Part shown: piece after piece, positions 1-64,000 of the stretch
Layout of the letters: each line of letters opens with the position of its first letter
Numbering within the stretch: the first letter of the stretch is position 1
Source: Rhizobium leguminosarum
GTDB lineage: Bacteria > Pseudomonadota > Alphaproteobacteria > Rhizobiales > Rhizobiaceae
Length of the DNA stretch: 64,000 nucleotides
Direction: 5' to 3'
Assembly (NCBI RefSeq): GCF_001679785.1
Contig: NZ_CP016286.1
Span: forward strand, 868,001-932,000
Notes under the pieces: model-generated
The model's database searches: none
Seen by the model: only the letters and a program-made list of their open reading frames with translations
Told to the model about the DNA's origin: nothing
Made by a program: the position numbers and the translations under genes

Positions 1-1
1 C

Positions 2-121
2 GCGCTGTTCATCCTGACGGTCGCGGCTGCCGAAGCGGCGATCGGTCTTGCAATTCTCGTTGTCTTCTACCGCAACCGCGGCTCGATCGCGGTCGAAGAC
101 GTCAATATGATGAAGGGCTGA
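2..121 (+). CDS. nuoK: NADH-quinone oxidoreductase subunit K, C-terminal end (partial)
   Basis: The window opens inside this gene. Frame 2 gives 39 residues ending in EDVNMMKG and a TGA stop. NuoK is a three-helix membrane subunit of respiratory complex I that takes part in proton translocation. The visible part is the last transmembrane helix, including [12 protein letters not shown] with the conserved helix glutamate typical of NuoK, followed by a short polar tail. It lies 7 bp ahead of nuoL and belongs to the same operon. The 5' part is outside the window. The identification rests on the helix motif and on gene order. Confidence 0.9.
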
Positions 122-128
122 GTGGCTC

Positions 129-2129
129 ATGTTCCTCTATAAGGCTATCGTCTTTCTTCCCTTGATCGGTGCGATCGTCGCCGGCCTTTTCGGCCGCGCG
201 ATCGGCGCCAAGGCTTCGGAATATGTCACCAGCGGCCTGATGATCATCGCCGCCATCCTGTCCTGGGTCGTCTTCTTCACCGTCGGCATGGGCCATGCCG
301 AAGGCGGCCCGATCAAGGTCGAGGTGCTGCGCTGGATCCAGTCCGGCGGCATCGACGTCTCATGGTCGCTGCGCATCGACACGCTGACCTCGGTCATGCT
401 GATCGTCGTCAACACCGTCTCGACGCTGGTGCATGTCTATTCGATCGGCTACATGCACACTGATCCGCATCGTCCGCGCTTCTTCGCCTATCTCTCGCTC
501 TTTACCTTCGCCATGCTGATGCTGGTGACCGCTGACAACCTCGCCCAGATGTTCTTCGGCTGGGAAGGTGTCGGTCTCGCTTCCTATTTGCTGATCGGCT
601 TCTGGTTCAAGAAGCCGTCGGCGACGGCGGCGGCGATGAAAGCCTTCATCGTCAACCGTGTCGGCGACTTCGGCTTCGTGCTCGGCATTGCCGGCGTCTT
701 CGTCCTCTTCGGCTCGATCAACCTCGATACCATCTTCGCCAATGCCTCGAATTTCGCCCCGCACGAAGGCGGCGGCGAGGCGGGCGGAGTGTTCCTCAAC
801 CTCTTCGGCATGCAGCTCGACAAGGCGCATGCGCTGACCGGCGTCTGCCTGCTGCTCTTCATGGGCGCAATGGGCAAGTCGGCACAGTTCCTGCTGCACA
901 CCTGGCTGCCGGATGCCATGGAAGGCCCGACCCCGGTCTCGGCCCTCATCCATGCCGCGACCATGGTCACCGCCGGCGTCTTCCTCGTCGCCCGCATGTC
1001 GCCGCTCTTCGAACTGTCGCCGGATGCGCTGGTCGTCGTCACCGTGATCGGTGCGATCACCGCCTTCTTCGCGGCCACCGTCGGCCTCGTGCAGAACGAT
1101 ATCAAGCGCGTCATCGCCTATTCCACCTGCTCGCAGCTCGGCTACATGTTCGTGGCGCTCGGGGTAGGGGCCTATGGCGCGGCGATCTTCCATCTCTTCA
1201 CGCACGCCTTCTTCAAGGCGCTGCTCTTCCTCTGCGCCGGCTCGGTCATCCATGCCGTCGATGGCGAGCAGGACATGCGCTACATGGGCGGCCTGCGTCC
1301 GCACATTAAGTGGACGTTCCGTATGATGATTGTCGGAACGCTGGCAATCACCGGTGTCGGCATCCCCTTCACGCCGTTCGGCTTGGCCGGCTTCTTCTCC
1401 AAGGACGTGATCATCGAGGCGGCCTATGCATCGCATTCGCCGGTCTCGGGCTTTGCCTTCGCGCTGCTGGTCATCGCGGCTCTGTTCACCAGCTTCTATT
1501 CCTGGCGCCTGATCTTCATGACCTTCTTCGGCAAGCCGCGCGCCTCGCACGAGGTTATGCACCACGTTCACGAATCGCCGCAGGTCATGCTGGTGCCGCT
1601 CTACCTCCTCGCGATCGGAGCCGTTTTCGCCGGCTACTTCTTCGAAGGCCGGTTCTACGGCGAGGAGTATGCCGAGTTCTGGAAGGGTGCGCTCTTTACC
1701 GGCGCCGAGAACGAACTCGTCGAAGAGTTCCATCATGTTCCCGCACTTGTGGCTTTGAGCCCCTTCATCGCCATGGTGCTCGGCTTCGTCACCGCCTGGT
1801 ACATGTATATCCGCTCGCCGCAGACGCCGCGTATCCTCGCCCAGCAGCACCGCGTGCTCTACCAGTTCCTGCTGAACAAGTGGTATTTCGACGAACTCTA
1901 CGACTTCCTCTTCGTCCGCTCCGCCAAGGCGCTCGGCCGCTTCCTGTGGAAGAAGGGTGATGTCGGCGTCATCGACACCTACGGCCCGAACGGCGTCGCC
2001 GCTCGCGTCGTCGCCGTCACCGATCGCGTGGTTCGCCTGCAGACCGGTTACCTCTATCACTACGCCTTCGCCATGCTGATCGGCATCGCGGCGCTCGTTA
2101 CCTGGATGATGCTCGGGAGTTCCTTCTGA
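129..2129 (+). CDS. nuoL: NADH-quinone oxidoreductase subunit L
   Basis: This 666-residue polytopic membrane protein is one of the three antiporter-like proton-pumping subunits of complex I. Conserved family features are visible: [19 protein letters not shown] near residue 140, the [27 protein letters not shown] block near 260-285, and [25 protein letters not shown] near 320-345, which carry the lysines and glutamates of the proton path. Length is normal for NuoL, which has an extra C-terminal lateral helix. The ATG lies 7 bp after nuoK, and the gene overlaps nuoM by one base (TGATG). It acts in the inner membrane, coupling NADH:quinone electron transfer to proton export. Confidence 0.97.
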
Positions 2130-3640
2130 TGACCGATTGGCCTATTCTTTCAACGGTCACCTTCCTGCCGCTGGTCGGCGTGGTGCTCCTGCTGCTGATG
2201 AACGGCGAGAGCGAAACCGGCCGGAAGAACGTGCTGTGGATCTCGCTGATCACCACCGTCTTCACCTTCCTCGTCTCGCTCTTCATCTGGATCGGCTTCG
2301 ACAATGCCAATCCCGGCTTCCAGATGGTCGAGAAGCATAATTGGCTCGGCACCGGCATCGGCTACCACGTCGGCGTCGACGGCATCTCGATGCTGTTCGT
2401 CATCCTGTCGACCTTTCTCATGCCCTTCTGTGTGCTGGCGAGCTGGCTCTCGATCGAGAAGCGCCTGAAGGAATACATGATCGCCTTCCTCATCCTCGAA
2501 ACGATGATGATCGGCGTCTTCGTCTCGCTCGATATCGTGCTCTTCTACGTCTTCTTCGAGGCGGGCCTCATTCCGATGTTCCTGATCATCGGTGTCTGGG
2601 GCGGCAAGGACCGCGTTTATGCGAGCTACAAGTTCTTCCTCTACACGCTGCTCGGCTCGGTGCTGATGCTGCTCGCCATCATGGCGATGTACTGGCAGGC
2701 CGGCACGACTGATATCACTGCGCTGCTCGCCTACAAGTTCCCGCCGGCGCTGCAGACCTGGTTGTGGCTTGCCTTCTTCGCCTCCTTCGCGGTGAAGATG
2801 CCGATGTGGCCCGTCCATACCTGGCTTCCCGATGCCCACGTTCAGGCGCCGACGGCTGGCTCGGTGATCCTGGCGGGCGTGCTTTTGAAGCTCGGCGGCT
2901 ACGGTCTCATCCGTTTCTCGCTCGGCATGTTCCCGGTCGCGTCCGATTATTTCGCGCCGCTCGTCTTCGCCATGTCCGTCATCGCCATCATCTACACCTC
3001 TCTGGTGGCGATGATGCAGGACGATATCAAGAAGCTGATCGCCTATTCCTCCGTGGCGCACATGGGCTACGTGACCATGGGCATCTTTGCCGCCAACATG
3101 CAGGGCGTCCAGGGCTCGATCTTTCAGATGCTCTCGCACGGCATCGTCTCCGGCGCGCTCTTCCTCTGCGTCGGCGTCGTCTACGACCGTACCCACACCC
3201 GCGAGATCAACGCCTATGGCGGCCTAGTCAACAACATGCCGAAATATGCCGTGGCGATGATGGTCTTCACCATGGCCAATGTCGGGCTTCCCGGCACGTC
3301 GGGTTTCGTCGGCGAATTCCTGACGCTGATCGGTGTCTTCCGGGTCAACACCTGGGTGGCGCTCTTTGCCGCCACCGGCGTCATCCTCTCGGCCGCCTAC
3401 GCGCTCTGGCTTTATCGCCGGGTGATCTTCGGCGCGCTGGAGAAGGAAAAGCTGAAGGCGCTGCTCGATCTTTCCAGACGCGAGCAGCTGATCCTCTACC
3501 CGCTGGTCGCGCTGACGATCTTCTTCGGCGTTTACCCGGCCCCAGTCTTCGATGCGACGGCTGCCTCGGTGGATCTGCTGGTCAACAACTACACGGCCGC
3601 CGTGCACGCAGCGCAGAATGTTGCGCTGTCTATGAAATGA
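2129..3640 (+). CDS. nuoM: NADH-quinone oxidoreductase subunit M
   Basis: This 503-residue antiporter-like membrane subunit of complex I is homologous to NuoL and NuoN. Diagnostic segments are [18 protein letters not shown] near residue 145, the [20 protein letters not shown] block near 225, and [21 protein letters not shown] near 300, containing the key lysine and glutamate residues of the pump module. The start ATG shares its A with the nuoL stop (TGATG), indicating translational coupling. Length is normal and there is no sign of damage. Confidence 0.97.
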
Positions 3641-3658
3641 TGACGGGACTTATTGGAC

Positions 3659-5104
3659 ATGACCGCTGAAACAATTCTCCTCAGTCTGCATCTTTCCGCG
3701 CCGGAGCTCATCCTCGCGGTCGGCGCCCTTGTCCTGTTGATGGTCGGCGTCTTCTCCGGCGAGCGGTCGGGCCTCCTCGTCACCGGCCTCGCCATCGTCC
3801 TGCTCCTGGCCTCGGGCCTCTGGCTGCTTTTCGTGCCCGCAGAAGGCCTTGCCTATGGCGGGGTCTACATGGCGGACGGCTTCTCGCGCTTCATGAAGCT
3901 GGTGGCGCTGATCGGTTCGCTGGTCGCCATATTCATGTCGATCGGCCACGCCCGAGAAAATCAGCTAGACAAGTTCGAGTTCCCGGTTCTCCTGGTACTT
4001 GCGACCCTCGGCATCCTGCTGATGATCTCGGCCAACGACCTGATCTCGCTCTATCTGGCGCTGGAGCTGCAATCACTGGCGCTCTACGTCGTCGCCGCGA
4101 TCAACCGCGACAGCCTGAAGTCGACTGAAGCCGGCCTGAAATATTTCGTCCTAGGCGCGCTTTCCTCCGGCATGCTGCTCTATGGCATGTCGCTGGTCTA
4201 CGGCTTCACCGGCCACACCCACTTCTCCGAAATCGCCCAGGCGCTGTCCGTCGAGGGCGCGCGTTCGCTCGGCTTGATCTTCGGCTTGGTCTTCATCCTC
4301 GCCGGCATCGCCTTCAAGATCTCGGCCGTTCCCTTCCACATGTGGACGCCGGATGTTTATGAAGGCGCGCCGACACCGGTCACCGCCTTCCTGGCCGCAG
4401 CACCCAAGGTTGCCGCCATGGCGATGATGACCCGCATCGTCATCACCGCTTTCCAGCCGGTTCTGGCGGACTGGCAGCAGGTCGTCGTCTTCATCTCGAT
4501 CGCCTCGATGCTGCTCGGCTCGTTTGCCGCGATCGGCCAGAAGAATATCAAGCGGCTGATGGCCTATTCCTCGATCGGCCACATGGGTTATGCCTTGGTT
4601 GGTCTTGCCGCTGGCAACCAGACCGGCGTCACCGGCGTCATGCTTTACATGGTCATCTACATGGTCATGACGCTCGGGACCTTTGCGATCATCATGTCGA
4701 TGCGCCGCAAGGACGGCACCGTCGTCGAGAATGTCGACGATCTCGCCGGCCTCTCCACAACCAACCCGTTCATGGCCGTGGTGCTGACGGCGCTGATGTT
4801 CTCGCTTGCCGGCATCCCGCCGCTCGCCGGCTTCTTCGCGAAGTACTTCGTCTTCGTCGCCGCCATCGAAGCCAAGCTCTATGCGCTCGCCATCATCGGT
4901 GTTCTCGCCTCCGTCGTCGGCGCCTACTACTATCTGCGTGTCATCAAGCTGATGTGGTTCGATGAGGCGACCGGCGAATTCGCCCGTGTCTCCGGAGCGC
5001 TGCGTCTGGTCTTCGGCCTCTCCGGTCTCTTCGTCACCGCCTATGTCCTCATCGGCGGCCCGATCGGCGGTGCGGCAGAGCTTGCCGCCGCGACGCTCTT
5101 TTGA
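3659..5104 (+). CDS. nuoN: NADH-quinone oxidoreductase subunit N
   Basis: This 481-residue polytopic protein is the third antiporter-like subunit of complex I and the last nuo gene of the operon. It has the family signatures [19 protein letters not shown] near residue 125, [26 protein letters not shown] near 220, and [22 protein letters not shown] near 295. I chose the ATG at 3659, which has GACGGGAC about 8 bases upstream. A TTG two codons earlier (3653) stays in frame and cannot be excluded. The TGA overlaps the next ATG (ATGA, 5104), so birA is probably translated from the same message. Confidence 0.96.
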
Positions 5105-5868
5105 TGGCTTCCGACGGACGGCGCCGGATATCGCTCGGCGATTTCAGGCACGAGGCTCTGTCGGAAACATCGTCTACCAACAGCGAGTGCCTCGCCCGGG
5201 CTCGGGCGGGCGATGGCGGCAATTTGTGGGTGACCGCCGAGAGGCAGACGGGCGGCCGCGGCCGCCGCGGCAGGCTCTGGGTTTCCGAGCGCGGCAATCT
5301 CTACGCTTCTCTTCTTCTGATCGACCCGGCGCCGATGGAGCGCCTTGGTTCTCTGCCGCTGGCGATCGCCGTTGCCGCGCATCAGGCGATCCGCAGGGTG
5401 CTGCCGCTGGGCGCCGAGCCGCTCGAGGTCAAATGGCCGAACGATATCCTCATCGGTCGAAAGAAGACCTGCGGCATTCTCGTCGAAGGCGAGGGGCTGC
5501 CGGACGGCCGTTACGCGCTGATCGTCGGCATCGGCATTAATATCTCGGTCATGCCGGACAATCCGCTCTACCCCGTCACCTGCCTGCGTCAGCAGGGAAG
5601 TGCGGCGTCGCCGGAGGAACTCTTCGCGCATCTCTTCGCCGCCACGGCGGAAGTGCTTGAAATATGGGACAAGGGCCGCGGCATCGGCGAGATCACGGCG
5701 CTTTGGCGCGCGATCGCCTGCGGCATCGGCGAAAAGATTACGGTGAATTTGCCGGACCGATCGATTTCCGGACAATTCGCCGGAATTGATGATAATGGCT
5801 TGTTGATGCTCGATACCGGCGCTGGCAGGATAATGCCCATTGCTGCCGGTGATGTGTTTTTTGGATAG
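5104..5868 (+). CDS. birA: Biotin--[acetyl-CoA-carboxylase] ligase
   Basis: A 254-residue protein that activates biotin with ATP and attaches it to the carrier lysine of biotin enzymes such as acetyl-CoA carboxylase. The biotinyl-AMP binding motif GGRGRRGRLWVS is present near residues 46-57, KWPNDI at about 110-115, and CGILVEGEG at about 122. There is no N-terminal helix-turn-helix, so this is the monofunctional class that cannot act as the E. coli-type repressor. It starts within the nuoN stop (ATGA) and lies 17 bp before the RNase J gene, as in many rhizobia. Start choice follows the overlap. Confidence 0.94.
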   Translation: MASDGRRRISLGDFRHEALSETSSTNSECLARARAGDGGNLWVTAERQTGGRGRRGRLWVSERGNLYASLLLIDPAPMERLGSLPLAIAVAAHQAIRRVLPLGAEPLEVKWPNDILIGRKKTCGILVEGEGLPDGRYALIVGIGINISVMPDNPLYPVTCLRQQGSAASPEELFAHLFAATAEVLEIWDKGRGIGEITALWRAIACGIGEKITVNLPDRSISGQFAGIDDNGLLMLDTGAGRIMPIAAGDVFFG

Positions 5869-5885
5869 CGGAAAAAACAAAAATT

Positions 5886-7556
5886 ATGGCGAAACAGGAC
5901 GAACTGGTATTCCTGCCTCTGGGCGGTGTCGGTGAGATTGGCATGAATCTCGCTCTCTATGGCTACGGCCCGCCCGAGCATCGCCAGTGGATCATGGTCG
6001 ATTGTGGCGTCACTTTTCCGGGGCCTGACCTGCCGGGTGTCGACCTCGTATTGCCCGATATCCGCTTCCTCGCCAGCGAACGAAAGAACCTCAAGGCGAT
6101 TATCATCACCCATGCGCATGAAGACCATTATGGTGCGCTCGCCGACCTCTGGCCCGGCCTCAACGTGCCGGTCTATGCCTCTGGTTTTACCGCCGGTCTG
6201 TTGGAAGCCAAGCGCAATTTCGAGAAGGCTAAGATCGGCGAAGTGCCGGTGACGCCGTTCAAGGCCGGCGATACGATCAATGTCGGCCCCTTCAGCATCG
6301 AAGGCGTCGCCGTCAACCATTCGATCCCCGAGCCGATGTCGCTGATGATCCGCACGCCGGTCGGCAATGTCATCCATACCGGTGACTGGAAGATCGACCA
6401 CGAGCCTTCGCTCGGGCCCCTGACCGACGAGACGCGTTTCCGCCAGCTCGGCGACGAGGGCGTGCTGGCGCTGATGTGCGACTCCACCAATGCACTGCGC
6501 GACGGCGTCTCGCCCTCCGAGAAGGATGTGTCCGAAAGCCTGCGCAAGATCATCGAGGATGCCGAGGGCAGGGTGGCGATCACCACCTTCTCGTCGAATG
6601 TCGGGCGTATCCGCACCGTAGCCGAGGCGGCCGAGGCGGCAGGCCGCGAAGTGCTGTTGCTCGGCAGTTCACTGAAGCGCGTCGTCGACGTTGCCCAGGA
6701 TATCGGCCTGATGGAAGGCGTGAAGCCCTTCATCTCGGAGGATGAATACGGCTACATCCCGCGCGACAAGGTCGTCGTCATCCTCACCGGCAGCCAGGGT
6801 GAGGCGCGGGCAGCCCTTGCCAAGCTCTCGCGCGACGAGATGCGCAATGTGGCCTTTGCGGCGGGCGATATCGTCGTCTTTTCCTCGCGCGCCATTCCCG
6901 GCAACGAGAAGGCGATCCAGGACATCAAGAACGGCCTCGTCGAGCAGGGTGTGCACATCATTACGGATACCGAGGCGTTGGTCCACGTTTCCGGCCATCC
7001 GCGCCGCAACGAGCTGCAGCGGATGTATGAGTGGACGCGGCCGAAGATCGTCGTGCCGGTGCATGGCGAGGCGATACATCTGACGGCCCACAAGGAGCTT
7101 GCCGAGCAATCCGGCATTGCGCTGGTGCCGCGGGTGCGCAACGGCGACATCCTGCGGCTGGCGCCCGGTCCCGTCGAGGTGATCGGCGAGGCGCCGCATG
7201 GCCGCATCTACAAGGACGGCACGCTGATCGGCGATTTCGACGAGATGGGTATCGGCGAGCGCAAGAAGCTCTCCTATGTCGGCCATGTCGCTGTTAACGT
7301 CGTGCTCGACGCCCGCTATGACATCGTCGGCGAACCCGACCTCATTTCACTCGGCCTGCCGACCTACGATGACGAGGGCGAGGATATGGAGGATACGCTC
7401 TTCGACGCGGCGGTCAGCGCCATCGAAAGCATTCCGCGCGCCCGCCGCAAGGATATCGACATGCTGCAGGAGGCCGTGCGCCGCGCCATCCGCTCGGCCG
7501 CGAACAACACCTGGGGCAAGAAACCTCTTGTCACCGCCTTCGTCACCAAGGTCTGA
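5886..7556 (+). CDS. rnj: Ribonuclease J
   Basis: This 556-residue cytoplasmic metallo-beta-lactamase / beta-CASP ribonuclease probably has 5'-3' exonuclease and endonuclease activity in rRNA maturation and mRNA decay. The zinc motif HxHxDH appears as HAHEDH at residues 76-81, with further ligands in HTGDWKID near 160 and in the beta-CASP region (SGHPRRNELQRM, about 365; VPVHGEAIHL, about 390). The C-terminal region lacks the long extensions of some RNase J proteins. Alphaproteobacteria often carry RNase J together with RNase E, which is also in this window at 41-44 kb. The ATG follows birA by 17 bp and the stop is 2 bp before the epimerase gene. Confidence 0.95.
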   Translation: MAKQDELVFLPLGGVGEIGMNLALYGYGPPEHRQWIMVDCGVTFPGPDLPGVDLVLPDIRFLASERKNLKAIIITHAHEDHYGALADLWPGLNVPVYASGFTAGLLEAKRNFEKAKIGEVPVTPFKAGDTINVGPFSIEGVAVNHSIPEPMSLMIRTPVGNVIHTGDWKIDHEPSLGPLTDETRFRQLGDEGVLALMCDSTNALRDGVSPSEKDVSESLRKIIEDAEGRVAITTFSSNVGRIRTVAEAAEAAGREVLLLGSSLKRVVDVAQDIGLMEGVKPFISEDEYGYIPRDKVVVILTGSQGEARAALAKLSRDEMRNVAFAAGDIVVFSSRAIPGNEKAIQDIKNGLVEQGVHIITDTEALVHVSGHPRRNELQRMYEWTRPKIVVPVHGEAIHLTAHKELAEQSGIALVPRVRNGDILRLAPGPVEVIGEAPHGRIYKDGTLIGDFDEMGIGERKKLSYVGHVAVNVVLDARYDIVGEPDLISLGLPTYDDEGEDMEDTLFDAAVSAIESIPRARRKDIDMLQEAVRRAIRSAANNTWGKKPLVTAFVTKV

Positions 7557-7558
7557 CC

Positions 7559-7963
7559 ATGCTCGGCCGGGTCAACCATATCGCCATCGCCGTGCCGGAT
7601 CTGGCTGCGGCGACGGCGGCCTATCGCGATACGCTGGGTGCTGCCGTATCGCAGCCGCAGGCTCTGCCGGAACACGGCGTCACCGTGGTTTTCGTCGAAT
7701 TGCCGAACACCAAGGTCGAATTGCTGCAGCCGCTCGGGGCTACCTCGCCGATCGCAGCCTTCCTTCAAAAGAATCCGTCCGGCGGCATGCATCACATCTG
7801 CTACGAGGTGGACGATATCCTTCTCGCCCGTGACCGGCTGGTCGAGGCGGGCGCAAGGGTGCTTGGCGATGGGCAGCCGAAGACCGGCGCGCATGGCAAG
7901 CCGGTGCTCTTTCTGCACCCCAAGGATTTCTTCGGCACGCTGATCGAACTCGAACAGGCCTGA
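7559..7963 (+). CDS. mce: Methylmalonyl-CoA epimerase
   Basis: A 134-residue vicinal-oxygen-chelate (glyoxalase/bleomycin resistance fold) protein. It interconverts (2R)- and (2S)-methylmalonyl-CoA in propionate, odd-chain fatty acid and branched amino acid breakdown. Two beta-alpha-beta-beta-beta units are visible: HIAIAVPDL at residues 5-13 and HHICYEVDD near 77-85, with a closing FGTLIELEQA containing the metal-ligand glutamate. The first-unit histidine, HH in the second unit and the C-terminal Glu match the family. It starts 2 bp after rnj and looks co-transcribed with it. The exact substrate is inferred from family resemblance. Confidence 0.9.
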   Translation: MLGRVNHIAIAVPDLAAATAAYRDTLGAAVSQPQALPEHGVTVVFVELPNTKVELLQPLGATSPIAAFLQKNPSGGMHHICYEVDDILLARDRLVEAGARVLGDGQPKTGAHGKPVLFLHPKDFFGTLIELEQA

Positions 7964-8046
7964 GCCCTGCTGCGGCAGAGTGACCCGAAGACGGCCAAAC
8001 CTTTCGTTCGCTTTTGGTCGCCACTCCGCCGTATAAGGACGCGATA

Positions 8047-8140
8047 TTACAGCGCCGCGTGTCTTTAAGACGCGCAAAGGACGCTGTAACAATTTAAATT
8101 GCTGCATTCCTTAAATCGATTCCGATTTAAGGAATGCAGC
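8047..8140. repeat. RIME-like intergenic repeat (two palindromes)
   Basis: Two adjacent palindromes. The first (8047-8089) starts TTACAGCGCCGCG and ends CGCTGTAA, with a central GTCTTTAAGAC. The second (8101-8140) has a perfect 18-bp stem around ATTC (GCTGCATTCCTTAAATCG and its complement). The same architecture occurs at 20030-20130, and the first palindrome alone at 50128-50171 and near 54475. This matches the description of Rhizobium-specific intergenic mosaic elements, about 100 bp with two palindromes. It lies between mce and the DUF1467 gene. Confidence 0.8.
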
Positions 8141-8164
8141 AGCGCGACACCAACGAGAACCAGA

Positions 8165-8440
8165 ATGCTCCAGATCTTTCTTCAGGGATTTGCCGTCTAC
8201 TTCATCATCTGGTGGATGACGCTTTTCGCCGTCCTGCCGATCGGCCTGCGCACCCAGGCGGATGACAACGACGTCGTGCTCGGCACCGTTCCAAGCGCGC
8301 CCACCCGGTTTCGCGCCGCTTTCGTGTTTTCGCTGACGACGCTGATTTCGGCTCTGGTCTACGGCCTCTGGTACGTCTGCGACACCTATTTCGGCTGGGG
8401 CTTCGACGCCCTGCCGCAACTCGGCCCCAGCTTCTATTGA
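8165..8440 (+). CDS. DUF1467 family small membrane protein
   Basis: This 91-residue protein has two predicted transmembrane helices (about residues 5-27, with the motif WWMTLFAVLPIGLRTQ, and about 52-75). The first helix followed by LPxGLRTQxD is characteristic of the DUF1467 family in alphaproteobacteria, whose function is unknown. An in-frame TTG start at 8099 would lie inside the RIME palindrome, so I placed the start at the ATG at 8165. It is followed by a 590-bp intergenic stretch and then proS. I infer an inner-membrane location only. Confidence 0.85.
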   Translation: MLQIFLQGFAVYFIIWWMTLFAVLPIGLRTQADDNDVVLGTVPSAPTRFRAAFVFSLTTLISALVYGLWYVCDTYFGWGFDALPQLGPSFY

Positions 8441-8606
8441 GTGTGGCTTTTGCTCAAACTTTGAGCAGATGTAAACCTATTGAAAGCGAACTTCGTCATA
8501 CCAGCGTCATACTGTTGCGGCAAAGAGCTCTCGTAACGGAATGAGGGTCATCCCCTAACGGAAGTCGGTCGGATTTTTGGATGGGATGGAGGCCGAAAAG
8601 CCAAAA

Positions 8607-8633
8607 AAAAACAAGGCTAAAAGCCTTGTTTTA
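8607..8633. terminator. Bidirectional terminator-like hairpin
   Basis: A perfect 9-bp stem AACAAGGCT / AGCCTTGTT with a 3-base loop (8610-8630), preceded by a run of A and followed by TTAAG. It reads as a rho-independent terminator best on the minus strand (long U run) and moderately on the plus strand. It separates the DUF1467 gene from proS. Confidence 0.6.
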
Positions 8634-8825
8634 AGTATCGCGTGATCTGTAACCGTTGCCGGGGCTGCGACGAGCGCGCCTAAGATCTGATCCTCCCAAG
8701 ACTTGACCGCGAATTCGGCAAGAATTTAACTTCCTGCCTGTTTTGTGAGCTAAAACTAGCTCAAACATTGGGCTTTGTCATCTGCTTTTTTTGCATTTTT
8801 GCTACACTCTAGCAAAATTTTTCTG

Positions 8826-8854
8826 TTGACAAGATTTTCGTTCAAGTCCTTATA
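8826..8854 (+). promoter_or_regulatory. Sigma-70-type promoter upstream of proS
   Basis: TTGACA at 8826-8831, a 17-bp spacer and CTTATA at 8849-8854, close to the rhizobial housekeeping consensus (CTTGAC-N17-CTATAT). It is about 175 bp upstream of the proS ATG. No other gene lies between. Confidence 0.6.
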
Positions 8855-9030
8855 AACACGCGCTTTTTCATGCCGTTTCATTTTGCGGGTGCGAACATGC
8901 GCTTCCGGGAGGTTGCCGGCATCCGTTGCGGGTTTCCTTCCTGCCGCGAAGCGGCTATGAACGCTCCCGACATTAACAATGGTCTTTCGATTCCGCCTGC
9001 TGCGGGATCTCAACTTCTTCGGAATCCGCC

Positions 9031-10353
9031 ATGCGTCTGTCCCGCTATTTCATGCCCATCCTCAAGGAAAACCCCAAGGAGGCGGAAATCGTCTCCCACC
9101 GGCTGATGCTGCGCGCCGGCATGATCCGCCAGCAGTCGCAGGGCATTTATTCCTGGCTGCCGCTCGGCAAGCGTGTGCTCGACAAGGTCAACGCCGTTAT
9201 CCGCGACGAGCAAAACCGCGCCGGCGCCATCGAGCTGTCGATGCCGACGCTGCAATCGGCCGAACTCTGGCAGGAAAGCGGCCGCTACGACGCCTATGGT
9301 AAGGAGATGCTGCGCATCAAGGACCGTCAGGATCGGCCGATGCTCTACGGCCCGACCAACGAGGAGATGGTGACGGATATTTTCCGCTCCTCCGTCAAGT
9401 CCTACAAGGACCTGCCGCTCAATCTCTATCATATCCAGCTGAAGTTCCGTGATGAGATCCGTCCGCGCTTCGGCACCATGCGCTCGCGCGAATTCATGAT
9501 GAAGGATGCCTATTCCTTCGATCTGACGCGCGAAGCGGCGGAGCATTCCTATAACAAGATGTTCGCCGCCTATCTCAGAACTTTCGACCGGCTCGGCCTG
9601 CGCGCCATTCCGATGCGCGCCGACACCGGCCCGATCGGCGGCAAGCTCAGCCATGAATTCATTATCCTCGCCGATACCGGCGAATCCGAAGTCTTCTGCC
9701 ACAAGGATTTCGTCGATTTCGATATTCCTGGCGAACACACCGATTTCGACAGTGTCGAGGGCCTGCAGGCGATCTTCGACAAATGGACCTCGCTCTATGC
9801 GGCGACCTCGGAAATGCACGACGAGGCGGCCTTCAACGCCGTTCCCGAAGGCGACCGCCTGTCGGCGCGGGGTATCGAGGTCGGCCATATCTTCTATTTC
9901 GGTACGAAATATTCCGAGCCGATGGGCGCGAAAGTGCAGGGACCTGATGGCAAGGAACACTTCGTTCACATGGGTTCCTACGGTATCGGCCCGACACGCC
10001 TTGTTCCCGCCATCATCGAAGCATCGCATGATGATAACGGAATCATCTGGCCGGCATCGGTCGCGCCCTTCGATATCGTTGTGATCAACATGAAGGCGGG
10101 CGATCAAGCCTGTGACGATACCTGCGAGCTGATCTATGCCGCGCTGACCAAGGCCGGCAAGGATGTGCTCTATGACGATACCGACGACCGGGCCGGCACG
10201 AAATTCGCGACCGCCGACCTGATCGGTGTGCCCGTCCAGATCATCGCCGGCCCGCGCGCGGTCGCAAACGGCGAAGTGGAAGTGAAGGACCGCAAGACCG
10301 GCGCCCGCGAAACGATGACCATCGAAGCGGCGATCAATCGGTTCGTGGCTTAA
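9031..10353 (+). CDS. proS: Prolyl-tRNA synthetase
   Basis: This 440-residue class II aminoacyl-tRNA synthetase charges tRNA-Pro in the cytoplasm. Motif 2 is clear ([21 protein letters not shown], about residues 140-160), as are motif 3 ([16 protein letters not shown], about 315-330) and a C-terminal anticodon-binding domain (PFDIVVINM onward, about 346-440). The large editing domain inserted in E. coli-type ProS is absent, as usual for the short alphaproteobacterial form. The ATG at 9031 starts MRLSRYFMP, typical of this subgroup. The lol genes follow 15 bp downstream. Confidence 0.96.
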
Positions 10354-10368
10354 GGAAACGGAGGCGAA

Positions 10369-11673
10369 ATGGCAGAGACAGCAGTGGACCGGAGTTCGAA
10401 ATCCGGCTTGGGTCCGGCTGGCAAGCCATTTTCCACCTTTGAACGCCTCGTGGCGTGGCGTTATCTGCGCGCCCGCCGCAAGGAAGCCTTCATATCGGTC
10501 ATCGCCGGCTTCTCTTTCGTCGGCATCATGCTCGGCGTTGCGACGCTGATCATCGTCATGGCCGTGATGAACGGCTTTCGCACCGAGCTCGTCTCGCGCA
10601 TCCTCGGCATCAACGGTCACATGATCGTCCAGCCGGTCGACGGCCCCTTCACCGATTATCCTGTCCTCAGCAGCAAGCTCGCCGCCGTACCGGGCGTCAA
10701 GATGGCGCTACCGCTCGTGGAAGGCCAGGTGCTCGCCTCCGCCCAGGCCGGCGGCAGCACCGGCGCTCTGGTGCGCGGCGCCCGCGCCGAGGATCTGACC
10801 AAGCTCAAGACGGTCTCCGACAACATCAAATCAGGCGATATGGTGGGGTATGCCTCTGGCGACGGCGTGCTGATCGGCAGCCGCATGGCCGACCAACTCG
10901 GTCTGCGCGTTGGCGATCTTATTACGCTGACGTCACCAGATGGAGACATTACGCCGATGGGCGTCAGCCCTCGCATCAAATCCTACAAGATCTCCGGCCT
11001 CTTCGAGATCGGCATGTCGGAATATGACTCCTCGATCATCTTCATGCCGCTCGAGGAAGCGCAGCTCTATTTCAATGCCGAGGGGCTGGTGCAGTCGATC
11101 GAGCTCTTCGTCGACAATCCCGACGATATCGACGATCTGAGGCCCAAGGTGGAGGAAGCGGCCGGCCGCCAGATCGCCATCACCGACTGGCGCCAGCGCA
11201 ACCAGACCTTCTTCTCGGCGCTGCAGGTCGAGCGCAACGTCATGTTCATGATCCTGACTCTGATCGTGCTTGTCGCGGCGCTGAATATTATCTCCGGCCT
11301 GATCATGCTGGTGAAGGACAAGGGCAGCGATATCGCCATCCTGCGCACCATGGGCGCCAGCGCCGGCGCGATCATGCGCATCTTTTTCATGACCGGGGCG
11401 GCGATCGGCATCGTCGGCACTATTGCCGGTGTGCTGCTCGGCGTTCTCGTCTGCGTCAACATCGAATCCGTCCGCCAGTTCTTCTCCTGGATCTCCGGCA
11501 CCGTGCTCTTCAATCCGCAGGTCTATTTCCTCAGCCAGCTGCCGGCCGAGATGGATCTGAGCGAAACGATCTCGATCGTCGTCATGGCGCTGACGCTGTC
11601 CTTCATCGCGACCATCTTCCCCGCCTGGCGTGCCTCCAAGCTCGATCCGGTGCAGGCCCTGCGCTACGAATAA
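10369..11673 (+). CDS. lolC: Lipoprotein-releasing ABC transporter permease LolC/LolE
   Basis: A 434-residue inner-membrane permease that, with LolD, extracts outer-membrane lipoproteins and passes them to LolA. It has a transmembrane helix at about residues 40-67 ([20 protein letters not shown]), a periplasmic MacB-like domain at about 70-285, and an FtsX domain with three helices at about 287-311, 335-363 and 402-422. The C-terminal [17 protein letters not shown] motif is a hallmark of the family. Alphaproteobacteria usually have one such permease in place of separate LolC and LolE, and only one is present here. RBS GGAGGCG precedes the ATG; lolD follows after 14 bp. Confidence 0.94.
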
Positions 11674-11687
11674 GGAATGCCGCCTTC

Positions 11688-12371
11688 ATGAAACGCAACG
11701 TCGTTCTCCAGCTTACCGGCGTCGAGCGCCATTACGGGCAGGGCGGTACGCTGCTCTCGATCCTGAAGGGCGCGGATTTTTCAATATCGAAGGGAGAGAT
11801 TGTCGCTCTCGTCGCCCCTTCCGGCACCGGCAAGTCGACACTGCTGCATGTCGCCGGCCTGCTGGAGCATCCGGACGGCGGTGAGGTCAACATCAACGGC
11901 CATGCCTGTGACGGCCTGAGCGACGAGAAACGCACCGCCATCCGCCGCAGCGAAATCGGCTTCGTCTATCAGTTCCACCACCTGCTGCCGGAATTCTCGG
12001 CGCTCGAAAACATCATGATGCCGCAGCTGATCGCCGGGCTTTCCTGGAAGGAAGCCGGAGAGCGGGCCGGCCAGCTTCTCGATTATATGCGCATCGGCCA
12101 TCGTGGCTCGCATCGCCCCGGCGAGCTTTCCGGCGGCGAGCAGCAGCGCGTTGCGATTGCTCGCGCCGTCGCCAATGCGCCGACCCTGCTTCTTGCCGAC
12201 GAGCCGACCGGCAATCTCGACCCTGAGACGGCAAGCTATGTCTTCGACGCGCTGGAAGCGCTGGTGCGCCAGTCCGGCCTTGCTGCTCTCATCGCCACCC
12301 ACAATCACGAGCTCGCCCGCCGCATGGATCGGCGCGTGACGATCTCCGATGGCAAGATCGTCGATTTCTGA
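11688..12371 (+). CDS. lolD: Lipoprotein-releasing ABC transporter ATP-binding protein LolD
   Basis: This 227-residue ATPase powers lipoprotein release by the adjacent LolC-type permease. Walker A (PSGTGKST) is at residues 44-51, the signature LSGGEQQR at about 146-153, Walker [13 protein letters not shown] near 168-180, and the switch histidine in ATHNHELA near 205. The paired arrangement with lolC and the MacB/LolD-like signature support the assignment. An insertion sequence begins 55 bp after the stop, so any original downstream operon partner has been separated. Confidence 0.94.
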
Positions 12372-12426
12372 GACTGCGGTCCATGGCAGTCCGGTTGACG
12401 CTGGTGACTGCCCCTCACCCTAAACT

Positions 12427-14090
12427 AGTTTCCGTCCATAAACGCTGGTTTTCTTGAGCTTGCAGCGCACTTGGGTTCCGCTTGGTGGCCGCTTTGAAGC
12501 CATGCGGTGTGGCTCATGGGTGCTAATTGCGGCGGCCAGGATTTCTGGTGGACATGCGCGCATTGGCAACTGCCGGCGTCACGCCGGTCCGGTTTTGGCT
12601 GGCGACATGGGATGTCAGGTCGGCCTGAGGCGGGCGAAGAGGGCGAGATTGTATGCGACCACCGAGGACCAGACATAAGCCTTGAAGTGGTCGAGCCCAC
12701 GCCAGGTGCAGCGCCCCAAGCCGTAGGCGCGTTTGAGGCAGGAGATGCCGGCCTCGATGCCGGCGCGGAAGTTGCGCAGCTTGCGATAGACCCAGCGGCT
12801 CTTGACCATGTCTTCGATCCTGAGGCCGCACTTCTTGTGGAAGGCCATGTCGCAGATGCCCCAGGCTTTGGCTCGGCTCAAATTATCGCGGCTGGCATAG
12901 CCGCCGTCGGCCGCCGCCTGACGCGGCGCCTCGCCCCAGATGCCGATGTGGCGTTCCAGCATCGGCAGCAAGCGCTCGCTGTCGGCCGGGTTGCCGGTTT
13001 CGACGACGAGGTCGAGGATCAGCCCGCTTGTGCCGGTGGTCAAATTGATCTTATGGCCATACTCGACGTCGCGGCTGCCTTTGACGATGATGTCGGCATG
13101 CGGCTCGAACAAACTGACCAGCTTGTCGCCAGCCGGCACCGCCTCGCCGGCCAGGACCCGCCGCTCGGTCTGGGCGATGATCCGTTCGATCAGCGGCTTA
13201 TAGTGGCGGAGTTGGGCCTGCCAGAGTTCGACCGCCGGGCCCGCCGCCAAGGGCAGTTGCGCCGCCGCCTGTTCGAGATAGCTCAAGGTGGTGCGCGTGA
13301 TCCTGAGCAGCGCGCGATAGTGCTGAACTCGTTTCGGACGACCGCGGGTAAATTGGATCGCCCGGGATCGCTTCTTCGCCGCGCGGCAGTGATCGTGCCA
13401 TGAGATGGCGCTGCCCAAGGAAGCCGCCTGCTGCAACAGCCGCACCATCACCCGCACGCAGTCCCACAAAAGACTACTGTCGCTCGGTTCGTGCATCAGC
13501 GCCGAAGTGACGGTGCTGTCGATGCGCACGACCTTGCCGCGTTCCACCTTGTCCTGCCGGGCGCTCGTCAACAGCACGCGATTGATCGCTTCAAAGGTCC
13601 CGGCCCGGATCGCGCTGATCGTCTTGTGCAAGACCGACTTCTTCGGGTTCCACCCCCACGGCAGCCGGGCAAAGGCCCGGAACGAGGCGGAATCTTCCAG
13701 ATGAAAGGCCAACTCCTCATAACTCAACTGACGGTGTTGTTTGAGCAGGGCGCAACGCAGCACGGCCTCCGCCGGCAGGCCCTCGCGGCCGGTCTCCTTG
13801 ACGCCGTGGCGGCGCAGGTCCTGCGCTACCAGCCCGAGCAGATCACGATGCTCATCCAGCCATTGCGACATGGCTTTCAGCTCGCGGCCGATCTCGTGTT
13901 CGGCGAAAAGATCGAATATATTGGCTTGGACGGTGCGTTCTTGGCGCATTGTCGGCTCCGGCGGTTGCGGGTTTGTCTTTAGAATCAATGGCTTGATCTA
14001 AAGTATACCTGAAACCGCCGGGCTTTGCCCGTCGCAATATCGCTATTCCTCCAATAATTTCAGTGGTTTACCGTTTGTGGACGGGCACTA
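12427..14090. mobile_element. Insertion sequence with ISNCY-like transposase
   Basis: About 1.66 kb bounded by imperfect inverted repeats. The left end starts TAGTTTCCGTCCATAAACG (12427) and the right end, read inward on the minus strand from 14090, starts TAGTGCCCGTCCACAAACG, matching in 17 of the first 21 positions. The element contains one transposase on the minus strand. I see no convincing target duplication longer than a TA dinucleotide at the edges. It sits between lolD and the SOS-controlled DUF5680 gene and disrupts no visible frame. Exact ends are uncertain by a few bases. Confidence 0.85.
12615..13949 (-). CDS. ISNCY-family-like transposase
   Basis: A 444-residue protein that I recognise as an ISNCY-type (IS5-related) DDE transposase. 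It opens with RQERTVQANIFDLF and an N-terminal region with GLPAEAVLRCALLKQHRQLSYEELAFHL, typical of IS5-like DDE transposases. Candidate catalytic aspartates lie in VVRIDSTVTSALMH and AAADGGYASRDNL. The frame is intact, so the copy may be active. I chose the ATG at 13949, with GGAG eight bases upstream; a TTG at 13988 would add 13 residues. Family naming is from memory and could be IS5-group in a formal scheme. Confidence 0.85.
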   Translation of the reverse strand: MRQERTVQANIFDLFAEHEIGRELKAMSQWLDEHRDLLGLVAQDLRRHGVKETGREGLPAEAVLRCALLKQHRQLSYEELAFHLEDSASFRAFARLPWGWNPKKSVLHKTISAIRAGTFEAINRVLLTSARQDKVERGKVVRIDSTVTSALMHEPSDSSLLWDCVRVMVRLLQQAASLGSAISWHDHCRAAKKRSRAIQFTRGRPKRVQHYRALLRITRTTLSYLEQAAAQLPLAAGPAVELWQAQLRHYKPLIERIIAQTERRVLAGEAVPAGDKLVSLFEPHADIIVKGSRDVEYGHKINLTTGTSGLILDLVVETGNPADSERLLPMLERHIGIWGEAPRQAAADGGYASRDNLSRAKAWGICDMAFHKKCGLRIEDMVKSRWVYRKLRNFRAGIEAGISCLKRAYGLGRCTWRGLDHFKAYVWSSVVAYNLALFARLRPT

Positions 14091-14214
14091 ACCTACCGGG
14101 GTCGAGCCACTCGTCTCGCCCCAGGCAGAGGTGGAGGCAGCCGGATGAGGGCTAATCTCGCCGACCTCCTGGCGGGATATTATGCACTTTTAACAGAACA
14201 GCCGTGGGCCATAA

Positions 14215-14679
14215 TCAGGGGATGACCAGCCCGCCGCGATAATCGAGCATATAGGCCTTCTGGCCATCGACCATGATGCATTCGTGGCCGATGAACCGCT
14301 CGCAGCCGCCTTCGCTGCTGTCGATATAGCGGCCGAACGGATGGTCGAATTCCATCCCGCCAAGAAACCGGCCCTCGCGATACATCGCCGAAAGTGCGGC
14401 CTTGATCACTGCTCCGGCTGCTGTGCCGTCGATGAGCTCAGGCGCAATGACGCAGCCGAAATAATTCATCGCCCAGACGGGCTCGTCGGCAAGCCACACC
14501 ACTTCCTGTCCGGCGAAATCGGTCCCGCCGAAATAGCTGTCGAGATAGCGCCAGTCGCCGCGTTCGTAACCGATATCGTGGGCACCCGGCCGACAGGACG
14601 CGCGCGCCACGCCGCCGCCGACATAGGTCGCAGCCTTCGCCTCCACGACGAATTCGTTCAGCATCGCAATATCGAGCAT
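14215..14679 (-). CDS. DUF5680 domain protein under an SOS box
   Basis: A 154-residue soluble protein of the DUF5680 family, whose function is unknown. Family hallmarks are the N-terminal LNEFVVEAKAATYVGGG, then YERGDWRYLDSYFGGTDFAGQEVVW, PVWAMNYFG, MYREGRFLGG and the C-terminal YMLDYRGGLV. No signal peptide or membrane helix is visible. The ATG at 14679 has a strong GAGGAG seven bases upstream; the open frame continues to 14826 but lacks a comparable start. A perfect GTTC-N7-GTTC box lies 50-64 bp upstream of the start, so LexA control is predicted. It is divergent from the 28-residue peptide gene at 14978. Confidence 0.85.
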   Translation of the reverse strand: MLDIAMLNEFVVEAKAATYVGGGVARASCRPGAHDIGYERGDWRYLDSYFGGTDFAGQEVVWLADEPVWAMNYFGCVIAPELIDGTAAGAVIKAALSAMYREGRFLGGMEFDHPFGRYIDSSEGGCERFIGHECIMVDGQKAYMLDYRGGLVIP

Positions 14680-14728
14680 GTCATTCTCCTCTCGGCCCGA
14701 TGCTGGCAAATATGCCGCGGTATGTAAA

Positions 14729-14743
14729 GAACAAAAAGGGAAC
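14729..14743 (-). promoter_or_regulatory. SOS (LexA) box for the DUF5680 gene
   Basis: On the minus strand the sequence is GTTCCCTTTTTGTTC, an exact GTTC-N7-GTTC, which is the published alphaproteobacterial LexA operator consensus. It lies 50-64 bp upstream of the DUF5680 start codon, a normal operator position. Confidence 0.75.
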
Positions 14744-14920
14744 ATAGGTGAGAAATAAAGAGTCGCCCTGAGGAGGTCTGCCGCCTGAGCACCATGACCG
14801 ATCTGCGGCGGATCGGGAAAGGGCAAGGCTGCTGCCGATCACATCGGGCGCCGGCCCTTAGCCGATTCGTCGCCTATTTCCTGGGATTTTCGAACACAAG
14901 AAAGAAGGAAAAGATTCCTG

Positions 14921-14949
14921 TTGACAACAGAACATACATGGAACAAATT
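14921..14949 (+). promoter_or_regulatory. Promoter overlapped by an SOS (LexA) box
   Basis: TTGACA at 14921-14926, a 17-bp spacer and a weak -10 CAAATT at 14944-14949. The spacer and -10 are covered by GAACATACATGGAAC (14930-14944), a perfect GAAC-N7-GAAC, which is the alphaproteobacterial LexA box in the opposite orientation. It is positioned to repress the peptide gene starting at 14978. A further half-site-like AAAC follows at the same 7-base spacing. Confidence 0.72.
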
Positions 14950-14977
14950 GAAAACATAACGAGTAAAGGAGAGCCCG

Positions 14978-15064
14978 ATGACTGACATGATCCGTGATAT
15001 CGCAGCATTCACCTCCATCGCAATGTTCGTTGCCAGCTTCTCGCTCATCGTCATGGCGCTCTAA
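14978..15064 (+). CDS. 28-residue membrane peptide under SOS control (predicted)
   Basis: A short frame encoding 28 residues, beginning MTDMIRDI and ending LIVMAL before TAA. Residues about 9-28 form one uninterrupted hydrophobic helix with small residues, long enough to span the inner membrane; the N-terminus is short and charged. A strong ribosome binding site AAAGGAGA lies eight bases upstream of the ATG. The promoter carries a perfect LexA box, and a 10-bp hairpin follows the stop by 10 bases. Size, topology and SOS control resemble TisB of E. coli (29 residues), but no sequence homology is claimed. The coding call is inference from RBS, hydrophobicity and operator. Confidence 0.65.
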   Translation: MTDMIRDIAAFTSIAMFVASFSLIVMAL

Positions 15065-15074
15065 ACTTTTCAGG

Positions 15075-15099
15075 GGACCGCATGGTAATCATGCGGTCC
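15075..15099 (+). terminator. Hairpin after the SOS peptide gene
   Basis: A perfect 10-bp stem GGACCGCATG / CATGCGGTCC with loop GTAAT, starting 10 bases after the peptide stop codon. There is no U run after it, so it may be a rho-independent-like stop of low efficiency or an mRNA-stabilising structure. Confidence 0.5.
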
Positions 15100-15181
15100 G
15101 GACGCGGGACTTCTTCTGGACATCATCGCCCTCTATGCCGACAATGCGTCCGATTCATTCGGGTGATTGGGAAGGCATGTT

Positions 15182-18100
15182 ATGGCGGATACGGCAAAGG
15201 GTTCAACGGGTGAGGCGACCGGCGGTACGCCGGGTTTCATCCACCTGAGGGTCCATTCCGCCTATTCGCTTCTCGAGGGCGCCCTGCCGCTGAAGAAGAT
15301 CCTCTACAAGGCGACCGGCGACAGCCAGCCGGCGATTGCGATTACCGACACCAACAATCTGTTTGTCGCCCTCGAATTCTCCCAGAAGGCGATGGAGGAC
15401 GGCCTGCAGCCGATCATCGGCTGTCAGGTCTCGATCGATATGGGAGACGGGTTGGAAACGGAAAAGCGCGGCGGCCAGCAGGCCCTGGTCAAGCTGCCGG
15501 CGATCGTTCTTCTTGCCGCGACGGATGCCGGTTACGAACGGCTGGTCGATCTTGTCAGCCGGGCCTATCTCGGCGGCGAGAGCAACCAGGCCGTTCATAT
15601 CAGCGCCTCCTGGCTTGAGGAGGCAGGCACGGAAGGGCTGATCGCATTGAGCGGCGCCTTGACCGGGCCGGTCGACGTGGCGATCAAGGAAGGCCATCCC
15701 GCTCAGGCGGAAGCCCGGCTGCTCACGCTCAAGCGCCTCTTCGGCGATAGGCTCTATGTCGAGCTGCAGCGGCACGGCACCTACGACAAGCGGCACGAGC
15801 AGAAGATTATCGGGCTCGCCTATGCCCACGACCTGCCGCTGGTTGCGACCAACGAGGCCTTCTTTCCGACCCGCGACGATTACGACGCCCATGATGCGCT
15901 GATGGCGGTCGCGCACAACGCCATCGTCTCCGACGACAGCCGCTTTCGCCTGACGCCGGATCACTATCTGAAGAGCCGGGCCGAGATGGTCAAGCTTTTC
16001 GCCGACCTGCCGGAAGCACTGGAAAATACGATCGAGATTGCCACGCGCTGCTCCTTCGTGCTGAAGACGCGAAAGCCGATCCTGCCACGCTTCACCGGGG
16101 CGACCGACGATGCCGAGGAGGCCGAACGCGCCGAGGCGAGCGAGCTGCGCCGCCAGGCGGTCGAAGGACTGGATATGCGGCTTGCAACGCTCGGCATGTC
16201 GCCGGGTTACGAGGAAAAGGATTATCGCGAACGGCTGGATTTCGAGCTCAGCGTCATCGAGCGCATGCGTTTTCCCGGTTACTTCCTGATCGTTGCCGAC
16301 TTCATCAAATGGGCCAAGCAGCATGACATTCCGGTCGGTCCCGGCCGCGGTTCGGGCGCCGGCTCGCTGGTCGCCTATGCATTGACGATCACCGACGTCG
16401 ATCCCTTGCGTTTTTCGCTGCTCTTCGAGCGCTTCCTCAATCCGGAACGCGTCTCGATGCCGGACTTCGACATCGATTTCTGCCAGGACCGCCGCGAAGA
16501 GGTGATCCGCTATGTCCAGGCCAAGTATGGCCGCGAGCAGGTGGCGCAGATCATCACTTTCGGTTCGCTGCAAGCGCGCGCCGCCCTTCGCGACGTCGGC
16601 CGCGTGCTGGAAATGCCCTATGGCCAGGTCGACAAGATCTGCAAACTCGTGCCGAACAATCCCGCCAATCCGACGCCGCTGTCCAAGGCGATCGAGGAGG
16701 AGCCGAAGCTGCAGGAGGAGGCGGCAAAGGAACCTGTTGTCGCGCGGCTGCTTGATATCGCCCAGAAGATCGAGGGGCTTTACCGCCATGCCTCGACCCA
16801 TGCCGCCGGCATCGTCATCGGCGACCGGCCGCTTTCCAAGCTGGTGCCGATGTATCGCGATCCGCGTTCGGACATGCCGGTCACCCAGTTCAACATGAAA
16901 TGGGTGGAGCAGGCAGGTCTCGTCAAGTTCGACTTCCTCGGCCTGAAGACGCTGACCGTGCTGAAGGTCGCGGTCGATTTCGTCGCCAAGCTTGGCGTCA
17001 AGGTCGATCTCGCGGCCATTCCTCTCGACGACAAGAAGACCTACGAGATGCTGTCGCGCGGCGAGACGGTCGGCGTGTTCCAGGTGGAAAGTGCCGGCAT
17101 GCGCAAGGCGCTGATCGGCATGAAGCCGGACTGCATCGAGGACATCATCGCGCTGGTGGCGCTCTATCGTCCTGGCCCGATGGAGAATATCCCGACCTAC
17201 AATGCCCGCAAGCACGGCGAAGAAGAGCTGGAATCGATCCATCCGATGATCGACCACCTGCTCAAGGAAACGCAAGGCGTCATCGTTTATCAGGAACAGG
17301 TGATGCAGATCGCCCAGGTACTATCAGGCTATTCGCTTGGCGAAGCCGACCTTCTGCGCCGCGCCATGGGCAAGAAGATCAAGGCCGAGATGGACCAGCA
17401 GCGCGAACGCTTCGTCGTTGGCGCGGTCAAGAATGGCGTATCGAAGCCGCAGGCCGACAATATCTTCGAACTGCTGGCGAAGTTCGCCAATTACGGCTTC
17501 AACAAGTCGCATGCCGCCGCCTATGCCATCGTCTCCTACCAGACGGCCTACATGAAGGCGCATTACCCGGTCGAATTCCTCGCCGCCTCGATGACGCTCG
17601 ACATGTCCAACACCGAAAAGGTCAATGATTTCCGTCAGGATGCCAAGCGCCTCGGCATCGAGGTGATCGCACCCTCGGTGCAGAGCTCCTTCCGCCATTT
17701 CGAGACCGGCGACAACCGCATCTATTACGCGCTCGCCGCCCTCAAGGGCGTCGGCGAATCCGCCGTCGACCATATCGTCGAGGTGCGTGGCGACAAGCCC
17801 TTTGCCAGCATCGAGGATTTCTGCCTGCGCATCGATCCGCGCCAGGTCAATCGTCGCGTGCTCGAAAGCCTGATCTATGCCGGCGCCTTCGATTGTTTCG
17901 ACATGGACCGCGCCCAGCTGGCAGCCGGCCTCGACCGTGTTCTCGGTTATGCCCAGCGCGCCCAGGAGAACAAGCTGAGCGGCCAGTCGGATATTTTCGG
18001 CAGTACGCTGACGTCGGGGCCTGAGAAGATCTCCCTGCCGCCGTTCTCGCCCTGGCTCCCCTCCGAGCGGCTGCTCAAGGAATTCCAGGTGCTGGGCTTC

Positions 18101-18679
18101 TATCTGACGGCCCACCCGCTCGATTCCTACAACAACATCCTGCAGAAGATGCGGGTGCAGACCTTTGCCGAGTTTTCCGCCGCCATCAAACAGGGCGCGG
18201 CCAATGCGCGGCTTGCCGGTACCGTCATCTCGAAGCAGGAGCGCAAGACTCGCACCGGCAACAAGATGGGCATCATCGTCTTCTCCGATTCTTCGGGCCA
18301 GTTCGAAGCGGTGCTGTTTTCGGAAATGCTGAACCAGTATCGCGACGTGCTCGAATCGGGAAAATCCTTCGTGCTGACTGCGACGGGCGAGGAGCGGCCG
18401 GAGGGCATCGGCCTGCGCATCCAGACGATCCAGTCGCTGGAGGAAAAGTCACTGCAGATGCAGAAGGCGCTGCGCGTCTATGTCCGCGATTCCGGACCGC
18501 TGCGGATGGTCGCCGGCCATCTGAACGCCAAGGGCGACGGCCTCGTCTCCTTCATCGTCATCAAGGAGGATGGCAAACGCGAGGTGGAAGTGGCGCTGCC
18601 GGAGAAATACCGCATCACGCCGGAGATTGCCGCCGCCCTTCGCGCCGCCCCGGGGGTCGTCGACGTCGAGCTCGTCTGA
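15182..18679 (+). CDS. dnaE: DNA polymerase III subunit alpha
   Basis: This 1165-residue replicative polymerase catalytic subunit synthesises both strands at the fork. The N-terminal PHP domain begins FIHLRVHSAYSLLEGALP (about residues 19-36). The palm carries GPGRGSGAGSLVAYAL (about 385-400) and PDFDIDFCQDRREEVI near 428-443, with the catalytic aspartates. Thumb and fingers, helix-hairpin-helix and OB-fold (tRNA_anti, about 1010-1090) regions follow in the usual order. Length is that of dnaE1, not the shorter imuB-associated dnaE2. The ATG at 15182 has GGAAGG six bases upstream; a TTG at 15167 is also in frame. It ends one base before the convergent transpeptidase stop. Confidence 0.96.
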   Translation: MADTAKGSTGEATGGTPGFIHLRVHSAYSLLEGALPLKKILYKATGDSQPAIAITDTNNLFVALEFSQKAMEDGLQPIIGCQVSIDMGDGLETEKRGGQQALVKLPAIVLLAATDAGYERLVDLVSRAYLGGESNQAVHISASWLEEAGTEGLIALSGALTGPVDVAIKEGHPAQAEARLLTLKRLFGDRLYVELQRHGTYDKRHEQKIIGLAYAHDLPLVATNEAFFPTRDDYDAHDALMAVAHNAIVSDDSRFRLTPDHYLKSRAEMVKLFADLPEALENTIEIATRCSFVLKTRKPILPRFTGATDDAEEAERAEASELRRQAVEGLDMRLATLGMSPGYEEKDYRERLDFELSVIERMRFPGYFLIVADFIKWAKQHDIPVGPGRGSGAGSLVAYALTITDVDPLRFSLLFERFLNPERVSMPDFDIDFCQDRREEVIRYVQAKYGREQVAQIITFGSLQARAALRDVGRVLEMPYGQVDKICKLVPNNPANPTPLSKAIEEEPKLQEEAAKEPVVARLLDIAQKIEGLYRHASTHAAGIVIGDRPLSKLVPMYRDPRSDMPVTQFNMKWVEQAGLVKFDFLGLKTLTVLKVAVDFVAKLGVKVDLAAIPLDDKKTYEMLSRGETVGVFQVESAGMRKALIGMKPDCIEDIIALVALYRPGPMENIPTYNARKHGEEELESIHPMIDHLLKETQGVIVYQEQVMQIAQVLSGYSLGEADLLRRAMGKKIKAEMDQQRERFVVGAVKNGVSKPQADNIFELLAKFANYGFNKSHAAAYAIVSYQTAYMKAHYPVEFLAASMTLDMSNTEKVNDFRQDAKRLGIEVIAPSVQSSFRHFETGDNRIYYALAALKGVGESAVDHIVEVRGDKPFASIEDFCLRIDPRQVNRRVLESLIYAGAFDCFDMDRAQLAAGLDRVLGYAQRAQENKLSGQSDIFGSTLTSGPEKISLPPFSPWLPSERLLKEFQVLGFYLTAHPLDSYNNILQKMRVQTFAEFSAAIKQGAANARLAGTVISKQERKTRTGNKMGIIVFSDSSGQFEAVLFSEMLNQYRDVLESGKSFVLTATGEERPEGIGLRIQTIQSLEEKSLQMQKALRVYVRDSGPLRMVAGHLNAKGDGLVSFIVIKEDGKREVEVALPEKYRITPEIAAALRAAPGVVDVELV

Positions 18680-19936
18680 TCACCCGCGGGTGATGGTGAT
18701 GAAATCCGTGCCTTCGCCGGTCTCCAGGCCGAGGCCGGTATCTGAGATCGTCAGCGTCGAGCCCGGCGCGATGAGGGCGTCGATCTTGCGGCGGGTCTCA
18801 TCGGGGATGCTAATCCGGCTGAGCGAACGGGCGATCGGCTTGCCTGTGATGATCGAGCTTTCCTGATTGGTGATGCCGAGCCGCTTCATCGTTTCGCGGG
18901 AGAGATTGTTCTCAAGCGTGATGCTGAGCCAGTCCGCTGTGCCGGCCTTTGCATCGACGGCATGCAACGTGAAGAAATGCGTGCCGAGCGCCAGTCCCGG
19001 ATCGGCGATCGTCACCGGCGCTTCGAAGAGGGGCTTGAAAGCCTGCCGCACCATGATGACGCCGTTCGGCGGCTCGCCCTTGCCTGCCGCGGCATAGACT
19101 TCCCTGAGGAGCGTGTCTGAGACCAGGTTCCTGTCGGCGCCGAATTCCGTCGGCCGCAATGTCTTGAAAGCCTTGATCGCCTGCACGGTCGACGGACCGA
19201 GCAAGCCGTCCGGATTGCCGGCGGAAAAGCCGAGCTGGTTGAGCAGGGTCTGGATGTCGATCACCGTCTCGCGCAGTGTCCGTCGCGTAACGAGCATGCT
19301 GATCGGCTCGGACGGCGGCTCGGGTTCGGGCGCTGCAATCGGCGGCACGGCCGGCATCGGCATCGCAGCCGTGTCGTTCATCGCCACCTGTACCGGCTCC
19401 CCGAGGCCGTCGGGCATGGAGGGCCGCAGCTCGACATCCGAAAGCAGCGGCATCGCCGCCGGTGCATCCGGATGGAAAAGCGTCGGATGGTCGATCGGTT
19501 GCGGCGCCAGTTCACCGTCGCTGATAATGACGGGGACACCGCGGTCGGTCATCCCATAGAGCATTTTTGCGAAGGTGCCGGGCATGCGCACGCAGCCATG
19601 CGAGGCCGGATAACGCGGCACCGAATTGGATTCGTGCAGCGCGATGCCTGACCAGGTCAGCCGTTGCATGAACGGCATCGGGGCGTTGGAATAGAGATTG
19701 GATTCGTGGTATTTCTGCTTTTCCAGCACCGAAAATATGCCGCTCGGCGTCGTGTGGCCGTCCTTGCCGGTCGAGACCTTCGAGGTCGCGACGACCTCGG
19801 TGCCATCATAGACCGCAAGCGACTGCTTGTCCTTCGAGACGATGATCTGCAGCGTGCGCGCATCCGCGGCAAGAGCGGGGTGCACGAGTGCGGTGGCCGA
19901 CAGCAAGCCGAGGCCGAAGACGAGACGCGAGAACAT
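18680..19936 (-). CDS. L,D-transpeptidase with peptidoglycan-binding domain
   Basis: A 418-residue exported enzyme predicted to form 3-3 cross-links or anchor proteins on peptidoglycan. A signal peptide spans about residues 1-23 (GLGLLSATALVHPALA). The YkuD domain (about 27-140) holds the catalytic histidine and cysteine in YPASHGCVRMP (His113, Cys115). A proline-rich linker and a PG_binding_1 domain follow (TVIDIQTLLNQLGFSAGNPDG through TVQAIKAFK), then a C-terminal region of unclear type. I chose the ATG at 19936, placing the hydrophobic core at the N-terminus; a GTG at 19969 is possible. It is convergent with dnaE with no gap. Confidence 0.88.
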   Translation of the reverse strand: MFSRLVFGLGLLSATALVHPALAADARTLQIIVSKDKQSLAVYDGTEVVATSKVSTGKDGHTTPSGIFSVLEKQKYHESNLYSNAPMPFMQRLTWSGIALHESNSVPRYPASHGCVRMPGTFAKMLYGMTDRGVPVIISDGELAPQPIDHPTLFHPDAPAAMPLLSDVELRPSMPDGLGEPVQVAMNDTAAMPMPAVPPIAAPEPEPPSEPISMLVTRRTLRETVIDIQTLLNQLGFSAGNPDGLLGPSTVQAIKAFKTLRPTEFGADRNLVSDTLLREVYAAAGKGEPPNGVIMVRQAFKPLFEAPVTIADPGLALGTHFFTLHAVDAKAGTADWLSITLENNLSRETMKRLGITNQESSIITGKPIARSLSRISIPDETRRKIDALIAPGSTLTISDTGLGLETGEGTDFITITRG

Positions 19937-20029
19937 GATACCCAACCATACGCAATACTTGCCCGGCACATTATGGGACGAAGTTTAACGAAGATTTTAT
20001 AGGCTGGATCCCCCGCAGGTTTCACGCGT

Positions 20030-20130
20030 TAGAGCGCCGCGCGTCTTCAGACGCGCTAAGGACGCTCTATCACTTTGAATCTGCGCATAATCCTTTCCGA
20101 AAATCGATTCCGATTTTCGGGGTTATGCGC
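20030..20130. repeat. RIME-like intergenic repeat (two palindromes)
   Basis: A second full copy of the two-palindrome element. The first palindrome (20030-20069) runs TAGAGCGCCGCGCG to GACGCTCTA; the second (about 20083-20130) is built on CCGAAAATCG-ATTC-CGATTTTCGG with GCGCATAA / TTATGCGC outer arms. The IS481-type element begins four bases after it, sharing the CTAG junction. Confidence 0.8.
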
Positions 20131-20133
20131 TAG

Positions 20134-21137
20134 GTGTTTAGTCCCGGCATTTGATGGTGCATTATTTTCCTTAGAATGGAGGGAGGCACTATGGGCCAGG
20201 TTCTACACGGGAGCGCCACAACGACAGAGGCAATCCGTCGAGCAATACAAAATAGTGAAGAGAGCCTGAGAGCGCTTTCAAAGCGGTATGGGGTCAATCA
20301 GAAGACAATAGCCAAATGGAAGAGACGGACATCATTGGCCGATCTTCCGACAGGCCCGAAGGACCCGCATTCGACAATCCTCTCCCTTGAAGAAGAAGCC
20401 GTCATCGTCGCCTTTCGCAGGCATACATTGCTGCCTCTTGATGACTGCCTCTATGCCCTTCAACCGACGATCCCGCATCTGACACGTTCGTCCCTGCACA
20501 GGTGTCTGCAGCGCCACGGCATTTCACGCCTGCCGGAAGTGAAAGGCGACAAAGAACCGAAGAAAAAGTTCAAAAGCTACCCGATCGGCTACTTCCACGT
20601 CGATATTGCCGAGGTGCAGACGGCTGAGGGCAAGCTCTATCTCTTCGTGGCGATTGATCGCACGTCCAAGTTCGCCTTCGCTGAGCTCTATGCCAAAGCT
20701 GGCAAGATGAATGCCGCCCAGTTCCTGCGCAACCTGATCGCGGCGGTGCCCTACACCATCCATACTATCCTGACCGATAATGGCATCCAGTTCACCAACC
20801 GGGCCTGTGACCAAAATGCCTTCCAGCACATCTTCGACCGAGTCTGTGAGGAATACGAGATCGAGCATCGCCTGACAAAGGTTAAGCACCCATGGACCAA
20901 TGGGCAGGTCGAGCGGATGAACCGGACGATCAAGGAAGCGACTGTCAAGCGCTTCCACTACGACGATCACGCACAACTGAAAAAGCATCTCGCCGACTTC
21001 ATCGACGCCTACAATTTTGGGCGCAGGCTCAAGACACTAAAGGGCCTCACCCCCTACGAGTTCATCTGCAAAAGGTGGACTTCCGAGCCAGATCGATTCA
21101 TCATCGATCCTATCCATCAAATGCCGGGACTAAACAC
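20134..21137. mobile_element. IS481-family insertion sequence with CTAG target duplication
   Basis: A complete element of about 1004 bp. Perfect inverted repeats start GTGTTTAGTCCCGGCATTTG at 20134 and close with the complement at 21137. It is flanked by CTAG at 20130-20133 and at 21138-21141, a 4-bp direct duplication; CTAG is a known preferred target of IS481-family elements. It is inserted at the 3' end of dinB. Identical ends and an intact transposase suggest a recent insertion. Confidence 0.9.
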
Positions 21138-21141
21138 CTAG
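20191..21141 (+). CDS. IS481-family transposase
   Basis: A 316-residue transposase. The N-terminal helix-turn-helix includes [19 protein letters not shown] (about residues 27-45). The rve-type DDE integrase core follows, with FHVDIAE (first Asp), [10 protein letters not shown] (second Asp) and the Glu in [19 protein letters not shown]. The ATG at 20191 has GGAGGGAGG just upstream; a TTG 15 bases earlier is in frame. The final TAG stop lies in the CTAG target duplication outside the element proper, so the element depends on its target site to end translation. Confidence 0.92.
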
Positions 21142-22433
21142 TGATCGCGCTTGCCGTTGCCGAAGGTGTAGCCGGTCTCGACCGTCTTCTTGCCGAACTT
21201 GTCACGCAGCTTGTCCATCGCCGCTTCGGCCGCCGCCCGCCGGCCCGATTGCTGGTCGATGAGATCGGGCGGATCGGCGCGGCCGGCATCGCCGAGATCG
21301 GTGACGCCGATGCCGATCAGGCGGAACTTCGTACCGTCGGTCTCTTTTTCGAGAAGCTCGAGGCCGGTGCGGAAGATCCTGTCGGCAAGCTGGGTCGGGT
21401 CTTCGAGCTTGCGGTTGCGGGTGCGCGATTTGAAATCGGCGGTCTTCATCTTCAAGACCACGGTCTGGCCGGCAATGCCGTTTTTCTTCAGCCGCCAGGA
21501 GACCTTTTCGGAGAGGTTGCGCAGGATCGGCACCAGATCGTTGTAACGCGAGATGTCGTCAAAGAAGGTGGTCTCGGACGAAACGCTCTTGGCCGCATCA
21601 TTGAGATGCACTTCGCGGTCGTCGATGCCGCGCGACAATCGGGCGAGCCGCTGGCCGATACTGCCGTAGCGGCGCATCAGGTCGTTTTCCTCCATCTGCT
21701 GCAACTGGCTGATGGTGCGGATACCGTCCGCCTCCAGCATCGCCGCAAAGGCCTTGCCGACGCCCCAGATCGTGGTGACGGGACGCGGCGCCAGGAACTC
21801 GACCGCTTCCTCGCGGCCGATGACCGAAAAGCCGCGTGGCTTCTGCAGATCGGAGGCGACCTTGGCGAGGAATTTGCAATAGGAAAGCCCGACCGAAACG
21901 GTGATGCCGATCTCCCTTTCGATGCGACGGGCGAATTTGGCGAGCGTGCGCGCCGGCGGATCGTGATGCAGCCTCTCGGTTCCGCCGAGCTCCAGGAAGG
22001 CCTCGTCGATCGATAGCGGCTGCACCAGCGGCGTCAGATCCTGCATCATGGCGCGCACCTGCCGTCCGACCCGGACATATTTCTCCATGTCGGGGCGGAT
22101 GACGATCGCTTGAGGGCATGCTTCCAGCGCCTTGAACATCGGCATGGCGGACCGCACGCCATCGATACGGGCGATATAGCAGGCGGTGGAGACGACGCCG
22201 CGTTTGCCGCCGCCGATAATGACAGGCTTGTCGGCAAGCTCGGGATTGTCGCGTTTCTCGACGGCTGCGTAGAAGGCGTCGCAGTCGATATGGGCGAGCG
22301 TCAAGGCGTAGAGTTCGCGATGGCGCACGAGGCGCGGGCTGCCGCAAGAAACGCAACGGCGCGCCTCGCCCTTCTGCTCGGCAAGGCAGTCGCGACAGAA
22401 GCCGGGTGTCTTGTCAGGCGTGGGCGTCATCAT
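21138..22433 (-). CDS. dinB: DNA polymerase IV (Y family)
   Basis: This 431-residue translesion polymerase acts in the SOS response. The palm motif [21 protein letters not shown] (about residues 46-66) and [11 protein letters not shown] (about 143) carry the catalytic carboxylates; thumb, helix-hairpin-helix ([18 protein letters not shown]) and little-finger domains follow. An N-terminal extension has Cys13, Cys16, Cys27 and Cys30 (CX2C-X10-CX2C), a probable zinc ribbon not found in E. coli DinB. A perfect SOS box lies three bases upstream of the ATG. Its TAG stop is at the CTAG junction of the IS481-type insertion, but the protein ends KRDH and is not truncated by the sequence visible. Confidence 0.93.
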
Positions 22434-22435
22434 GG

Positions 22436-22450
22436 GAACAAAGATTGAAC
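22436..22450 (-). promoter_or_regulatory. SOS (LexA) box between dinB and the GNAT gene
   Basis: On the minus strand GTTCAATCTTTGTTC is an exact GTTC-N7-GTTC operator ending two bases before the dinB ATG. On the plus strand it is GAACAAAGATTGAAC, 42-56 bp upstream of the GNAT start, so it could control both divergent genes. Confidence 0.78.
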
Positions 22451-22491
22451 GGCCGGAGATTACGCCTTAAGCTTCCGAGTCTCAAGAGAGG

Positions 22492-23094
22492 GTGGAAGCT
22501 TTGCCTTTGGATAACGATCTTCGTTTCGAGCCGGTAACGCCAGAACGCTGGGACGATTTCGAAATCGTGTTCGGGCCGCAGGGTGGCTTCTATAATTGCT
22601 GGTGCGTCGCGTTGCGCCTGCCGCATGCGGTGAGGACCAAGATGGCGGCCAACGAGCGCAAGGCGCATATGCGGGAGCGGATCAAGGCGGGTCCGCCGCC
22701 TGGCATCCTCTGTTATGCCGACGGCGCGCCGGTCGCCTGGGTGCAGGTCGGGCCGCGCCACGACGTGCCGCAGTTCAATTCGCCGCGCACCGTCTCGCGG
22801 CCGCTCGATGAGGGCGATGCGCATGATCCATCCATCTGGGTCGTCAGTTGCTTCTTCCTGCTGCCCAAACTGCGCGGCAAGGGAATGAGCCACCGTCTGC
22901 TCGCCGAGGCGATCGACCATGCGCGGCGCCAGGGAGCGCGGCTGCTCGAAGCCTGTCCGATCGATCATGTGAAGCAGTCGAAATCCGTGACACTCTGCAT
23001 CGGCTCGACGGCGATCTTCGATGCCGCCGGTTTCGAGACGGTAGCACGGCGCAAGGACGGCCGTCCGCTCATGCGGCTGGAACTGCGTGCGTGA
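22492..23094 (+). CDS. GNAT family N-acetyltransferase
   Basis: A 200-residue protein with a GNAT fold. Strand beta-4 and the acetyl-CoA loop are seen in WVVSCFFLLPKLRGKGMSHRLLAEAIDHAR (about residues 121-150), which has the R/Q-x-x-G-x-G/A type pattern RGKGMS. The N-terminal half includes FYNCWCVALRLP near residue 33, common in a subgroup with a cysteine/tryptophan pair. The substrate cannot be deduced. The GTG at 22492 is the only upstream option with purines before it, but spacing to AGAGAG is tight, so the start is uncertain. It is divergent from dinB and overlaps the 3' end of the HAD-like gene by 26 bp. Confidence 0.8.
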   Translation: MEALPLDNDLRFEPVTPERWDDFEIVFGPQGGFYNCWCVALRLPHAVRTKMAANERKAHMRERIKAGPPPGILCYADGAPVAWVQVGPRHDVPQFNSPRTVSRPLDEGDAHDPSIWVVSCFFLLPKLRGKGMSHRLLAEAIDHARRQGARLLEACPIDHVKQSKSVTLCIGSTAIFDAAGFETVARRKDGRPLMRLELRA

Positions 23095-23743
23095 AGGTGC
23101 CGGAAACAAAATGCGCCTCGATCAGCTCGGCCGCATGCGTCCAGTCGGTGGCGCGGGTGATGTCGTCAGCGGCGGCCGGTGCGAAACGATGGACGGGCGA
23201 GTTCGGCATCAGGTGAATCAGCAGGCAATCGGCGACGTGATCTCTGACGGAATGCAGATTGCGCGCCATATCATCAATGAAGACGACGGGAAGGGAGCGG
23301 CTGGCATGCAATGCGTGAACGATCGGCCCTTTGGGTTGTTCGGTGGCAAGCAGCGGAAAGAGCAGGCCCATCCTGTCGAGCAGGCGACGGCGCTGGTCCT
23401 GGAACCGTGGCTGCATGGCTGTCAGGAAAAGCACATCGGCCTCTTCCGAAAGCCGGTCGAGCGTTTCGACGACGCGGTCGAGCGGCGTCTGCCACAGCTC
23501 TTGGGCATCGAAGAACTCCTCGATCAGCCGGCTGACCTCTTGATCCTCGATCTCCACGCCGTCGGCTCGCGAGACGATGTTGCCATGCAGCCGGAACGAT
23601 CGCGGCAGAAACGCGTGGCCCTGGCTCTGAAGGAAAAGCTGGAAGGGACCGATGAACTGCAGCACGACGTCGTCGACGTCACAGACGATCAACGGCCGTT
23701 CGCCGAGGCGGATATGCGAGATGTCGAGTTCCCCGGAGGTCAC
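23069..23743 (-). CDS. HAD-superfamily-like hydrolase
   Basis: A 224-residue soluble protein with a haloacid-dehalogenase-like layout. Motif I is VCDVDDVVLQF (about residues 20-30, nucleophile and acid aspartates), motif II FLTAMQPRF (about 104), motif III a lysine in EQPKGPIV, and motif IV FIDDMARN (about 154-161). The cap region is short and helical. The substrate is not recognisable. The gene starts 2 bp after the DUF3572 stop, implying co-transcription, and its 3' end overlaps the convergent GNAT gene. Confidence 0.75.
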   Translation of the reverse strand: MTSGELDISHIRLGERPLIVCDVDDVVLQFIGPFQLFLQSQGHAFLPRSFRLHGNIVSRADGVEIEDQEVSRLIEEFFDAQELWQTPLDRVVETLDRLSEEADVLFLTAMQPRFQDQRRRLLDRMGLLFPLLATEQPKGPIVHALHASRSLPVVFIDDMARNLHSVRDHVADCLLIHLMPNSPVHRFAPAAADDITRATDWTHAAELIEAHFVSGTFTHAVPAA

Positions 23744-23745
23744 GG

Positions 23746-24054
23746 TCAGTATTCTCCGGAATCGAGGCCCGGTGACGAGAAATGCCGCCAGGCGGCCGTC
23801 ACGGTCTCCGGGCTGATCCCGCTCGCCGCGCAGAAGGCCATCGCCGTCGGTTCGTGGTTCATCAGGAAATCCATCAAGCCGGCAAGGAATCCCGGATCGT
23901 CGACGGCGTTGCGCACCTGGCCGGGCGCCACCCCCGTCAGGGCGAGGAAGCGGCCGAACATGTCGGGATCGTCGGCAAGCCAGCCGAGCACGGCGATCGC
24001 TGTCTCGTGCGGGTCGGCGGCCTGTTGTTTCGAAGTCTTGAAGTTGCTTTGCAT
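23746..24054 (-). CDS. DUF3572 family protein
   Basis: A 102-residue all-helical protein with hallmarks of DUF3572: AIAVLGWLADDPDMFGRFLALTGVAP, FLAGLMDFLMNHEPTAMAFCAASG and VTAAWRHF. Function unknown; it is widespread in Rhizobiales, and a neighbouring position to divK-pleD is usual. It is the first gene of a two-gene leftward unit with the HAD-like gene and is divergent from divK. Confidence 0.85.
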   Translation of the reverse strand: MQSNFKTSKQQAADPHETAIAVLGWLADDPDMFGRFLALTGVAPGQVRNAVDDPGFLAGLMDFLMNHEPTAMAFCAASGISPETVTAAWRHFSSPGLDSGEY

Positions 24055-24186
24055 TTCGCTGGGTAAGTTACCTTTTCTTCAACCAAATACCGGTAGCGTG
24101 CGCTATCGGTTTCACGCAGCTTTTGTCCGCATGTGCCTTTCTCATGGGACGAACCGCTGCGCGAACGGACGTAGGGACAGCTTGTC

Positions 24187-24558
24187 ATGCCCAAACAGGT
24201 GATGATTGTAGAAGATAACGAGCTCAACATGAAGCTCTTTCGCGACCTCATCGAGGCGTCCGGCTATACGACGATCCAGACCAGAAACGGCATGGAGGCG
24301 CTCGATCTGGCGCGTAAGCATCGCCCCGACCTCATCCTGATGGATATTCAGCTTCCCGAGGTCTCCGGCCTCGAAGTCACGAAATGGCTGAAGGAAGACG
24401 ACGAGTTGCACGTGATTCCCGTCATCGCCGTTACGGCTTTCGCGATGAAGGGCGACGAGGAGCGGATCCGCCAGGGCGGCTGCGAGGCCTATGTTTCCAA
24501 GCCGATCTCGGTTCCGAAATTCATCGAGACGATCAAGACCTATCTGGGCGATGCCTGA
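24187..24558 (+). CDS. divK: Cell-cycle response regulator DivK
   Basis: This 123-residue single-domain receiver has phosphoacceptor Asp53 in [13 protein letters not shown], acidic pocket residues in IVEDNE (residues 7-12) and the conserved lysine in YVSKPIS (about 105). DivK transmits the state of the PleC/DivJ kinases to CtrA control of replication and division in alphaproteobacteria. It is 18 bp ahead of pleD, the standard arrangement. No output domain is present. Confidence 0.94.
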
Positions 24559-24576
24559 CGCATCGGAAAGACGCTG

Positions 24577-25950
24577 ATGACTGCGCGAATACTGGTGGTT
24601 GACGATATTCCGGCCAACGTGAAGCTGCTCGAAGCGCGGCTGCTTGCGGAGTATTTCGACGTGATGACCGCAGCGGACGGCTACACGGCACTGGCGATCT
24701 GCGAGCGCAACCAGGTCGATCTCATCCTGCTCGACATCATGATGCCCGGCATAGACGGTTTCGAGGTCTGCGAGCGGCTGAAGGCCAGCCAGAAGACCGC
24801 CCATATTCCCGTCGTCATGGTCACCGCGCTCGACCAGCCGACCGATCGCGTGCGCGGCCTGAAGGCTGGTGCCGACGATTTTCTCACCAAGCCGGTCAAC
24901 GATCTGCAACTGATCTCCCGGGTGAAGAGCCTGCTGCGGCTGAAGACGTTGAGCGATGAGCTGCGCATCCGCGCCGACACCGCCCATACGATGGGCATCG
25001 ACGACCTCACGCGGGCAGGCGAGGGCCGCGCCGACGAGACCGCTCAGGTCCTGCTGGTCGACGGCCGCGCCAATTCGCAGGAGCGCATCGTCAAGGCGCT
25101 GAAGCCCGTCGCCGACGTGCTTGCCCTCTCCGATCCGCAGGCCGCGCTCTTCGAGGCGGCCGAGAGCGCGTTCGATCTCGTCATCGTCAACGCCAACTTC
25201 GACGATTACGATCCGCTTCGCCTTTGCTCGCAGCTGCGCTCGCTGGAACGCACGCGCTTCCTGCCGATCCTGATCATCACCGAGCAAGGCGCTGACGAAA
25301 TGGTCGTGCGCGCGCTCGATCTCGGCGTCAACGACTACATCATCCGCCCGGTCGATCCCAACGAACTGGTTGCCCGCAGCCTGACGCAGATCCGCCGCAA
25401 GCGCTATAACGACCGCCTGCGCGCCAGCGTCAAGCAGACGATCGAGCTTGCCGTGACCGATCCACTGACCGGCCTTTATAACCGGCGCTATCTCGACAAT
25501 CACCTGAACGTGCTCTTCAACCGTTCGATGGCGCGGGGCCGGCCACTTTCGGTGCTGATCACCGATATCGACCGCTTCAAGCATGTGAACGACACCTACG
25601 GCCATGACGGCGGCGACGAGGTGCTGCGGGAATTTTCAAATCGCGTCCGGTCGACCATCCGCGGCGCCGATCTTGCCTGCCGCTACGGCGGAGAGGAATT
25701 CGTCGTCGTGATGCCCGACACCTCGCCGGAAATTGCCGCCGCCGTCGCCGAGCGCCTGCGTGCGGCGATCGAAAACGCTCCCTTCATGCTGAAACACGCC
25801 GGGGAAGCACTGAACGTCACTGCTTCCTTCGGCATCGCCTCGCGCATTACGTCGGTGCTGACACCGGATCAGCTGATGAAACAGGCGGATCTCGCTCTTT
25901 ACGAGGCCAAGAATACCGGCCGAAACCGTGTGGTCGCCGCAGCCGCGTAA
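24577..25950 (+). CDS. pleD: Response regulator and diguanylate cyclase PleD
   Basis: A 457-residue protein with two receiver domains (about residues 4-118 with phosphoacceptor in LILLDIMMPGIDG; about 155-270, a degenerate adaptor) and a C-terminal GGDEF domain (about 290-455). The active-site motif is GGEEF at 371-375. An allosteric RxxD I-site (RGAD, about 362-365) is in place, so c-di-GMP product inhibition is expected. It synthesises c-di-GMP during polar development and motility control. A hairpin terminator follows the stop at 25962. Confidence 0.95.
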   Translation: MTARILVVDDIPANVKLLEARLLAEYFDVMTAADGYTALAICERNQVDLILLDIMMPGIDGFEVCERLKASQKTAHIPVVMVTALDQPTDRVRGLKAGADDFLTKPVNDLQLISRVKSLLRLKTLSDELRIRADTAHTMGIDDLTRAGEGRADETAQVLLVDGRANSQERIVKALKPVADVLALSDPQAALFEAAESAFDLVIVNANFDDYDPLRLCSQLRSLERTRFLPILIITEQGADEMVVRALDLGVNDYIIRPVDPNELVARSLTQIRRKRYNDRLRASVKQTIELAVTDPLTGLYNRRYLDNHLNVLFNRSMARGRPLSVLITDIDRFKHVNDTYGHDGGDEVLREFSNRVRSTIRGADLACRYGGEEFVVVMPDTSPEIAAAVAERLRAAIENAPFMLKHAGEALNVTASFGIASRITSVLTPDQLMKQADLALYEAKNTGRNRVVAAAA

Positions 25951-25961
25951 CGAATCACTTG

Positions 25962-25989
25962 CCGCCAATAGGCGCCATTGGCGGGTTTT
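25962..25989 (+). terminator. pleD terminator
   Basis: Stem CCGCCAAT / ATTGGCGG with loop AGGCGCC, followed by GTTTTC, placed 12 bases after the pleD stop codon. A short U run makes a rho-independent terminator likely. Confidence 0.65.
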
Positions 25990-26454
25990 CCACTGCGGTA
26001 AGCGAATTGTTACCGATTTTTAATTTTCGCCTGTGCACTGCGGGGCGAAAATTTCGCAACTCAATAGCCCAAAAATGGACTCACCGCGTTGCTGCGGATG
26101 TGTTGCCGCGCGATAGTCTTGAGAGTGTCAGGCCGCAGCTCTAAATGAAATGAAGACTATAAAAAATGCCTGCCGCCGACAGGGTCAAATAGATTGCGGC
26201 GACGTCACCTCACGTAAGGGGAGGGGAGGCGTAAGTTGTTAAGCTATATTGTCGAATTTCTTCGAAGAGCGAAACGCTACGCTTCGAGGTCAAGCAGAGC
26301 CGATCAATCTTTGTATGTCCCAAATCTGGACTTTTAACCATAGAATCAAGATCAGAAAATTCATCATTAAGAATTTGTTGATTTTCTTTCATTTTTGCGC
26401 AAATTATCGGCTCATAAGAGAAGCGCTCCCGTTGAGGAGTTGTCGATACCCCAT
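25990..26454. other. Intergenic region after pleD
   Basis: A 465-bp AT-richer stretch. Weak open frames exist on both strands but none has a ribosome binding site with rhizobial codon use, so no gene is supported. The region leads into the structured RNA candidate. Confidence 0.5.
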
Positions 26455-26605
26455 GATGCTCAGGTCCGCCGCATCTCCTGGGTCGTGGGGTCGGTCGGCT
26501 AGTAGGCAAGTTATAGCGGTTCCTCGTGCCGTTTTGCATGCTGGCCGACCCCCTTTCAAGAAAACGCCGCCACTTCCCGAAGATGGAAGGGCGGCGTTTT
26601 GTCTG
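26455..26605 (+). ncRNA. Structured sRNA candidate (EcpR1-like by synteny)
   Basis: Three consecutive stem-loops on the plus strand. SL1 is CTCAGG / CCTGGG (about 26459-26481). SL2 is a long hairpin with GGGGTCGG (26487-26494) pairing with CCGACCCC (26545-26552), extended by wobble pairs. SL3 is a strong terminator (26561-26600). There is no coding frame. From memory, the trans-acting sRNA EcpR1 of Sinorhizobium meliloti, which represses cell-cycle mRNAs, lies between pleD and rpmG with three stem-loops; gene order and structure match here. The 5' end is a guess and I did not compare sequences. Confidence 0.6.
26561..26605. terminator. Bidirectional terminator of the sRNA candidate
   Basis: Perfect 11-bp stem AAAACGCCGCC (26561-26571) / GGCGGCGTTTT (26590-26600) with an 18-base loop, followed by GTCTGTTT. 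The A and T runs make it functional in both directions. Confidence 0.75.
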
Positions 26606-26646
26606 TTTGCGCTATCATTTTTAAGGACGATCAATCCGGGCAATAA

Positions 26647-26680
26647 AAAACGCGCAACCCGAGGGCGCGCGCTTTTTTTG
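26647..26680 (-). terminator. rpmG terminator
   Basis: Read on the minus strand, a GC-rich stem around GCGCG / CGCG with loop including CCCTCGGG is followed by a run of T (the A run at 26645-26650 on the plus strand). It lies 21-54 bp beyond the rpmG stop. Confidence 0.65.
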
Positions 26681-26700
26681 AAATCCGTCAGGCCAAGTGA

Positions 26701-26868
26701 TTACTTGATCTTGGTTTCCTTGAACTCGACATGCTTCTTCGCAACCGGGTCGTACTTCGTCTTCGTCATCTTGTCCGTCATCGTGCGGCTGTTCTTGGTG
26801 GTGACGTAGAAGAAACCGGTGTCGGCCGTCGACAGCAGCTTGATCTTGATTGTTGTAGCCTTGGCCAT
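26701..26868 (-). CDS. rpmG: 50S ribosomal protein L33
   Basis: A 55-residue basic ribosomal protein starting [20 protein letters not shown], with [19 protein letters not shown], standard for alphaproteobacterial L33. It lacks the zinc-binding cysteines of the C+ form (C- type). The open frame extends upstream, but the ATG at 26868 matches the family N-terminus and follows GGCAGGACGACC. Monocistronic, with its own terminator. Confidence 0.96.
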
Positions 26869-26960
26869 GGTCGTCCTGCCTTTAAGAAAATGAAAGCCGT
26901 GGAAGCCGGATGGGCTCCACGGCAAATTCTGGCGCGAAACTACGAATCCCGCCCGAAAAG

Positions 26961-28145
26961 TCAAGCCCGTTTTCGAATGAACATCAGTCTGATGCCGGAA
27001 AGTAGGGCGTAAAGACCGAAGAAAGCGGCAATCGCCCAAGCAAAACCGTTATTTCCAGCGACATCGATCGCCGCGCCGATCGCCTGCGGCCCGGCCACGG
27101 TTCCCATCGCATAACAGAAGACAAAGGCGGCATTGGCCGCTGCAAGATCGGAGCCCGTCAACCGCGAGCCGAGATGGCTGAGGCCGACCGTATAGAGGCC
27201 TGAGACGCAGCCGCCCCAGAAAAGCAGGAGGCCGGCCATCAGCAGCCAGTTGTTGAGCAACAGTGGCAACATCATCGAGCCGATGAAGCCCATCAGCGCC
27301 ATGCCGGCCAGAAGCGGCCGCTTGTCGGCGATGCGGTCGGAAAGCAGGCCGAGTGGGATCTGGAAGATGACGTTGCCGACGCCCATCATGGTGAGCAGCA
27401 GTGCGGCCTGCGATTCGGTGAAATGGGCGCGCACGGCAAAGATCGGAAAAAGTGACAGCCCGCCCGCTTCGACCGCGCCGAAGATGAAGACGGCCGCCGT
27501 CGCCGTCGGCACCAGGAAGACGTAGCGCATGAAATGCAGCTCCGGTTTTTCCTCGAGCACCGGGCTTTCGTCGCGAGCGATGAAGATCGGGATGGCGGCA
27601 AGCAGGATGGCGCCGGCGCCGATCAGGAAGGGGAAGATGCCGTCGCTGCCGAGGATCGAAAACAGCAGCGGTCCGGCCGCGAAGCCAAGCGAAAGCACCG
27701 TCGCATAGATGCCGAGCACGAAGCCGCGCTTGGACGGCGGCGAAGCGGCGTTGATCCAGAATTCGGAGAGGATGAACAGCGTCGTCGTCGCGCCATGGAA
27801 GGCGAAACGCAGCGGAAACCACATCCAGAAATCCTGGGCGTAATAGAAGCCGAGCGCGCTCAGTGCCGAAATCAGCACGGCCCAGATCATTGTCGGCGCC
27901 ACGCCATACTTATGGGCGAGCTTGGTGGTGATCGGTGCGGCGGCCATCGCCGCGACCCCGGCCATCGCCGTGTTGAGCCCGATCAGGGTGGACGAGATGC
28001 CGCGTTTTTCGAGGATGATGCTGAGGAGGGGCAGACCGAGGCCGATTGCTATGCCAACGGCTGATATGGACGAGATGGCTGCCACCAGAGAAGGCCAATG
28101 GATTTCTTCGACATCGCCCGATGTGCCGGTTCTCGGCTGAGACAT
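26961..28145 (-). CDS. MFS transporter
   Basis: A 394-residue inner-membrane protein with about 12 hydrophobic helices and the usual layout of two six-helix bundles. The loop 2-3 and 8-9 regions ([23 protein letters not shown]) resemble the MFS signature, and the sequence is reminiscent of YcaD-like permeases. The substrate cannot be inferred. It starts with [14 protein letters not shown]; the ATG at 28145 has AGGATGGATAA upstream. Leftward, not tightly linked to rpmG. Confidence 0.85.
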
Positions 28146-28398
28146 TTATCCATCCTTAGAGAGGTGCGCGAACGAATCGGCCGATCCCGCCAGATAGATA
28201 GACACGGACGTGCCAAATCCAGGTGACGGATGCCGCTTCGCAGTATTTCCGATGTGAGTGACCATCTGCGGAATGTAAAGCCCGTTCGGGCAAGAAATGC
28301 TTACCATGTCAGGTCTTGAGGATCGTCGGCTCCCGCATTTGGTGGTGGTCGGTGGAGGGCTGGCACTACACGTTAAATATGTCTGGAAGGTGAAGGCG

Positions 28399-28854
28399 CT
28401 AATTCGGCCGGCCGGGGATGTCATAATCGTCCGGACCGTCGCTCTCGCCACCGAAGCCGTGCATGCGCAGCGCCCATTGCAGGCCGATGACCCCGCCCTT
28501 GATCGGCTGGATCGAGGCAAGCGCGGTGATGACGGTGATCGGCGCCCAGATGGCCAGATGGACCCAGACCGGTAGCACGAAAGTCAGGTCGGTCAGCATA
28601 TAGCCACCGACCACGACGTGGCCGAGGACGAGAATGACGATATAGGGCGGCAGGTCGTCGGCGCGTTGGTGATGCATCGCCTCGCCGCAGGTGGCGCAAT
28701 GATCGACCGGCTTCAGGAAGGCGCGAAAGAGCTTGCCTTTGCCGCAGGCCGGGCAGCGGTTCATCAGCCCGCGCATGATGGAGCGCCCAAGCGGACGCTC
28801 GACCTCGGGCGTATCGCCGTAGCGGGCGGCGGCCGGATCGGTCGGTGTACTCAT
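28399..28854 (-). CDS. DUF983 family membrane protein
   Basis: A 151-residue protein with a zinc-ribbon-like N-terminal module NRCPACGKGKLFRAFLKPVDHCATCG (two CX2C pairs, about residues 32-58) and two membrane helices (about 72-92 and 98-117), the DUF983 pattern. Function unknown; it commonly follows rnr in rhizobia, as here, 125 bp downstream of it. The ATG at 28854 is preceded by AGAGGAACATGCG. Confidence 0.88.
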   Translation of the reverse strand: MSTPTDPAAARYGDTPEVERPLGRSIMRGLMNRCPACGKGKLFRAFLKPVDHCATCGEAMHHQRADDLPPYIVILVLGHVVVGGYMLTDLTFVLPVWVHLAIWAPITVITALASIQPIKGGVIGLQWALRMHGFGGESDGPDDYDIPGRPN

Positions 28855-28978
28855 CGCATGTTCCTCTTCGGATCTAAAACACGTCGCGCGAAACTCTGCA
28901 GCGGTTTCGCGATAACGACATGCGTGAAAACAAGGACCTATAGCGCGGGGGAGCCAATCTGAAAGATTGCGACGCGCC

Positions 28979-31345
28979 TTAGTACCGTCCGCGCGGCGGC
29001 CTCGTTCCGGGTTTCTTGCGAACCTGGCCCCTGTCGCGGCGCCCCGCCTTGTGGAAGGAACGCACCGCCGCCGGCATTTCGCGGCCCTCGCTGGTCATCT
29101 CGAAACGCAGTGCACCGGCAAGCGGGATCGCTTCGGCAAGTTTCACGGTGACGCTGTCGCCCAGGCGATAGCCGAGTCCTGTTCGTTCACCTGAGAGTGC
29201 CTGATGCGCCTCGTCATAGATGAAATAATCGCTGCCGAGCGTAGATATAGGGACGAAACCGTCGGCGCCATAGTCCGGCAGGGCGATAAAAAGCCCCGAT
29301 TTCGTTACGCCCGAAACCCGCCCGGCAAATTCCTCGCCGACGCGGCCGCTAAGGTGGTGCGCGATCAGCCGGTCGATGGTTTCGCGCTCGGCTGCCATGG
29401 CCCGGCGCTCGAAGGTCGAGATTTCGGCGGCGATATCGTCGAGCGCCGCCTCTTCTTCGGGCGTGATGCCGCCTTCGCCGAAGCCGAGCGAGCCGACGAG
29501 GGCGCGATGCACGATAAGGTCGGCATAACGGCGGATCGGCGAGGTGAAGTGGGCGTATTTCATCAGGTTGAGGCCGAAATGGCCGATATTCTCCGGGCCG
29601 TAGATCGCCTGGCTCTGCGAACGCAGCACCATCTCGCTCACCATGGTCTGATGCGGCGTGCCGTCCGCCTTCGCCAGAATGCCGTTGAAGTTGTTGGCGC
29701 GCATGTTGCCACCCTTGGAAAGCGAGATGCCGAGCGTGGCCAGGAACTCGCGCAGGATCTCCTGCTTGGCAAGCGTCGGGCCGTCATGGATGCGGTAGAT
29801 CAGCGGCTGCCGCTTCTTTTCGAGCGTCTCGGCGGCGCAGACGTTCGCCTGGATCATCATCTCTTCGATCAGCTTATGCGCATCGAGCCGTGGCGGCACG
29901 ACGACCCGGTCGACCGTGCCGTCGGGCTTCAGGAGGATTTTGCGCTCCGGCATATCGAGTTCCAGCGGCTGGCGCCGGTCGCGTCCGCGCTTCATCACCT
30001 CATAGGCGTGCCAGAGCGGCTTCAGGATCGGCTCGAGCATCGGTCCGGTCTGATCGTCCGGTTTCCCGTCGATGGCCGCCTGCGCCTGCTGGTAGGAGAG
30101 CTTGGCGGCACTCTTCATCATGATGCGATGGAAAGTGTGGCCGATCTTGCGGCCTTCCCCGGAAAAGCTCATGCGCACGGCGAGCGCCGGGCGGTCGACG
30201 CCTTCTTTCAGCGAGCAGAGATCGTTGGAGATGCGCTCCGGCAGCATCGGCACGACGCGATCCGGGAAATAGACCGAGTTGCCGCGCTTCAGCGCCTCGC
30301 GGTCGAGCGGTGAATTGGGTCGGACATACCAGGAGACGTCGGCGATCGCGACGGTGACGAGGACGCCGCCGGGATTGTCGGGCGAGGGATCGGGCTCGGC
30401 ATAAACGGCGTCGTCATGGTCCTTGGCATCGGCCGGGTCGATGGTGATCAGCGGCACGTCGCGCCAATCCTCGCGATGCGACATGCTGGCGGGCCTTGCT
30501 GCGTCCGCCTCGGCGATGACGGCCGTTGGGAAGACATGCGGGATGCCGTGCGCATGGATCGCGATCATCGAGATCGCCTTTTCCGAACCGACGGAACCGA
30601 CGACGGAAAGCACCTTGGCGCGCGGCAGGCCGAAACGGCCGAGACGGGCGACTTCGACTTCGACCAGATCGCCGTCCGTGGCGCCGCCGGTGAAGTCGGG
30701 ATCGATTACCATCTCCTCGCCGCGCCGTTCGATCGGCAGCAGCCGGCCGCCGCCGCCGGGTGCTATGCGGAAAACGCCCATCGAGGCGCCGCGGCGCCTG
30801 TCGATCACCTTGATGATCCGCGCCGTATAGGCCGGCCCGCCGCGATCGACAGCCGGGAAGATTTTCGCCAGGATGCGGTCGCCGAGCCCGGCGACGGGCG
30901 CCTTGCCCTTGCCCTGGCGGCCTGCCGGCGATTGTTGGCGGATGGCGACGGCGGGTGCCACGCCCTGGTCCTCAGGCCATTCCGCCGGCCGGCCGATCAG
31001 ATCGCCGTCCTTGTCGCGCGTGGTGATATCGAGAACGGTGACAGGCGGCAGTGCACCGGGCCGGATCAGCGACTTGCGGTTCTTCTGCAGCATGCCTTCC
31101 TGCTCGAGCTCCTGCAGCATCTGCTTGAGCTCGACGCGGCTATCGCCTTTCAGGCCGAAAGCCTTGGCGAGTTCACGCTTGGACGCTTTCTGCGGATGAT
31201 CGGCGATGAAGCGCAGGATCACCTCGCGCGAGGGCAGCGCGCCGTGGACGATGTTCAGCGGCTCGACGGCGGGAGCATCCTTGCGGCCGATCTTGCCCGG
31301 GCGCTTGCCCGCAGGGTTCATTCTCTCGCGCGGTATCCTGCTCAC
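28979..31345 (-). CDS. rnr: Ribonuclease R
   Basis: This 788-residue 3'-5' exoribonuclease of the RNB family degrades structured RNA. The N-terminal winged-helix region is at about residues 35-95, cold-shock-like domains follow, and the RNB domain includes ITIDPADAKDHDDAVYAE (catalytic aspartates, about 290-310). A C-terminal S1 domain (GRVSGVTKSGLFIALPDYGADGFVP, about 668-695) and a basic tail complete it. The start is a GTG one base after the topA stop with AAGGG upstream; an ATG eight codons later (31321) is an alternative. Co-transcribed with topA. Confidence 0.94.
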   Translation of the reverse strand: MSRIPRERMNPAGKRPGKIGRKDAPAVEPLNIVHGALPSREVILRFIADHPQKASKRELAKAFGLKGDSRVELKQMLQELEQEGMLQKNRKSLIRPGALPPVTVLDITTRDKDGDLIGRPAEWPEDQGVAPAVAIRQQSPAGRQGKGKAPVAGLGDRILAKIFPAVDRGGPAYTARIIKVIDRRRGASMGVFRIAPGGGGRLLPIERRGEEMVIDPDFTGGATDGDLVEVEVARLGRFGLPRAKVLSVVGSVGSEKAISMIAIHAHGIPHVFPTAVIAEADAARPASMSHREDWRDVPLITIDPADAKDHDDAVYAEPDPSPDNPGGVLVTVAIADVSWYVRPNSPLDREALKRGNSVYFPDRVVPMLPERISNDLCSLKEGVDRPALAVRMSFSGEGRKIGHTFHRIMMKSAAKLSYQQAQAAIDGKPDDQTGPMLEPILKPLWHAYEVMKRGRDRRQPLELDMPERKILLKPDGTVDRVVVPPRLDAHKLIEEMMIQANVCAAETLEKKRQPLIYRIHDGPTLAKQEILREFLATLGISLSKGGNMRANNFNGILAKADGTPHQTMVSEMVLRSQSQAIYGPENIGHFGLNLMKYAHFTSPIRRYADLIVHRALVGSLGFGEGGITPEEEAALDDIAAEISTFERRAMAAERETIDRLIAHHLSGRVGEEFAGRVSGVTKSGLFIALPDYGADGFVPISTLGSDYFIYDEAHQALSGERTGLGYRLGDSVTVKLAEAIPLAGALRFEMTSEGREMPAAVRSFHKAGRRDRGQVRKKPGTRPPRGRY

Positions 31346-31346
31346 G

Positions 31347-34001
31347 TCAGCCCTTTTTCGATTTCGCGGGCGCTTTCGCCTTCGTTGTTTTCGGCTTGGC
31401 GGCCGTCTTGGTGCTCTTGGCTTCGGCGGCTGCCGCCTTCGGCTTGGCTTTCGCCTTGGCCGCCTTGCCCACAGGGGCCTTGCCGGCCTTCTCGGCGATC
31501 AGCGCAAGCGCCTCTTCGACGGTGATCGCCTGGGGATCCTTGCCCTTCGGCAGTGTGGCGTTGACCTTGCCCCAGTTGACATAAGGGCCGTACTTGCCGT
31601 CGCGAACGGTGATGGCGCCGCCGTCAGGATGATCACCGAGCGTCTTCAGCGCCGCCGGCGTGCCGCGCGCACCCCGGCCCGGGGCCTGTTTCGCCTTTTC
31701 GGCGATAACAGTCACGGCGCGGTTGAGGCCGACCGAGAACACGTCCTCGACGGTTTCCAGATTGGCATAGGAGCCGTCGTGCAGGAGGAACGGCCCGTAG
31801 CGACCGATGCCGGACGAGATCATCTTGCCCGATTCGGGATGTTTGCCGATATCGCGCGGCAGCGAGATCAGCGCCATCGCCTTTTCATAATCGATGTCCT
31901 CGGGCTTCCAGCCCTTCGGCAGCGAAGCGCGTTTGGCTTCCTTGCCGTCGCCGCGCTGGATATAAGGGCCGAAGCGGCCGGAACGCAGCGTCAGTTCCTC
32001 GCCGGTGGTCGGATCGGTGCCGAGGTTCTTCGGCTCGTTGAGCGCAGCACCGTCTGCTTCTCCGCCGTTTTCGGAGGAGAGCTGGCGGGTGTAGTTGCAG
32101 TCCGGATAGTTCGAGCAGCCGACGAAGGCGCCGTATTTGCCGAGCTTAAGCGACAGGTTGCCGGTGCCGCAGACCTGACAGATTCTGGGATCGCTGCCGT
32201 CCTCCCGTTTCGGGAAGACGAGCGGTGCCAGCGCCTCGTTCAGCGAATCCAGCACGTTGGTGACGCGCAGTTCCTTGGTGTCCTCGATCTGGGCGAAGAA
32301 ATCCTTCCAGAAATCGCGCAGGACCTGCTTCCAGTTCAACTCGCCGGCGGAAATCCGGTCAAGCTTCTCTTCGAGATCGGCGGTGAAGTCGTACTCGACA
32401 TATTTGGTGAAGAAGCTCTCGAGGAAAGCCGTCACTAGCCGGCCCTTGGCCTGCGGGATCAGCTTGCGCTTGTCGATCGTCACATAGTCGCGGTCGCGCA
32501 GCGTTGCGAGCGTCGCGGCATAGGTGGAGGGGCGGCCGATGCCGAGCTCTTCCATCTTCTTGATCAGCGTCGCTTCCGAATAGCGCGGCGGCGGTTCGGT
32601 GAAATGCTGCGTCGAATTGATCTTCTGCTTGGCGAGCGCCTCGCGCGCAATGATCTCCGGCAGGCGGCCATCCTCGTCGCCGTCATCGCTCTGTTCGCCA
32701 TCCTCCTTCTGGTCGGTATAGGCGGCGATGAAACCGTCGAAGCGGATCACGGAACCGACGGCGCGAAGCCCGGCCTTCTCGCCCTTGTTGTCGGCGGTGA
32801 TTTCAGCTGTGGTGCGCTCGATCTCGGCCGACGCCATCTGGCTGGCGATGCCGCGCTTCCAGATCAGCTCGTAGAGCCGGATCTGGTCGGCATCGAGGAA
32901 TTTGCGGACACGGTCGGGCGAGCGGTCGAAATCGGTCGGGCGGATCGCCTCGTGCGCCTCTTGGGCGTTCTTCGCCTTGGTCGAGTAGAAGCGCGGCTTT
33001 TCCGGCATATAGCGTTCGCCGAACTGGTCGACGATGGCACTGCGCGCCGCGTCGATCGCCTCGGGCGCCATCTGCACTCCGTCGGTTCGCATATAGGTGA
33101 TGAGACCAACGGTCTCGCCGCCGATATCGACACCCTCATAGAGCCGCTGCGCTATCTGCATGGTGCGTGAGGCGGAGAAGCCGAGATTGGAGGAGGCTGC
33201 CTGCTGCAGCGTCGAGGTCGTAAACGGCGGTCCCGGGTTGCGCTTGACCGGCTTCGCCTCGACCGTATCGACGACATACCTCGCACCTTCGAGCAACGCC
33301 TTCAGCCGGCCGGCATCTTCGCCGTTGCCGATTGCCCGCGGCTGCAGCCGTTTGCCGTTCGCCGAAACCAGTCTTGCCTCGAACTCGTCGCCGCGCGGCG
33401 TCTTCAGAAACGCCGAGATGTTCCAGTATTCTTCCGAAATGAAGCGCTCGATCTCGGATTCGCGGTCGCAGACGAGGCGAAGCGCCACCGACTGAACGCG
33501 TCCGGCCGAACGTGCGCCGGGCAGCTTGCGCCACAGCACCGGCGAAAGATTGAAGCCGACGAGATAGTCGAGCGCGCGGCGCGCGAGATAGGCATCGACC
33601 AGCGGCACGTCGATGTCGCGCGGATCGGCCATCGCGTCGAGCACCGCCTTCTTGGTGATCGCATTGAAGACGACGCGCTTGACCGGTTTACCGTTCAGCA
33701 CGCGCTTCTTGTTCAGCATGTCAAGAACGTGCCAGGAAATCGCTTCGCCTTCGCGATCCGGGTCGGTCGCGAGAAACAGGCCATCGGCAGATTTCACCGC
33801 GTCGGCAATGTCCTTCATCCGCTTGGCGGAGGCGCTATCGACCTCCCAAAGCATTTCGAAATCCTGATCAGGAAGAACTGAGCCGTCCTTGGCAGGCAGA
33901 TCGCGCACATGGCCGAAGGAGGCGAGCACTTTGTATCCCGGACCCAGATACTTATTGATCGTCTTGGCCTTGGCAGGCGATTCCACCACTACAACATTCA
34001 T
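31347..34001 (-). CDS. topA: DNA topoisomerase I
   Basis: An 884-residue type IA topoisomerase that relaxes negative supercoils. The Toprim domain starts VVVESPAKAKTINKYLG (residues 4-20) and holds DPDREGEAI near residue 79. The active tyrosine is in GLITYMRTDGV (about 297-307). A four-cysteine zinc ribbon (CQVCG...GCSNYPDC) is at about 597-625, followed by repeat modules each with GRFGPYIQ/GRYGPFLL/GKYGPYVN, and a lysine/alanine-rich tail. It overlaps no gene but ends 1 bp before rnr. The ATG at 34001 follows AGAGAATC. Confidence 0.96.
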   Translation of the reverse strand: MNVVVVESPAKAKTINKYLGPGYKVLASFGHVRDLPAKDGSVLPDQDFEMLWEVDSASAKRMKDIADAVKSADGLFLATDPDREGEAISWHVLDMLNKKRVLNGKPVKRVVFNAITKKAVLDAMADPRDIDVPLVDAYLARRALDYLVGFNLSPVLWRKLPGARSAGRVQSVALRLVCDRESEIERFISEEYWNISAFLKTPRGDEFEARLVSANGKRLQPRAIGNGEDAGRLKALLEGARYVVDTVEAKPVKRNPGPPFTTSTLQQAASSNLGFSASRTMQIAQRLYEGVDIGGETVGLITYMRTDGVQMAPEAIDAARSAIVDQFGERYMPEKPRFYSTKAKNAQEAHEAIRPTDFDRSPDRVRKFLDADQIRLYELIWKRGIASQMASAEIERTTAEITADNKGEKAGLRAVGSVIRFDGFIAAYTDQKEDGEQSDDGDEDGRLPEIIAREALAKQKINSTQHFTEPPPRYSEATLIKKMEELGIGRPSTYAATLATLRDRDYVTIDKRKLIPQAKGRLVTAFLESFFTKYVEYDFTADLEEKLDRISAGELNWKQVLRDFWKDFFAQIEDTKELRVTNVLDSLNEALAPLVFPKREDGSDPRICQVCGTGNLSLKLGKYGAFVGCSNYPDCNYTRQLSSENGGEADGAALNEPKNLGTDPTTGEELTLRSGRFGPYIQRGDGKEAKRASLPKGWKPEDIDYEKAMALISLPRDIGKHPESGKMISSGIGRYGPFLLHDGSYANLETVEDVFSVGLNRAVTVIAEKAKQAPGRGARGTPAALKTLGDHPDGGAITVRDGKYGPYVNWGKVNATLPKGKDPQAITVEEALALIAEKAGKAPVGKAAKAKAKPKAAAAEAKSTKTAAKPKTTKAKAPAKSKKG

Positions 34002-34250
34002 GATGATTCTCTAAAAAGGAAACGACGCCAGCGTTGAAGCCAGCGCGACACACACCGCAACATGGATATCGGCCCTCCGACATGGACAGGGAAATCGCCG
34101 CGGTCAAGGGGTTTGCTACAATTTTACCTCTTGTGTCTTCTGCAGCCGAAGGGAGAGTATCGATGGAATGCAATTATAGATAGTCTACCGAAGGTTTTCG
34201 ACTCAGGGTTCGACAATTCGCAAAGCCGCCGCCTGATGTCGTACCCAGGT

Positions 34251-35393
34251 TCAATCGGAAAGCGAGACGAGACCGCCCTGATGCCGGTGCAGCCTGCCTG
34301 ATATATCGAGTTCCAGAAGGATGAGATAGACCGCGGATGCCGCGAGGCCGGTATGGCGGATGACGTCGTCGACCTCGACCGGCGTCGGCCCGAGCGCATC
34401 GATGATGCGGTTTCGATCTGAATCGTCTGGTGGCACCGACATTGCCTTGCCGTCAGGTGCCGGTTCCTCCGCCATCGATGATGGGAACAGGTCGAATTGC
34501 GCAAGCGGCGCCAGGGCCTCGATGACATCGGTGGGTGCGGTGACGATCGAAGCGCCGTCCTTCAGCAGGCCGTTGGTGCCATGGCAGCGCGGATCGAGCG
34601 GCGAGCCGGGCACGGCAAACACCAGGCGGCCGAACTCGCCGGCAAGCCGCGCCGTGATCAGCGAGCCCGAACGTGTCGCCGCTTCGATGACGACGAGGCC
34701 GAGCCCGATGCCGGCGATCAGCCGGTTTCGGCGTGGGAAGTCGCGGGCGCGGGGTTCCCAGCCGAAGGGCATCTCGCTCACCGCCAGGCCATTACCACCG
34801 GTTATCTCTTCGAGCAGGCCGATATTCTCCGGCGGGTAGGGCTGGTCGAGGCCGCCGGCGAGCGCTGCGATCGTACCTGTGTCCAGGCTTGCCCGGTGGG
34901 CAGCGGTGTCTATGCCGCGCGCCAGGCCAGAGACCACGGTGTAACCCGCCCGGCCACAGTCGCGCGCCACCATCGCCGCGAATTTCGCGCCTGCGATCGA
35001 GGCATTGCGCGAGCCGACTATGCCGACGGCCGGTCGTTTGGCAGCGGCAAGCGCGCCTTTGACGGCCAGAAGCGGCGGCGCACCGTCGATCTGCTTCAGC
35101 GCTTGCGGATAGTCCGGCTCACCGATGCCGACGAAGCGGGCGCCGAAGCGACGCGCCGCCTCCAGTTCCCGATGCGCCTCGGCTTCGCTGGCGATGCGGA
35201 TTGCCCGTGTGGCGCCGCCGCGCGCCGAAAGCTCCGGCAGTGCGGCAAGTGCTGCTTCGGCCGAACCGAAATGATTGATGAGGTCACGAAAGGTGGCAGG
35301 GCCGATATTGTCGGAACGGATGAGGCGCAGCCAGGCAATTCTTTGCCGTTCGGTCAGCACGACGCCTTTCGGTCCGGCGCTTAGCGCATCCAT
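34251..35393 (-). CDS. dprA: DNA processing protein DprA
   Basis: This 380-residue protein loads RecA on incoming single-stranded DNA during transformation-type uptake. The Rossmann core contains [17 protein letters not shown] (about residues 123-139), [17 protein letters not shown] (about 154-170) and [19 protein letters not shown] (about 220-238). A C-terminal winged helix follows ([23 protein letters not shown], about 330-352). No competence pilus genes are in the window. The start ATG shares a base with the plsY stop (35393), so the two are coupled. Confidence 0.93.
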
Positions 35394-36013
35394 TATCCCT
35401 TCGCTCCGATCTTGCTTTCCGTCCCGCCCATCAGGCGCGAAATATTCGCTCTATGCTTCCAGTAGGAGATGAGGGTCATGATCGCCATGACAGCTGCAAC
35501 CTTTTCGTTGCCCAATATCCACAGTGCAACTGGAATGACAAGCATGGCAACCAGCGCCGACAGTGAGGAGTAGCGGGTGGTGAAAGCGACCGCCAGCCAG
35601 ACGGCGGCGAAGAGCACGACCATGATCGGGGCAACGCCGAGCAGCGTGCCGATATAAGTAGCGACACCCTTGCCGCCCTTGAAGCCGATCCACACCGGGA
35701 AAAGATGGCCGATAAAGGCGAAGAAGCCGGCGATGATCGCGGCTTCCTCACCGAGGAAATAGCCGACGACCCAGGCTGCCGTCGATGCCTTCAGCGCATC
35801 GAGCAGCAGCGTCGCCGCGGCGAGCGTCCGGTTTCCTGTTCTCAGCACATTGGTCGCGCCGATATTGCCGGAGCCGATGCTGCGCACGTCGCCGAGGCCG
35901 GCGGCGCGCGTGAGGATCAGGCCGAACGGGATCGAGCCGAAGAGATAGCCGATAATGGCGGCGGCAAGCGCGATCGGCAGCGTGATCTGCCATGACATGA
36001 GATTGGATAACAT
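35393..36013 (-). CDS. plsY: Glycerol-3-phosphate acyltransferase PlsY
   Basis: A 206-residue inner-membrane protein with five to six helices that acylates glycerol-3-phosphate from acyl-phosphate in phospholipid synthesis. Conserved loops are present: [34 protein letters not shown] (about residues 26-60) and [24 protein letters not shown] (about 102-125). The ATG at 36013 is followed by LSNLMSW. It follows pyrC by 78 bp and is coupled to dprA. Length normal. Confidence 0.95.
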
Positions 36014-36091
36014 ATGCCCCCTTAGCCTCTCCGTGGCCTATCCTCGAGTCAGCCTTCTCCCGCTGGGGGATGGACGGCGATCGTGTCGGTT

Positions 36092-37381
36092 CTAAATTGC
36101 GTGGACAAGCTTTCCCGAGACGTATGTCGCGACCGCCCGCCCACTGAAGCGCGCATCCTCGAACGGCGTATTCTTCGAGCGGGAGAGAAGCATGTCTTTG
36201 GCGACAAGCCAAGGCTCATCGAGATCGATCAGCGCGATATCGGCCGCAGCGCCCGGCTTCAGCGTGCCGGCATCAAGGCCGAAGATCTGAGCGGGGCGGG
36301 TCGACATGGCGTCGATCAGCCGCATCAGGCTCACTTGGCCGCCATGGTGAAGCCTGAGCGCTGCCGCCAGCATGGTTTCGAGGCCGATCGCGCCGTCCTC
36401 CGCCTCGCCGAAAGGCAGACGCTTCGTATCGACGTCCTGCGGGTCGTGCGAGGAGACGATGATATCGATCGCGCCGCTCGCAAGGGCGTCGACCATCGCC
36501 ACCCGGTCGTCTTCCGGACGCAGCGGCGGATAGAGCTTGAAGAAGGTGCGGTATTCGCCGATGTCGTTTTCGTTGAGCGCCAGATTGTTGATTGAGATGC
36601 CGCAGGTCACCTTGGCGCCGCGGTTGCGGGCGCGTTCGATCGCCTCGACGGATTCCGGCACCGAGATCATCGCGGCGTGATAACGGCCACGCGTCAGCTG
36701 CGCGATCCTCAAATCGCGTTCGAGCGGGATGAGCTCGGCTTCTTTTGGAATGCCGGAAAGCCCGAGCCAGCTGGCAAAAAGCCCCTCATGCATGACGCCG
36801 TTGGCGCCGAGATATTTGTCGCGCGTCTCGCAGGAGACGACGGCGCCGAATTCGCGCGCATAGGTCATGATCCGGCGCAACACCTGTGTGTCGTGGACGC
36901 TGGAATGGGCATCGGTGAAGGCAACGGCGCCGGCCTGCATCAAGAGGCCGATCTCCGTCATCTCCTCGCCGGCAAGGCCCTTGGTGATGGCGGCTGCCGG
37001 ATAGACGTTGACGGCGGCCGTATCCCGCGCCGTCTTCTTGACGAATTCGACGAGCGCGATGTCGTCGATGATGGGATCGGTGTCCGGCATCATGATGATC
37101 GAGGTGACTCCGCCGGCGGCGGCCGCCCGGCTCGCCGAGGCGATCGTCTCGCGGTGTTCGCCGCCGGGTTCGCCGACATGGACGCGCGCATCGACGAGGC
37201 CCGGCGTCGCGACAAGGCGCGTGCAGTCGCGGATGACTGCGCCTTCAGGCGCGCCCTGGTTCTGCGCCTTGTGGCCGGCGGCGAGAATCACGCCGTTTTC
37301 GGCAATGATCGTCCCGATCTCGTCGAGATTGCGCGACGGGTCGATGATGCGGACGTTCTTGAGGACGATCGGGTTGCTCAT
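36092..37381 (-). CDS. pyrC: Dihydroorotase-like protein PyrC' (probably inactive)
   Basis: A 429-residue amidohydrolase-fold protein in the dihydroorotase position after pyrB, overlapping it by four bases (ATGA). Active type I enzymes have DxHxHxREPG; here the motif is [10 protein letters not shown] (about residues 60-69), lacking the first histidine and the arginine. The later HAED histidine region reads VSCETRD, the metal-binding H-x-x-H-x-S-T region reads [11 protein letters not shown], and TDHAPH becomes SSHDPQ. Such loss is known for PyrC' of Pseudomonas, which is inactive but supports assembly of aspartate carbamoyltransferase. I infer a similar role; an active PyrC should exist elsewhere. 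Annotation pipelines would call it dihydroorotase. Confidence 0.85.
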
Positions 37382-38334
37382 GCCATCATTCCATCGCTTC
37401 GGGGGCCCTGGTTCTGCGCGACGAGCAGCGTCTCCATGACGGCCATGCGTACCGCGACCCCCATTTCCACCTGTTCGGCGATGACGCTCTGCGGTCCGTC
37501 CGCCACTTCCGAAGCGATCTCGACGCCGCGGTTCATCGGGCCGGGATGCATGACCAGCGCGTCGTCCTTCGCCGCTTTCAGTGTTTCTGCGTCGAGCCCG
37601 TAGAAGTGATAGTATTCGCGCACCGAAGGCACGAAGGCGCCGGACATCCGCTCGCGCTGCAGCCGCAGCATCATCACCACGTCGGCGTCCTTCAGCCCGT
37701 CCTGCATCGAATGGAAGACCTCGACGCCCATCTCGGCGATGCCGGCCGGCAGGAGGGTCGCGGGCGCGACGACACGGACGCGGGCGCCCATCGCATTGAG
37801 CAGCAGGATATTGGAGCGCGCCACCCGCGAATGCAGCACGTCGCCGCAGATCGCCACGATGATGCGCGAAAGCTTGCCCTTGGCGCGGCGGATCGTCAGC
37901 GCGTCGAGCAGTGCCTGGGTCGGATGTTCATGCTGCCCGTCGCCGGCATTGACGACCGAGCAGGAGACCTTCTGGGCGAGAAGGGCGGCGGCACCGGCGC
38001 TCGAATGGCGGATCACCAGCACGTCGGGGCGCATCGCATTCAGCGTCATCGCCGTATCGATCAGCGTTTCGCCTTTCTTGACCGAGGAATTGCCGACCGA
38101 CATGTTCATGACGTCGGCGCCGAGCCGCTTGCCGGCAAGCTCGAAGGAGGCCTGCGTGCGGGTCGATGCCTCGAAGAAGAGGTTGATCTGCGTCAGCCCG
38201 CGTAGCGTCGACGTCTTCTTTTCTCTCTGGCGGCTGATCTTGACGGCCTCGTCCGCCTTGTCGAGAAGATAGGTGATATCCTGCTCGGTGAGGCCCTTGA
38301 TGCCGATGAGGTGGCGGTGGGGGAAAAAGACCAT
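37378..38334 (-). CDS. pyrB: Aspartate carbamoyltransferase catalytic subunit
   Basis: This 318-residue enzyme joins carbamoyl phosphate and aspartate in pyrimidine synthesis. The carbamoyl phosphate motif [20 protein letters not shown] (about residues 51-70) and [17 protein letters not shown] (about 135-151) are intact, as is [10 protein letters not shown] (about 271). The frame is open to 38391, but the ATG at 38334 ([12 protein letters not shown]) matches the family and has AGGCAGGGTC just upstream. No regulatory chain (pyrI) is nearby. It heads a leftward operon with the PyrC' partner. Confidence 0.95.
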
Positions 38335-38363
38335 GACCCTGCCTCTTGCTGTCTCTGGCGGGT

Positions 38364-38392
38364 CTATAAAGAGTGCTGCCCGCCGGGGCAAG
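38364..38392 (-). promoter_or_regulatory. Promoter of the pyrB operon
   Basis: On the minus strand, CTTGCC (38392-38387), a 17-bp spacer and TTATAG (38369-38364) fit a housekeeping promoter, 30 bp upstream of the pyrB ATG. Confidence 0.5.
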
Positions 38393-38513
38393 CGTGCGCT
38401 GTGGGCAAAGGCTTATGTCCCCATGCATTTTCGCCCGAATTCCGATAGAGCAGAATGAACCGAATCATAACTTCCGGTTTCCCTTTGCCGGGTTCTTACA
38501 CTAGAAGCGAATT

Positions 38514-40172
38514 ATGACCTCCGCCAACCGGACTGACGACAAACTCGCAGAACTCAACCAGCCGAGCCTGTGGTCCGGCATCAATGCCTATCGATCCGAT
38601 CCGCTGATCGTCGACCTGACGGCGGCCCTGCCGCGCGGCATCCGCGAAGACCTGGAAAACATGGGCCGCTACGTCACCTCGCCGGAGGCGCAGGAGATGG
38701 CGCGCATGGCAAACCAGGGCGTGCCGCAGCTGCGCACCCACGGTCCGCGCGGTGAACGCGTCGACGTCGTCGAATTCCATCCTGCCTGGCATGCATTGAT
38801 GCGCCGCTCCATGTCGGTCGGCCTACATTCTTCCGTATGGGATCCCCAGGCCGATACTGAGGCCAAGGACGAGGCCCACAAGGTTCGCGCCGCGCGGTTT
38901 TATCTGACGTCGCAGCTGGAATCCGGCCACCTTTGCCCGCTGACGATGACCAGCGCCTCCGTTGCGGCGCTCTCGGCTTCGCCCGCGGTCCAGAAGGACT
39001 GGGCGCCAAAAATTCTCTCGCGCAAATATGATTCGTCGAACAAGCCCGCCATGCAGAAATCCGCTGTGACCATCGGCATGGGCATGACGGAAAAGCAGGG
39101 TGGTACGGATGTGCGCGCCAACAGGAGCGCTGCCGAAAAGGTCAGCGAGGGCATCTATCGGCTGTCCGGGCACAAATGGTTCATGTCGGCGCCGATGAGC
39201 GATGCCTTCATTATGCTGGCTCAGACGAAGGAGGGCATGGGCTGCTTTCTGGTGCCGCGCCTTCTGGAGGATGGTTCCGCCAACGGCCTGCAATTCCAGC
39301 GGTTGAAGGACAAGGTCGGCAACCGCTCCAACGCCTCTTCCGAGGTCGAATTTACAGACACGTTCGGTTTCCTGCTCGGTGGTCCGGATGCCGGCATCCG
39401 CACCATCCTCGACATGGTGACGCTGACCCGGCTCGACTGCGCGCTGGCCTCATCAGGCATGATGCGCGCCTCGCTCGCCGAAGCCGTGCACCACACCCGC
39501 GGCCGCAGCGTCTTCGGCAAGATGCTCGTCAATCAGCCGATCATGACGCGCGTGCTCGCCGACATGGCGCTCGATGTCGCCGCCGCGACGGCACTGTCCT
39601 TTCGTCTAGCAGACGCCTTCGACAAGGCGCGCGGCAATGCCGAGGAAGCGGCCTATGCCCGCGTCATGACGCCGGTCGCCAAATACTGGTGCTGCAAGAT
39701 CGCGCCCGCGCTGATCTACGAGGCGATGGAATGCATCGGCGGCAACGGCTACATCGAAGAGCGCCCGATCGCCCGCCATTACCGCGAGGCTCCCGTCAAC
39801 GCAATCTGGGAAGGCTCCGGCAACGTCATGGCGCTCGACGTGCTGCGCGTGCTGAACCGCGGCAAGGATCTGTTCGAAACGGTCTTTTCCGGCCTTGCCC
39901 GCGATCTCGGCCCTGCCGGCAAGAAGACGATCGACGTGCTGCGCGCCGCAATCGCGCTGTGTGAACAGGACGAGGGCGCCGCGCGCCTGCTCGTCGAGCA
40001 GCTGGCGCTCGCCGCCGGTGCAGCCGAACTCTATCGCCTTGGGGCAGGGCGCATTGCCGATGCCTTCATCGAGACGCGTCTTGCCGGCGGCTGGCGCTCC
40101 ACCTACGGCATGCTCGATTCCCGCTTCGATGCCAGCTACATCGTCGACCTGCTCTATCCCCCGGCCGCCTGA
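38514..40172 (+). CDS. aidB: AidB-like acyl-CoA dehydrogenase
   Basis: A 552-residue flavoprotein of the acyl-CoA dehydrogenase family, AidB subgroup. It has the long N-terminal region (LNQPSLWSGINAYRSDPLI), TIGMGMTEKQGGTDVRANRS (about residues 185-204, FAD/substrate region), SGHKWFMSAPMSDAF (about 217-231) and ECIGGNGYIEE (about 407-417). E. coli AidB is induced by alkylation and binds DNA, protecting it. The C-terminal helices are complete. No Ada operator is evident upstream. Divergent from pyrB; 120 bp of intergenic DNA lie between them. Confidence 0.88.
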   Translation: MTSANRTDDKLAELNQPSLWSGINAYRSDPLIVDLTAALPRGIREDLENMGRYVTSPEAQEMARMANQGVPQLRTHGPRGERVDVVEFHPAWHALMRRSMSVGLHSSVWDPQADTEAKDEAHKVRAARFYLTSQLESGHLCPLTMTSASVAALSASPAVQKDWAPKILSRKYDSSNKPAMQKSAVTIGMGMTEKQGGTDVRANRSAAEKVSEGIYRLSGHKWFMSAPMSDAFIMLAQTKEGMGCFLVPRLLEDGSANGLQFQRLKDKVGNRSNASSEVEFTDTFGFLLGGPDAGIRTILDMVTLTRLDCALASSGMMRASLAEAVHHTRGRSVFGKMLVNQPIMTRVLADMALDVAAATALSFRLADAFDKARGNAEEAAYARVMTPVAKYWCCKIAPALIYEAMECIGGNGYIEERPIARHYREAPVNAIWEGSGNVMALDVLRVLNRGKDLFETVFSGLARDLGPAGKKTIDVLRAAIALCEQDEGAARLLVEQLALAAGAAELYRLGAGRIADAFIETRLAGGWRSTYGMLDSRFDASYIVDLLYPPAA

Positions 40173-40360
40173 TCGCCGCCGAGGGATGATGATCGCGCTT
40201 CGCTGCGTTGAGCCAAGCGATATAGAAGCGCTTTGCGCCGTCTCGTTACCCTCGATGGCGGTCGTTGATGCCGCTCATCTGTCGGGATCGTAGGATGGCG
40301 AGAGCACCTATTCTGCACTTTCATGAGGAGCAACCATCTGTCCGATCGGGCTCTCTGAAG

Positions 40361-40750
40361 TCAGGCGATCTTGAGGCCGAGATGCTCGGTCATAGGATCG
40401 AAGTCGCGATCATCGTGCAAGAGCGCATAGCCTTCCTCAATGCAGAAGGTGCCGATGATCACATCGATGGTCTTGCGCACCGTGATGCCGCGTTCTCGTA
40501 GCAGGCGATAGTTACGAGCCGCCTTGACGGCGAGGCTGTCGCCAAGCATCGGGCGGATTGTGAACTGGCGTAGGCTTTCTTCGATCACCGATGCATGGCG
40601 TTCATTGCGCGCGCCCTGAAGCACTTCCAAAAGGATCAGGTCCCCGACAACAATATCCAGCGGATCCTCGATGTTCTGCAGCCGCCATCTGGCGGCGCTT
40701 TCTATCCCACGCAGATGCGCAATCCAGACCGAACTGTCGACGACGATCAC
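40361..40750 (-). CDS. vapC: VapC-type PIN-domain toxin
   Basis: A 129-residue PIN-domain ribonuclease of a type II toxin-antitoxin pair. The N-terminal MIVVDSSVWIAHLRG has the conserved Asp5; further acidic residues lie at VVGDLILLEVLQG (about residue 42), TIDVIIGTFCIEEG (about 99) and LHDDRDFDPM (about 114-119). The pattern of four acidic residues suits a Mg2+-dependent RNA-cutting site. It overlaps the antitoxin gene by four bases. No truncation. Confidence 0.9.
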   Translation of the reverse strand: MIVVDSSVWIAHLRGIESAARWRLQNIEDPLDIVVGDLILLEVLQGARNERHASVIEESLRQFTIRPMLGDSLAVKAARNYRLLRERGITVRKTIDVIIGTFCIEEGYALLHDDRDFDPMTEHLGLKIA

Positions 40751-40956
40751 CGTTTATCGTCGGGCCGGTCGCGACGTATCACGTCGAGGTCGCCTTCCCA
40801 ACCTATTCCTGCAAGGTTTGCGATGGCATTGCCACGGCGGTGCCTCTCGACAAGATTTCGCAAAGCTTGTTCGACGGTGGCCTTTTTTGTCGCCAGTCCG
40901 GTGGCGGTCATTGCCGCGTCGAGCAAGGCATCATCGATATCTATATTCGTCCGCAC
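40747..40956 (-). CDS. vapB: VapB-type antitoxin
   Basis: A 69-residue protein with a ribbon-helix-helix-like N-terminus (RTNIDIDDALLDAAMTATG, residues 2-20; KKATVEQALRNLVERHRRG) and a C-terminal tail GIGWEGDLDVIRRDRP typical of VapB antitoxins that neutralise PIN toxins. It starts with GTG at 40956, with GAGGCG upstream. It overlaps vapC (ATGA-like coupling). A palindrome upstream is the likely autoregulatory operator. Confidence 0.88.
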   Translation of the reverse strand: MRTNIDIDDALLDAAMTATGLATKKATVEQALRNLVERHRRGNAIANLAGIGWEGDLDVIRRDRPDDKR

Positions 40957-40968
40957 GATCGCGCCTCA

Positions 40969-40996
40969 TGTGTATGAATATAACAAAATATACACA
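40969..40996 (-). promoter_or_regulatory. vapBC operator palindrome
   Basis: Inverted repeat TGTGTAT (40969-40975) and ATACACA (40990-40996) with a 14-bp AT-rich spacer, 13 bp upstream of the vapB start. The position and symmetry fit autoregulation by the VapBC complex; the AT-rich centre could also hold the -10. Confidence 0.6.
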
Positions 40997-41044
40997 TCTG
41001 CGCCAAGTTATTCAAGCTCGGCCACGAGCCCTCGTCATAAACGA

Positions 41045-41074
41045 AAATCCGGCCGCGTCGCCGCGGCCGGATTT
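41045..41074 (-). terminator. rne terminator
   Basis: Perfect 13-bp stem AAATCCGGCCGCG / CGCGGCCGGATTT with a 4-base loop, 26-56 bp after the rne stop; on the minus strand it is followed by TCGTTTAT. Probable rho-independent terminator. Confidence 0.7.
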
Positions 41075-41100
41075 CAGTGTTTACGTCCGAAAATCAGCGT

Positions 41101-43974
41101 TCAAAAGAAACCACGGCGCTGCCACCAGCCGGCTTTCTTCGGCTTGCCGTCATCGCCTTCGCCATTCTCGACGCGGGTGGATTTCACCGTCGGCTCGGAG
41201 GAGGAGATGTTGGATTCGCGGTTGGCGCGAACCGGCTTTGCTTCTTCCTGAGCTGATGTTTCGAGATCGGCGGAGGCTTCCACCAATTCCGGTTCGGCCT
41301 CGGCCACAGGGGCCGTCTCTGCAACCGGTTCCTCGACCGGCGCTGCGGCCGGTTTGCGGCGGCCGCGGGCGCGGGCGGGCTTTACATCTTCGGTTACAAC
41401 AGGCGCGCTTTCGACGGCTGCCATCGCGGCCTGGCCTTCGTCGGCCTGTTCGGCAATCGCCTCGACCGCTACAGCTTCGCTCGGAGCGCCGTCGTTCGAA
41501 ACGTCGTCGCCTTCGTCCTCGTCGCCGCCATTGTCTTCACCGGCTTCGCCGGCCGTCAGTTCGGAACCATCCTCGGCGCGATTGCGACGGCCGCCACGCT
41601 TGCCGCGACGGCGGCGCTTGCGGCGCTGCGATTCTTCGCTTTCGGCGCGTGTCTCGGGCGTGGCCTCGGTGTTTTCATCACCTTCGCCGCCCTCGTCGTC
41701 GCCGTCCTCATCCTCGTCGCCGGCTTCGCCTGCCGCTGATAGCGGCTGTTCGGCATTGCCGTTGCGGCCGCGGCGGCGCCTGCGGCGCTTGCGCTTGCGG
41801 TTGCCGTCAGCTTCGCCTTCCGCGCGTGCCGCGACGGGCCGCTCTGAAACGGCCGGCTTTTCCTCGAGTTCCTCGTCTTCCTCCTCATCCACTTCGATGA
41901 CGATATCGTCGTCGTCATCCTCGGGAATGGCTGCGAAGTTGAAGAGGGTTTCGATCTTGACCGGGTTTTCCACCGGCTCGCCGCGATCGATCGCGAAATG
42001 TTGCGCGCCGACCGAGCCGTCCGCATCGATGATGATCGTGACGCCGAAGCGGCTCTCATAATCGACGATCGTCTGGCGCTTGTGGTTGAGCAGGTAGAGC
42101 GCGATGTCAGGCGTGGTGCGCACGGTGATGTTGTGCGTGGTGTTCTTGAGCAGATATTCCTCGATGCCGCGCAGGACATGCAGGGCGACGGAGGACTGCG
42201 AACGCACATGGCCGCTGCCGCCGCAATGCGAGCAGACCTGCGTGGTCGATTCGAGAACCGAAGCGCGGATGCGCTGGCGCGACATTTCGAGCAGGCCGAA
42301 ATGCGAGATTCGGCCGACCTGGATGCGGGCGCGGTCGTTCTTCAGGCATTCCTTCAGCTTCTTCTCGACGGCGCGGTTGTTGCGCTTCTCTTCCATGTCG
42401 ATGAAATCGATGACGATCAGGCCGGCAAGGTCGCGAAGGCGAAGCTGGCGGGCGACTTCGTCTGCAGCCTCGAGGTTCGTCTGCAGCGCGGTGTCCTCGA
42501 TCGAATGTTCGCGGGTCGAACGGCCGGAGTTGACGTCGATCGAAACCAGCGCTTCGGTCTGGTTCATGATCAGGTAGCCGCCGGACTTCAGCGTCACCTG
42601 TGGCTGCAGCATGCGGTCGAGCTGAGCCTCGATGCCGGAACGCGAAAAGATCGGATGGATGTCGCGGTAGGGCTGAACCACCTTGGCATGGCTCGGCATC
42701 AGCATCTTCATGAAGTCTTTCGCTTCACGATAGCCTTCTTCGCCGGAAACGATGACTTCGCTGATATCCTTGTTGTAGAGGTCGCGGATCGAACGCTTGA
42801 TCAGCGAGCCTTCCTCATAGACGAGGCAGGGAGCGGTGGACGCCAGCGTCAGCGTGCGCACATTCTCCCAGAGGCGCATCAGATATTCGAAGTCGCGCTT
42901 GACCTCGACCTTGGTGCGGTTGGCACCGGCGGTGCGAAGGATGACGCCCATGCCCTGCGGCACCTCGAGCAGGCGCGCAATTTCCTTCAGGCGCTTGCGG
43001 TCGGCAGGGTTGGTGATCTTGCGGGAAATGCCGCCGCCGCGCGCCGTGTTCGGCATCAGCACCGAATAGCGGCCGGCGAGCGAGAGATAGGTGGTAAGGG
43101 CTGCACCCTTGTTGCCGCGCTCTTCCTTGGCGACCTGCACGAGCAGGATCTGGCGGCGCTTGATGACTTCCTGAATGCGGTACTGCTTGCGCGGCTTGCG
43201 CTGCACGCGGTCCGGCACTTCTTCCATCGCGTCTTCGGCGCCGACGGATTCGATGACTTCCTCTTCGCCGTGATCGTCATCGTCGTCGTCGTCATCGTGG
43301 CGACGCTTGCTGGTATCGACGTCCTCGGAAATCGAGTCGGTTTCCACCATCGCAGCCATCGCGCCGCCGGTCGAACCGTCATCCTCATTGTCGACGCTGG
43401 AAGCGCCTTCGGCTTCGACGTCTGTGGGAACAGCATCCTCGGTCGCGGTCGTTTCGACAACCGGTTCTACGACCTTCTTGCGGCTGCGGCGCGGCCTTGC
43501 CTTCTTGGCCGGCGCTTCCTCGGTGGCATCGGGTGATGCCGCGGCCTCTACCGTTGCGGTCTCTTCCGTTACGGCAGCCGTTTCCGGCGCCTCTGCCGGA
43601 ACGATGCCGACATCCGGTTGATCCTGTTTGGAAAGATCGACCATCGGTGCGGTTTCGACATGCTCGACATCTTCGTCGCGGCGATGCTCCTCGGCCTCGG
43701 CCCGAAGCAGTGCCTGACGGTCGGCAAGCGGTATCTGATAATAGTCGGGATGGATTTCGGCGAAGGCCAGGAAGCCGTGCCGGTTGCCGCCATAATCGAC
43801 GAAGGCGGCCTGCAGCGAGGGTTCGACCCTCGTTACCTTTGCAAGATAGATGTTGCCGCGGATCTGCTTCTTGTGCTGGGACTCGAAGTCAAATTCTTCT
43901 ATGCGGTTCCCGCGAACGACAACGACGCGCGTCTCTTCCTCGTGAGACGCATCGATAAGCATTTTGTCTGCCAT
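41101..43974 (-). CDS. rne: Ribonuclease E
   Basis: This 957-residue endoribonuclease starts mRNA decay and processes rRNA. The S1 domain begins IRGNIYLAKVTRVEPSLQAAF (about residues 38-58) and is interrupted by a long acidic insertion (about 95-270), as in Rhizobiales. The catalytic DNase I-like domain has LVSIDVNSGRS and LIVIDFIDMEEKRNNR aspartates; a Zn-link CSHCGG is near 585. The C-terminal half is disordered, Arg/Glu-rich, and ends GWWQRRGFF. In Caulobacter, a terminal GWW motif binds PNPase, so a degradosome scaffold is likely here. The start ATG at 43974 follows AGGAGCACAGCTTTC. Confidence 0.95.
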   Translation of the reverse strand: MADKMLIDASHEEETRVVVVRGNRIEEFDFESQHKKQIRGNIYLAKVTRVEPSLQAAFVDYGGNRHGFLAFAEIHPDYYQIPLADRQALLRAEAEEHRRDEDVEHVETAPMVDLSKQDQPDVGIVPAEAPETAAVTEETATVEAAASPDATEEAPAKKARPRRSRKKVVEPVVETTATEDAVPTDVEAEGASSVDNEDDGSTGGAMAAMVETDSISEDVDTSKRRHDDDDDDDDHGEEEVIESVGAEDAMEEVPDRVQRKPRKQYRIQEVIKRRQILLVQVAKEERGNKGAALTTYLSLAGRYSVLMPNTARGGGISRKITNPADRKRLKEIARLLEVPQGMGVILRTAGANRTKVEVKRDFEYLMRLWENVRTLTLASTAPCLVYEEGSLIKRSIRDLYNKDISEVIVSGEEGYREAKDFMKMLMPSHAKVVQPYRDIHPIFSRSGIEAQLDRMLQPQVTLKSGGYLIMNQTEALVSIDVNSGRSTREHSIEDTALQTNLEAADEVARQLRLRDLAGLIVIDFIDMEEKRNNRAVEKKLKECLKNDRARIQVGRISHFGLLEMSRQRIRASVLESTTQVCSHCGGSGHVRSQSSVALHVLRGIEEYLLKNTTHNITVRTTPDIALYLLNHKRQTIVDYESRFGVTIIIDADGSVGAQHFAIDRGEPVENPVKIETLFNFAAIPEDDDDDIVIEVDEEEDEELEEKPAVSERPVAARAEGEADGNRKRKRRRRRRGRNGNAEQPLSAAGEAGDEDEDGDDEGGEGDENTEATPETRAESEESQRRKRRRRGKRGGRRNRAEDGSELTAGEAGEDNGGDEDEGDDVSNDGAPSEAVAVEAIAEQADEGQAAMAAVESAPVVTEDVKPARARGRRKPAAAPVEEPVAETAPVAEAEPELVEASADLETSAQEEAKPVRANRESNISSSEPTVKSTRVENGEGDDGKPKKAGWWQRRGFF

Positions 43975-44464
43975 GAAAGCTGTGCTCCTCGGCGTGGCCG
44001 CGAGAGCGCATTCCCGACTGCTGTTGAGACAGAAAGAATGCGGTCCACTGTGGCCGCGCCGGATAATGAAAGTCGCGCCTGATGCGAGGGGGAGGGCAGC
44101 AGCCAGACCGCAGCCGGAACCATTTCGGTCCGGGGCCTGTACACTTCAGATAAAACCTGCTGCGAAACCATCAACAACCAAGCGTGATCGACAAATACGA
44201 AGACCCGTTCGGGTCCGATGAGTTTGCTCCCTGAGAGCGTGGTGGCTGATCCACCAATGAATTCCGACAATAAGCCGGAAAATCAGGATCGAGTTCCAGG
44301 GATGAAGCGCATGAGACGGCGGACGATGACCGGTGTGGCGCCAGGTCCTGATCTGGCTGGCAGCCTTTGCGGCGACTCTATCCCGTCAACACTTTACCCT
44401 GAAATTCGTTGTATGTTTTCTGTGTCACAATAGCAAGGGGAAAGCCAAATGTGCCATAATATTG
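43975..44464. other. Divergent intergenic region rne / amiC
   Basis: About 490 bp with no supported gene. It should contain the rne promoter and a long 5' leader (RNase E messages usually have autoregulatory leaders) and the amiC promoter; I see no clear box pair. The amiC frame stays open to 44333. Confidence 0.4.
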
Positions 44465-45853
44465 ATGGATTTCGCAACGCATACAAGCTGGGATAAAGTG
44501 AACGCGATTCGGCAGGCTGCAGCGGGTGTTTCGTCACAGGACGTTGGCCGCAGCCGCGTCGGGTCCATCGCAATACAGATAGGGTGTGGCGGTTTATTGT
44601 TTAAGAGGGCTCGGATCGCGGCGAAATCCGCAGCGCCGCTATCGACATTCGCAAGGCGGGTTCTGGCGGCGCTTCTGGTCGCTAGTCTGCTGCCGGCCGC
44701 TGCCAGCTCTGTCGAGGCCGGGGATCCGCTGCTTGCCTATGGCGCGCGCATCGTCGGCGACGACGCAAGGACCCGCATCGTCATCGATTTCGATCGCGAG
44801 CCGCGTTTCTCCGTCCACTATATCGCCAATCCGGAACGCATCGTCGTTGACTTGCCGGCGACCGCCTTCGGGTTTCCGGCGAAGGATCTTGCCGCCCGCG
44901 GCCTGTTCAAGGATATCCGCTACGGCAAGATGGACGAAGAGAGCGCCCGCATCGTGCTGACGACGGCAGGGCCGGTGAAGCTGGCGCTTGCCAAGGTGCA
45001 GGCCGATGAGACGGGCAACGGCCATCGCCTCGTGCTCGATGCGGAGATGATCGACAAGAAGGCCTTTGCCGAACTGGTGAAGACGCAATCCTGGAGCGAT
45101 CGGACTGAGGCGGCTCAGACGACAAGCGCCATTCCGGCACCGCAAAAGGCTGCTCCCGGCGATTTCGTCATCGCCGTCGACGCCGGCCATGGCGGCATCG
45201 ACACCGGCGCGATCGGCGTCGACACCAAGACCGAGGAAAAACAGGTGACGCTCGCCTTCGCCAAGGCCTTCACGGAACGGCTCAACAAGGAACCGGGCAT
45301 CAAGGCTTTCCTGACGCGCGAGGACGACGAGTTCCTGTCGCTTTCGCAGCGTGTACTGATCGCCCGCCAGAACCATGCCGGCCTCTTCATTTCGCTGCAT
45401 GCCGATACGCTGAAACAGAAGGATATCCGCGGCGCGACTGTCTACACGATCTCCGACAAGGCATCCGACAAGCTCGCCGCCGACTTGGCCGAACGCGAAA
45501 ACCTCTCCGACCAGATCGCCGGCAAGGAGACGGTCGCCGAGCCGCCCGAGGTCGCTGACATCCTGCTCGATCTGACGCGGCGCGAGACCCAGGCTTTCTC
45601 CATCTCGCTGGCCGAGAGTGTGCTGAATTCTTTCAAGGATCAGGTCGGCACCATCAACAATCCGCACCGTCATGCCGGCTTCCGCGTGCTGCAGGCCCCT
45701 GACGTGCCGTCGATCCTTCTCGAGATCGGGTTCCTCTCGAATGCCGAGGACGAGAAACTGCTGCTCGACGAGGCCTGGCGCGGCAAGATCGCCGGTCTCT
45801 TGACCGACGCAGTGAAGCGATACCGCGCCGCCGTCATGGCGAATGGCGGCTGA
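44465..45853 (+). CDS. amiC: N-acetylmuramoyl-L-alanine amidase with AMIN domain
   Basis: A 462-residue exported amidase that splits septal peptidoglycan. A signal-like hydrophobic stretch is internal (RRVLAALLVASLLPAA, about residues 61-76), then an AMIN domain (TRIVIDFDREPRFSVHYIANPERIVVDLP, about 100-128) and an Amidase_3 domain (FVIAVDAGHGGIDTGAIG, about 234, with zinc His; LFISLHADT, about 304, and a Glu in LLEIGFLSNAED, about 417). Start is uncertain: the ATG at 44465 gives a long pre-signal tail, and AAGGGGAAAG lies 20 bases upstream. The frame is open to 44333. Confidence 0.85.
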   Translation: MDFATHTSWDKVNAIRQAAAGVSSQDVGRSRVGSIAIQIGCGGLLFKRARIAAKSAAPLSTFARRVLAALLVASLLPAAASSVEAGDPLLAYGARIVGDDARTRIVIDFDREPRFSVHYIANPERIVVDLPATAFGFPAKDLAARGLFKDIRYGKMDEESARIVLTTAGPVKLALAKVQADETGNGHRLVLDAEMIDKKAFAELVKTQSWSDRTEAAQTTSAIPAPQKAAPGDFVIAVDAGHGGIDTGAIGVDTKTEEKQVTLAFAKAFTERLNKEPGIKAFLTREDDEFLSLSQRVLIARQNHAGLFISLHADTLKQKDIRGATVYTISDKASDKLAADLAERENLSDQIAGKETVAEPPEVADILLDLTRRETQAFSISLAESVLNSFKDQVGTINNPHRHAGFRVLQAPDVPSILLEIGFLSNAEDEKLLLDEAWRGKIAGLLTDAVKRYRAAVMANGG

Positions 45854-46227
45854 CGGCCACCGTAAATCTGTAGCGGTTGCGGCACGGCGGCGCGGCCAGC
45901 AAAAACAAAAATTCATAAAAACAAAGATTTAAGTGCGCCGCATGAATCAAATTCTGAGCAAGATACCTCAGATTGGCGGCGGGAGCGGGCGTTGCTTGGA
46001 TGTGACAGTTCTAATGAAACGCCGCCGCAGCGGTGAATGCGGCGCAGACAGCCCTATTTTGCTCACATTCGCGCCGTTACTCCGGCTTATGTTTCGCAGC
46101 CTGAGGCGCGGAATCGGCTTGTGGCGGTAGCGCTCATGGAGTAAGCCGCGCAACGTGCAAATTGCCTTGATCTTTGCAATCGTTGCGTCTGCGCCGATTG
46201 AAGATCGAAAAGACCGGTAGCTGAAAT
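45854..46227. other. Intergenic region amiC / mrcA
   Basis: A 374-bp stretch without a supported gene. It includes GC-rich inverted segments near 46020-46050 (GCCGCCGCAGCGG) that may form weak hairpins. It presumably holds the mrcA promoter; I cannot place it. Confidence 0.4.
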
Positions 46228-48687
46228 ATGGTTAGACTTTTTGGATATTTCTTCGGAATGGCCTGCGTCCTGTTTCTGGTCGCGGCGGCGGGTATTGCCA
46301 TTTATCTCGCCAATGTCGCGAAGGATCTTCCGGACTATGCCGTTCTGAACAGCTACGCGCCGCCGGTGACGACCCGCGTCCATGCCGGCAACGGCGCTTT
46401 GATGGCCGAATATGCCAAGGAAAAGCGTCTCTTCCTACCGATCCAGGCGGTTCCCGACCGCGTGAAAGCGGCTTTCCTGTCGGCCGAAGACAAGAACTTC
46501 TACAATCATCCGGGCGTCGATCTGACCGGTCTCGGTCGCGCAATCCTCGTCAACCTGCAGAATTTCGGTTCCGGCCGCCGCCCGGTCGGCGCCTCCACAA
46601 TCACCCAGCAGGTGGCCAAGAACTTCCTATTGAGCTCGGACCAGACGATCGACCGCAAGATCAAGGAAGCGATCCTCTCCTTCCGTATCGAGCAGGCCTA
46701 CAGCAAGGACAAGATCCTCGAACTCTACCTGAACGAGATCTTCTTCGGTCTGAATTCCTATGGCATCGCCGGCGCAGCACTTACCTATTTCAACAAATCC
46801 GTCACCGAACTGACCGTCGCCGAAGCCGCCTATCTGGCATCGCTGCCGAAGGGTCCTGCCAACTATCATCCTTTCCGCCATCCGGAAGCTGCGCTCGAGC
46901 GGCGTAACTGGGTGATTGACCGGATGGTCGAGAACGGCTATGTCAGCCAGCCTGACGGCGAGGAAGCCAAGAAGCAGCCGCTTGGCGTCACCGCCCGCAC
47001 CACCGGCCCTTCGCTCTTTGCTTCGGATTATTTCGCCGAAGCCGTGCGCCGCCAGCTGATCGACCAGTACGGCGAAAAGGTCCTCTATGAGGGCGGCCTT
47101 TCGGTGCGCACGTCGCTCGATCCGCAGATGCAGCTCGCTGCCCGCAAGGCGCTGCAGGACGGTCTGGTCACCTATGATGAGCGCCGCGGTTTCCACGGCC
47201 CGATCAAGCAGATCGATGCGAGCGGTGATTGGGGCAAGGCGCTTGCCGATATTCCCACACTGTCCGACGTGCCGGAATGGCGGCTCGCCGTGGTACTCGC
47301 CGTGTCAGACAGCACCGTCGACATAGGCCTGCAGCCGGCCAAGGATGGAAGCGGCAAGGTTGCAGCTGATCGCCAGCGCGGCACGATCGACGCCAAGAAT
47401 ATGCAGTGGGCCTTCCGTTCGGCCGACGGCGCCCGCAAGACCACGAAATCGCCGGTCGGCGCCGTGTCCCCCGGTGACGTCGTCTATGTCGCAAAGCTCG
47501 GTGACGACGCGTCGACCTCCTATCGCCTGCAGCAGCCGCCGAAGGTGCAAGGTGGCCTGGTCGCCATGGATCCGAAGACCGGCCGCGTGCTCGCCATGGT
47601 CGGCGGCTTCTCCTATGCCCAGTCCGAATTCAACCGCGCCACCCAGGCGATGCGCCAGCCGGGCTCCTCGTTCAAGCCTTTCGTCTACGCGGCGGCGATG
47701 GACAATGGTTATACGCCGGCTTCGGTCATCATGGACGCGCCGATCGAAATCGTCTCGGGCGGCCAAGTCTGGAGGCCGGAAAACTACGGCGGCGAATCCG
47801 GCGGCCCGTCGACGCTGCGTTCGGGCATCGAGCATTCGCGCAATCTGATGACGGTGCGCCTCGCCAACGATCTCGGCATGAACATCGTCGCCGAATATGC
47901 CGAGCGCTTCGGCATCTACGATCACATGCTGCCGGTTCTTTCCATGTCGCTCGGCGCCGGCGACACGACAGTGCTGCGCATGGTCTCGGCCTATTCGGTC
48001 ATCGCCAATGGCGGCAAGCAGATCAAGCCGACATTGATCGACCGCATCCAGGACCGCTACGGCAAGACGATCTTCAAGCATGAGGAGCGTCTCTGCGAGG
48101 GCTGCAATGCCGGCGACTGGCAGAACCAGGAAGAGCCGAATGTCGTCGACAATCGCGAAACCGTTCTCGACCCGATGACCGCCTACCAGATCACCTCGAT
48201 GATGCAGGGCGTCATCCAGCGCGGCACCGCTGCCGGCAAGATCGATCTCGGCGGCCGCGACGTTGCCGGAAAGACCGGCACCACCAACGACGAGAAGGAT
48301 GCCTGGTTTGTCGGCTTCACGCCGGATCTGGTCGCCGGCCTCTATCTGGGCTTCGATACGCCGGGCCCGCTCGGCCGCGGCGGCACCGGCGGTGGTCTCT
48401 CCGCCCCGATCTTCAACGAATTCATGCAGGCTGCCGTCAAGGACACGCCAGAATCGAAGTTCGTCATTCCATCAGGCATGAACCTGATTTCGATCGACCG
48501 CAAGACCGGCATGGCGGCTGGCGAAGGCGATCCGAACACCATCGTCGAGGCCTTCAAGCCCGGCACCGGCCCGGCCGACAGCTTCTCCGTCATCGGAATG
48601 GACAGCACCATGGCGCCGGAGGAAATCCTGAAAACGTCACCGCAGGCGAACCAGGCCGTCCAGACCGGCACGCCCGGCCTGTTCTGA
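46228..48687 (+). CDS. mrcA: Penicillin-binding protein 1A
   Basis: An 819-residue bifunctional enzyme that polymerises and cross-links peptidoglycan. A membrane anchor spans about residues 7-28. The glycosyltransferase domain has FLSAEDKNFYNHPGVD (catalytic Glu, about 87) and GASTITQQVAKNF (about 120). The transpeptidase domain has Ser480 in QPGSSFKPF (SxxK), HSRNL (SxN, about 535) and AGKTGTTND (KTG, about 680). Complete and normal in length. The ATG at 46228 starts MVRLFGYFFG, family-like. Follows amiC in the same direction. Confidence 0.95.
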   Translation: MVRLFGYFFGMACVLFLVAAAGIAIYLANVAKDLPDYAVLNSYAPPVTTRVHAGNGALMAEYAKEKRLFLPIQAVPDRVKAAFLSAEDKNFYNHPGVDLTGLGRAILVNLQNFGSGRRPVGASTITQQVAKNFLLSSDQTIDRKIKEAILSFRIEQAYSKDKILELYLNEIFFGLNSYGIAGAALTYFNKSVTELTVAEAAYLASLPKGPANYHPFRHPEAALERRNWVIDRMVENGYVSQPDGEEAKKQPLGVTARTTGPSLFASDYFAEAVRRQLIDQYGEKVLYEGGLSVRTSLDPQMQLAARKALQDGLVTYDERRGFHGPIKQIDASGDWGKALADIPTLSDVPEWRLAVVLAVSDSTVDIGLQPAKDGSGKVAADRQRGTIDAKNMQWAFRSADGARKTTKSPVGAVSPGDVVYVAKLGDDASTSYRLQQPPKVQGGLVAMDPKTGRVLAMVGGFSYAQSEFNRATQAMRQPGSSFKPFVYAAAMDNGYTPASVIMDAPIEIVSGGQVWRPENYGGESGGPSTLRSGIEHSRNLMTVRLANDLGMNIVAEYAERFGIYDHMLPVLSMSLGAGDTTVLRMVSAYSVIANGGKQIKPTLIDRIQDRYGKTIFKHEERLCEGCNAGDWQNQEEPNVVDNRETVLDPMTAYQITSMMQGVIQRGTAAGKIDLGGRDVAGKTGTTNDEKDAWFVGFTPDLVAGLYLGFDTPGPLGRGGTGGGLSAPIFNEFMQAAVKDTPESKFVIPSGMNLISIDRKTGMAAGEGDPNTIVEAFKPGTGPADSFSVIGMDSTMAPEEILKTSPQANQAVQTGTPGLF

Positions 48688-48706
48688 CGAGACCTGAATT
48701 TTGTAT

Positions 48707-48738
48707 GCCCGCCGCGGCCCTTTACATCCGCGGTGGGC
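48707..48738 (+). terminator. Hairpin after mrcA
   Basis: Stem GCCCGCCGCGG / CCGCGGTGGGC (one G-U pair) with a 10-base loop, 20 bp after the mrcA stop, without a clear U run. Possibly a weak terminator. Confidence 0.45.
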
Positions 48739-48742
48739 GTCT

Positions 48743-48871
48743 CTAGAGCAATTCCAGCAAAAGTGCATAGCGGTTTTGCCGGGAAAAGCGCAAAGCGACT
48801 TTCCCAGGAATTGCGCGAAACCAAAAAGATAGAGCATCTCCGTGGCTCGGAGAAAAACGGAAATGCGCTAT
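48743..48871. repeat. Rhizobial intergenic repeat upstream of prfB
   Basis: Begins TAGAGCAATTCCAGCAAAAGTG and ends AATGCGCTAT. The parts AGAGCAATTCCAG, GCGGTTTTGCC, GGAATTGCGCGAAA and AAAGATAGAGC recall a common dispersed repeat of Rhizobium genomes. It forms inverted segments (GCAATTCC / GGAATTGC). It differs from the RIME palindromes elsewhere in the window. Confidence 0.55.
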
Positions 48872-48913
48872 CTCACCAGCACCTGAAGAAGACTGAGACA
48901 GAGAAACAGGAAA

Positions 48914-50045
48914 ATGCGAGCGGAAATCGAAAACGTGGTCGATGAAACCAAGCAGGCTATCACCCTGCTGAGGAGGCATCTTTGACTGGGACCAGGCGAT
49001 AAGGCGGCTGGACTGGTTGAACAACAAGGCAGAGGATCCGAACCTCTGGAACGACGCTTCCGAAGCGCAGAAGCTGATGCGCGAACGCCAGCAGCTCGAT
49101 GACGGCATCAACGGCGTAAAGCAGCTCGAGCAACAGCTGAACGACAATATCGAGCTGATCGAGCTTGGCGAGGAAGAGGGCGACCAGAGCGTCGTCAAGG
49201 AAGCCGAAGACACGCTGAAGGCCTTGAAGGCCGAGGCCGGGCGCCGCCAGGTGGAAGCCATGCTCTCCGGCGAAGCCGATGGCAACGACACCTATCTCGA
49301 AGTCCATTCCGGCGCCGGCGGCACCGAAAGCCAGGACTGGGCGAACATGCTTTTGCGCATGTACACCCGCTGGGCCGAACGCCAGCGCTTCAAGGTCGAG
49401 CTTCTCGAAGTCCATGATGGCGAAGAGGCCGGCATCAAGTCCGCGACCCTGCTCGTCAAGGGCCATAATGCCTATGGCTGGCTGAAGACGGAATCGGGCG
49501 TGCACCGACTGGTGCGCATCTCGCCCTACGACAGCAATGCGCGTCGCCACACCTCCTTCTCGTCGATCTGGGTCTATCCGGTTGTCGACGACTCGATCCA
49601 GATCGAGATCAACGAAAGCGACTGCCGCATCGATACCTATCGTTCGTCGGGTGCTGGCGGCCAGCACGTCAACACCACCGACTCGGCCGTACGCATCACA
49701 CATATCCCGACGGGCATCGTCGTGCAGTGCCAGCAGGAGCGCTCGCAGCACAAGAACCGCGCCAAGGCCTGGGACATGCTGCGTGCCCGCATGTATGAAG
49801 CCGAACTGAAGAAGCGCGAGGACGCCGCCAGCGCCGAAGCCGCTTCCAAGACGGAGATCGGCTGGGGCCACCAGATTCGCTCCTATGTGTTGCAGCCCTA
49901 TCAGATGGTCAAGGACCTGCGCACCGGCGTCGCCAGCAGCGCGCCGGATGACGTTCTCGACGGCGACCTGAACGAGTTCATGGAAGCAGCACTCGCTCAC
50001 CGCATCAGCGGCGCCGCCGACGCGGTTGTCGAGGATGTCGACTGA
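48914..50045 (+). CDS. prfB: Peptide chain release factor 2 (programmed +1 frameshift)
   Basis: This factor releases peptides at UGA and UAA codons. The gene begins at the ATG at 48914 and runs 23 codons to CTT TGA (48980-48985); translation must slip +1 to continue at GAC (48984), giving 376 residues. AGGAGG three bases before CTT acts as the shift-stimulating Shine-Dalgarno, and CTTTGAC is the classical RF2 signal. Domain features follow: [15 protein letters not shown] (the RF2 SPF region, here SPY) near residue 205 and GGQ in [13 protein letters not shown] near 252. Join is 48914..48982 with 48984..50045. It senses RF2 level. Confidence 0.95.
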
Positions 50046-50067
50046 TCGGATTGACGATGGATGAGTT

Positions 50068-50097
50068 GGAAAGCCCCGGAGACGGGGCTTTCCTTTT
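50068..50097 (+). terminator. prfB terminator
   Basis: Perfect 10-bp stem GGAAAGCCCC / GGGGCTTTCC, loop GGAGAC, followed by TTTT. A clear rho-independent terminator 22 bp after the prfB stop. Confidence 0.85.
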
Positions 50098-50127
50098 GCT
50101 CAAACCATTATGCAGCAATTCAAAATG

Positions 50128-50171
50128 TTACAGCGTCCTTTGCGCCTCTGAAAAGACGCGCGGCGCTGTAA
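50128..50171. repeat. RIME-type palindrome overlapping a gene end
   Basis: The same first palindrome as at 8047 (TTACAGCG ... CGCTGTAA), in the opposite orientation, without the second palindrome. It lies within the last codons of the hydrolase gene, whose TAA stop is at its left edge. Confidence 0.75.
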
Positions 50172-51171
50172 TGCCGCTGTCTTGAAACAGTGCTGCCGAC
50201 AGATCGGCAATCTCGTCATGAATGGCTGCGCGCTCGATGCCCGGGGGATCGGTAAAGAGTTCCGCCGCAAAGGCGAGGCCGAGCGCTGTGCCCTCTGGCA
50301 CGAAGACATAGTGCCCAAGGCAGCCGCCGAAGATTCTAAGAGCGCCGCGCCGCAGCCGCGCATGCAGCCACGACGAACATTCTTCGGCCGGTGCCGCCCG
50401 GTCGGCATCACCGACCAGGATAAGGGCAGGCGCATCGACTGCTTTCAGGCTTTCCTCGCTGAAGCCGAGAACGGACCGGCCCGGCGCGCAGATGAGTGCG
50501 GCCTTGATTCTGTCGTCTCGGTAAGACTCCGACATCCGGGACCACGAATCGCGAAACACATCGCTGGTGCGCAGCAATGCCGGGATATGATCGGCAAGGT
50601 CGGGAAATTCCCTCGGTCCGCGCGCGCCACCCGGCTTCATCCTGGACGGTTCGAACTGCGAGAACTGGGCGACAGCGCCAAGCAGCAGCATCACACTATA
50701 GGCTCCGGCCGAAAATCCGGCTGCGAAGACGTTGTTCGTATCGATATGGCCTGAGAGATCGCTGAGCCACGCATCGCAATGGTCGAGCATGTAGCTTAGA
50801 TCCGGCGCCCGCTCCCAAAGGCAGGCAAAGCCTTCAGCGCGATAGGGCTCGATGCCGGTATTGCCGTGATGGCTGACTCCGAGCGCGGCAAATCCGCGAT
50901 CGACCAGACGTCGCGCCAGCCACTCCAGTCCGGCCGCGGATCCGCCGGTGCCATGCGACAACAGCACGAGGGGATAGGGCCTGGCGTCCGGCAGGATGGG
51001 TGCGTCGCGGGCGACGGCCGCCCTCTGGAACCAGCTTCGTTCCGGGACGTCGCTTTGCGCGTCATCGGCGGCGGGGTACCAAAGGGACCAGCGGATGGGT
51101 CTGGGGCCGGCGGCGTCCCAGTTCGGCCTATTCTGGTCGTAGAGGACGCCGTCGCGAAAGCCCAGTTTCAT
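50128..51171 (-). CDS. Alpha/beta hydrolase (dienelactone hydrolase-like)
   Basis: A 347-residue soluble protein with an alpha/beta-hydrolase core. PYPLVLLSHGTGGSAAGLEWLA (about residues 65-86) holds the oxyanion HG motif; the nucleophile elbow is FAAGFSAGAYS (GxSxG, about 151-155); an Asp in ALILVGDADRAAP (about 250) and a C-terminal His in GGCLGHYVFVP (about 281-291) complete a triad. The substrate is unknown. The last 10-14 codons fall in a RIME palindrome, so the tail is probably repeat-derived. Last gene of a leftward unit with nadK and the exported protein. Confidence 0.8.
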   Translation of the reverse strand: MKLGFRDGVLYDQNRPNWDAAGPRPIRWSLWYPAADDAQSDVPERSWFQRAAVARDAPILPDARPYPLVLLSHGTGGSAAGLEWLARRLVDRGFAALGVSHHGNTGIEPYRAEGFACLWERAPDLSYMLDHCDAWLSDLSGHIDTNNVFAAGFSAGAYSVMLLLGAVAQFSQFEPSRMKPGGARGPREFPDLADHIPALLRTSDVFRDSWSRMSESYRDDRIKAALICAPGRSVLGFSEESLKAVDAPALILVGDADRAAPAEECSSWLHARLRRGALRIFGGCLGHYVFVPEGTALGLAFAAELFTDPPGIERAAIHDEIADLSAALFQDSGITAPRVFSEAQRTL

Positions 51172-51204
51172 CTCTTGGATGCCCCTCTGAACAATTCCCA
51201 GCCG

Positions 51205-51720
51205 TTAATTCGTCGCCTTGTCGACGGTGATGTCGCCGAATTCGTCGATCAGCACGGTCCAGCCATCCGGCTCCGCAGCAGGGTCTGTCTTCAGATAGAC
51301 CGTGGCGAAGAGTCCCGACTGCTTGATGATGCCGTTCGAATTTTCGGGGCGGATATCGGTCACGTAAGGCTTCAGGTCGGTGAACTCCTGCAGCTCGATG
51401 GTCGAGGCGATCGCCGGGCCGGCCTCCGTCTGGGCAATCTGCTGCAGATAGACCTTCGAAGTCCTGTCCGGCTGGCGCACGGCAAAGAGCTTGTAGTAGC
51501 CGTGGCGCTGCGTCCCTTCTCCTTCGGGGTTAGCAACGCTCTCGGCGCCCGTCGGCGCCCGCTCGACATCAGGTGCGTTGCCGTCGTCCTCCCAATAGCC
51601 GGTGCTGGTCGCGAAAATCACCGATGCCGGCAGGAGGGCATCCTGCGCCGGCGCGGCCTCCGCCGTGGCGCTCCATGCCGCAAGCAGGAGGCTGGTCATC
51701 AATATCCGTCGCATTGCCAT
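51205..51720 (-). CDS. Exported hypothetical protein
   Basis: A 171-residue protein with a signal peptide (residues about 1-20, RRILMTSLLLAAWSATAEA). The mature part has SVIFATSTGYWEDDG, YYKLFAVRQPDRTSKVYLQQIA and GLFATVYLKTDPAAEPDGWTVLIDEFG. I do not recognise a family. I chose the ATG at 51720; the frame is open to 51864, but the signal sequence fits this start. It begins 4 bp after the nadK stop (51725) and is probably co-transcribed. Confidence 0.75.
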   Translation of the reverse strand: MAMRRILMTSLLLAAWSATAEAAPAQDALLPASVIFATSTGYWEDDGNAPDVERAPTGAESVANPEGEGTQRHGYYKLFAVRQPDRTSKVYLQQIAQTEAGPAIASTIELQEFTDLKPYVTDIRPENSNGIIKQSGLFATVYLKTDPAAEPDGWTVLIDEFGDITVDKATN

Positions 51721-51724
51721 CGTC

Positions 51725-52498
51725 TCAATCCTTGAACTGCTCGGCGAGAATACGGTCGGACCATGAGCGGTCGGGATCAGAAAGAATGCGCGCCGTGACA
51801 TGCTCCGACTGGGCGATGCGGATATGCAGCACCGACTTGACCTCGGTATTGTCGGCCACCGCATTCACCGGCCGCTTCTCCGGCTCAAGAATGTCGATAT
51901 CGACGGTCACCTTGTTCGGCAGCAGAGCGCCCCTCCAGCGCCGCGGCCTGAAAGCGCTGACCGGCGTCATGGCGAGCAGCGGCGCCTCGAGCGGCAGGAT
52001 CGGGCCATGGGCGGAAAGATTATAAGCCGTCGATCCGGCAGGTGTTGCCACCATCAGCCCGTCGCAGATCAGTTCCTCCAGACGGACGCGCCCGTCCACC
52101 ATGACCCTCAGGTTAGCGGCCTGATAGGACTGGCGGAAAAGATAGACCTCGTTGATGGCGAGCGCCGTCGAGTTGGTGCCGTCGGCGTTGGCCGTCGTCA
52201 TCTGCAATGGCCGGAAGACGTTTTCGACGGCGAAGCAGATGCGCTCCTGAAGCTGGTCTGTACGGTAATCGTTCATCAGAAAGCCGACCGAGCCGCGATT
52301 CATGCCGTAAACCAGCTTGCCGGAGTTCATGGTGTTGTGCAGCGTCTGCAGCATGAAACCGTCGCCGCCGAGCGCGACGATGACGTCGGCTTCGTCAGCC
52401 GGTACGTCGCCATAGATGCCAATCAACTCCTCGCGCGCGGCAAGCGCCTCCGTCGTTGGTGAGGCGAGAAAGGAAAGCGTCTGAAATGAACGGCCCAT
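51725..52498 (-). CDS. nadK: NAD kinase
   Basis: A 257-residue enzyme that phosphorylates NAD to NADP. The signature ALGGDGFMLQTLH (GGDG, about residues 43-55), GMNRGSVGFLMND (about 64-76), and the NE motif in ALAINEVYLFR (about 113-123) plus DGLMVATPAGSTAYNLSAHGPI (about 147-168) are all present. Short alphaproteobacterial form. The ATG at 52498 starts MGRSFQTLSF. First gene of a leftward three-gene unit. Confidence 0.95.
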   Translation of the reverse strand: MGRSFQTLSFLASPTTEALAAREELIGIYGDVPADEADVIVALGGDGFMLQTLHNTMNSGKLVYGMNRGSVGFLMNDYRTDQLQERICFAVENVFRPLQMTTANADGTNSTALAINEVYLFRQSYQAANLRVMVDGRVRLEELICDGLMVATPAGSTAYNLSAHGPILPLEAPLLAMTPVSAFRPRRWRGALLPNKVTVDIDILEPEKRPVNAVADNTEVKSVLHIRIAQSEHVTARILSDPDRSWSDRILAEQFKD

Positions 52499-52657
52499 GC
52501 AATGCCCTTTATGATGCTGCCCTAGCTAAAGGATAAAGGCCTTGCGCGACAAGGACGTTTTCTATCGCCAAGCGTTTTGAGCTGCAGCCGAGCTGTCCGC
52601 GCAGACACGGATTTTCCCTTTACAGAATTATAGAATCTGCTAGTTGGGGCAACTAAC

Positions 52658-52733
<76 letters not shown>

Positions 52734-52742
52734 GCCTACGCT

Positions 52743-52777
52743 CTGCTCTCTTCGGCTCGGCGAGCCGAAGAGAGCAG
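52743..52777. repeat. Perfect 16-bp hairpin after tRNA-Thr
   Basis: CTGCTCTCTTCGGCTC and its complement around a 3-base centre, nine bases after the tRNA 3' end. It lacks a U run; it may be a processing or termination hairpin. The rest of 52778-53037 shows no gene, except an inverted repeat GGTTCAT / ATGAACC at 52940-52961. Confidence 0.65.
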
Positions 52778-53037
52778 CTAAGCGGAGGCTGTCGCGTCGT
52801 AGTTCCGTCAGGAACGAAGGCGGACTGGTTCCAGAATGATCCGGTTAGCTGCACCATCTTTCCCCACGATACTGCCTTTCTAAACCATAGCCTGGGTTCG
52901 ACGCTGGGCCGATCAATCGCGCCAGCAGATCTTTCAGAAGGTTCATATCGTTCGATGAACCGCGCGTGAAGGGCTGCTTCACCGCCAATTCAGCCGCGCC
53001 CGCCTATCTTCGCCTCATCATCAATGAGGAAACAGCC

Positions 53038-53394
53038 ATGAAGCTCGCTCATCTCTTTCTTGCCGCAACCATTTCCGTCGGTGCGGCTTTCGCGTCCGTC
53101 GCACCGGCGGCCGCCATGCCGGCTGAGCGGCCGGCGGTGTCGACGCAGGGCGATATCGTTCAAATTCGTGATGGCTGGCGAGGTGATCGCGACCGTGACG
53201 ATCGTGGCTGGCGACATGATCGCGACCGTGATGATCGTGACGACCGTGGCTGGCGCGATGAGCGCGATTGGCGCCGGTCCGACTGGCGCGATAATCGCCG
53301 TCACTGGCGACGGTGGCGTGCCGAGCGTTGGCAGGAGCGCCGCGAATGGCGCGATCGCGATCGCGGAATGCCGTTCTGGCTCTATCGCAGCTGA
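53038..53394 (+). CDS. Exported Asp/Arg/Trp-rich repetitive protein
   Basis: A 118-residue protein with a signal peptide (about residues 1-23, ending APAAAM) and a mature part made of charged repeats of the type DRDDRGWR, DERDWRRSDWRDNRR and WRAERWQERREWRDRDRG. The composition resembles small periplasmic proteins of rhizobia without known function. The ATG at 53038 has GAGGAAA nine bases upstream. No family assigned. Confidence 0.75.
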   Translation: MKLAHLFLAATISVGAAFASVAPAAAMPAERPAVSTQGDIVQIRDGWRGDRDRDDRGWRHDRDRDDRDDRGWRDERDWRRSDWRDNRRHWRRWRAERWQERREWRDRDRGMPFWLYRS

Positions 53395-53491
53395 CGATTA
53401 CGGCCCGGATCATCCGGGCCGTTACTTTAATGAGTGACGGGCTCGTTGACGCTCGCCTCGATCCTGATCTCCGTCCGCGTTCCTGCCAGAA

Positions 53492-53650
53492 TTATTGCAC
53501 CGGTCCCGGCGTCGCGGGGCCGGGCACTATCGGTGACAGGGGATCGGGCTGGTGGACGGGGTGCGACGTGTCCACCCAAATGATGCTGAGGATAATCACG
53601 ACGAAGACCGCGATGAAGAGGATACCGAAAATCAGCGGTCGAATGGCCAT
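53492..53650 (-). CDS. 52-residue single-pass membrane protein
   Basis: A short protein with one helix (about residues 5-25, IFGILFIAVFVVIILSIIW) and a Pro-rich C-terminus (HPVHQPDPLSPIVPGPATP). A ribosome binding site AGAAGGAA lies about ten bases upstream of the ATG at 53650. The frame is open to 53692. Function unknown. It is convergent with the Asp/Arg-rich gene. Confidence 0.65.
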   Translation of the reverse strand: MAIRPLIFGILFIAVFVVIILSIIWVDTSHPVHQPDPLSPIVPGPATPGPVQ

Positions 53651-53775
53651 GATAGGGATCGTTCCTTCTTGCTTCTGAGCCGGTCGCAACAACCGGTCAT
53701 CGCCCGATCATAGTGCTCCAGGGCGTCATTCCAAGGTAAAAGTGGATTTTTCCGGCATCTTAGCCTGGCTGCGGG

Positions 53776-54450
53776 TTAGCGGCGGACGAGCGAAAGCGGC
53801 TTGCCGCCTTCCTCCTTCGACTTATCGAAATTGCCGTCGGCGCGCATGTCGAAGCCAAGCGACGAACCGTCACGACCCATCAGCGTCAGCCCGAAACCTT
53901 CGATATGCCAGACTGCGAGCTTCAGCCTGGCGACATTGGCGGCGCAATCTTGGGAAAGTGACAGCGGCGCGTTGCCGTCCGCATCGACATTGCCGTTGAG
54001 TGTCACGCCGCAAAGCCTTTCGCCGTCCGGTCTTTGCATTGTCCATATCCCGGCAAGACTGGTGACGGTCGGCAGGCGATCGACGCCGTCAGGGGCCGCG
54101 ATCAGCAAAAACGGCGCATCACCCTCCGTCTTCATCGGCTGGCCTTCGTTTTCGACAAAACGGGCGAGCACCTTGCGCGTCGCATCAATGAGGATAACGC
54201 CGCCATTGCCGTCGAAATTCCACGAATAGGCTTCCGCGAGTGCCGGCAGCGGTTTGATGCAGGAGTCCTGACCAGAGAGCGAATAGCCGCCGATCGCTTC
54301 GCCGGTTTCCAGCGTCAACCGGCATCCGGCCGCACCATCTTCCGGGGCAATGAGATAAGTTCCGGCTTGCGCTTTGAGAATATCCGGATCGATATCCTGC
54401 CCGTATGCGAGACCGCACAAAGCCGCGAGCCCGGGAATAAAACGGATCAT
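53776..54450 (-). CDS. Exported protein with two AprI/Inh-like domains
   Basis: A 224-residue secreted or periplasmic protein. A short signal peptide (about residues 1-18) is followed by two similar halves. The first begins AGTYLIAPEDGAAGCRLTLETG (about residue 29), and the second AGIWTMQRPDGERLCGVTLNG (about 133), both matching the start of the AprI/Inh metalloprotease inhibitor fold (W/Y...GC.L). Each half has a cysteine pair (GCRL...DSC; LCGV...DCA). In Brucella and rhizobia, Omp19-type proteins share this domain. Inhibitory activity is inference. Confidence 0.75.
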   Translation of the reverse strand: MIRFIPGLAALCGLAYGQDIDPDILKAQAGTYLIAPEDGAAGCRLTLETGEAIGGYSLSGQDSCIKPLPALAEAYSWNFDGNGGVILIDATRKVLARFVENEGQPMKTEGDAPFLLIAAPDGVDRLPTVTSLAGIWTMQRPDGERLCGVTLNGNVDADGNAPLSLSQDCAANVARLKLAVWHIEGFGLTLMGRDGSSLGFDMRADGNFDKSKEEGGKPLSLVRR

Positions 54451-54474
54451 GACAATTCCCCTTTGTCGCGACGA

Positions 54475-54516
54475 CAGCGACGCGCATCTTTTCAGACGCG
54501 CAAAGAACGCCGTAGC
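54475..54516. repeat. RIME-type palindrome
   Basis: A degenerate copy of the first RIME palindrome, with CGACGCGCATCTTTTCAGACGCG and a partial outer arm. It lies between the AprI/Inh gene and rlmB. Confidence 0.55.
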
Positions 54517-54543
54517 ACTTTGAATGACTGCCTGCGGGCCAGC

Positions 54544-55434
54544 CTATGCCTTTAGGTGGAGCCGCGCCGCATAAAGCGCGATTGCCGCTGCATTCGAGAC
54601 GTTAAGCGATTTGATCGCGCCCGGCATGTCGAGACGGGCAAGTGCGTTGACGGTTTCCCGCGTCTTCTGCCGCAGTCCCTTGCCCTCGGAGCCGAGCACG
54701 AGCGCCACTTTCTGGCCCGAGAAGGTGCCTTCGAGTGGCGCCGGCCCTTCCGAATCGAGGCCGATGGTGGAGAAACCGAGCTTGTGCAATTCACCGAGCG
54801 CATCGGCGAGATTGGTGACCTGTATATAAGGTATCAGTTCCAGCGCGCCGGAGGCGGACTTGGCGAGCACGCCCGATTCGGTCGGGCTGTGTCGCTGCGT
54901 GGTGATCACCGCCCCGGCATTGAAGGCGACGGCCGAGCGCATGATCGCGCCGACATTGTGCGGGTCGGTCACCTGATCGAGGACGAGCAGGAGAGGGCTT
55001 TCCTTCAGCGCTTCGAGCCGGCGTACCGGAAGCGGCCGAGTTTCCAGCATGACGCCCTGATGGATCGCCTCGGGGCCGAGCACCTTGTCGATCTCCTGCG
55101 GCGAGACGATCTCGAAGGGAATGCCGAGCGCCTCGACGTCGACTTCGAGGCGCGCAAGTGCATTCTGCGTTACGAACAGCTTGATCTTCTTGCGCTCGGG
55201 ATTATCGAGCGCTGCGCGCACCGTATGCAGGCCATAGAGATGCACTTGGTCGGGCGCTAGCGTTGGCGGCTTCCAGTCCTCGCCGCCGCGCTTGCGCTTC
55301 TGCGGCTGAGGTGTCGGAATCTCCCCGCGTTCGCGCTTGGCGTCGCGGTGGGCGCGCCGCAGAGTGGCGTAATGCGTATCCTTGGCGGATGGGTCTGTCG
55401 CGGTCTTGCCGCCGGATTTGTTGTCTTTGCTCAT
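54544..55434 (-). CDS. rlmB: 23S rRNA 2'-O-methyltransferase (TrmH/RlmB family)
   Basis: A 296-residue SPOUT methyltransferase. An N-terminal basic region (about 1-60), a substrate-binding L30-like domain (LYGLHTVRAALDNPERKKIKLFVT) and the knot motifs VLDQVTDPHNVGAIMRSAVAFNAG (about 151-174), ALVLGSEGKGLRQKTRE (about 237) and LNVSNAAAIALYAAR (about 278) are visible. It probably methylates G2251 of 23S rRNA. The ATG at 55434 starts MSKDNKSGG. Divergent from the tRNA-Tyr unit. Confidence 0.9.
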   Translation of the reverse strand: MSKDNKSGGKTATDPSAKDTHYATLRRAHRDAKRERGEIPTPQPQKRKRGGEDWKPPTLAPDQVHLYGLHTVRAALDNPERKKIKLFVTQNALARLEVDVEALGIPFEIVSPQEIDKVLGPEAIHQGVMLETRPLPVRRLEALKESPLLLVLDQVTDPHNVGAIMRSAVAFNAGAVITTQRHSPTESGVLAKSASGALELIPYIQVTNLADALGELHKLGFSTIGLDSEGPAPLEGTFSGQKVALVLGSEGKGLRQKTRETVNALARLDMPGAIKSLNVSNAAAIALYAARLHLKA

Positions 55435-55536
55435 GCAGCTTTATAGCCATGGCGCTCGCTGCCGCATAGGCTTTCTTTCATATGCCGGCTTTCGGTGGCG
55501 AATGAAATTTTTCGTGTTTTTTCCGTTGTCATCGTG

Positions 55537-55565
55537 TTGACAGACTGAAATGCTCCGGTCATATA
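55537..55565 (+). promoter_or_regulatory. Promoter of the tRNA-Tyr/tRNA-Gly unit
   Basis: TTGACA at 55537-55542, 17-bp spacer and CATATA at 55560-55565, about 70 bp upstream of tRNA-Tyr. It probably also serves tuf. Confidence 0.65.
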
Positions 55566-55635
55566 CGCGGCGCAGACGACGGGCAGCAACGCTTCGAAGT
55601 CTGACGAACTTGGTCTTGCGATCCGGACGAAAACT

Positions 55636-55720
55636 GGAGAGATGCCCGAGTGGTTAAAGGGGACGGACTGTAAATCCGTTGGCTCAGCCTACGTTGGTTC
55701 AAATCCAACTCTCTCCACCA
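55636..55720 (+). tRNA. tRNA-Tyr (GTA)
   Basis: An 85-base class II tRNA with acceptor GGAGAGA / TCTCTCC, anticodon GTA, a long variable arm and encoded CCA. Confidence 0.95.
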
Positions 55721-55744
55721 TTCGTCATCGGATCGGACCACCCC

Positions 55745-55818
55745 GCGGGTATAGCTCAATGGTAGAGCAGCAGCCTTCCAAGCTGAATACGCGGGTTCGA
55801 TTCCCGCTACCCGCTCCA
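55745..55818 (+). tRNA. tRNA-Gly (TCC)
   Basis: A 74-base cloverleaf with acceptor GCGGGTA / TACCCGC, anticodon TCC and encoded CCA; 24 bp after tRNA-Tyr, so part of the same transcript. Confidence 0.95.
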
Positions 55819-56143
55819 GTTTCCGTTACGCTACTTTATTCGATTATCTCCGGCGCTGGCGGAGAAGCTGACGATTGCGATTATCGACTGGTAGGGAAGG
55901 GCGCTCAACGCCGAACGTCTATAGCGCGTCTCCGGTGGTCAATGCAATTTTCTCTAAGATTTCAGCGATTTTCGAGGGGGCTTTGGCGAATCGCCTTGCA
56001 GGCGGCGAATTGTCTCCCATATGCGCTGTCAGGCCAAGTTTGGCGTCTGCAATTAAGTCTTGCGCAATGTCGCCGAAAGCCTTAAACGGCGGCACTAAAC
56101 CGGTTCGCCGGGGCCACCATTTTCGTTCACAGGAAGCATTCAA
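55819..56143. other. Intergenic region tRNA-Gly / tuf
   Basis: A 325-bp stretch that contains the tuf leader. It holds small inverted segments (CTCCGGCGCTGGCGGAG near 55850; GGGCGCTCAACGCC near 55900). No supported gene. tuf may be reached by read-through or by an own promoter that I cannot place firmly. Confidence 0.4.
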
Positions 56144-57319
<1,176 letters not shown>

Positions 57320-57344
57320 CTTTCGAGTTATCCGCAATTATGAA

Positions 57345-57372
57345 GACCCCGCTGGAAACAGCGGGGTTTTTC
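57345..57372 (+). terminator. tuf terminator
   Basis: Stem ACCCCGCT / AGCGGGGT with loop GGAAAC, followed by TTTTTC. A textbook rho-independent terminator 26 bp after the tuf stop. Confidence 0.85.
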
Positions 57373-57521
57373 ATTTTGATGGCTTCGGGTAGGTTTAACA
57401 GGTGTTGTAAAAATATCGTTAAATTGGCCTGTCACAGTATTTTGTTCATCTCACGTTCAGAAACCGGTTTGTGATTGGACCATTGTAGTCCAGACTCCTT
57501 CTTGCAAAGAGGAGAGCCCGG

Positions 57522-57656
57522 ATGATTCCAAAGGCCACATTCGCTGCGACGATATTCGCGATGTATGTTTTCACGATGTTTTTCATCGCTGCAATTCCGC
57601 AAGAAGTTGTTCAGTCTGCCGTCGTGCAGATTGGCGAGGTAAGTGTCGTCAAGTGA
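57522..57656 (+). CDS. 44-residue membrane peptide downstream of tuf
   Basis: A short frame with strong GAGGAGAG eight bases upstream of the ATG, encoding 44 residues that begin MIPKATFAATIFAMYVF and end GEVSVVK. Residues about 6-25 form one hydrophobic helix. I know no family. It stands between the tuf terminator and the epimerase gene. The call rests on RBS, topology and lack of a competing frame. Confidence 0.55.
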   Translation: MIPKATFAATIFAMYVFTMFFIAAIPQEVVQSAVVQIGEVSVVK

Positions 57657-57827
57657 CGACCTTTGCCGAGCATCGCAGGGTTCTGCGGTGATCGGAAATG
57701 ATCGGCCAGGTGCTCCCGGATAGGATGCTCCTGGCGACGCGGGGGTGAACCCTTGCAGGACGCTCGCTTGCTCTTCGCGCGGAAGCGTCTATCTATGCCT
57801 CCGATTTCATGACGCGGAGGATATTCC

Positions 57828-58721
57828 ATGAAGAGACGTATTCTATTCACCGGCGGTTCGGGCAAGGCAGGTCGCCATGCGGTGCCGTGGCTCGTCAATG
57901 CCGGCTACGAGGTTCACAACCTCGATCTCGTGCCGCTGGATAGCCCCGGCGTCACCAATCTCATCGCCGACATCACCGATAGCGGTCAGGTCTTCAACGC
58001 GCTCTCGATGCATCGCGATTTTCCCGATCTCGACGCGGGCAGGGGCGTGCAGCCCTTCGACGCCGTCGTGCATTTCGCCGCTATCCCGCGCATCCTGATC
58101 AAGCCCGACAATGAAACCTTCCGCATCAACACGATGGGCACCTATAATGTCATCGAGGCGGCGGTGAAGCTCGGCATCCGGAAGATCATCGTCGCATCGA
58201 GCGAGACGACCTACGGCGTCTGCTTTGCCGAAGGCCATCGCGATTTCCACCAGTTCCCGCTGGAGGAGGATTATGACGTCAATCCGATGGATTCCTACGG
58301 CCTTTCCAAGGTGGTCAACGAAAAGACGGCGCGCGCCTTTGCCGAACGTTCGGGCTTCGACATCTATGCGCTACGCATCGGCAACGTCATCGAGCCGCAC
58401 GAATATGAGAGGTTTCCGACCTATTTCGCCAATCCCGAGATGCGCAAGCGCATCGCCTGGAGCTATATCGATGCCCGCGACCTCGGGCAGATCTGCCATC
58501 TCTGCGTCGAGAAGGACGGTCTCGGCTACCAGGTCTTCAACGCCGCCAACGACACCGTCTCTGCCAATACGCCATCGAAAGAGCTTGCGAAGCGATTCTT
58601 TCCGAACGTGCCCTTTACCCGCGAGATCGGCGAATATGAGGGCCTGCTCTCCAACCGCAAGATCTGCGAGGTGCTGGGTTTTAAGGAAGAACACGATTGG
58701 CGGAAATATGTGAAGGTCTGA
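57828..58721 (+). CDS. NAD-dependent epimerase/dehydratase family protein
   Basis: A 297-residue extended short-chain dehydrogenase. The N-terminal RILFTGGSGKAGRHAVPWL (residues 4-22) is the NAD-binding Gly-rich motif; VVHFAAI (about 81) and the catalytic SSETTYG/YGLSKVVNEK (Tyr and Lys, about 161-170) follow. The substrate is probably a nucleotide sugar or uronate, but the sequence does not decide. The ATG at 57828 has CGGAGGA eight bases upstream. It stands between tuf and tRNA-Trp, an unusual place for this family. Confidence 0.85.
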   Translation: MKRRILFTGGSGKAGRHAVPWLVNAGYEVHNLDLVPLDSPGVTNLIADITDSGQVFNALSMHRDFPDLDAGRGVQPFDAVVHFAAIPRILIKPDNETFRINTMGTYNVIEAAVKLGIRKIIVASSETTYGVCFAEGHRDFHQFPLEEDYDVNPMDSYGLSKVVNEKTARAFAERSGFDIYALRIGNVIEPHEYERFPTYFANPEMRKRIAWSYIDARDLGQICHLCVEKDGLGYQVFNAANDTVSANTPSKELAKRFFPNVPFTREIGEYEGLLSNRKICEVLGFKEEHDWRKYVKV

Positions 58722-58796
58722 ACGGACCGTGGTTCCGCGATTGAAAGGCCGATCGCTCGCATATCAGGAGAATGGCTTTGAAAATCGAAAATCGTG

Positions 58797-58825
58797 CTTG
58801 CCAATCCCGTGCCGTCGTCTTAAAG
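58797..58825 (+). promoter_or_regulatory. Promoter of tRNA-Trp
   Basis: CTTGCC at 58797-58802, 17-bp spacer and TTAAAG at 58820-58825, about 63 bp upstream of tRNA-Trp. Moderate match. Confidence 0.45.
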
Positions 58826-58888
58826 GGAGCGCCATGCTTTTCAGCAGCGATTTGCGGGCCTTGGCCTGGCGCTGAATGATCGGTATGA

Positions 58889-58964
<76 letters not shown>

Positions 58965-59059
58965 TTTTCCTGGATGCGGGACAGCGCGGACATGCTCGCG
59001 GCATTTCCGGTCGGGGATTGATTGGTGGTAAGTAATTTCGTTAAACTTCGGTTTCCCCC

Positions 59060-59088
59060 TTGTGTATTCGGAAATCGGTGTTTATTTA
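59060..59088 (+). promoter_or_regulatory. Promoter of secE
   Basis: TTGTGT at 59060-59065, 17-bp spacer and TATTTA at 59083-59088, 72 bp upstream of the secE ATG. Moderate match; secE could also be expressed by read-through from tRNA-Trp. Confidence 0.4.
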
Positions 59089-59159
59089 GGGTTCAACAGA
59101 CACGCGGTGCGTGGGGCTGATAGTTTCAGCTTTACGCGCCGTAATTGCGTGGGCAGTCG

Positions 59160-59360
59160 ATGGCATCCAAATCCAATCCGTTTGCGTTTCTGCAGCAGGT
59201 TCGCTCCGAGACGTCCAAAGTTACATGGCCGTCGCGCCGCGAGACCATGATCTCGACGGTCATGGTGCTGGTGATGGTGGTTTTCGCCGCGCTGTTTTTC
59301 TTTGCCGCTGACCAGCTGATCGGCTGGGCTCTGAGCTTCGTGCTGAATACCGGCAACTGA
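59160..59360 (+). CDS. secE: Preprotein translocase subunit SecE
   Basis: A 66-residue single-helix protein of the SecYEG channel. KSNPFAFLQQVRSETSKVTWPSRRET (residues about 4-29) is the conserved amphipathic region and a helix follows at about 32-60. The ATG at 59160 is preceded by GGGCAGTCG. Followed by nusG after 17 bp. Confidence 0.94.
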   Translation: MASKSNPFAFLQQVRSETSKVTWPSRRETMISTVMVLVMVVFAALFFFAADQLIGWALSFVLNTGN

Positions 59361-59377
59361 TACGGGTGGAAATGAAA

Positions 59378-59908
59378 ATGGCGGCACGTTGGTACATCGT
59401 CCACGCATATTCAAATTTTGAAAAGAAGGTGGCTGAAGACATCGAGAACAAGGCTCGCCAGAAGGGGCTTGAGCACTTGTTCGAGAAGATCCTCGTGCCG
59501 ACTGAAAAGGTGGTGGAAGTGCGTCGCGGCCGCAAGGTCGATTCCGAGCGCAAGTTTTTCCCGGGCTATGTCATGGTTCGTGCCAATCTGACCGACGAAG
59601 CCTATCACCTGATCAAGAATACGCCGAAGGTCACAGGTTTCCTCGGCTCCGACAATAAGCCCGTTCCGATTCCGGATTATGAAGCCGAGCGCATTCTCGG
59701 TCAGGTTCAGGAAGGTGTCGAGCGGCCGAAGGCCTCCATTACCTTCGAGATCGGCGAGCAGGTCCGCGTTTCCGACGGTCCGTTCGCGTCGTTCAACGGC
59801 ACGGTTCAGGATGTGGACGAAGAACGTTCGCGCCTGAAGGTGGAAGTGTCGATCTTCGGCCGCGCAACGCCGGTCGAGCTGGAATACGCTCAGGTCGAGA
59901 AGGTCTGA
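59378..59908 (+). CDS. nusG: Transcription termination/antitermination factor NusG
   Basis: A 176-residue protein with an N-terminal NGN domain (ARWYIVHAYSNFEKKVAEDIE, FPGYVMVR, about 1-110) and a C-terminal KOW domain (GEQVRVSDGPFASFNGTVQDVDEERSRLKV, about 125-155). It links RNA polymerase to ribosome or Rho. I chose the ATG at 59378; the upstream in-frame GTG/ATG (59366, 59372) would add four or two residues. Start of the secE-nusG-rplK operon. Confidence 0.95.
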   Translation: MAARWYIVHAYSNFEKKVAEDIENKARQKGLEHLFEKILVPTEKVVEVRRGRKVDSERKFFPGYVMVRANLTDEAYHLIKNTPKVTGFLGSDNKPVPIPDYEAERILGQVQEGVERPKASITFEIGEQVRVSDGPFASFNGTVQDVDEERSRLKVEVSIFGRATPVELEYAQVEKV

Positions 59909-60085
59909 TTGCAGAAACTGGAAGCTGGCCCTTTGCGGCCTGTTTCCTGCGGACGTTGTTCGCACCCGCGTGGAAGGTGAGGGGTCTTAGCCGGACCCTA
60001 AGGATCCGCACCACGCAACCGCAGCCGCCGGAGAGATCCGGCATCACGGGCCGGGCAACCGGCCGTTCATGAAAGGCAGAGAGAT

Positions 60086-60517
60086 ATGGCTAAGAAAGTT
60101 GCAGGCCAACTCAAGCTTCAGGTCAAGGCAGGATCGGCAAACCCGTCCCCGCCGATTGGTCCGGCGCTTGGTCAGCGTGGCATTAACATCATGGAATTCT
60201 GCAAAGCGTTCAATGCCGCTACGCAGGAAATGGAAAAGGGCATGCCGATTCCGGTCGTCATTACCTATTACCAGGACAAGTCCTTCACCTTCGCGATGAA
60301 GCAGCCGCCGGTCAGCTACTGGCTGAAGAAGGAAGCGAAGATCACGTCCGGTTCCAAGACGCCCGGCAAGGGCGCCAAGGCCGGCTCCCTCACCAAGGCT
60401 CAGATCAAGTCGATCGCGGAAGCCAAGATGAAGGATCTGAACGCAGCGGATATCGAAGGTGCAATGGCGATGATCGAGGGCTCTGCCCGCGCCATGGGCC
60501 TGGAAGTGGTGGGTTAA
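60086..60517 (+). CDS. rplK: 50S ribosomal protein L11
   Basis: A 143-residue protein with [35 protein letters not shown] (about residues 8-42) and C-terminal [22 protein letters not shown] (about 91). Conserved prolines of the thiostrepton-binding region are present. The 177-bp gap after nusG may hold a leader. The ATG at 60086 has AGAGAGAT upstream. Confidence 0.96.
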
Positions 60518-60521
60518 GATC

Positions 60522-61223
60522 ATGGCTGGTAAGCGCACGAAGAAGATCAACGAAGGTGTTGATCCCACCAAGCTCTACGCTCTGACCCTGGCCATCGGCA
60601 TGGTCAAGGAACGGGCTGTCGCCAAGTTCGACGAAACCATCGAAGTCTCGATGAACCTCGGCGTCGACCCGCGCCATGCGGACCAGATGGTTCGCGGCGT
60701 CGTCAACCTGCCGAACGGCACGGGCCGCACGGTTCGCGTCGCCGTCTTCGCTCGTGGCGCCAAGGCTGACGAAGCCAAGGCCGCTGGTGCCGATATCGTC
60801 GGCGCCGAAGACCTCGTCGAAATCGTCCAGGGCGGCAAGATCGAATTCGATCGCTGCATCGCCACCCCCGATATGATGCCGCTCGTCGGCCGTCTCGGTA
60901 AGGTTCTCGGTCCGCGCGGCATGATGCCGAACCCGAAGGTCGGCACCGTTACCATGGACGTCGCAGGAGCCGTCAAGGCTTCCAAGGGCGGCGCTGTCGA
61001 GTTCCGCGTCGAGAAGGCTGGCATCGTCCATGCCGGTATCGGCAAGGCCTCTTTCGACGCCAAGGCTCTGGAAGAAAACATCCGCGCCTTTGCTGACGCC
61101 GTCATCAAGGCGAAGCCGGCTGGCGCCAAGGGCAACTACGTCAAGCGCGTGGCGATTTCGTCGACCATGGGCCCGGGCGTCAAGATCGAGCCCGGCTCGG
61201 TCACCGGTGCTCCGGCTGCGTAA
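60522..61223 (+). CDS. rplA: 50S ribosomal protein L1
   Basis: A 233-residue protein of the L1 stalk; also a translational repressor of its own operon in E. coli. Family parts are [24 protein letters not shown] (about 27-50) and [28 protein letters not shown] (about 130-157). It starts 4 bp after rplK. Confidence 0.96.
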
Positions 61224-61552
61224 GTTTATGGCCGGGCTTTAAGCCCGGCGACTGAATTTTCGGCCTCGCAAGGGGCCGGAATATTCCGGAGAAATCCGGA
61301 ATCCTGTCCGAGATTGCAGGTGGTTTTCCCTTAATCACTGTGCCTGCATGAGACGGGTAAGACCCGAATTGCAAGAAGTTCGCTTCTCGGAACTCGGTTC
61401 GAGCCTTGGATGCCTTGTGCCTCTTTAGCCTTGATTGGCGCGAGAGCGCGGGGGGACAGGATCCTCAAGCGTCGCTTGGGATCTCGCATGATCCCAGGAG
61501 GCAAAAGGCAACCGGCGGGCCCATTTTCGGTCCCGCCAACTGGAGATAGGCA
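61224..61552 (+). other. rplA-rplJ intergenic leader region
   Basis: A 329-bp gap. It begins with a hairpin GCCGGGC / GCCCGGC (61231-61249), likely a weak terminator of the rplKA part, then CCGGAATATTCCGG (61274-61287). The part before rplJ is where L10 leaders, bound by the L10-L7/L12 complex, occur in many bacteria. I see several hairpin-forming segments but did not confirm the L10 kink-turn fold. Confidence 0.45.
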
Positions 61553-62071
61553 GTGGAAAGAGCGGAAAAACGCGAATTCGTCACGGAACTGAACGAAGTC
61601 TTCAAGGCTTCGGGCTCAGTTGTCGTGGCCCACTATGCTGGTGCCACAGTCGCGCAGATGAACGATTTTCGTTCGAAGATGCGCGCAGCTGGCGGTACCG
61701 TCAAAGTCGCGAAGAACCGCCTGGCCAAGATTGCCCTTCAGGGTACGGAAGCGGAAGGGATGTCCAATCTCTTCAAGGGTCAGACGCTGATTGCATACAG
61801 CACCGATCCAATCACCGCTCCGAAGGTCGTCATGGATTTCGCCAAGACCAATGACAAGATCATTGTTCTGGGCGGCGCCATGGGAACAACCACGCTCAAC
61901 GCCGAAGCAGTCAAGTCGCTTGCGACCCTGCCTTCGCTCGATGAGCTGCGTGCGAAGCTGCTGGGCATGATCCAGACACCGGCTACCCGCATCGCTGGGG
62001 TTGTTGCAGCACCGGCAAGCCAGCTTGCCCGCGTGTTTGCGGCCTATGCCAAGAAGGACGAAGCCGCGTAA
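61553..62071 (+). CDS. rplJ: 50S ribosomal protein L10
   Basis: A 172-residue base of the L7/L12 stalk. Begins with GTG at 61553 ([21 protein letters not shown]), preceded by GGAGATAGGCA. The C-terminal helices bind L7/L12. Length and sequence normal; RBS GGAG seven bases upstream. rplL follows after 58 bp. Confidence 0.96.
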
Positions 62072-62129
62072 GGCGGTTTTTCGCTGTTTATAATCAACCG
62101 GTTCGAACCGAACAAAAGGAACTAGTAAA

Positions 62130-62507
62130 ATGGCTGATCTCGCAAAGATCGTTGACGACCTCTCCTCGCTGACCGTTCTGGAAGCTGCAGAACTGTCGAA
62201 GCTTCTCGAAGAAAAGTGGGGCGTTTCCGCTGCTGCTCCGGTAGCTGTTGCTGCCGCTGCCGGCGGTGCTGCTGCTGCTGTCGTTGAAGAAGAAAAGACC
62301 GAGTTCGACGTCATCCTCACGGATGTCGGCGCCAACAAGATCAACGTCATCAAGGAAGTCCGCGCCATCACTGGTCTCGGCCTCAAGGAAGCCAAGGATC
62401 TCGTTGAAGCCGCTCCGAAGGCTGTCAAGGAAGGCGTCAACAAGGCTGAAGCCGCTGACATCAAGAAGAAGCTTGAAGACGCTGGCGCCAAGGCCGACGT
62501 CAAGTAA
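62130..62507 (+). CDS. rplL: 50S ribosomal protein L7/L12
   Basis: A 125-residue stalk protein with N-terminal dimer domain ([31 protein letters not shown]), Ala-rich hinge (about 40-55) and C-terminal [48 protein letters not shown]. Typical family architecture. Two hairpins follow. Confidence 0.96.
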
Positions 62508-62522
62508 TCTTGAACTGCTTTT

Positions 62523-62606
62523 GGGAGGCAGTATCTCTACTGCCTCCCATTTGCCGTTTTTCTGAACGAATTACCCAAAAGCCGCGTCGAAACGGCTTTT
62601 GGGTAA
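62523..62606 (+). terminator. rplL-rpoB intergenic hairpins (attenuator candidate)
   Basis: Two perfect hairpins. The first is GGGAGGCAGTA / TACTGCCTCCC with loop TCTC (62523-62548), followed after 8 bases by TTTTT. The second is TTACCCAAAAGCCG / CGGCTTTTGGGTAA (62571-62584, 62593-62606). In E. coli a partial terminator lies between rplL and rpoB; this is probably the analogous attenuator. Confidence 0.6.
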
Positions 62607-62770
62607 TGGGTTCTTCAAAAGGATGGTCTCGCACCGAGGGCAGCACAGCAATCCGAGCTGAGCGTTTTCTGGGGTCGGACGAGATTGAACTACTCATTGA
62701 TTGACGGGATCGACTGGCCATCGGTTCCCGTCCGTTGCAGGCCCGGGTGCAAGATTTTGAAGGAGCGACG

Positions 62771-64000
62771 ATGGCTCAGACCCTTTCGTTCAACGGTCGC
62801 AGGCGCGTACGCAAGTTTTTTGGTAAGATCCCCGAAGTCGCAGAAATGCCGAACCTCATCGAGGTTCAGAAGGCGTCCTACGACCAGTTTCTGATGGTTG
62901 AAGAGCCGAAGGGCGGCCGACCCGACGAGGGTCTTCAGGCCGTTTTCAAATCGGTTTTCCCGATCACCGATTTCTCCGGCGCATCCATGCTGGAATTCGT
63001 GTCCTACGAGTTCGAACCGCCGAAGTTTGACGTTGACGAATGCCGTCAGCGCGACCTGACCTATGCTGCACCCCTGAAGGTGACGCTGCGCCTCATCGTG
63101 TTCGATATCGACGAGGATACCGGCGCCAAGTCGATCAAGGACATCAAGGAACAGTCCGTTTACATGGGCGACATGCCGCTCATGACCAACAACGGCACGT
63201 TCATCGTCAACGGCACCGAGCGCGTGATCGTTTCCCAGATGCACCGTTCGCCGGGCGTCTTCTTCGACCATGACAAGGGCAAGAGCCATTCGTCCGGCAA
63301 GCTGCTCTTTGCTGCGCGCGTCATCCCTTATCGCGGTTCCTGGCTCGATATCGAATTCGACGCCAAGGACATCGTCTACGCCCGTATCGACCGCCGCCGC
63401 AAGATCCCTGTCACGTCGCTGCTGATGGCGCTCGGCATGGACGGCGAGGAAATTCTCGACACCTTCTACACGAAGTCGCTCTACAAGCGCGACGGCGAAG
63501 GCTGGCGCATTCCCTTCAAGCCGGAAACGCTGAAGGGTGCCAAGGCGATCACCGAGATGGTCGACGCCGATACCGGCGAAGTCGTCGTGGAAGCCGGCAA
63601 GAAGCTGACCCCGCGCCTGCTGCGCACGCTGTCCGACAAGGGTCTGAAGGCCCTCAAGGCCGCCGACGACGATCTTTATGGCAACTACCTTGCCGGCGAC
63701 ATCGTCAACTACTCGACGGGTGAGATCTACCTCGAAGCTGGCGACGAAATCGACGAGAAGACGCTTGGCATCATCCTGGCGAACGGCTTTGACGAGATCC
63801 CGGTTCTCGGCATCGACCACATCAATGTCGGCGCCTATATCCGCAACACCCTGACAGCCGACAAGAACGAGAACCGTCAGGACGCTCTGTTCGACATCTA
63901 CCGCGTCATGCGTCCGGGTGAACCGCCGACCATGGAATCGGCCGAAGCCATGTTCAACTCGCTGTTCTTCGATGCGGAGCGTTACGACCTCTCCGCCGTC
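62771..64000 (+). CDS. rpoB: DNA-directed RNA polymerase subunit beta (partial, 5' part)
   Basis: The first 410 residues of the beta subunit; the window ends within the gene. [41 protein letters not shown] is the alphaproteobacterial start; lobe elements such as [33 protein letters not shown] (about 136-168) are recognisable. The rifampicin-binding region lies further 3' and is outside. The ATG at 62771 has AGGAGCG upstream. Confidence 0.97.

What the first reader, a model, noticed from the sequence alone, without database searches (positions are those of the whole stretch)
14921..15064. SOS-controlled 28-residue membrane peptide, TisB-like in design
Seen: a promoter TTGACA-N17-CAAATT whose spacer and -10 are covered by a perfect GAAC-N7-GAAC (14930-14944), a strong AAAGGAGA RBS, a 28-codon frame with one membrane helix, and a 10-bp hairpin after the stop. 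Known: GTTC-N7-GTTC is the LexA operator of alphaproteobacteria; TisB of E. coli is a 29-residue SOS-induced membrane toxin. Inference: this may be an SOS-induced membrane-acting peptide in Rhizobium, analogous but not homologous to TisB. It is easily missed because of its size.
Basis: partly seen in the sequence, partly recalled or inferred. Interest (0 to 1): 0.75.

Follow-up and report, generated by a model that had tools for sequence, protein, structure and literature searches.

The report
Rhizobial SidA-like SOS division-blocking peptide
A tiny, easily missed gene next to the replicative DNA polymerase gene makes a 28-residue membrane peptide that looks DNA-damage controlled, and it most likely stops rhizobial cells from dividing while DNA is broken, as the SidA peptide does in Caulobacter.

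Summary
A GAAC-N7-GAAC LexA box (14930-14944), a ribosome-binding site and a 28-codon single-helix frame (14978-15064) lie 117 nt before dnaE (15182). The frame is a gene: 37 of 37 same-genus genomes match it over 27-28 residues without a stop. In the 55 best loci fetched (own included) start and stop are kept in 55, pN/pS is 0.16-0.25 and a perfect box is present in 53; dnaE follows in 55. Sinorhizobium meliloti has a 28-aa homologue at the same place, where a published study reports a translated "sORF25" in the dnaE1 5'-UTR (PMC10117765).

TisB is not the best model. Caulobacteraceae carry a 29-31-aa single-helix peptide before dnaE (30 of 30 loci, perfect LexA box in 21). Its profile aligns gapless from Met1 with the rhizobial one (0 of 200 permutations as good in either scheme). 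Length, control and place fit SidA, Caulobacter's 29-aa SOS-induced FtsW inhibitor. Most likely this is a rhizobial SidA orthologue, a division-checkpoint peptide rather than a depolarising toxin. Box-plus-peptide units precede dnaE in 17 of 90 class-wide loci (own included; controls 0-2). Action on FtsW is inferred.

The parts
14921..14926 (+). putative -35 element TTGACA
   Evidence: read; TTGA within 14 nt before the box in 40 of 53 loci with a box
14944..14949 (+). putative -10 element CAAATT (weak)
   Evidence: not called by the promoter scan
14930..14944 (+). LexA (SOS) operator GAACATACATGGAAC
   Evidence: perfect box in 53 of 55 loci; same kind of box before own lexA
14952..14955 (+). 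degenerate third half-site AAAC, same 11-bp spacing
   Evidence: AAAC in 38 of 53 loci; a full third GAAC in S. meliloti
14965..14972 (+). ribosome-binding site AAAGGAGA
14978..15064 (+). 28-codon gene for a single-helix membrane peptide, SidA-like
   Evidence: 37 of 37 same-genus genomes match over 27-28 residues; start and stop kept in 55 of 55 loci, pN/pS 0.16-0.25; profile match to Caulobacteraceae peptides
15075..15099 (+). 10-bp hairpin after the stop, no U-tract
   Evidence: a 10-pair hairpin within 45 nt after the stop in 23 of 33 same-genus loci and 0 of 22 loci of other genera; base changes in L013 keep pairing by G-U wobbles
15182..18679 (+). dnaE (replicative DNA polymerase III alpha), fixed downstream neighbour
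   Evidence: same strand and downstream of the peptide in 55 of 55 loci, 99-187 nt away and 526 nt in one
14729..14743 (+). second LexA box, at the divergent DUF5680 gene
14215..14679 (-). DUF5680 gene, divergent neighbour, perhaps also SOS-controlled
   Evidence: Pfam PF18931, 88.9 bits; a box of its own in 15 of 18 loci where it is adjacent

Best explanation
It is the rhizobial orthologue of SidA. LexA bound to the box blocks the promoter (inferred from the box and its conservation). DNA damage removes LexA and the 28-aa peptide is made (translation of a short frame at this place in S. meliloti is published as sORF25; that it is this frame is inferred). The peptide inserts in the inner membrane as one helix, probably with its short R/D-bearing N-terminus inside (predicted). 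It binds the FtsW/FtsI/FtsN septal synthase and holds it inactive until repair is done (inferred from SidA). Read-through into dnaE may raise polymerase level as a secondary effect (speculative).
For: Real gene. Conserved LexA box; own lexA has the same kind. Fixed place before dnaE: (55 of 55), named S. meliloti and Shinella. Same place, length and boxes in Caulobacteraceae: (30 of 30 fetched loci before dnaE, perfect box within 150 nt in 21 of 30); one named Phenylobacterium and three named Caulobacteraceae records, 4 of 4 with box and peptide. Profile match, 19 columns gapless from residue 1, E 8.5e-5, 0 of 200 permutations as good in each of two schemes. SidA is a 29-aa SOS-induced inner-membrane FtsW inhibitor (PMC4211646, passages); filamentation of lexA-null Caulobacter depends on sidA (PMC12700426, passages). 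C. crescentus dnaE is CC1926 (PMC1839093, passage) and is listed as SOS-regulated (PMC3323433, section 8 read), as expected if the box before it belongs to sidA.
Against: No functional or expression data for this genome. The published SidA letters were not available: that the dnaE-adjacent 29-aa frame of Caulobacter is SidA rests on length, box, place and recall (I recall sidA as CC1927; one search found no held paper with that tag). Family f90 and genus g417 are taken as Caulobacteraceae and Caulobacter by inference. The RNA marker used rings over its cut-off in 7 of 9 f90 genomes of several genera but not in one g417 genome, and also in a non-Caulobacteraceae genome. The best permuted profile score in one scheme (19.6) comes close to the observed 19.7. 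The rhizobial profile finds nothing convincing in other families, the FVW invariant in the aligned Caulobacteraceae peptides is only FV/FI-x in rhizobia, and Rhizomicrobium-type peptides do not match the Caulobacteraceae ones. 9 of 30 Caulobacteraceae loci lack a perfect box. At E <= 0.01, 205 of 394 family genomes show no match.
Confidence: 0.72

Rival explanations
1. TisB-like toxin: under SOS the peptide self-assembles in the membrane, lowers the proton-motive force and causes dormancy.
For: Size, one helix, LexA box.
Against: No charged residue in residues 8-28 in any of 30 distinct homologues; no Rfam family of note nearby; fixed place before dnaE and purifying selection. No match in 50,697 phage records and one among 72,556 plasmid records, a Shinella replicon that carries dnaE right behind it; this is weak evidence, because the same search missed the S. 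meliloti homologue held in that collection.
Confidence: 0.06
2. Upstream ORF or leader peptide that tunes dnaE translation or transcription, as suggested for S. meliloti sORF25.
For: Just before dnaE in 55 of 55 loci; published suggestion (PMC10117765, section 24 read); dnaE listed as SOS-regulated in C. crescentus; a hairpin between the two frames in 23 of 33 same-genus loci.
Against: Selection acts on the amino acids of a membrane helix (pN/pS 0.16-0.25); in the Caulobacteraceae loci the distance to the dnaE match varies from 20 to 344 nt; the hairpin is found in 0 of 22 loci of other genera.
Confidence: 0.1
3. SOS-induced membrane peptide with another partner (a protease, transporter or other envelope enzyme), unrelated in target to SidA.
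For: Small single-helix proteins have many partners (recalled); sequence similarity to the Caulobacteraceae peptides is short.
Against: Same place, box and profile as the Caulobacteraceae peptides.
Confidence: 0.1
4. Chance frame or artefact.
For: The box alone is not rare in the genome.
Against: Conservation of frame, stop and box.
Confidence: 0.01

Closest known systems
SidA of Caulobacter crescentus (CCNA_02004)
   Same: 29 against 28 aa, one inner-membrane helix, LexA control, place before dnaE (for Caulobacteraceae genomes), gapless profile match over residues 1-19
   Different: Low identity (32% over 19 aligned columns); the FVW of the Caulobacteraceae peptides is not kept; FtsW binding untested here
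Sinorhizobium meliloti sORF25 (PMC10117765)
   Same: Frame in the dnaE1 5'-UTR, found translated; in S. meliloti Ak57 the short frame behind the LexA boxes before dnaE is the 28-aa homologue MADFVRDLAAFASMSLFIVSISVIALGL, the most hydrophobic of 5 short frames there
   Different: Described there as a possible upstream ORF, with no SOS or SidA link in the text searched; its letters were not seen, so identity is by place
TisB of E. coli
   Same: 29 aa, one helix, LexA-controlled (recalled)
   Different: Charged amphipathic helix, antisense RNA IstR-1 and long structured leader (recalled) have no counterpart found here
YneA, SosA, SulA (other SOS division inhibitors)
   Same: SOS-induced division arrest; YneA interacts with FtsW (PMC13396833, search listing only)
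   Different: Larger or cytosolic and unrelated in sequence (recalled)

Membership tests
SidA | peptide of about 29 aa with one membrane helix | tested here: met
   28 aa; Kyte-Doolittle mean 2.27 over residues 8-28, no charge there
SidA | LexA operator at the promoter | tested here: met
   perfect box, 53 of 55 loci
SidA | place just before dnaE | tested here: met
   55 of 55 rhizobial loci; 30 of 30 Caulobacteraceae loci. That sidA of C. crescentus itself has this place is recalled, not shown
SidA | sequence homology to the Caulobacter peptide | tested here: met
   hhalign E 8.5e-5, 0 of 200 permutations; compared with Caulobacteraceae dnaE-adjacent peptides, not with the published SidA letters
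SidA | induction by DNA damage through RecA/LexA | not testable with these tools
   needs transcript data
SidA | binds FtsW and blocks division | not testable with these tools
   needs genetics and interaction assays
TisB | charged amphipathic helix | tested here: not met
   no D, E, K or R in residues 8-28 of 30 distinct homologues; the TisB property is recalled
TisB | antisense RNA partner | tested here: inconclusive
   no Rfam match of note in 14300-15600; unknown RNAs cannot be excluded
TisB | sequence homology | not tested
   TisB was not compared letter by letter; no Pfam or NCBIfam family matches the peptide

The most novel reading that the evidence does not exclude
SidA is not a Caulobacter speciality. 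It is the local form of an ancient LexA-controlled division-checkpoint peptide, encoded just before the replicative polymerase gene and inherited from an early ancestor of Alphaproteobacteria; its sequence drifts so fast outside a short R/K-D/E...A...S core that homology searches miss it.
Probability: 0.6. Interest if true: 0.72.

Novelty: new member of a known kind. Interest (0 to 1): 0.6.

Why it matters
My paper searches showed no named SOS division inhibitor of rhizobia (listings, with a few papers opened). This gives a concrete 28-codon candidate, would explain why dnaE was listed as a LexA target in Caulobacter, would give a function to the translated S. meliloti sORF25, and makes a class-wide DNA-damage checkpoint directly testable with one frame deletion.

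Tried and rejected
Pfam and NCBIfam scans of two peptides: no family. A class-wide profile search gave only weak scattered hits beyond the own genome (best E 0.0036), so I turned to position: what lies before dnaE. Whole-genome counts of the box and of a TTGA-plus-box pattern do not single the site out (8 places against 3 control). The homologous-protein search is barred for queries under 40 aa. I assumed family f31 was Caulobacteraceae from an RNA marker; the named scan showed it to be a Rhizomicrobium-type group, and Caulobacteraceae came from the named loci of that scan. Structure prediction was not used: 28 aa is below its limit and I saw no way to model a complex with FtsW. TisB-like toxin, leader-only and artefact readings were considered and ranked lower.

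Rows dropped before counts: 25 of 115 class-wide dnaE places were not fetched (90 examined, own included; one stretch, L123, is cut to 250 bases by its contig end). In one search one of 15 Caulobacteraceae rows was left out, one was cut from 31 to 29 residues, and 17 Rhizomicrobium-type peptides were cut to 31 columns. The 55 rhizobial loci (49 distinct coding sequences) and 30 Caulobacteraceae loci are best-scoring matches and lean towards conservation. In one search the frame picked for L099 is not the likely one (one search shows a better one); the three other boxed loci, L093, L097 and L162, have candidate peptides by eye that fell outside the automatic rule.

Full report
What is there. 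Small corrections: the box overlaps only the first base of the -10; the -10 is weak, and neither this promoter nor a terminator is called by the scan. The box motif by itself is not rare: 5 in the window against 1.69 expected, 235 in the genome against 212 for the reversed control.

It is a gene. The peptide matches over 27-28 of 28 residues, without a stop, in 37 of 37 same-genus genomes; of the 24 genomes of other families in that search one gave a chance-level hit at E 0.128. Within the family 226 of 394 genomes match at E <= 1 (which includes chance hits) and 189 of 394, in 47 of 109 genera, match a profile at E <= 0.01; the 205 others were not followed up. In the 55 best-scoring loci fetched (own included), ATG and stop are kept in 55 of 55, there are 49 distinct coding sequences, and mean pN/pS is 0.25 overall and 0.16 within the genus. 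Variable sites fall 21/7/27 of 27 each at codon positions 1, 2 and 3. A perfect box lies within 70 nt of the ATG in 53 of 55 with 34 different spacers. A third, degenerate half-site (AAAC) follows at the same spacing in 38 of 53. The own lexA has the same kind of box 48 nt before its matched start.

Where it sits. dnaE follows the peptide on the same strand in 55 of 55 loci, 99-187 nt away in 54 and 526 nt in one; in the window the gap is 117 nt. In a named record, S. meliloti Ak57 (filed as a plasmid but carrying dnaE), no gene is listed between the ABC-transporter gene and dnaE (that gene table is incomplete). The gap holds GAAC-N7-GAAC-N7-GAAC followed by MADFVRDLAAFASMSLFIVSISVIALGL, 28 aa. 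A Shinella record has MTDFLRDLAAFTSVAMFVASFSVILFGI behind the same kind of box and before dnaE. A ribosome-profiling and proteomics study of S. meliloti reports a translated novel sORF25 in the 5'-UTR of dnaE1 and suggests an upstream ORF (PMC10117765; section 24 read whole, other passages). That sORF25 is this peptide is my inference from place. The annotation of the window's own genome was not seen.

Beyond rhizobia. A profile search of 385 class genomes found nothing convincing by sequence outside the own genome. I therefore looked before dnaE: 115 of 143 class genomes gave a dnaE match, and 90 of the 115 upstream stretches were examined. 20 of 90 have a perfect box 60-640 nt before dnaE, and 17 of 90 (one of them the window's own) have a box followed by a hydrophobic frame of 22-45 aa; the other 3 have candidates by eye. 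Controls: four wrong spacings give 0, 0, 0 and 1, the reversed motif and the reverse strand 0 each, and the motif in the other orientation, which is the same operator reversed, 2. Many, not all, of the peptides share a short N-terminus with an aromatic residue and [K/R]-[D/E], then one helix. The 70 others lack a perfect box there.

The Caulobacteraceae link. A named scan gave 46 loci. One Phenylobacterium and three further Caulobacteraceae records, 4 of 4, have a box and MVIHLARESLAFV[S/T]VAGFVWVVCQFAYLVG before dnaE. In the wider order of G512, 50 of 200 genomes match the Phenylobacterium peptide at E <= 1 (weak hits included). The 30 loci fetched, all of family f90, have a dnaE match 20-344 nt downstream in 30 of 30 and a perfect box within 150 nt in 21 of 30; in the other 9 no perfect box was found. 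The peptides are 29-31 aa by the starts I chose; in genus g417 they are 29 aa, such as [29 protein letters not shown]. I take f90 as Caulobacteraceae because one member's peptide is identical to the named Phenylobacterium one, and g417 as Caulobacter from genome size and an RNA family that rings only in Caulobacter vibrioides among 14 controls. That marker is not clean: 7 of 9 f90 genomes tested are over its cut-off, of several genera, one g417 genome is not, and an unrelated genome misled me earlier.

Homology. Profile comparison of the rhizobial and Caulobacteraceae alignments gives 19 gapless columns from residue 1, probability 60, E 8.5e-5, identity 32%. 0 of 200 column permutations scored as well in each of two schemes, though the best permuted score in one scheme, 19.6, is close to the observed 19.7. 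Rhizomicrobium-type peptides match the rhizobial profile (2 and 0 of 200) but not the Caulobacteraceae one (21 and 40 of 200), so the wider family is less certain.

Known counterpart. SidA of C. [quoted passage not shown] a lexA deletion filaments because of sidA (PMC12700426, passages); its promoter responds to mitomycin C (PMC5189948, passages). sidA is CCNA_02004 (PMC11034885, passage); dnaE is CC1926 (PMC1839093, passage). I recall sidA as CC1927, which would be the gene next to dnaE, but no held paper has that tag, and the original SidA paper is not held. dnaE is listed among genes reported as SOS-regulated in C. crescentus in a comparative study (PMC3323433, section 8 read whole, passages of others), as expected if the operator is really that of sidA. 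The listings of my searches showed no report of SidA homologues outside Caulobacter; most listed papers were not opened.

How it most likely works. Shown here: the frame, its selection, the conserved box, the place, the profile match. Published for relatives: translation of a dnaE1-leader sORF in S. meliloti; SidA action in Caulobacter. Inferred: that this peptide is SidA's orthologue, that LexA represses it, that it is inserted N-in, and that it stalls the FtsW/FtsI/FtsN complex. A TisB-like pore is unlikely: the helix carries no charge in 30 of 30 distinct homologues and no antisense RNA family is seen. Searches of phage and plasmid records found only the dnaE-bearing Shinella replicon, but they also missed the S. 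meliloti homologue in the same collection, so they say little. A leader function for dnaE is possible in addition but does not explain selection on the amino acids.

Verdict. A real and easily missed gene; a new member of a known kind, with a good case that the kind is much older and wider than Caulobacter.

Noticed in passing
14729-14743 and 14215-14679: A second LexA box lies 49 nt before the divergent DUF5680 gene. Among 18 loci where that gene is adjacent, 15 have such a second box and 3 have one box between the two genes, so DUF5680 looks like another SOS gene.
   Followed up: partly
L292:3223-3248: In S. meliloti the operator is three GAAC half-sites 11 bp apart, two overlapping LexA boxes; in the window the third half-site reads AAAC.
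   Followed up: partly
12615-13988: A transposase gene (DDE_Tnp_1) lies between the lolD-like gene and DUF5680; copies about 97% identical are on plasmids of Rhizobium sp. T136.
   Followed up: no
own genome, 16 places listed: Sixteen equal-scoring copies of a 108-aa frame that weakly matches the LexA DNA-binding domain, spread over several contigs, perhaps part of a mobile element.
   Followed up: no
22436-22450: Another perfect box, GAACAAAGATTGAAC, with an A/T-rich spacer; its gene was not examined.
   Followed up: no
L176, L177: Two further DnaE-family genes of the own genome show no perfect box in the stretches fetched.
   Followed up: no
15075-15099: A 10-pair hairpin after the peptide stop is present in 23 of 33 same-genus loci and 0 of 22 others, without a U-tract in the window; role unknown.
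   Followed up: partly
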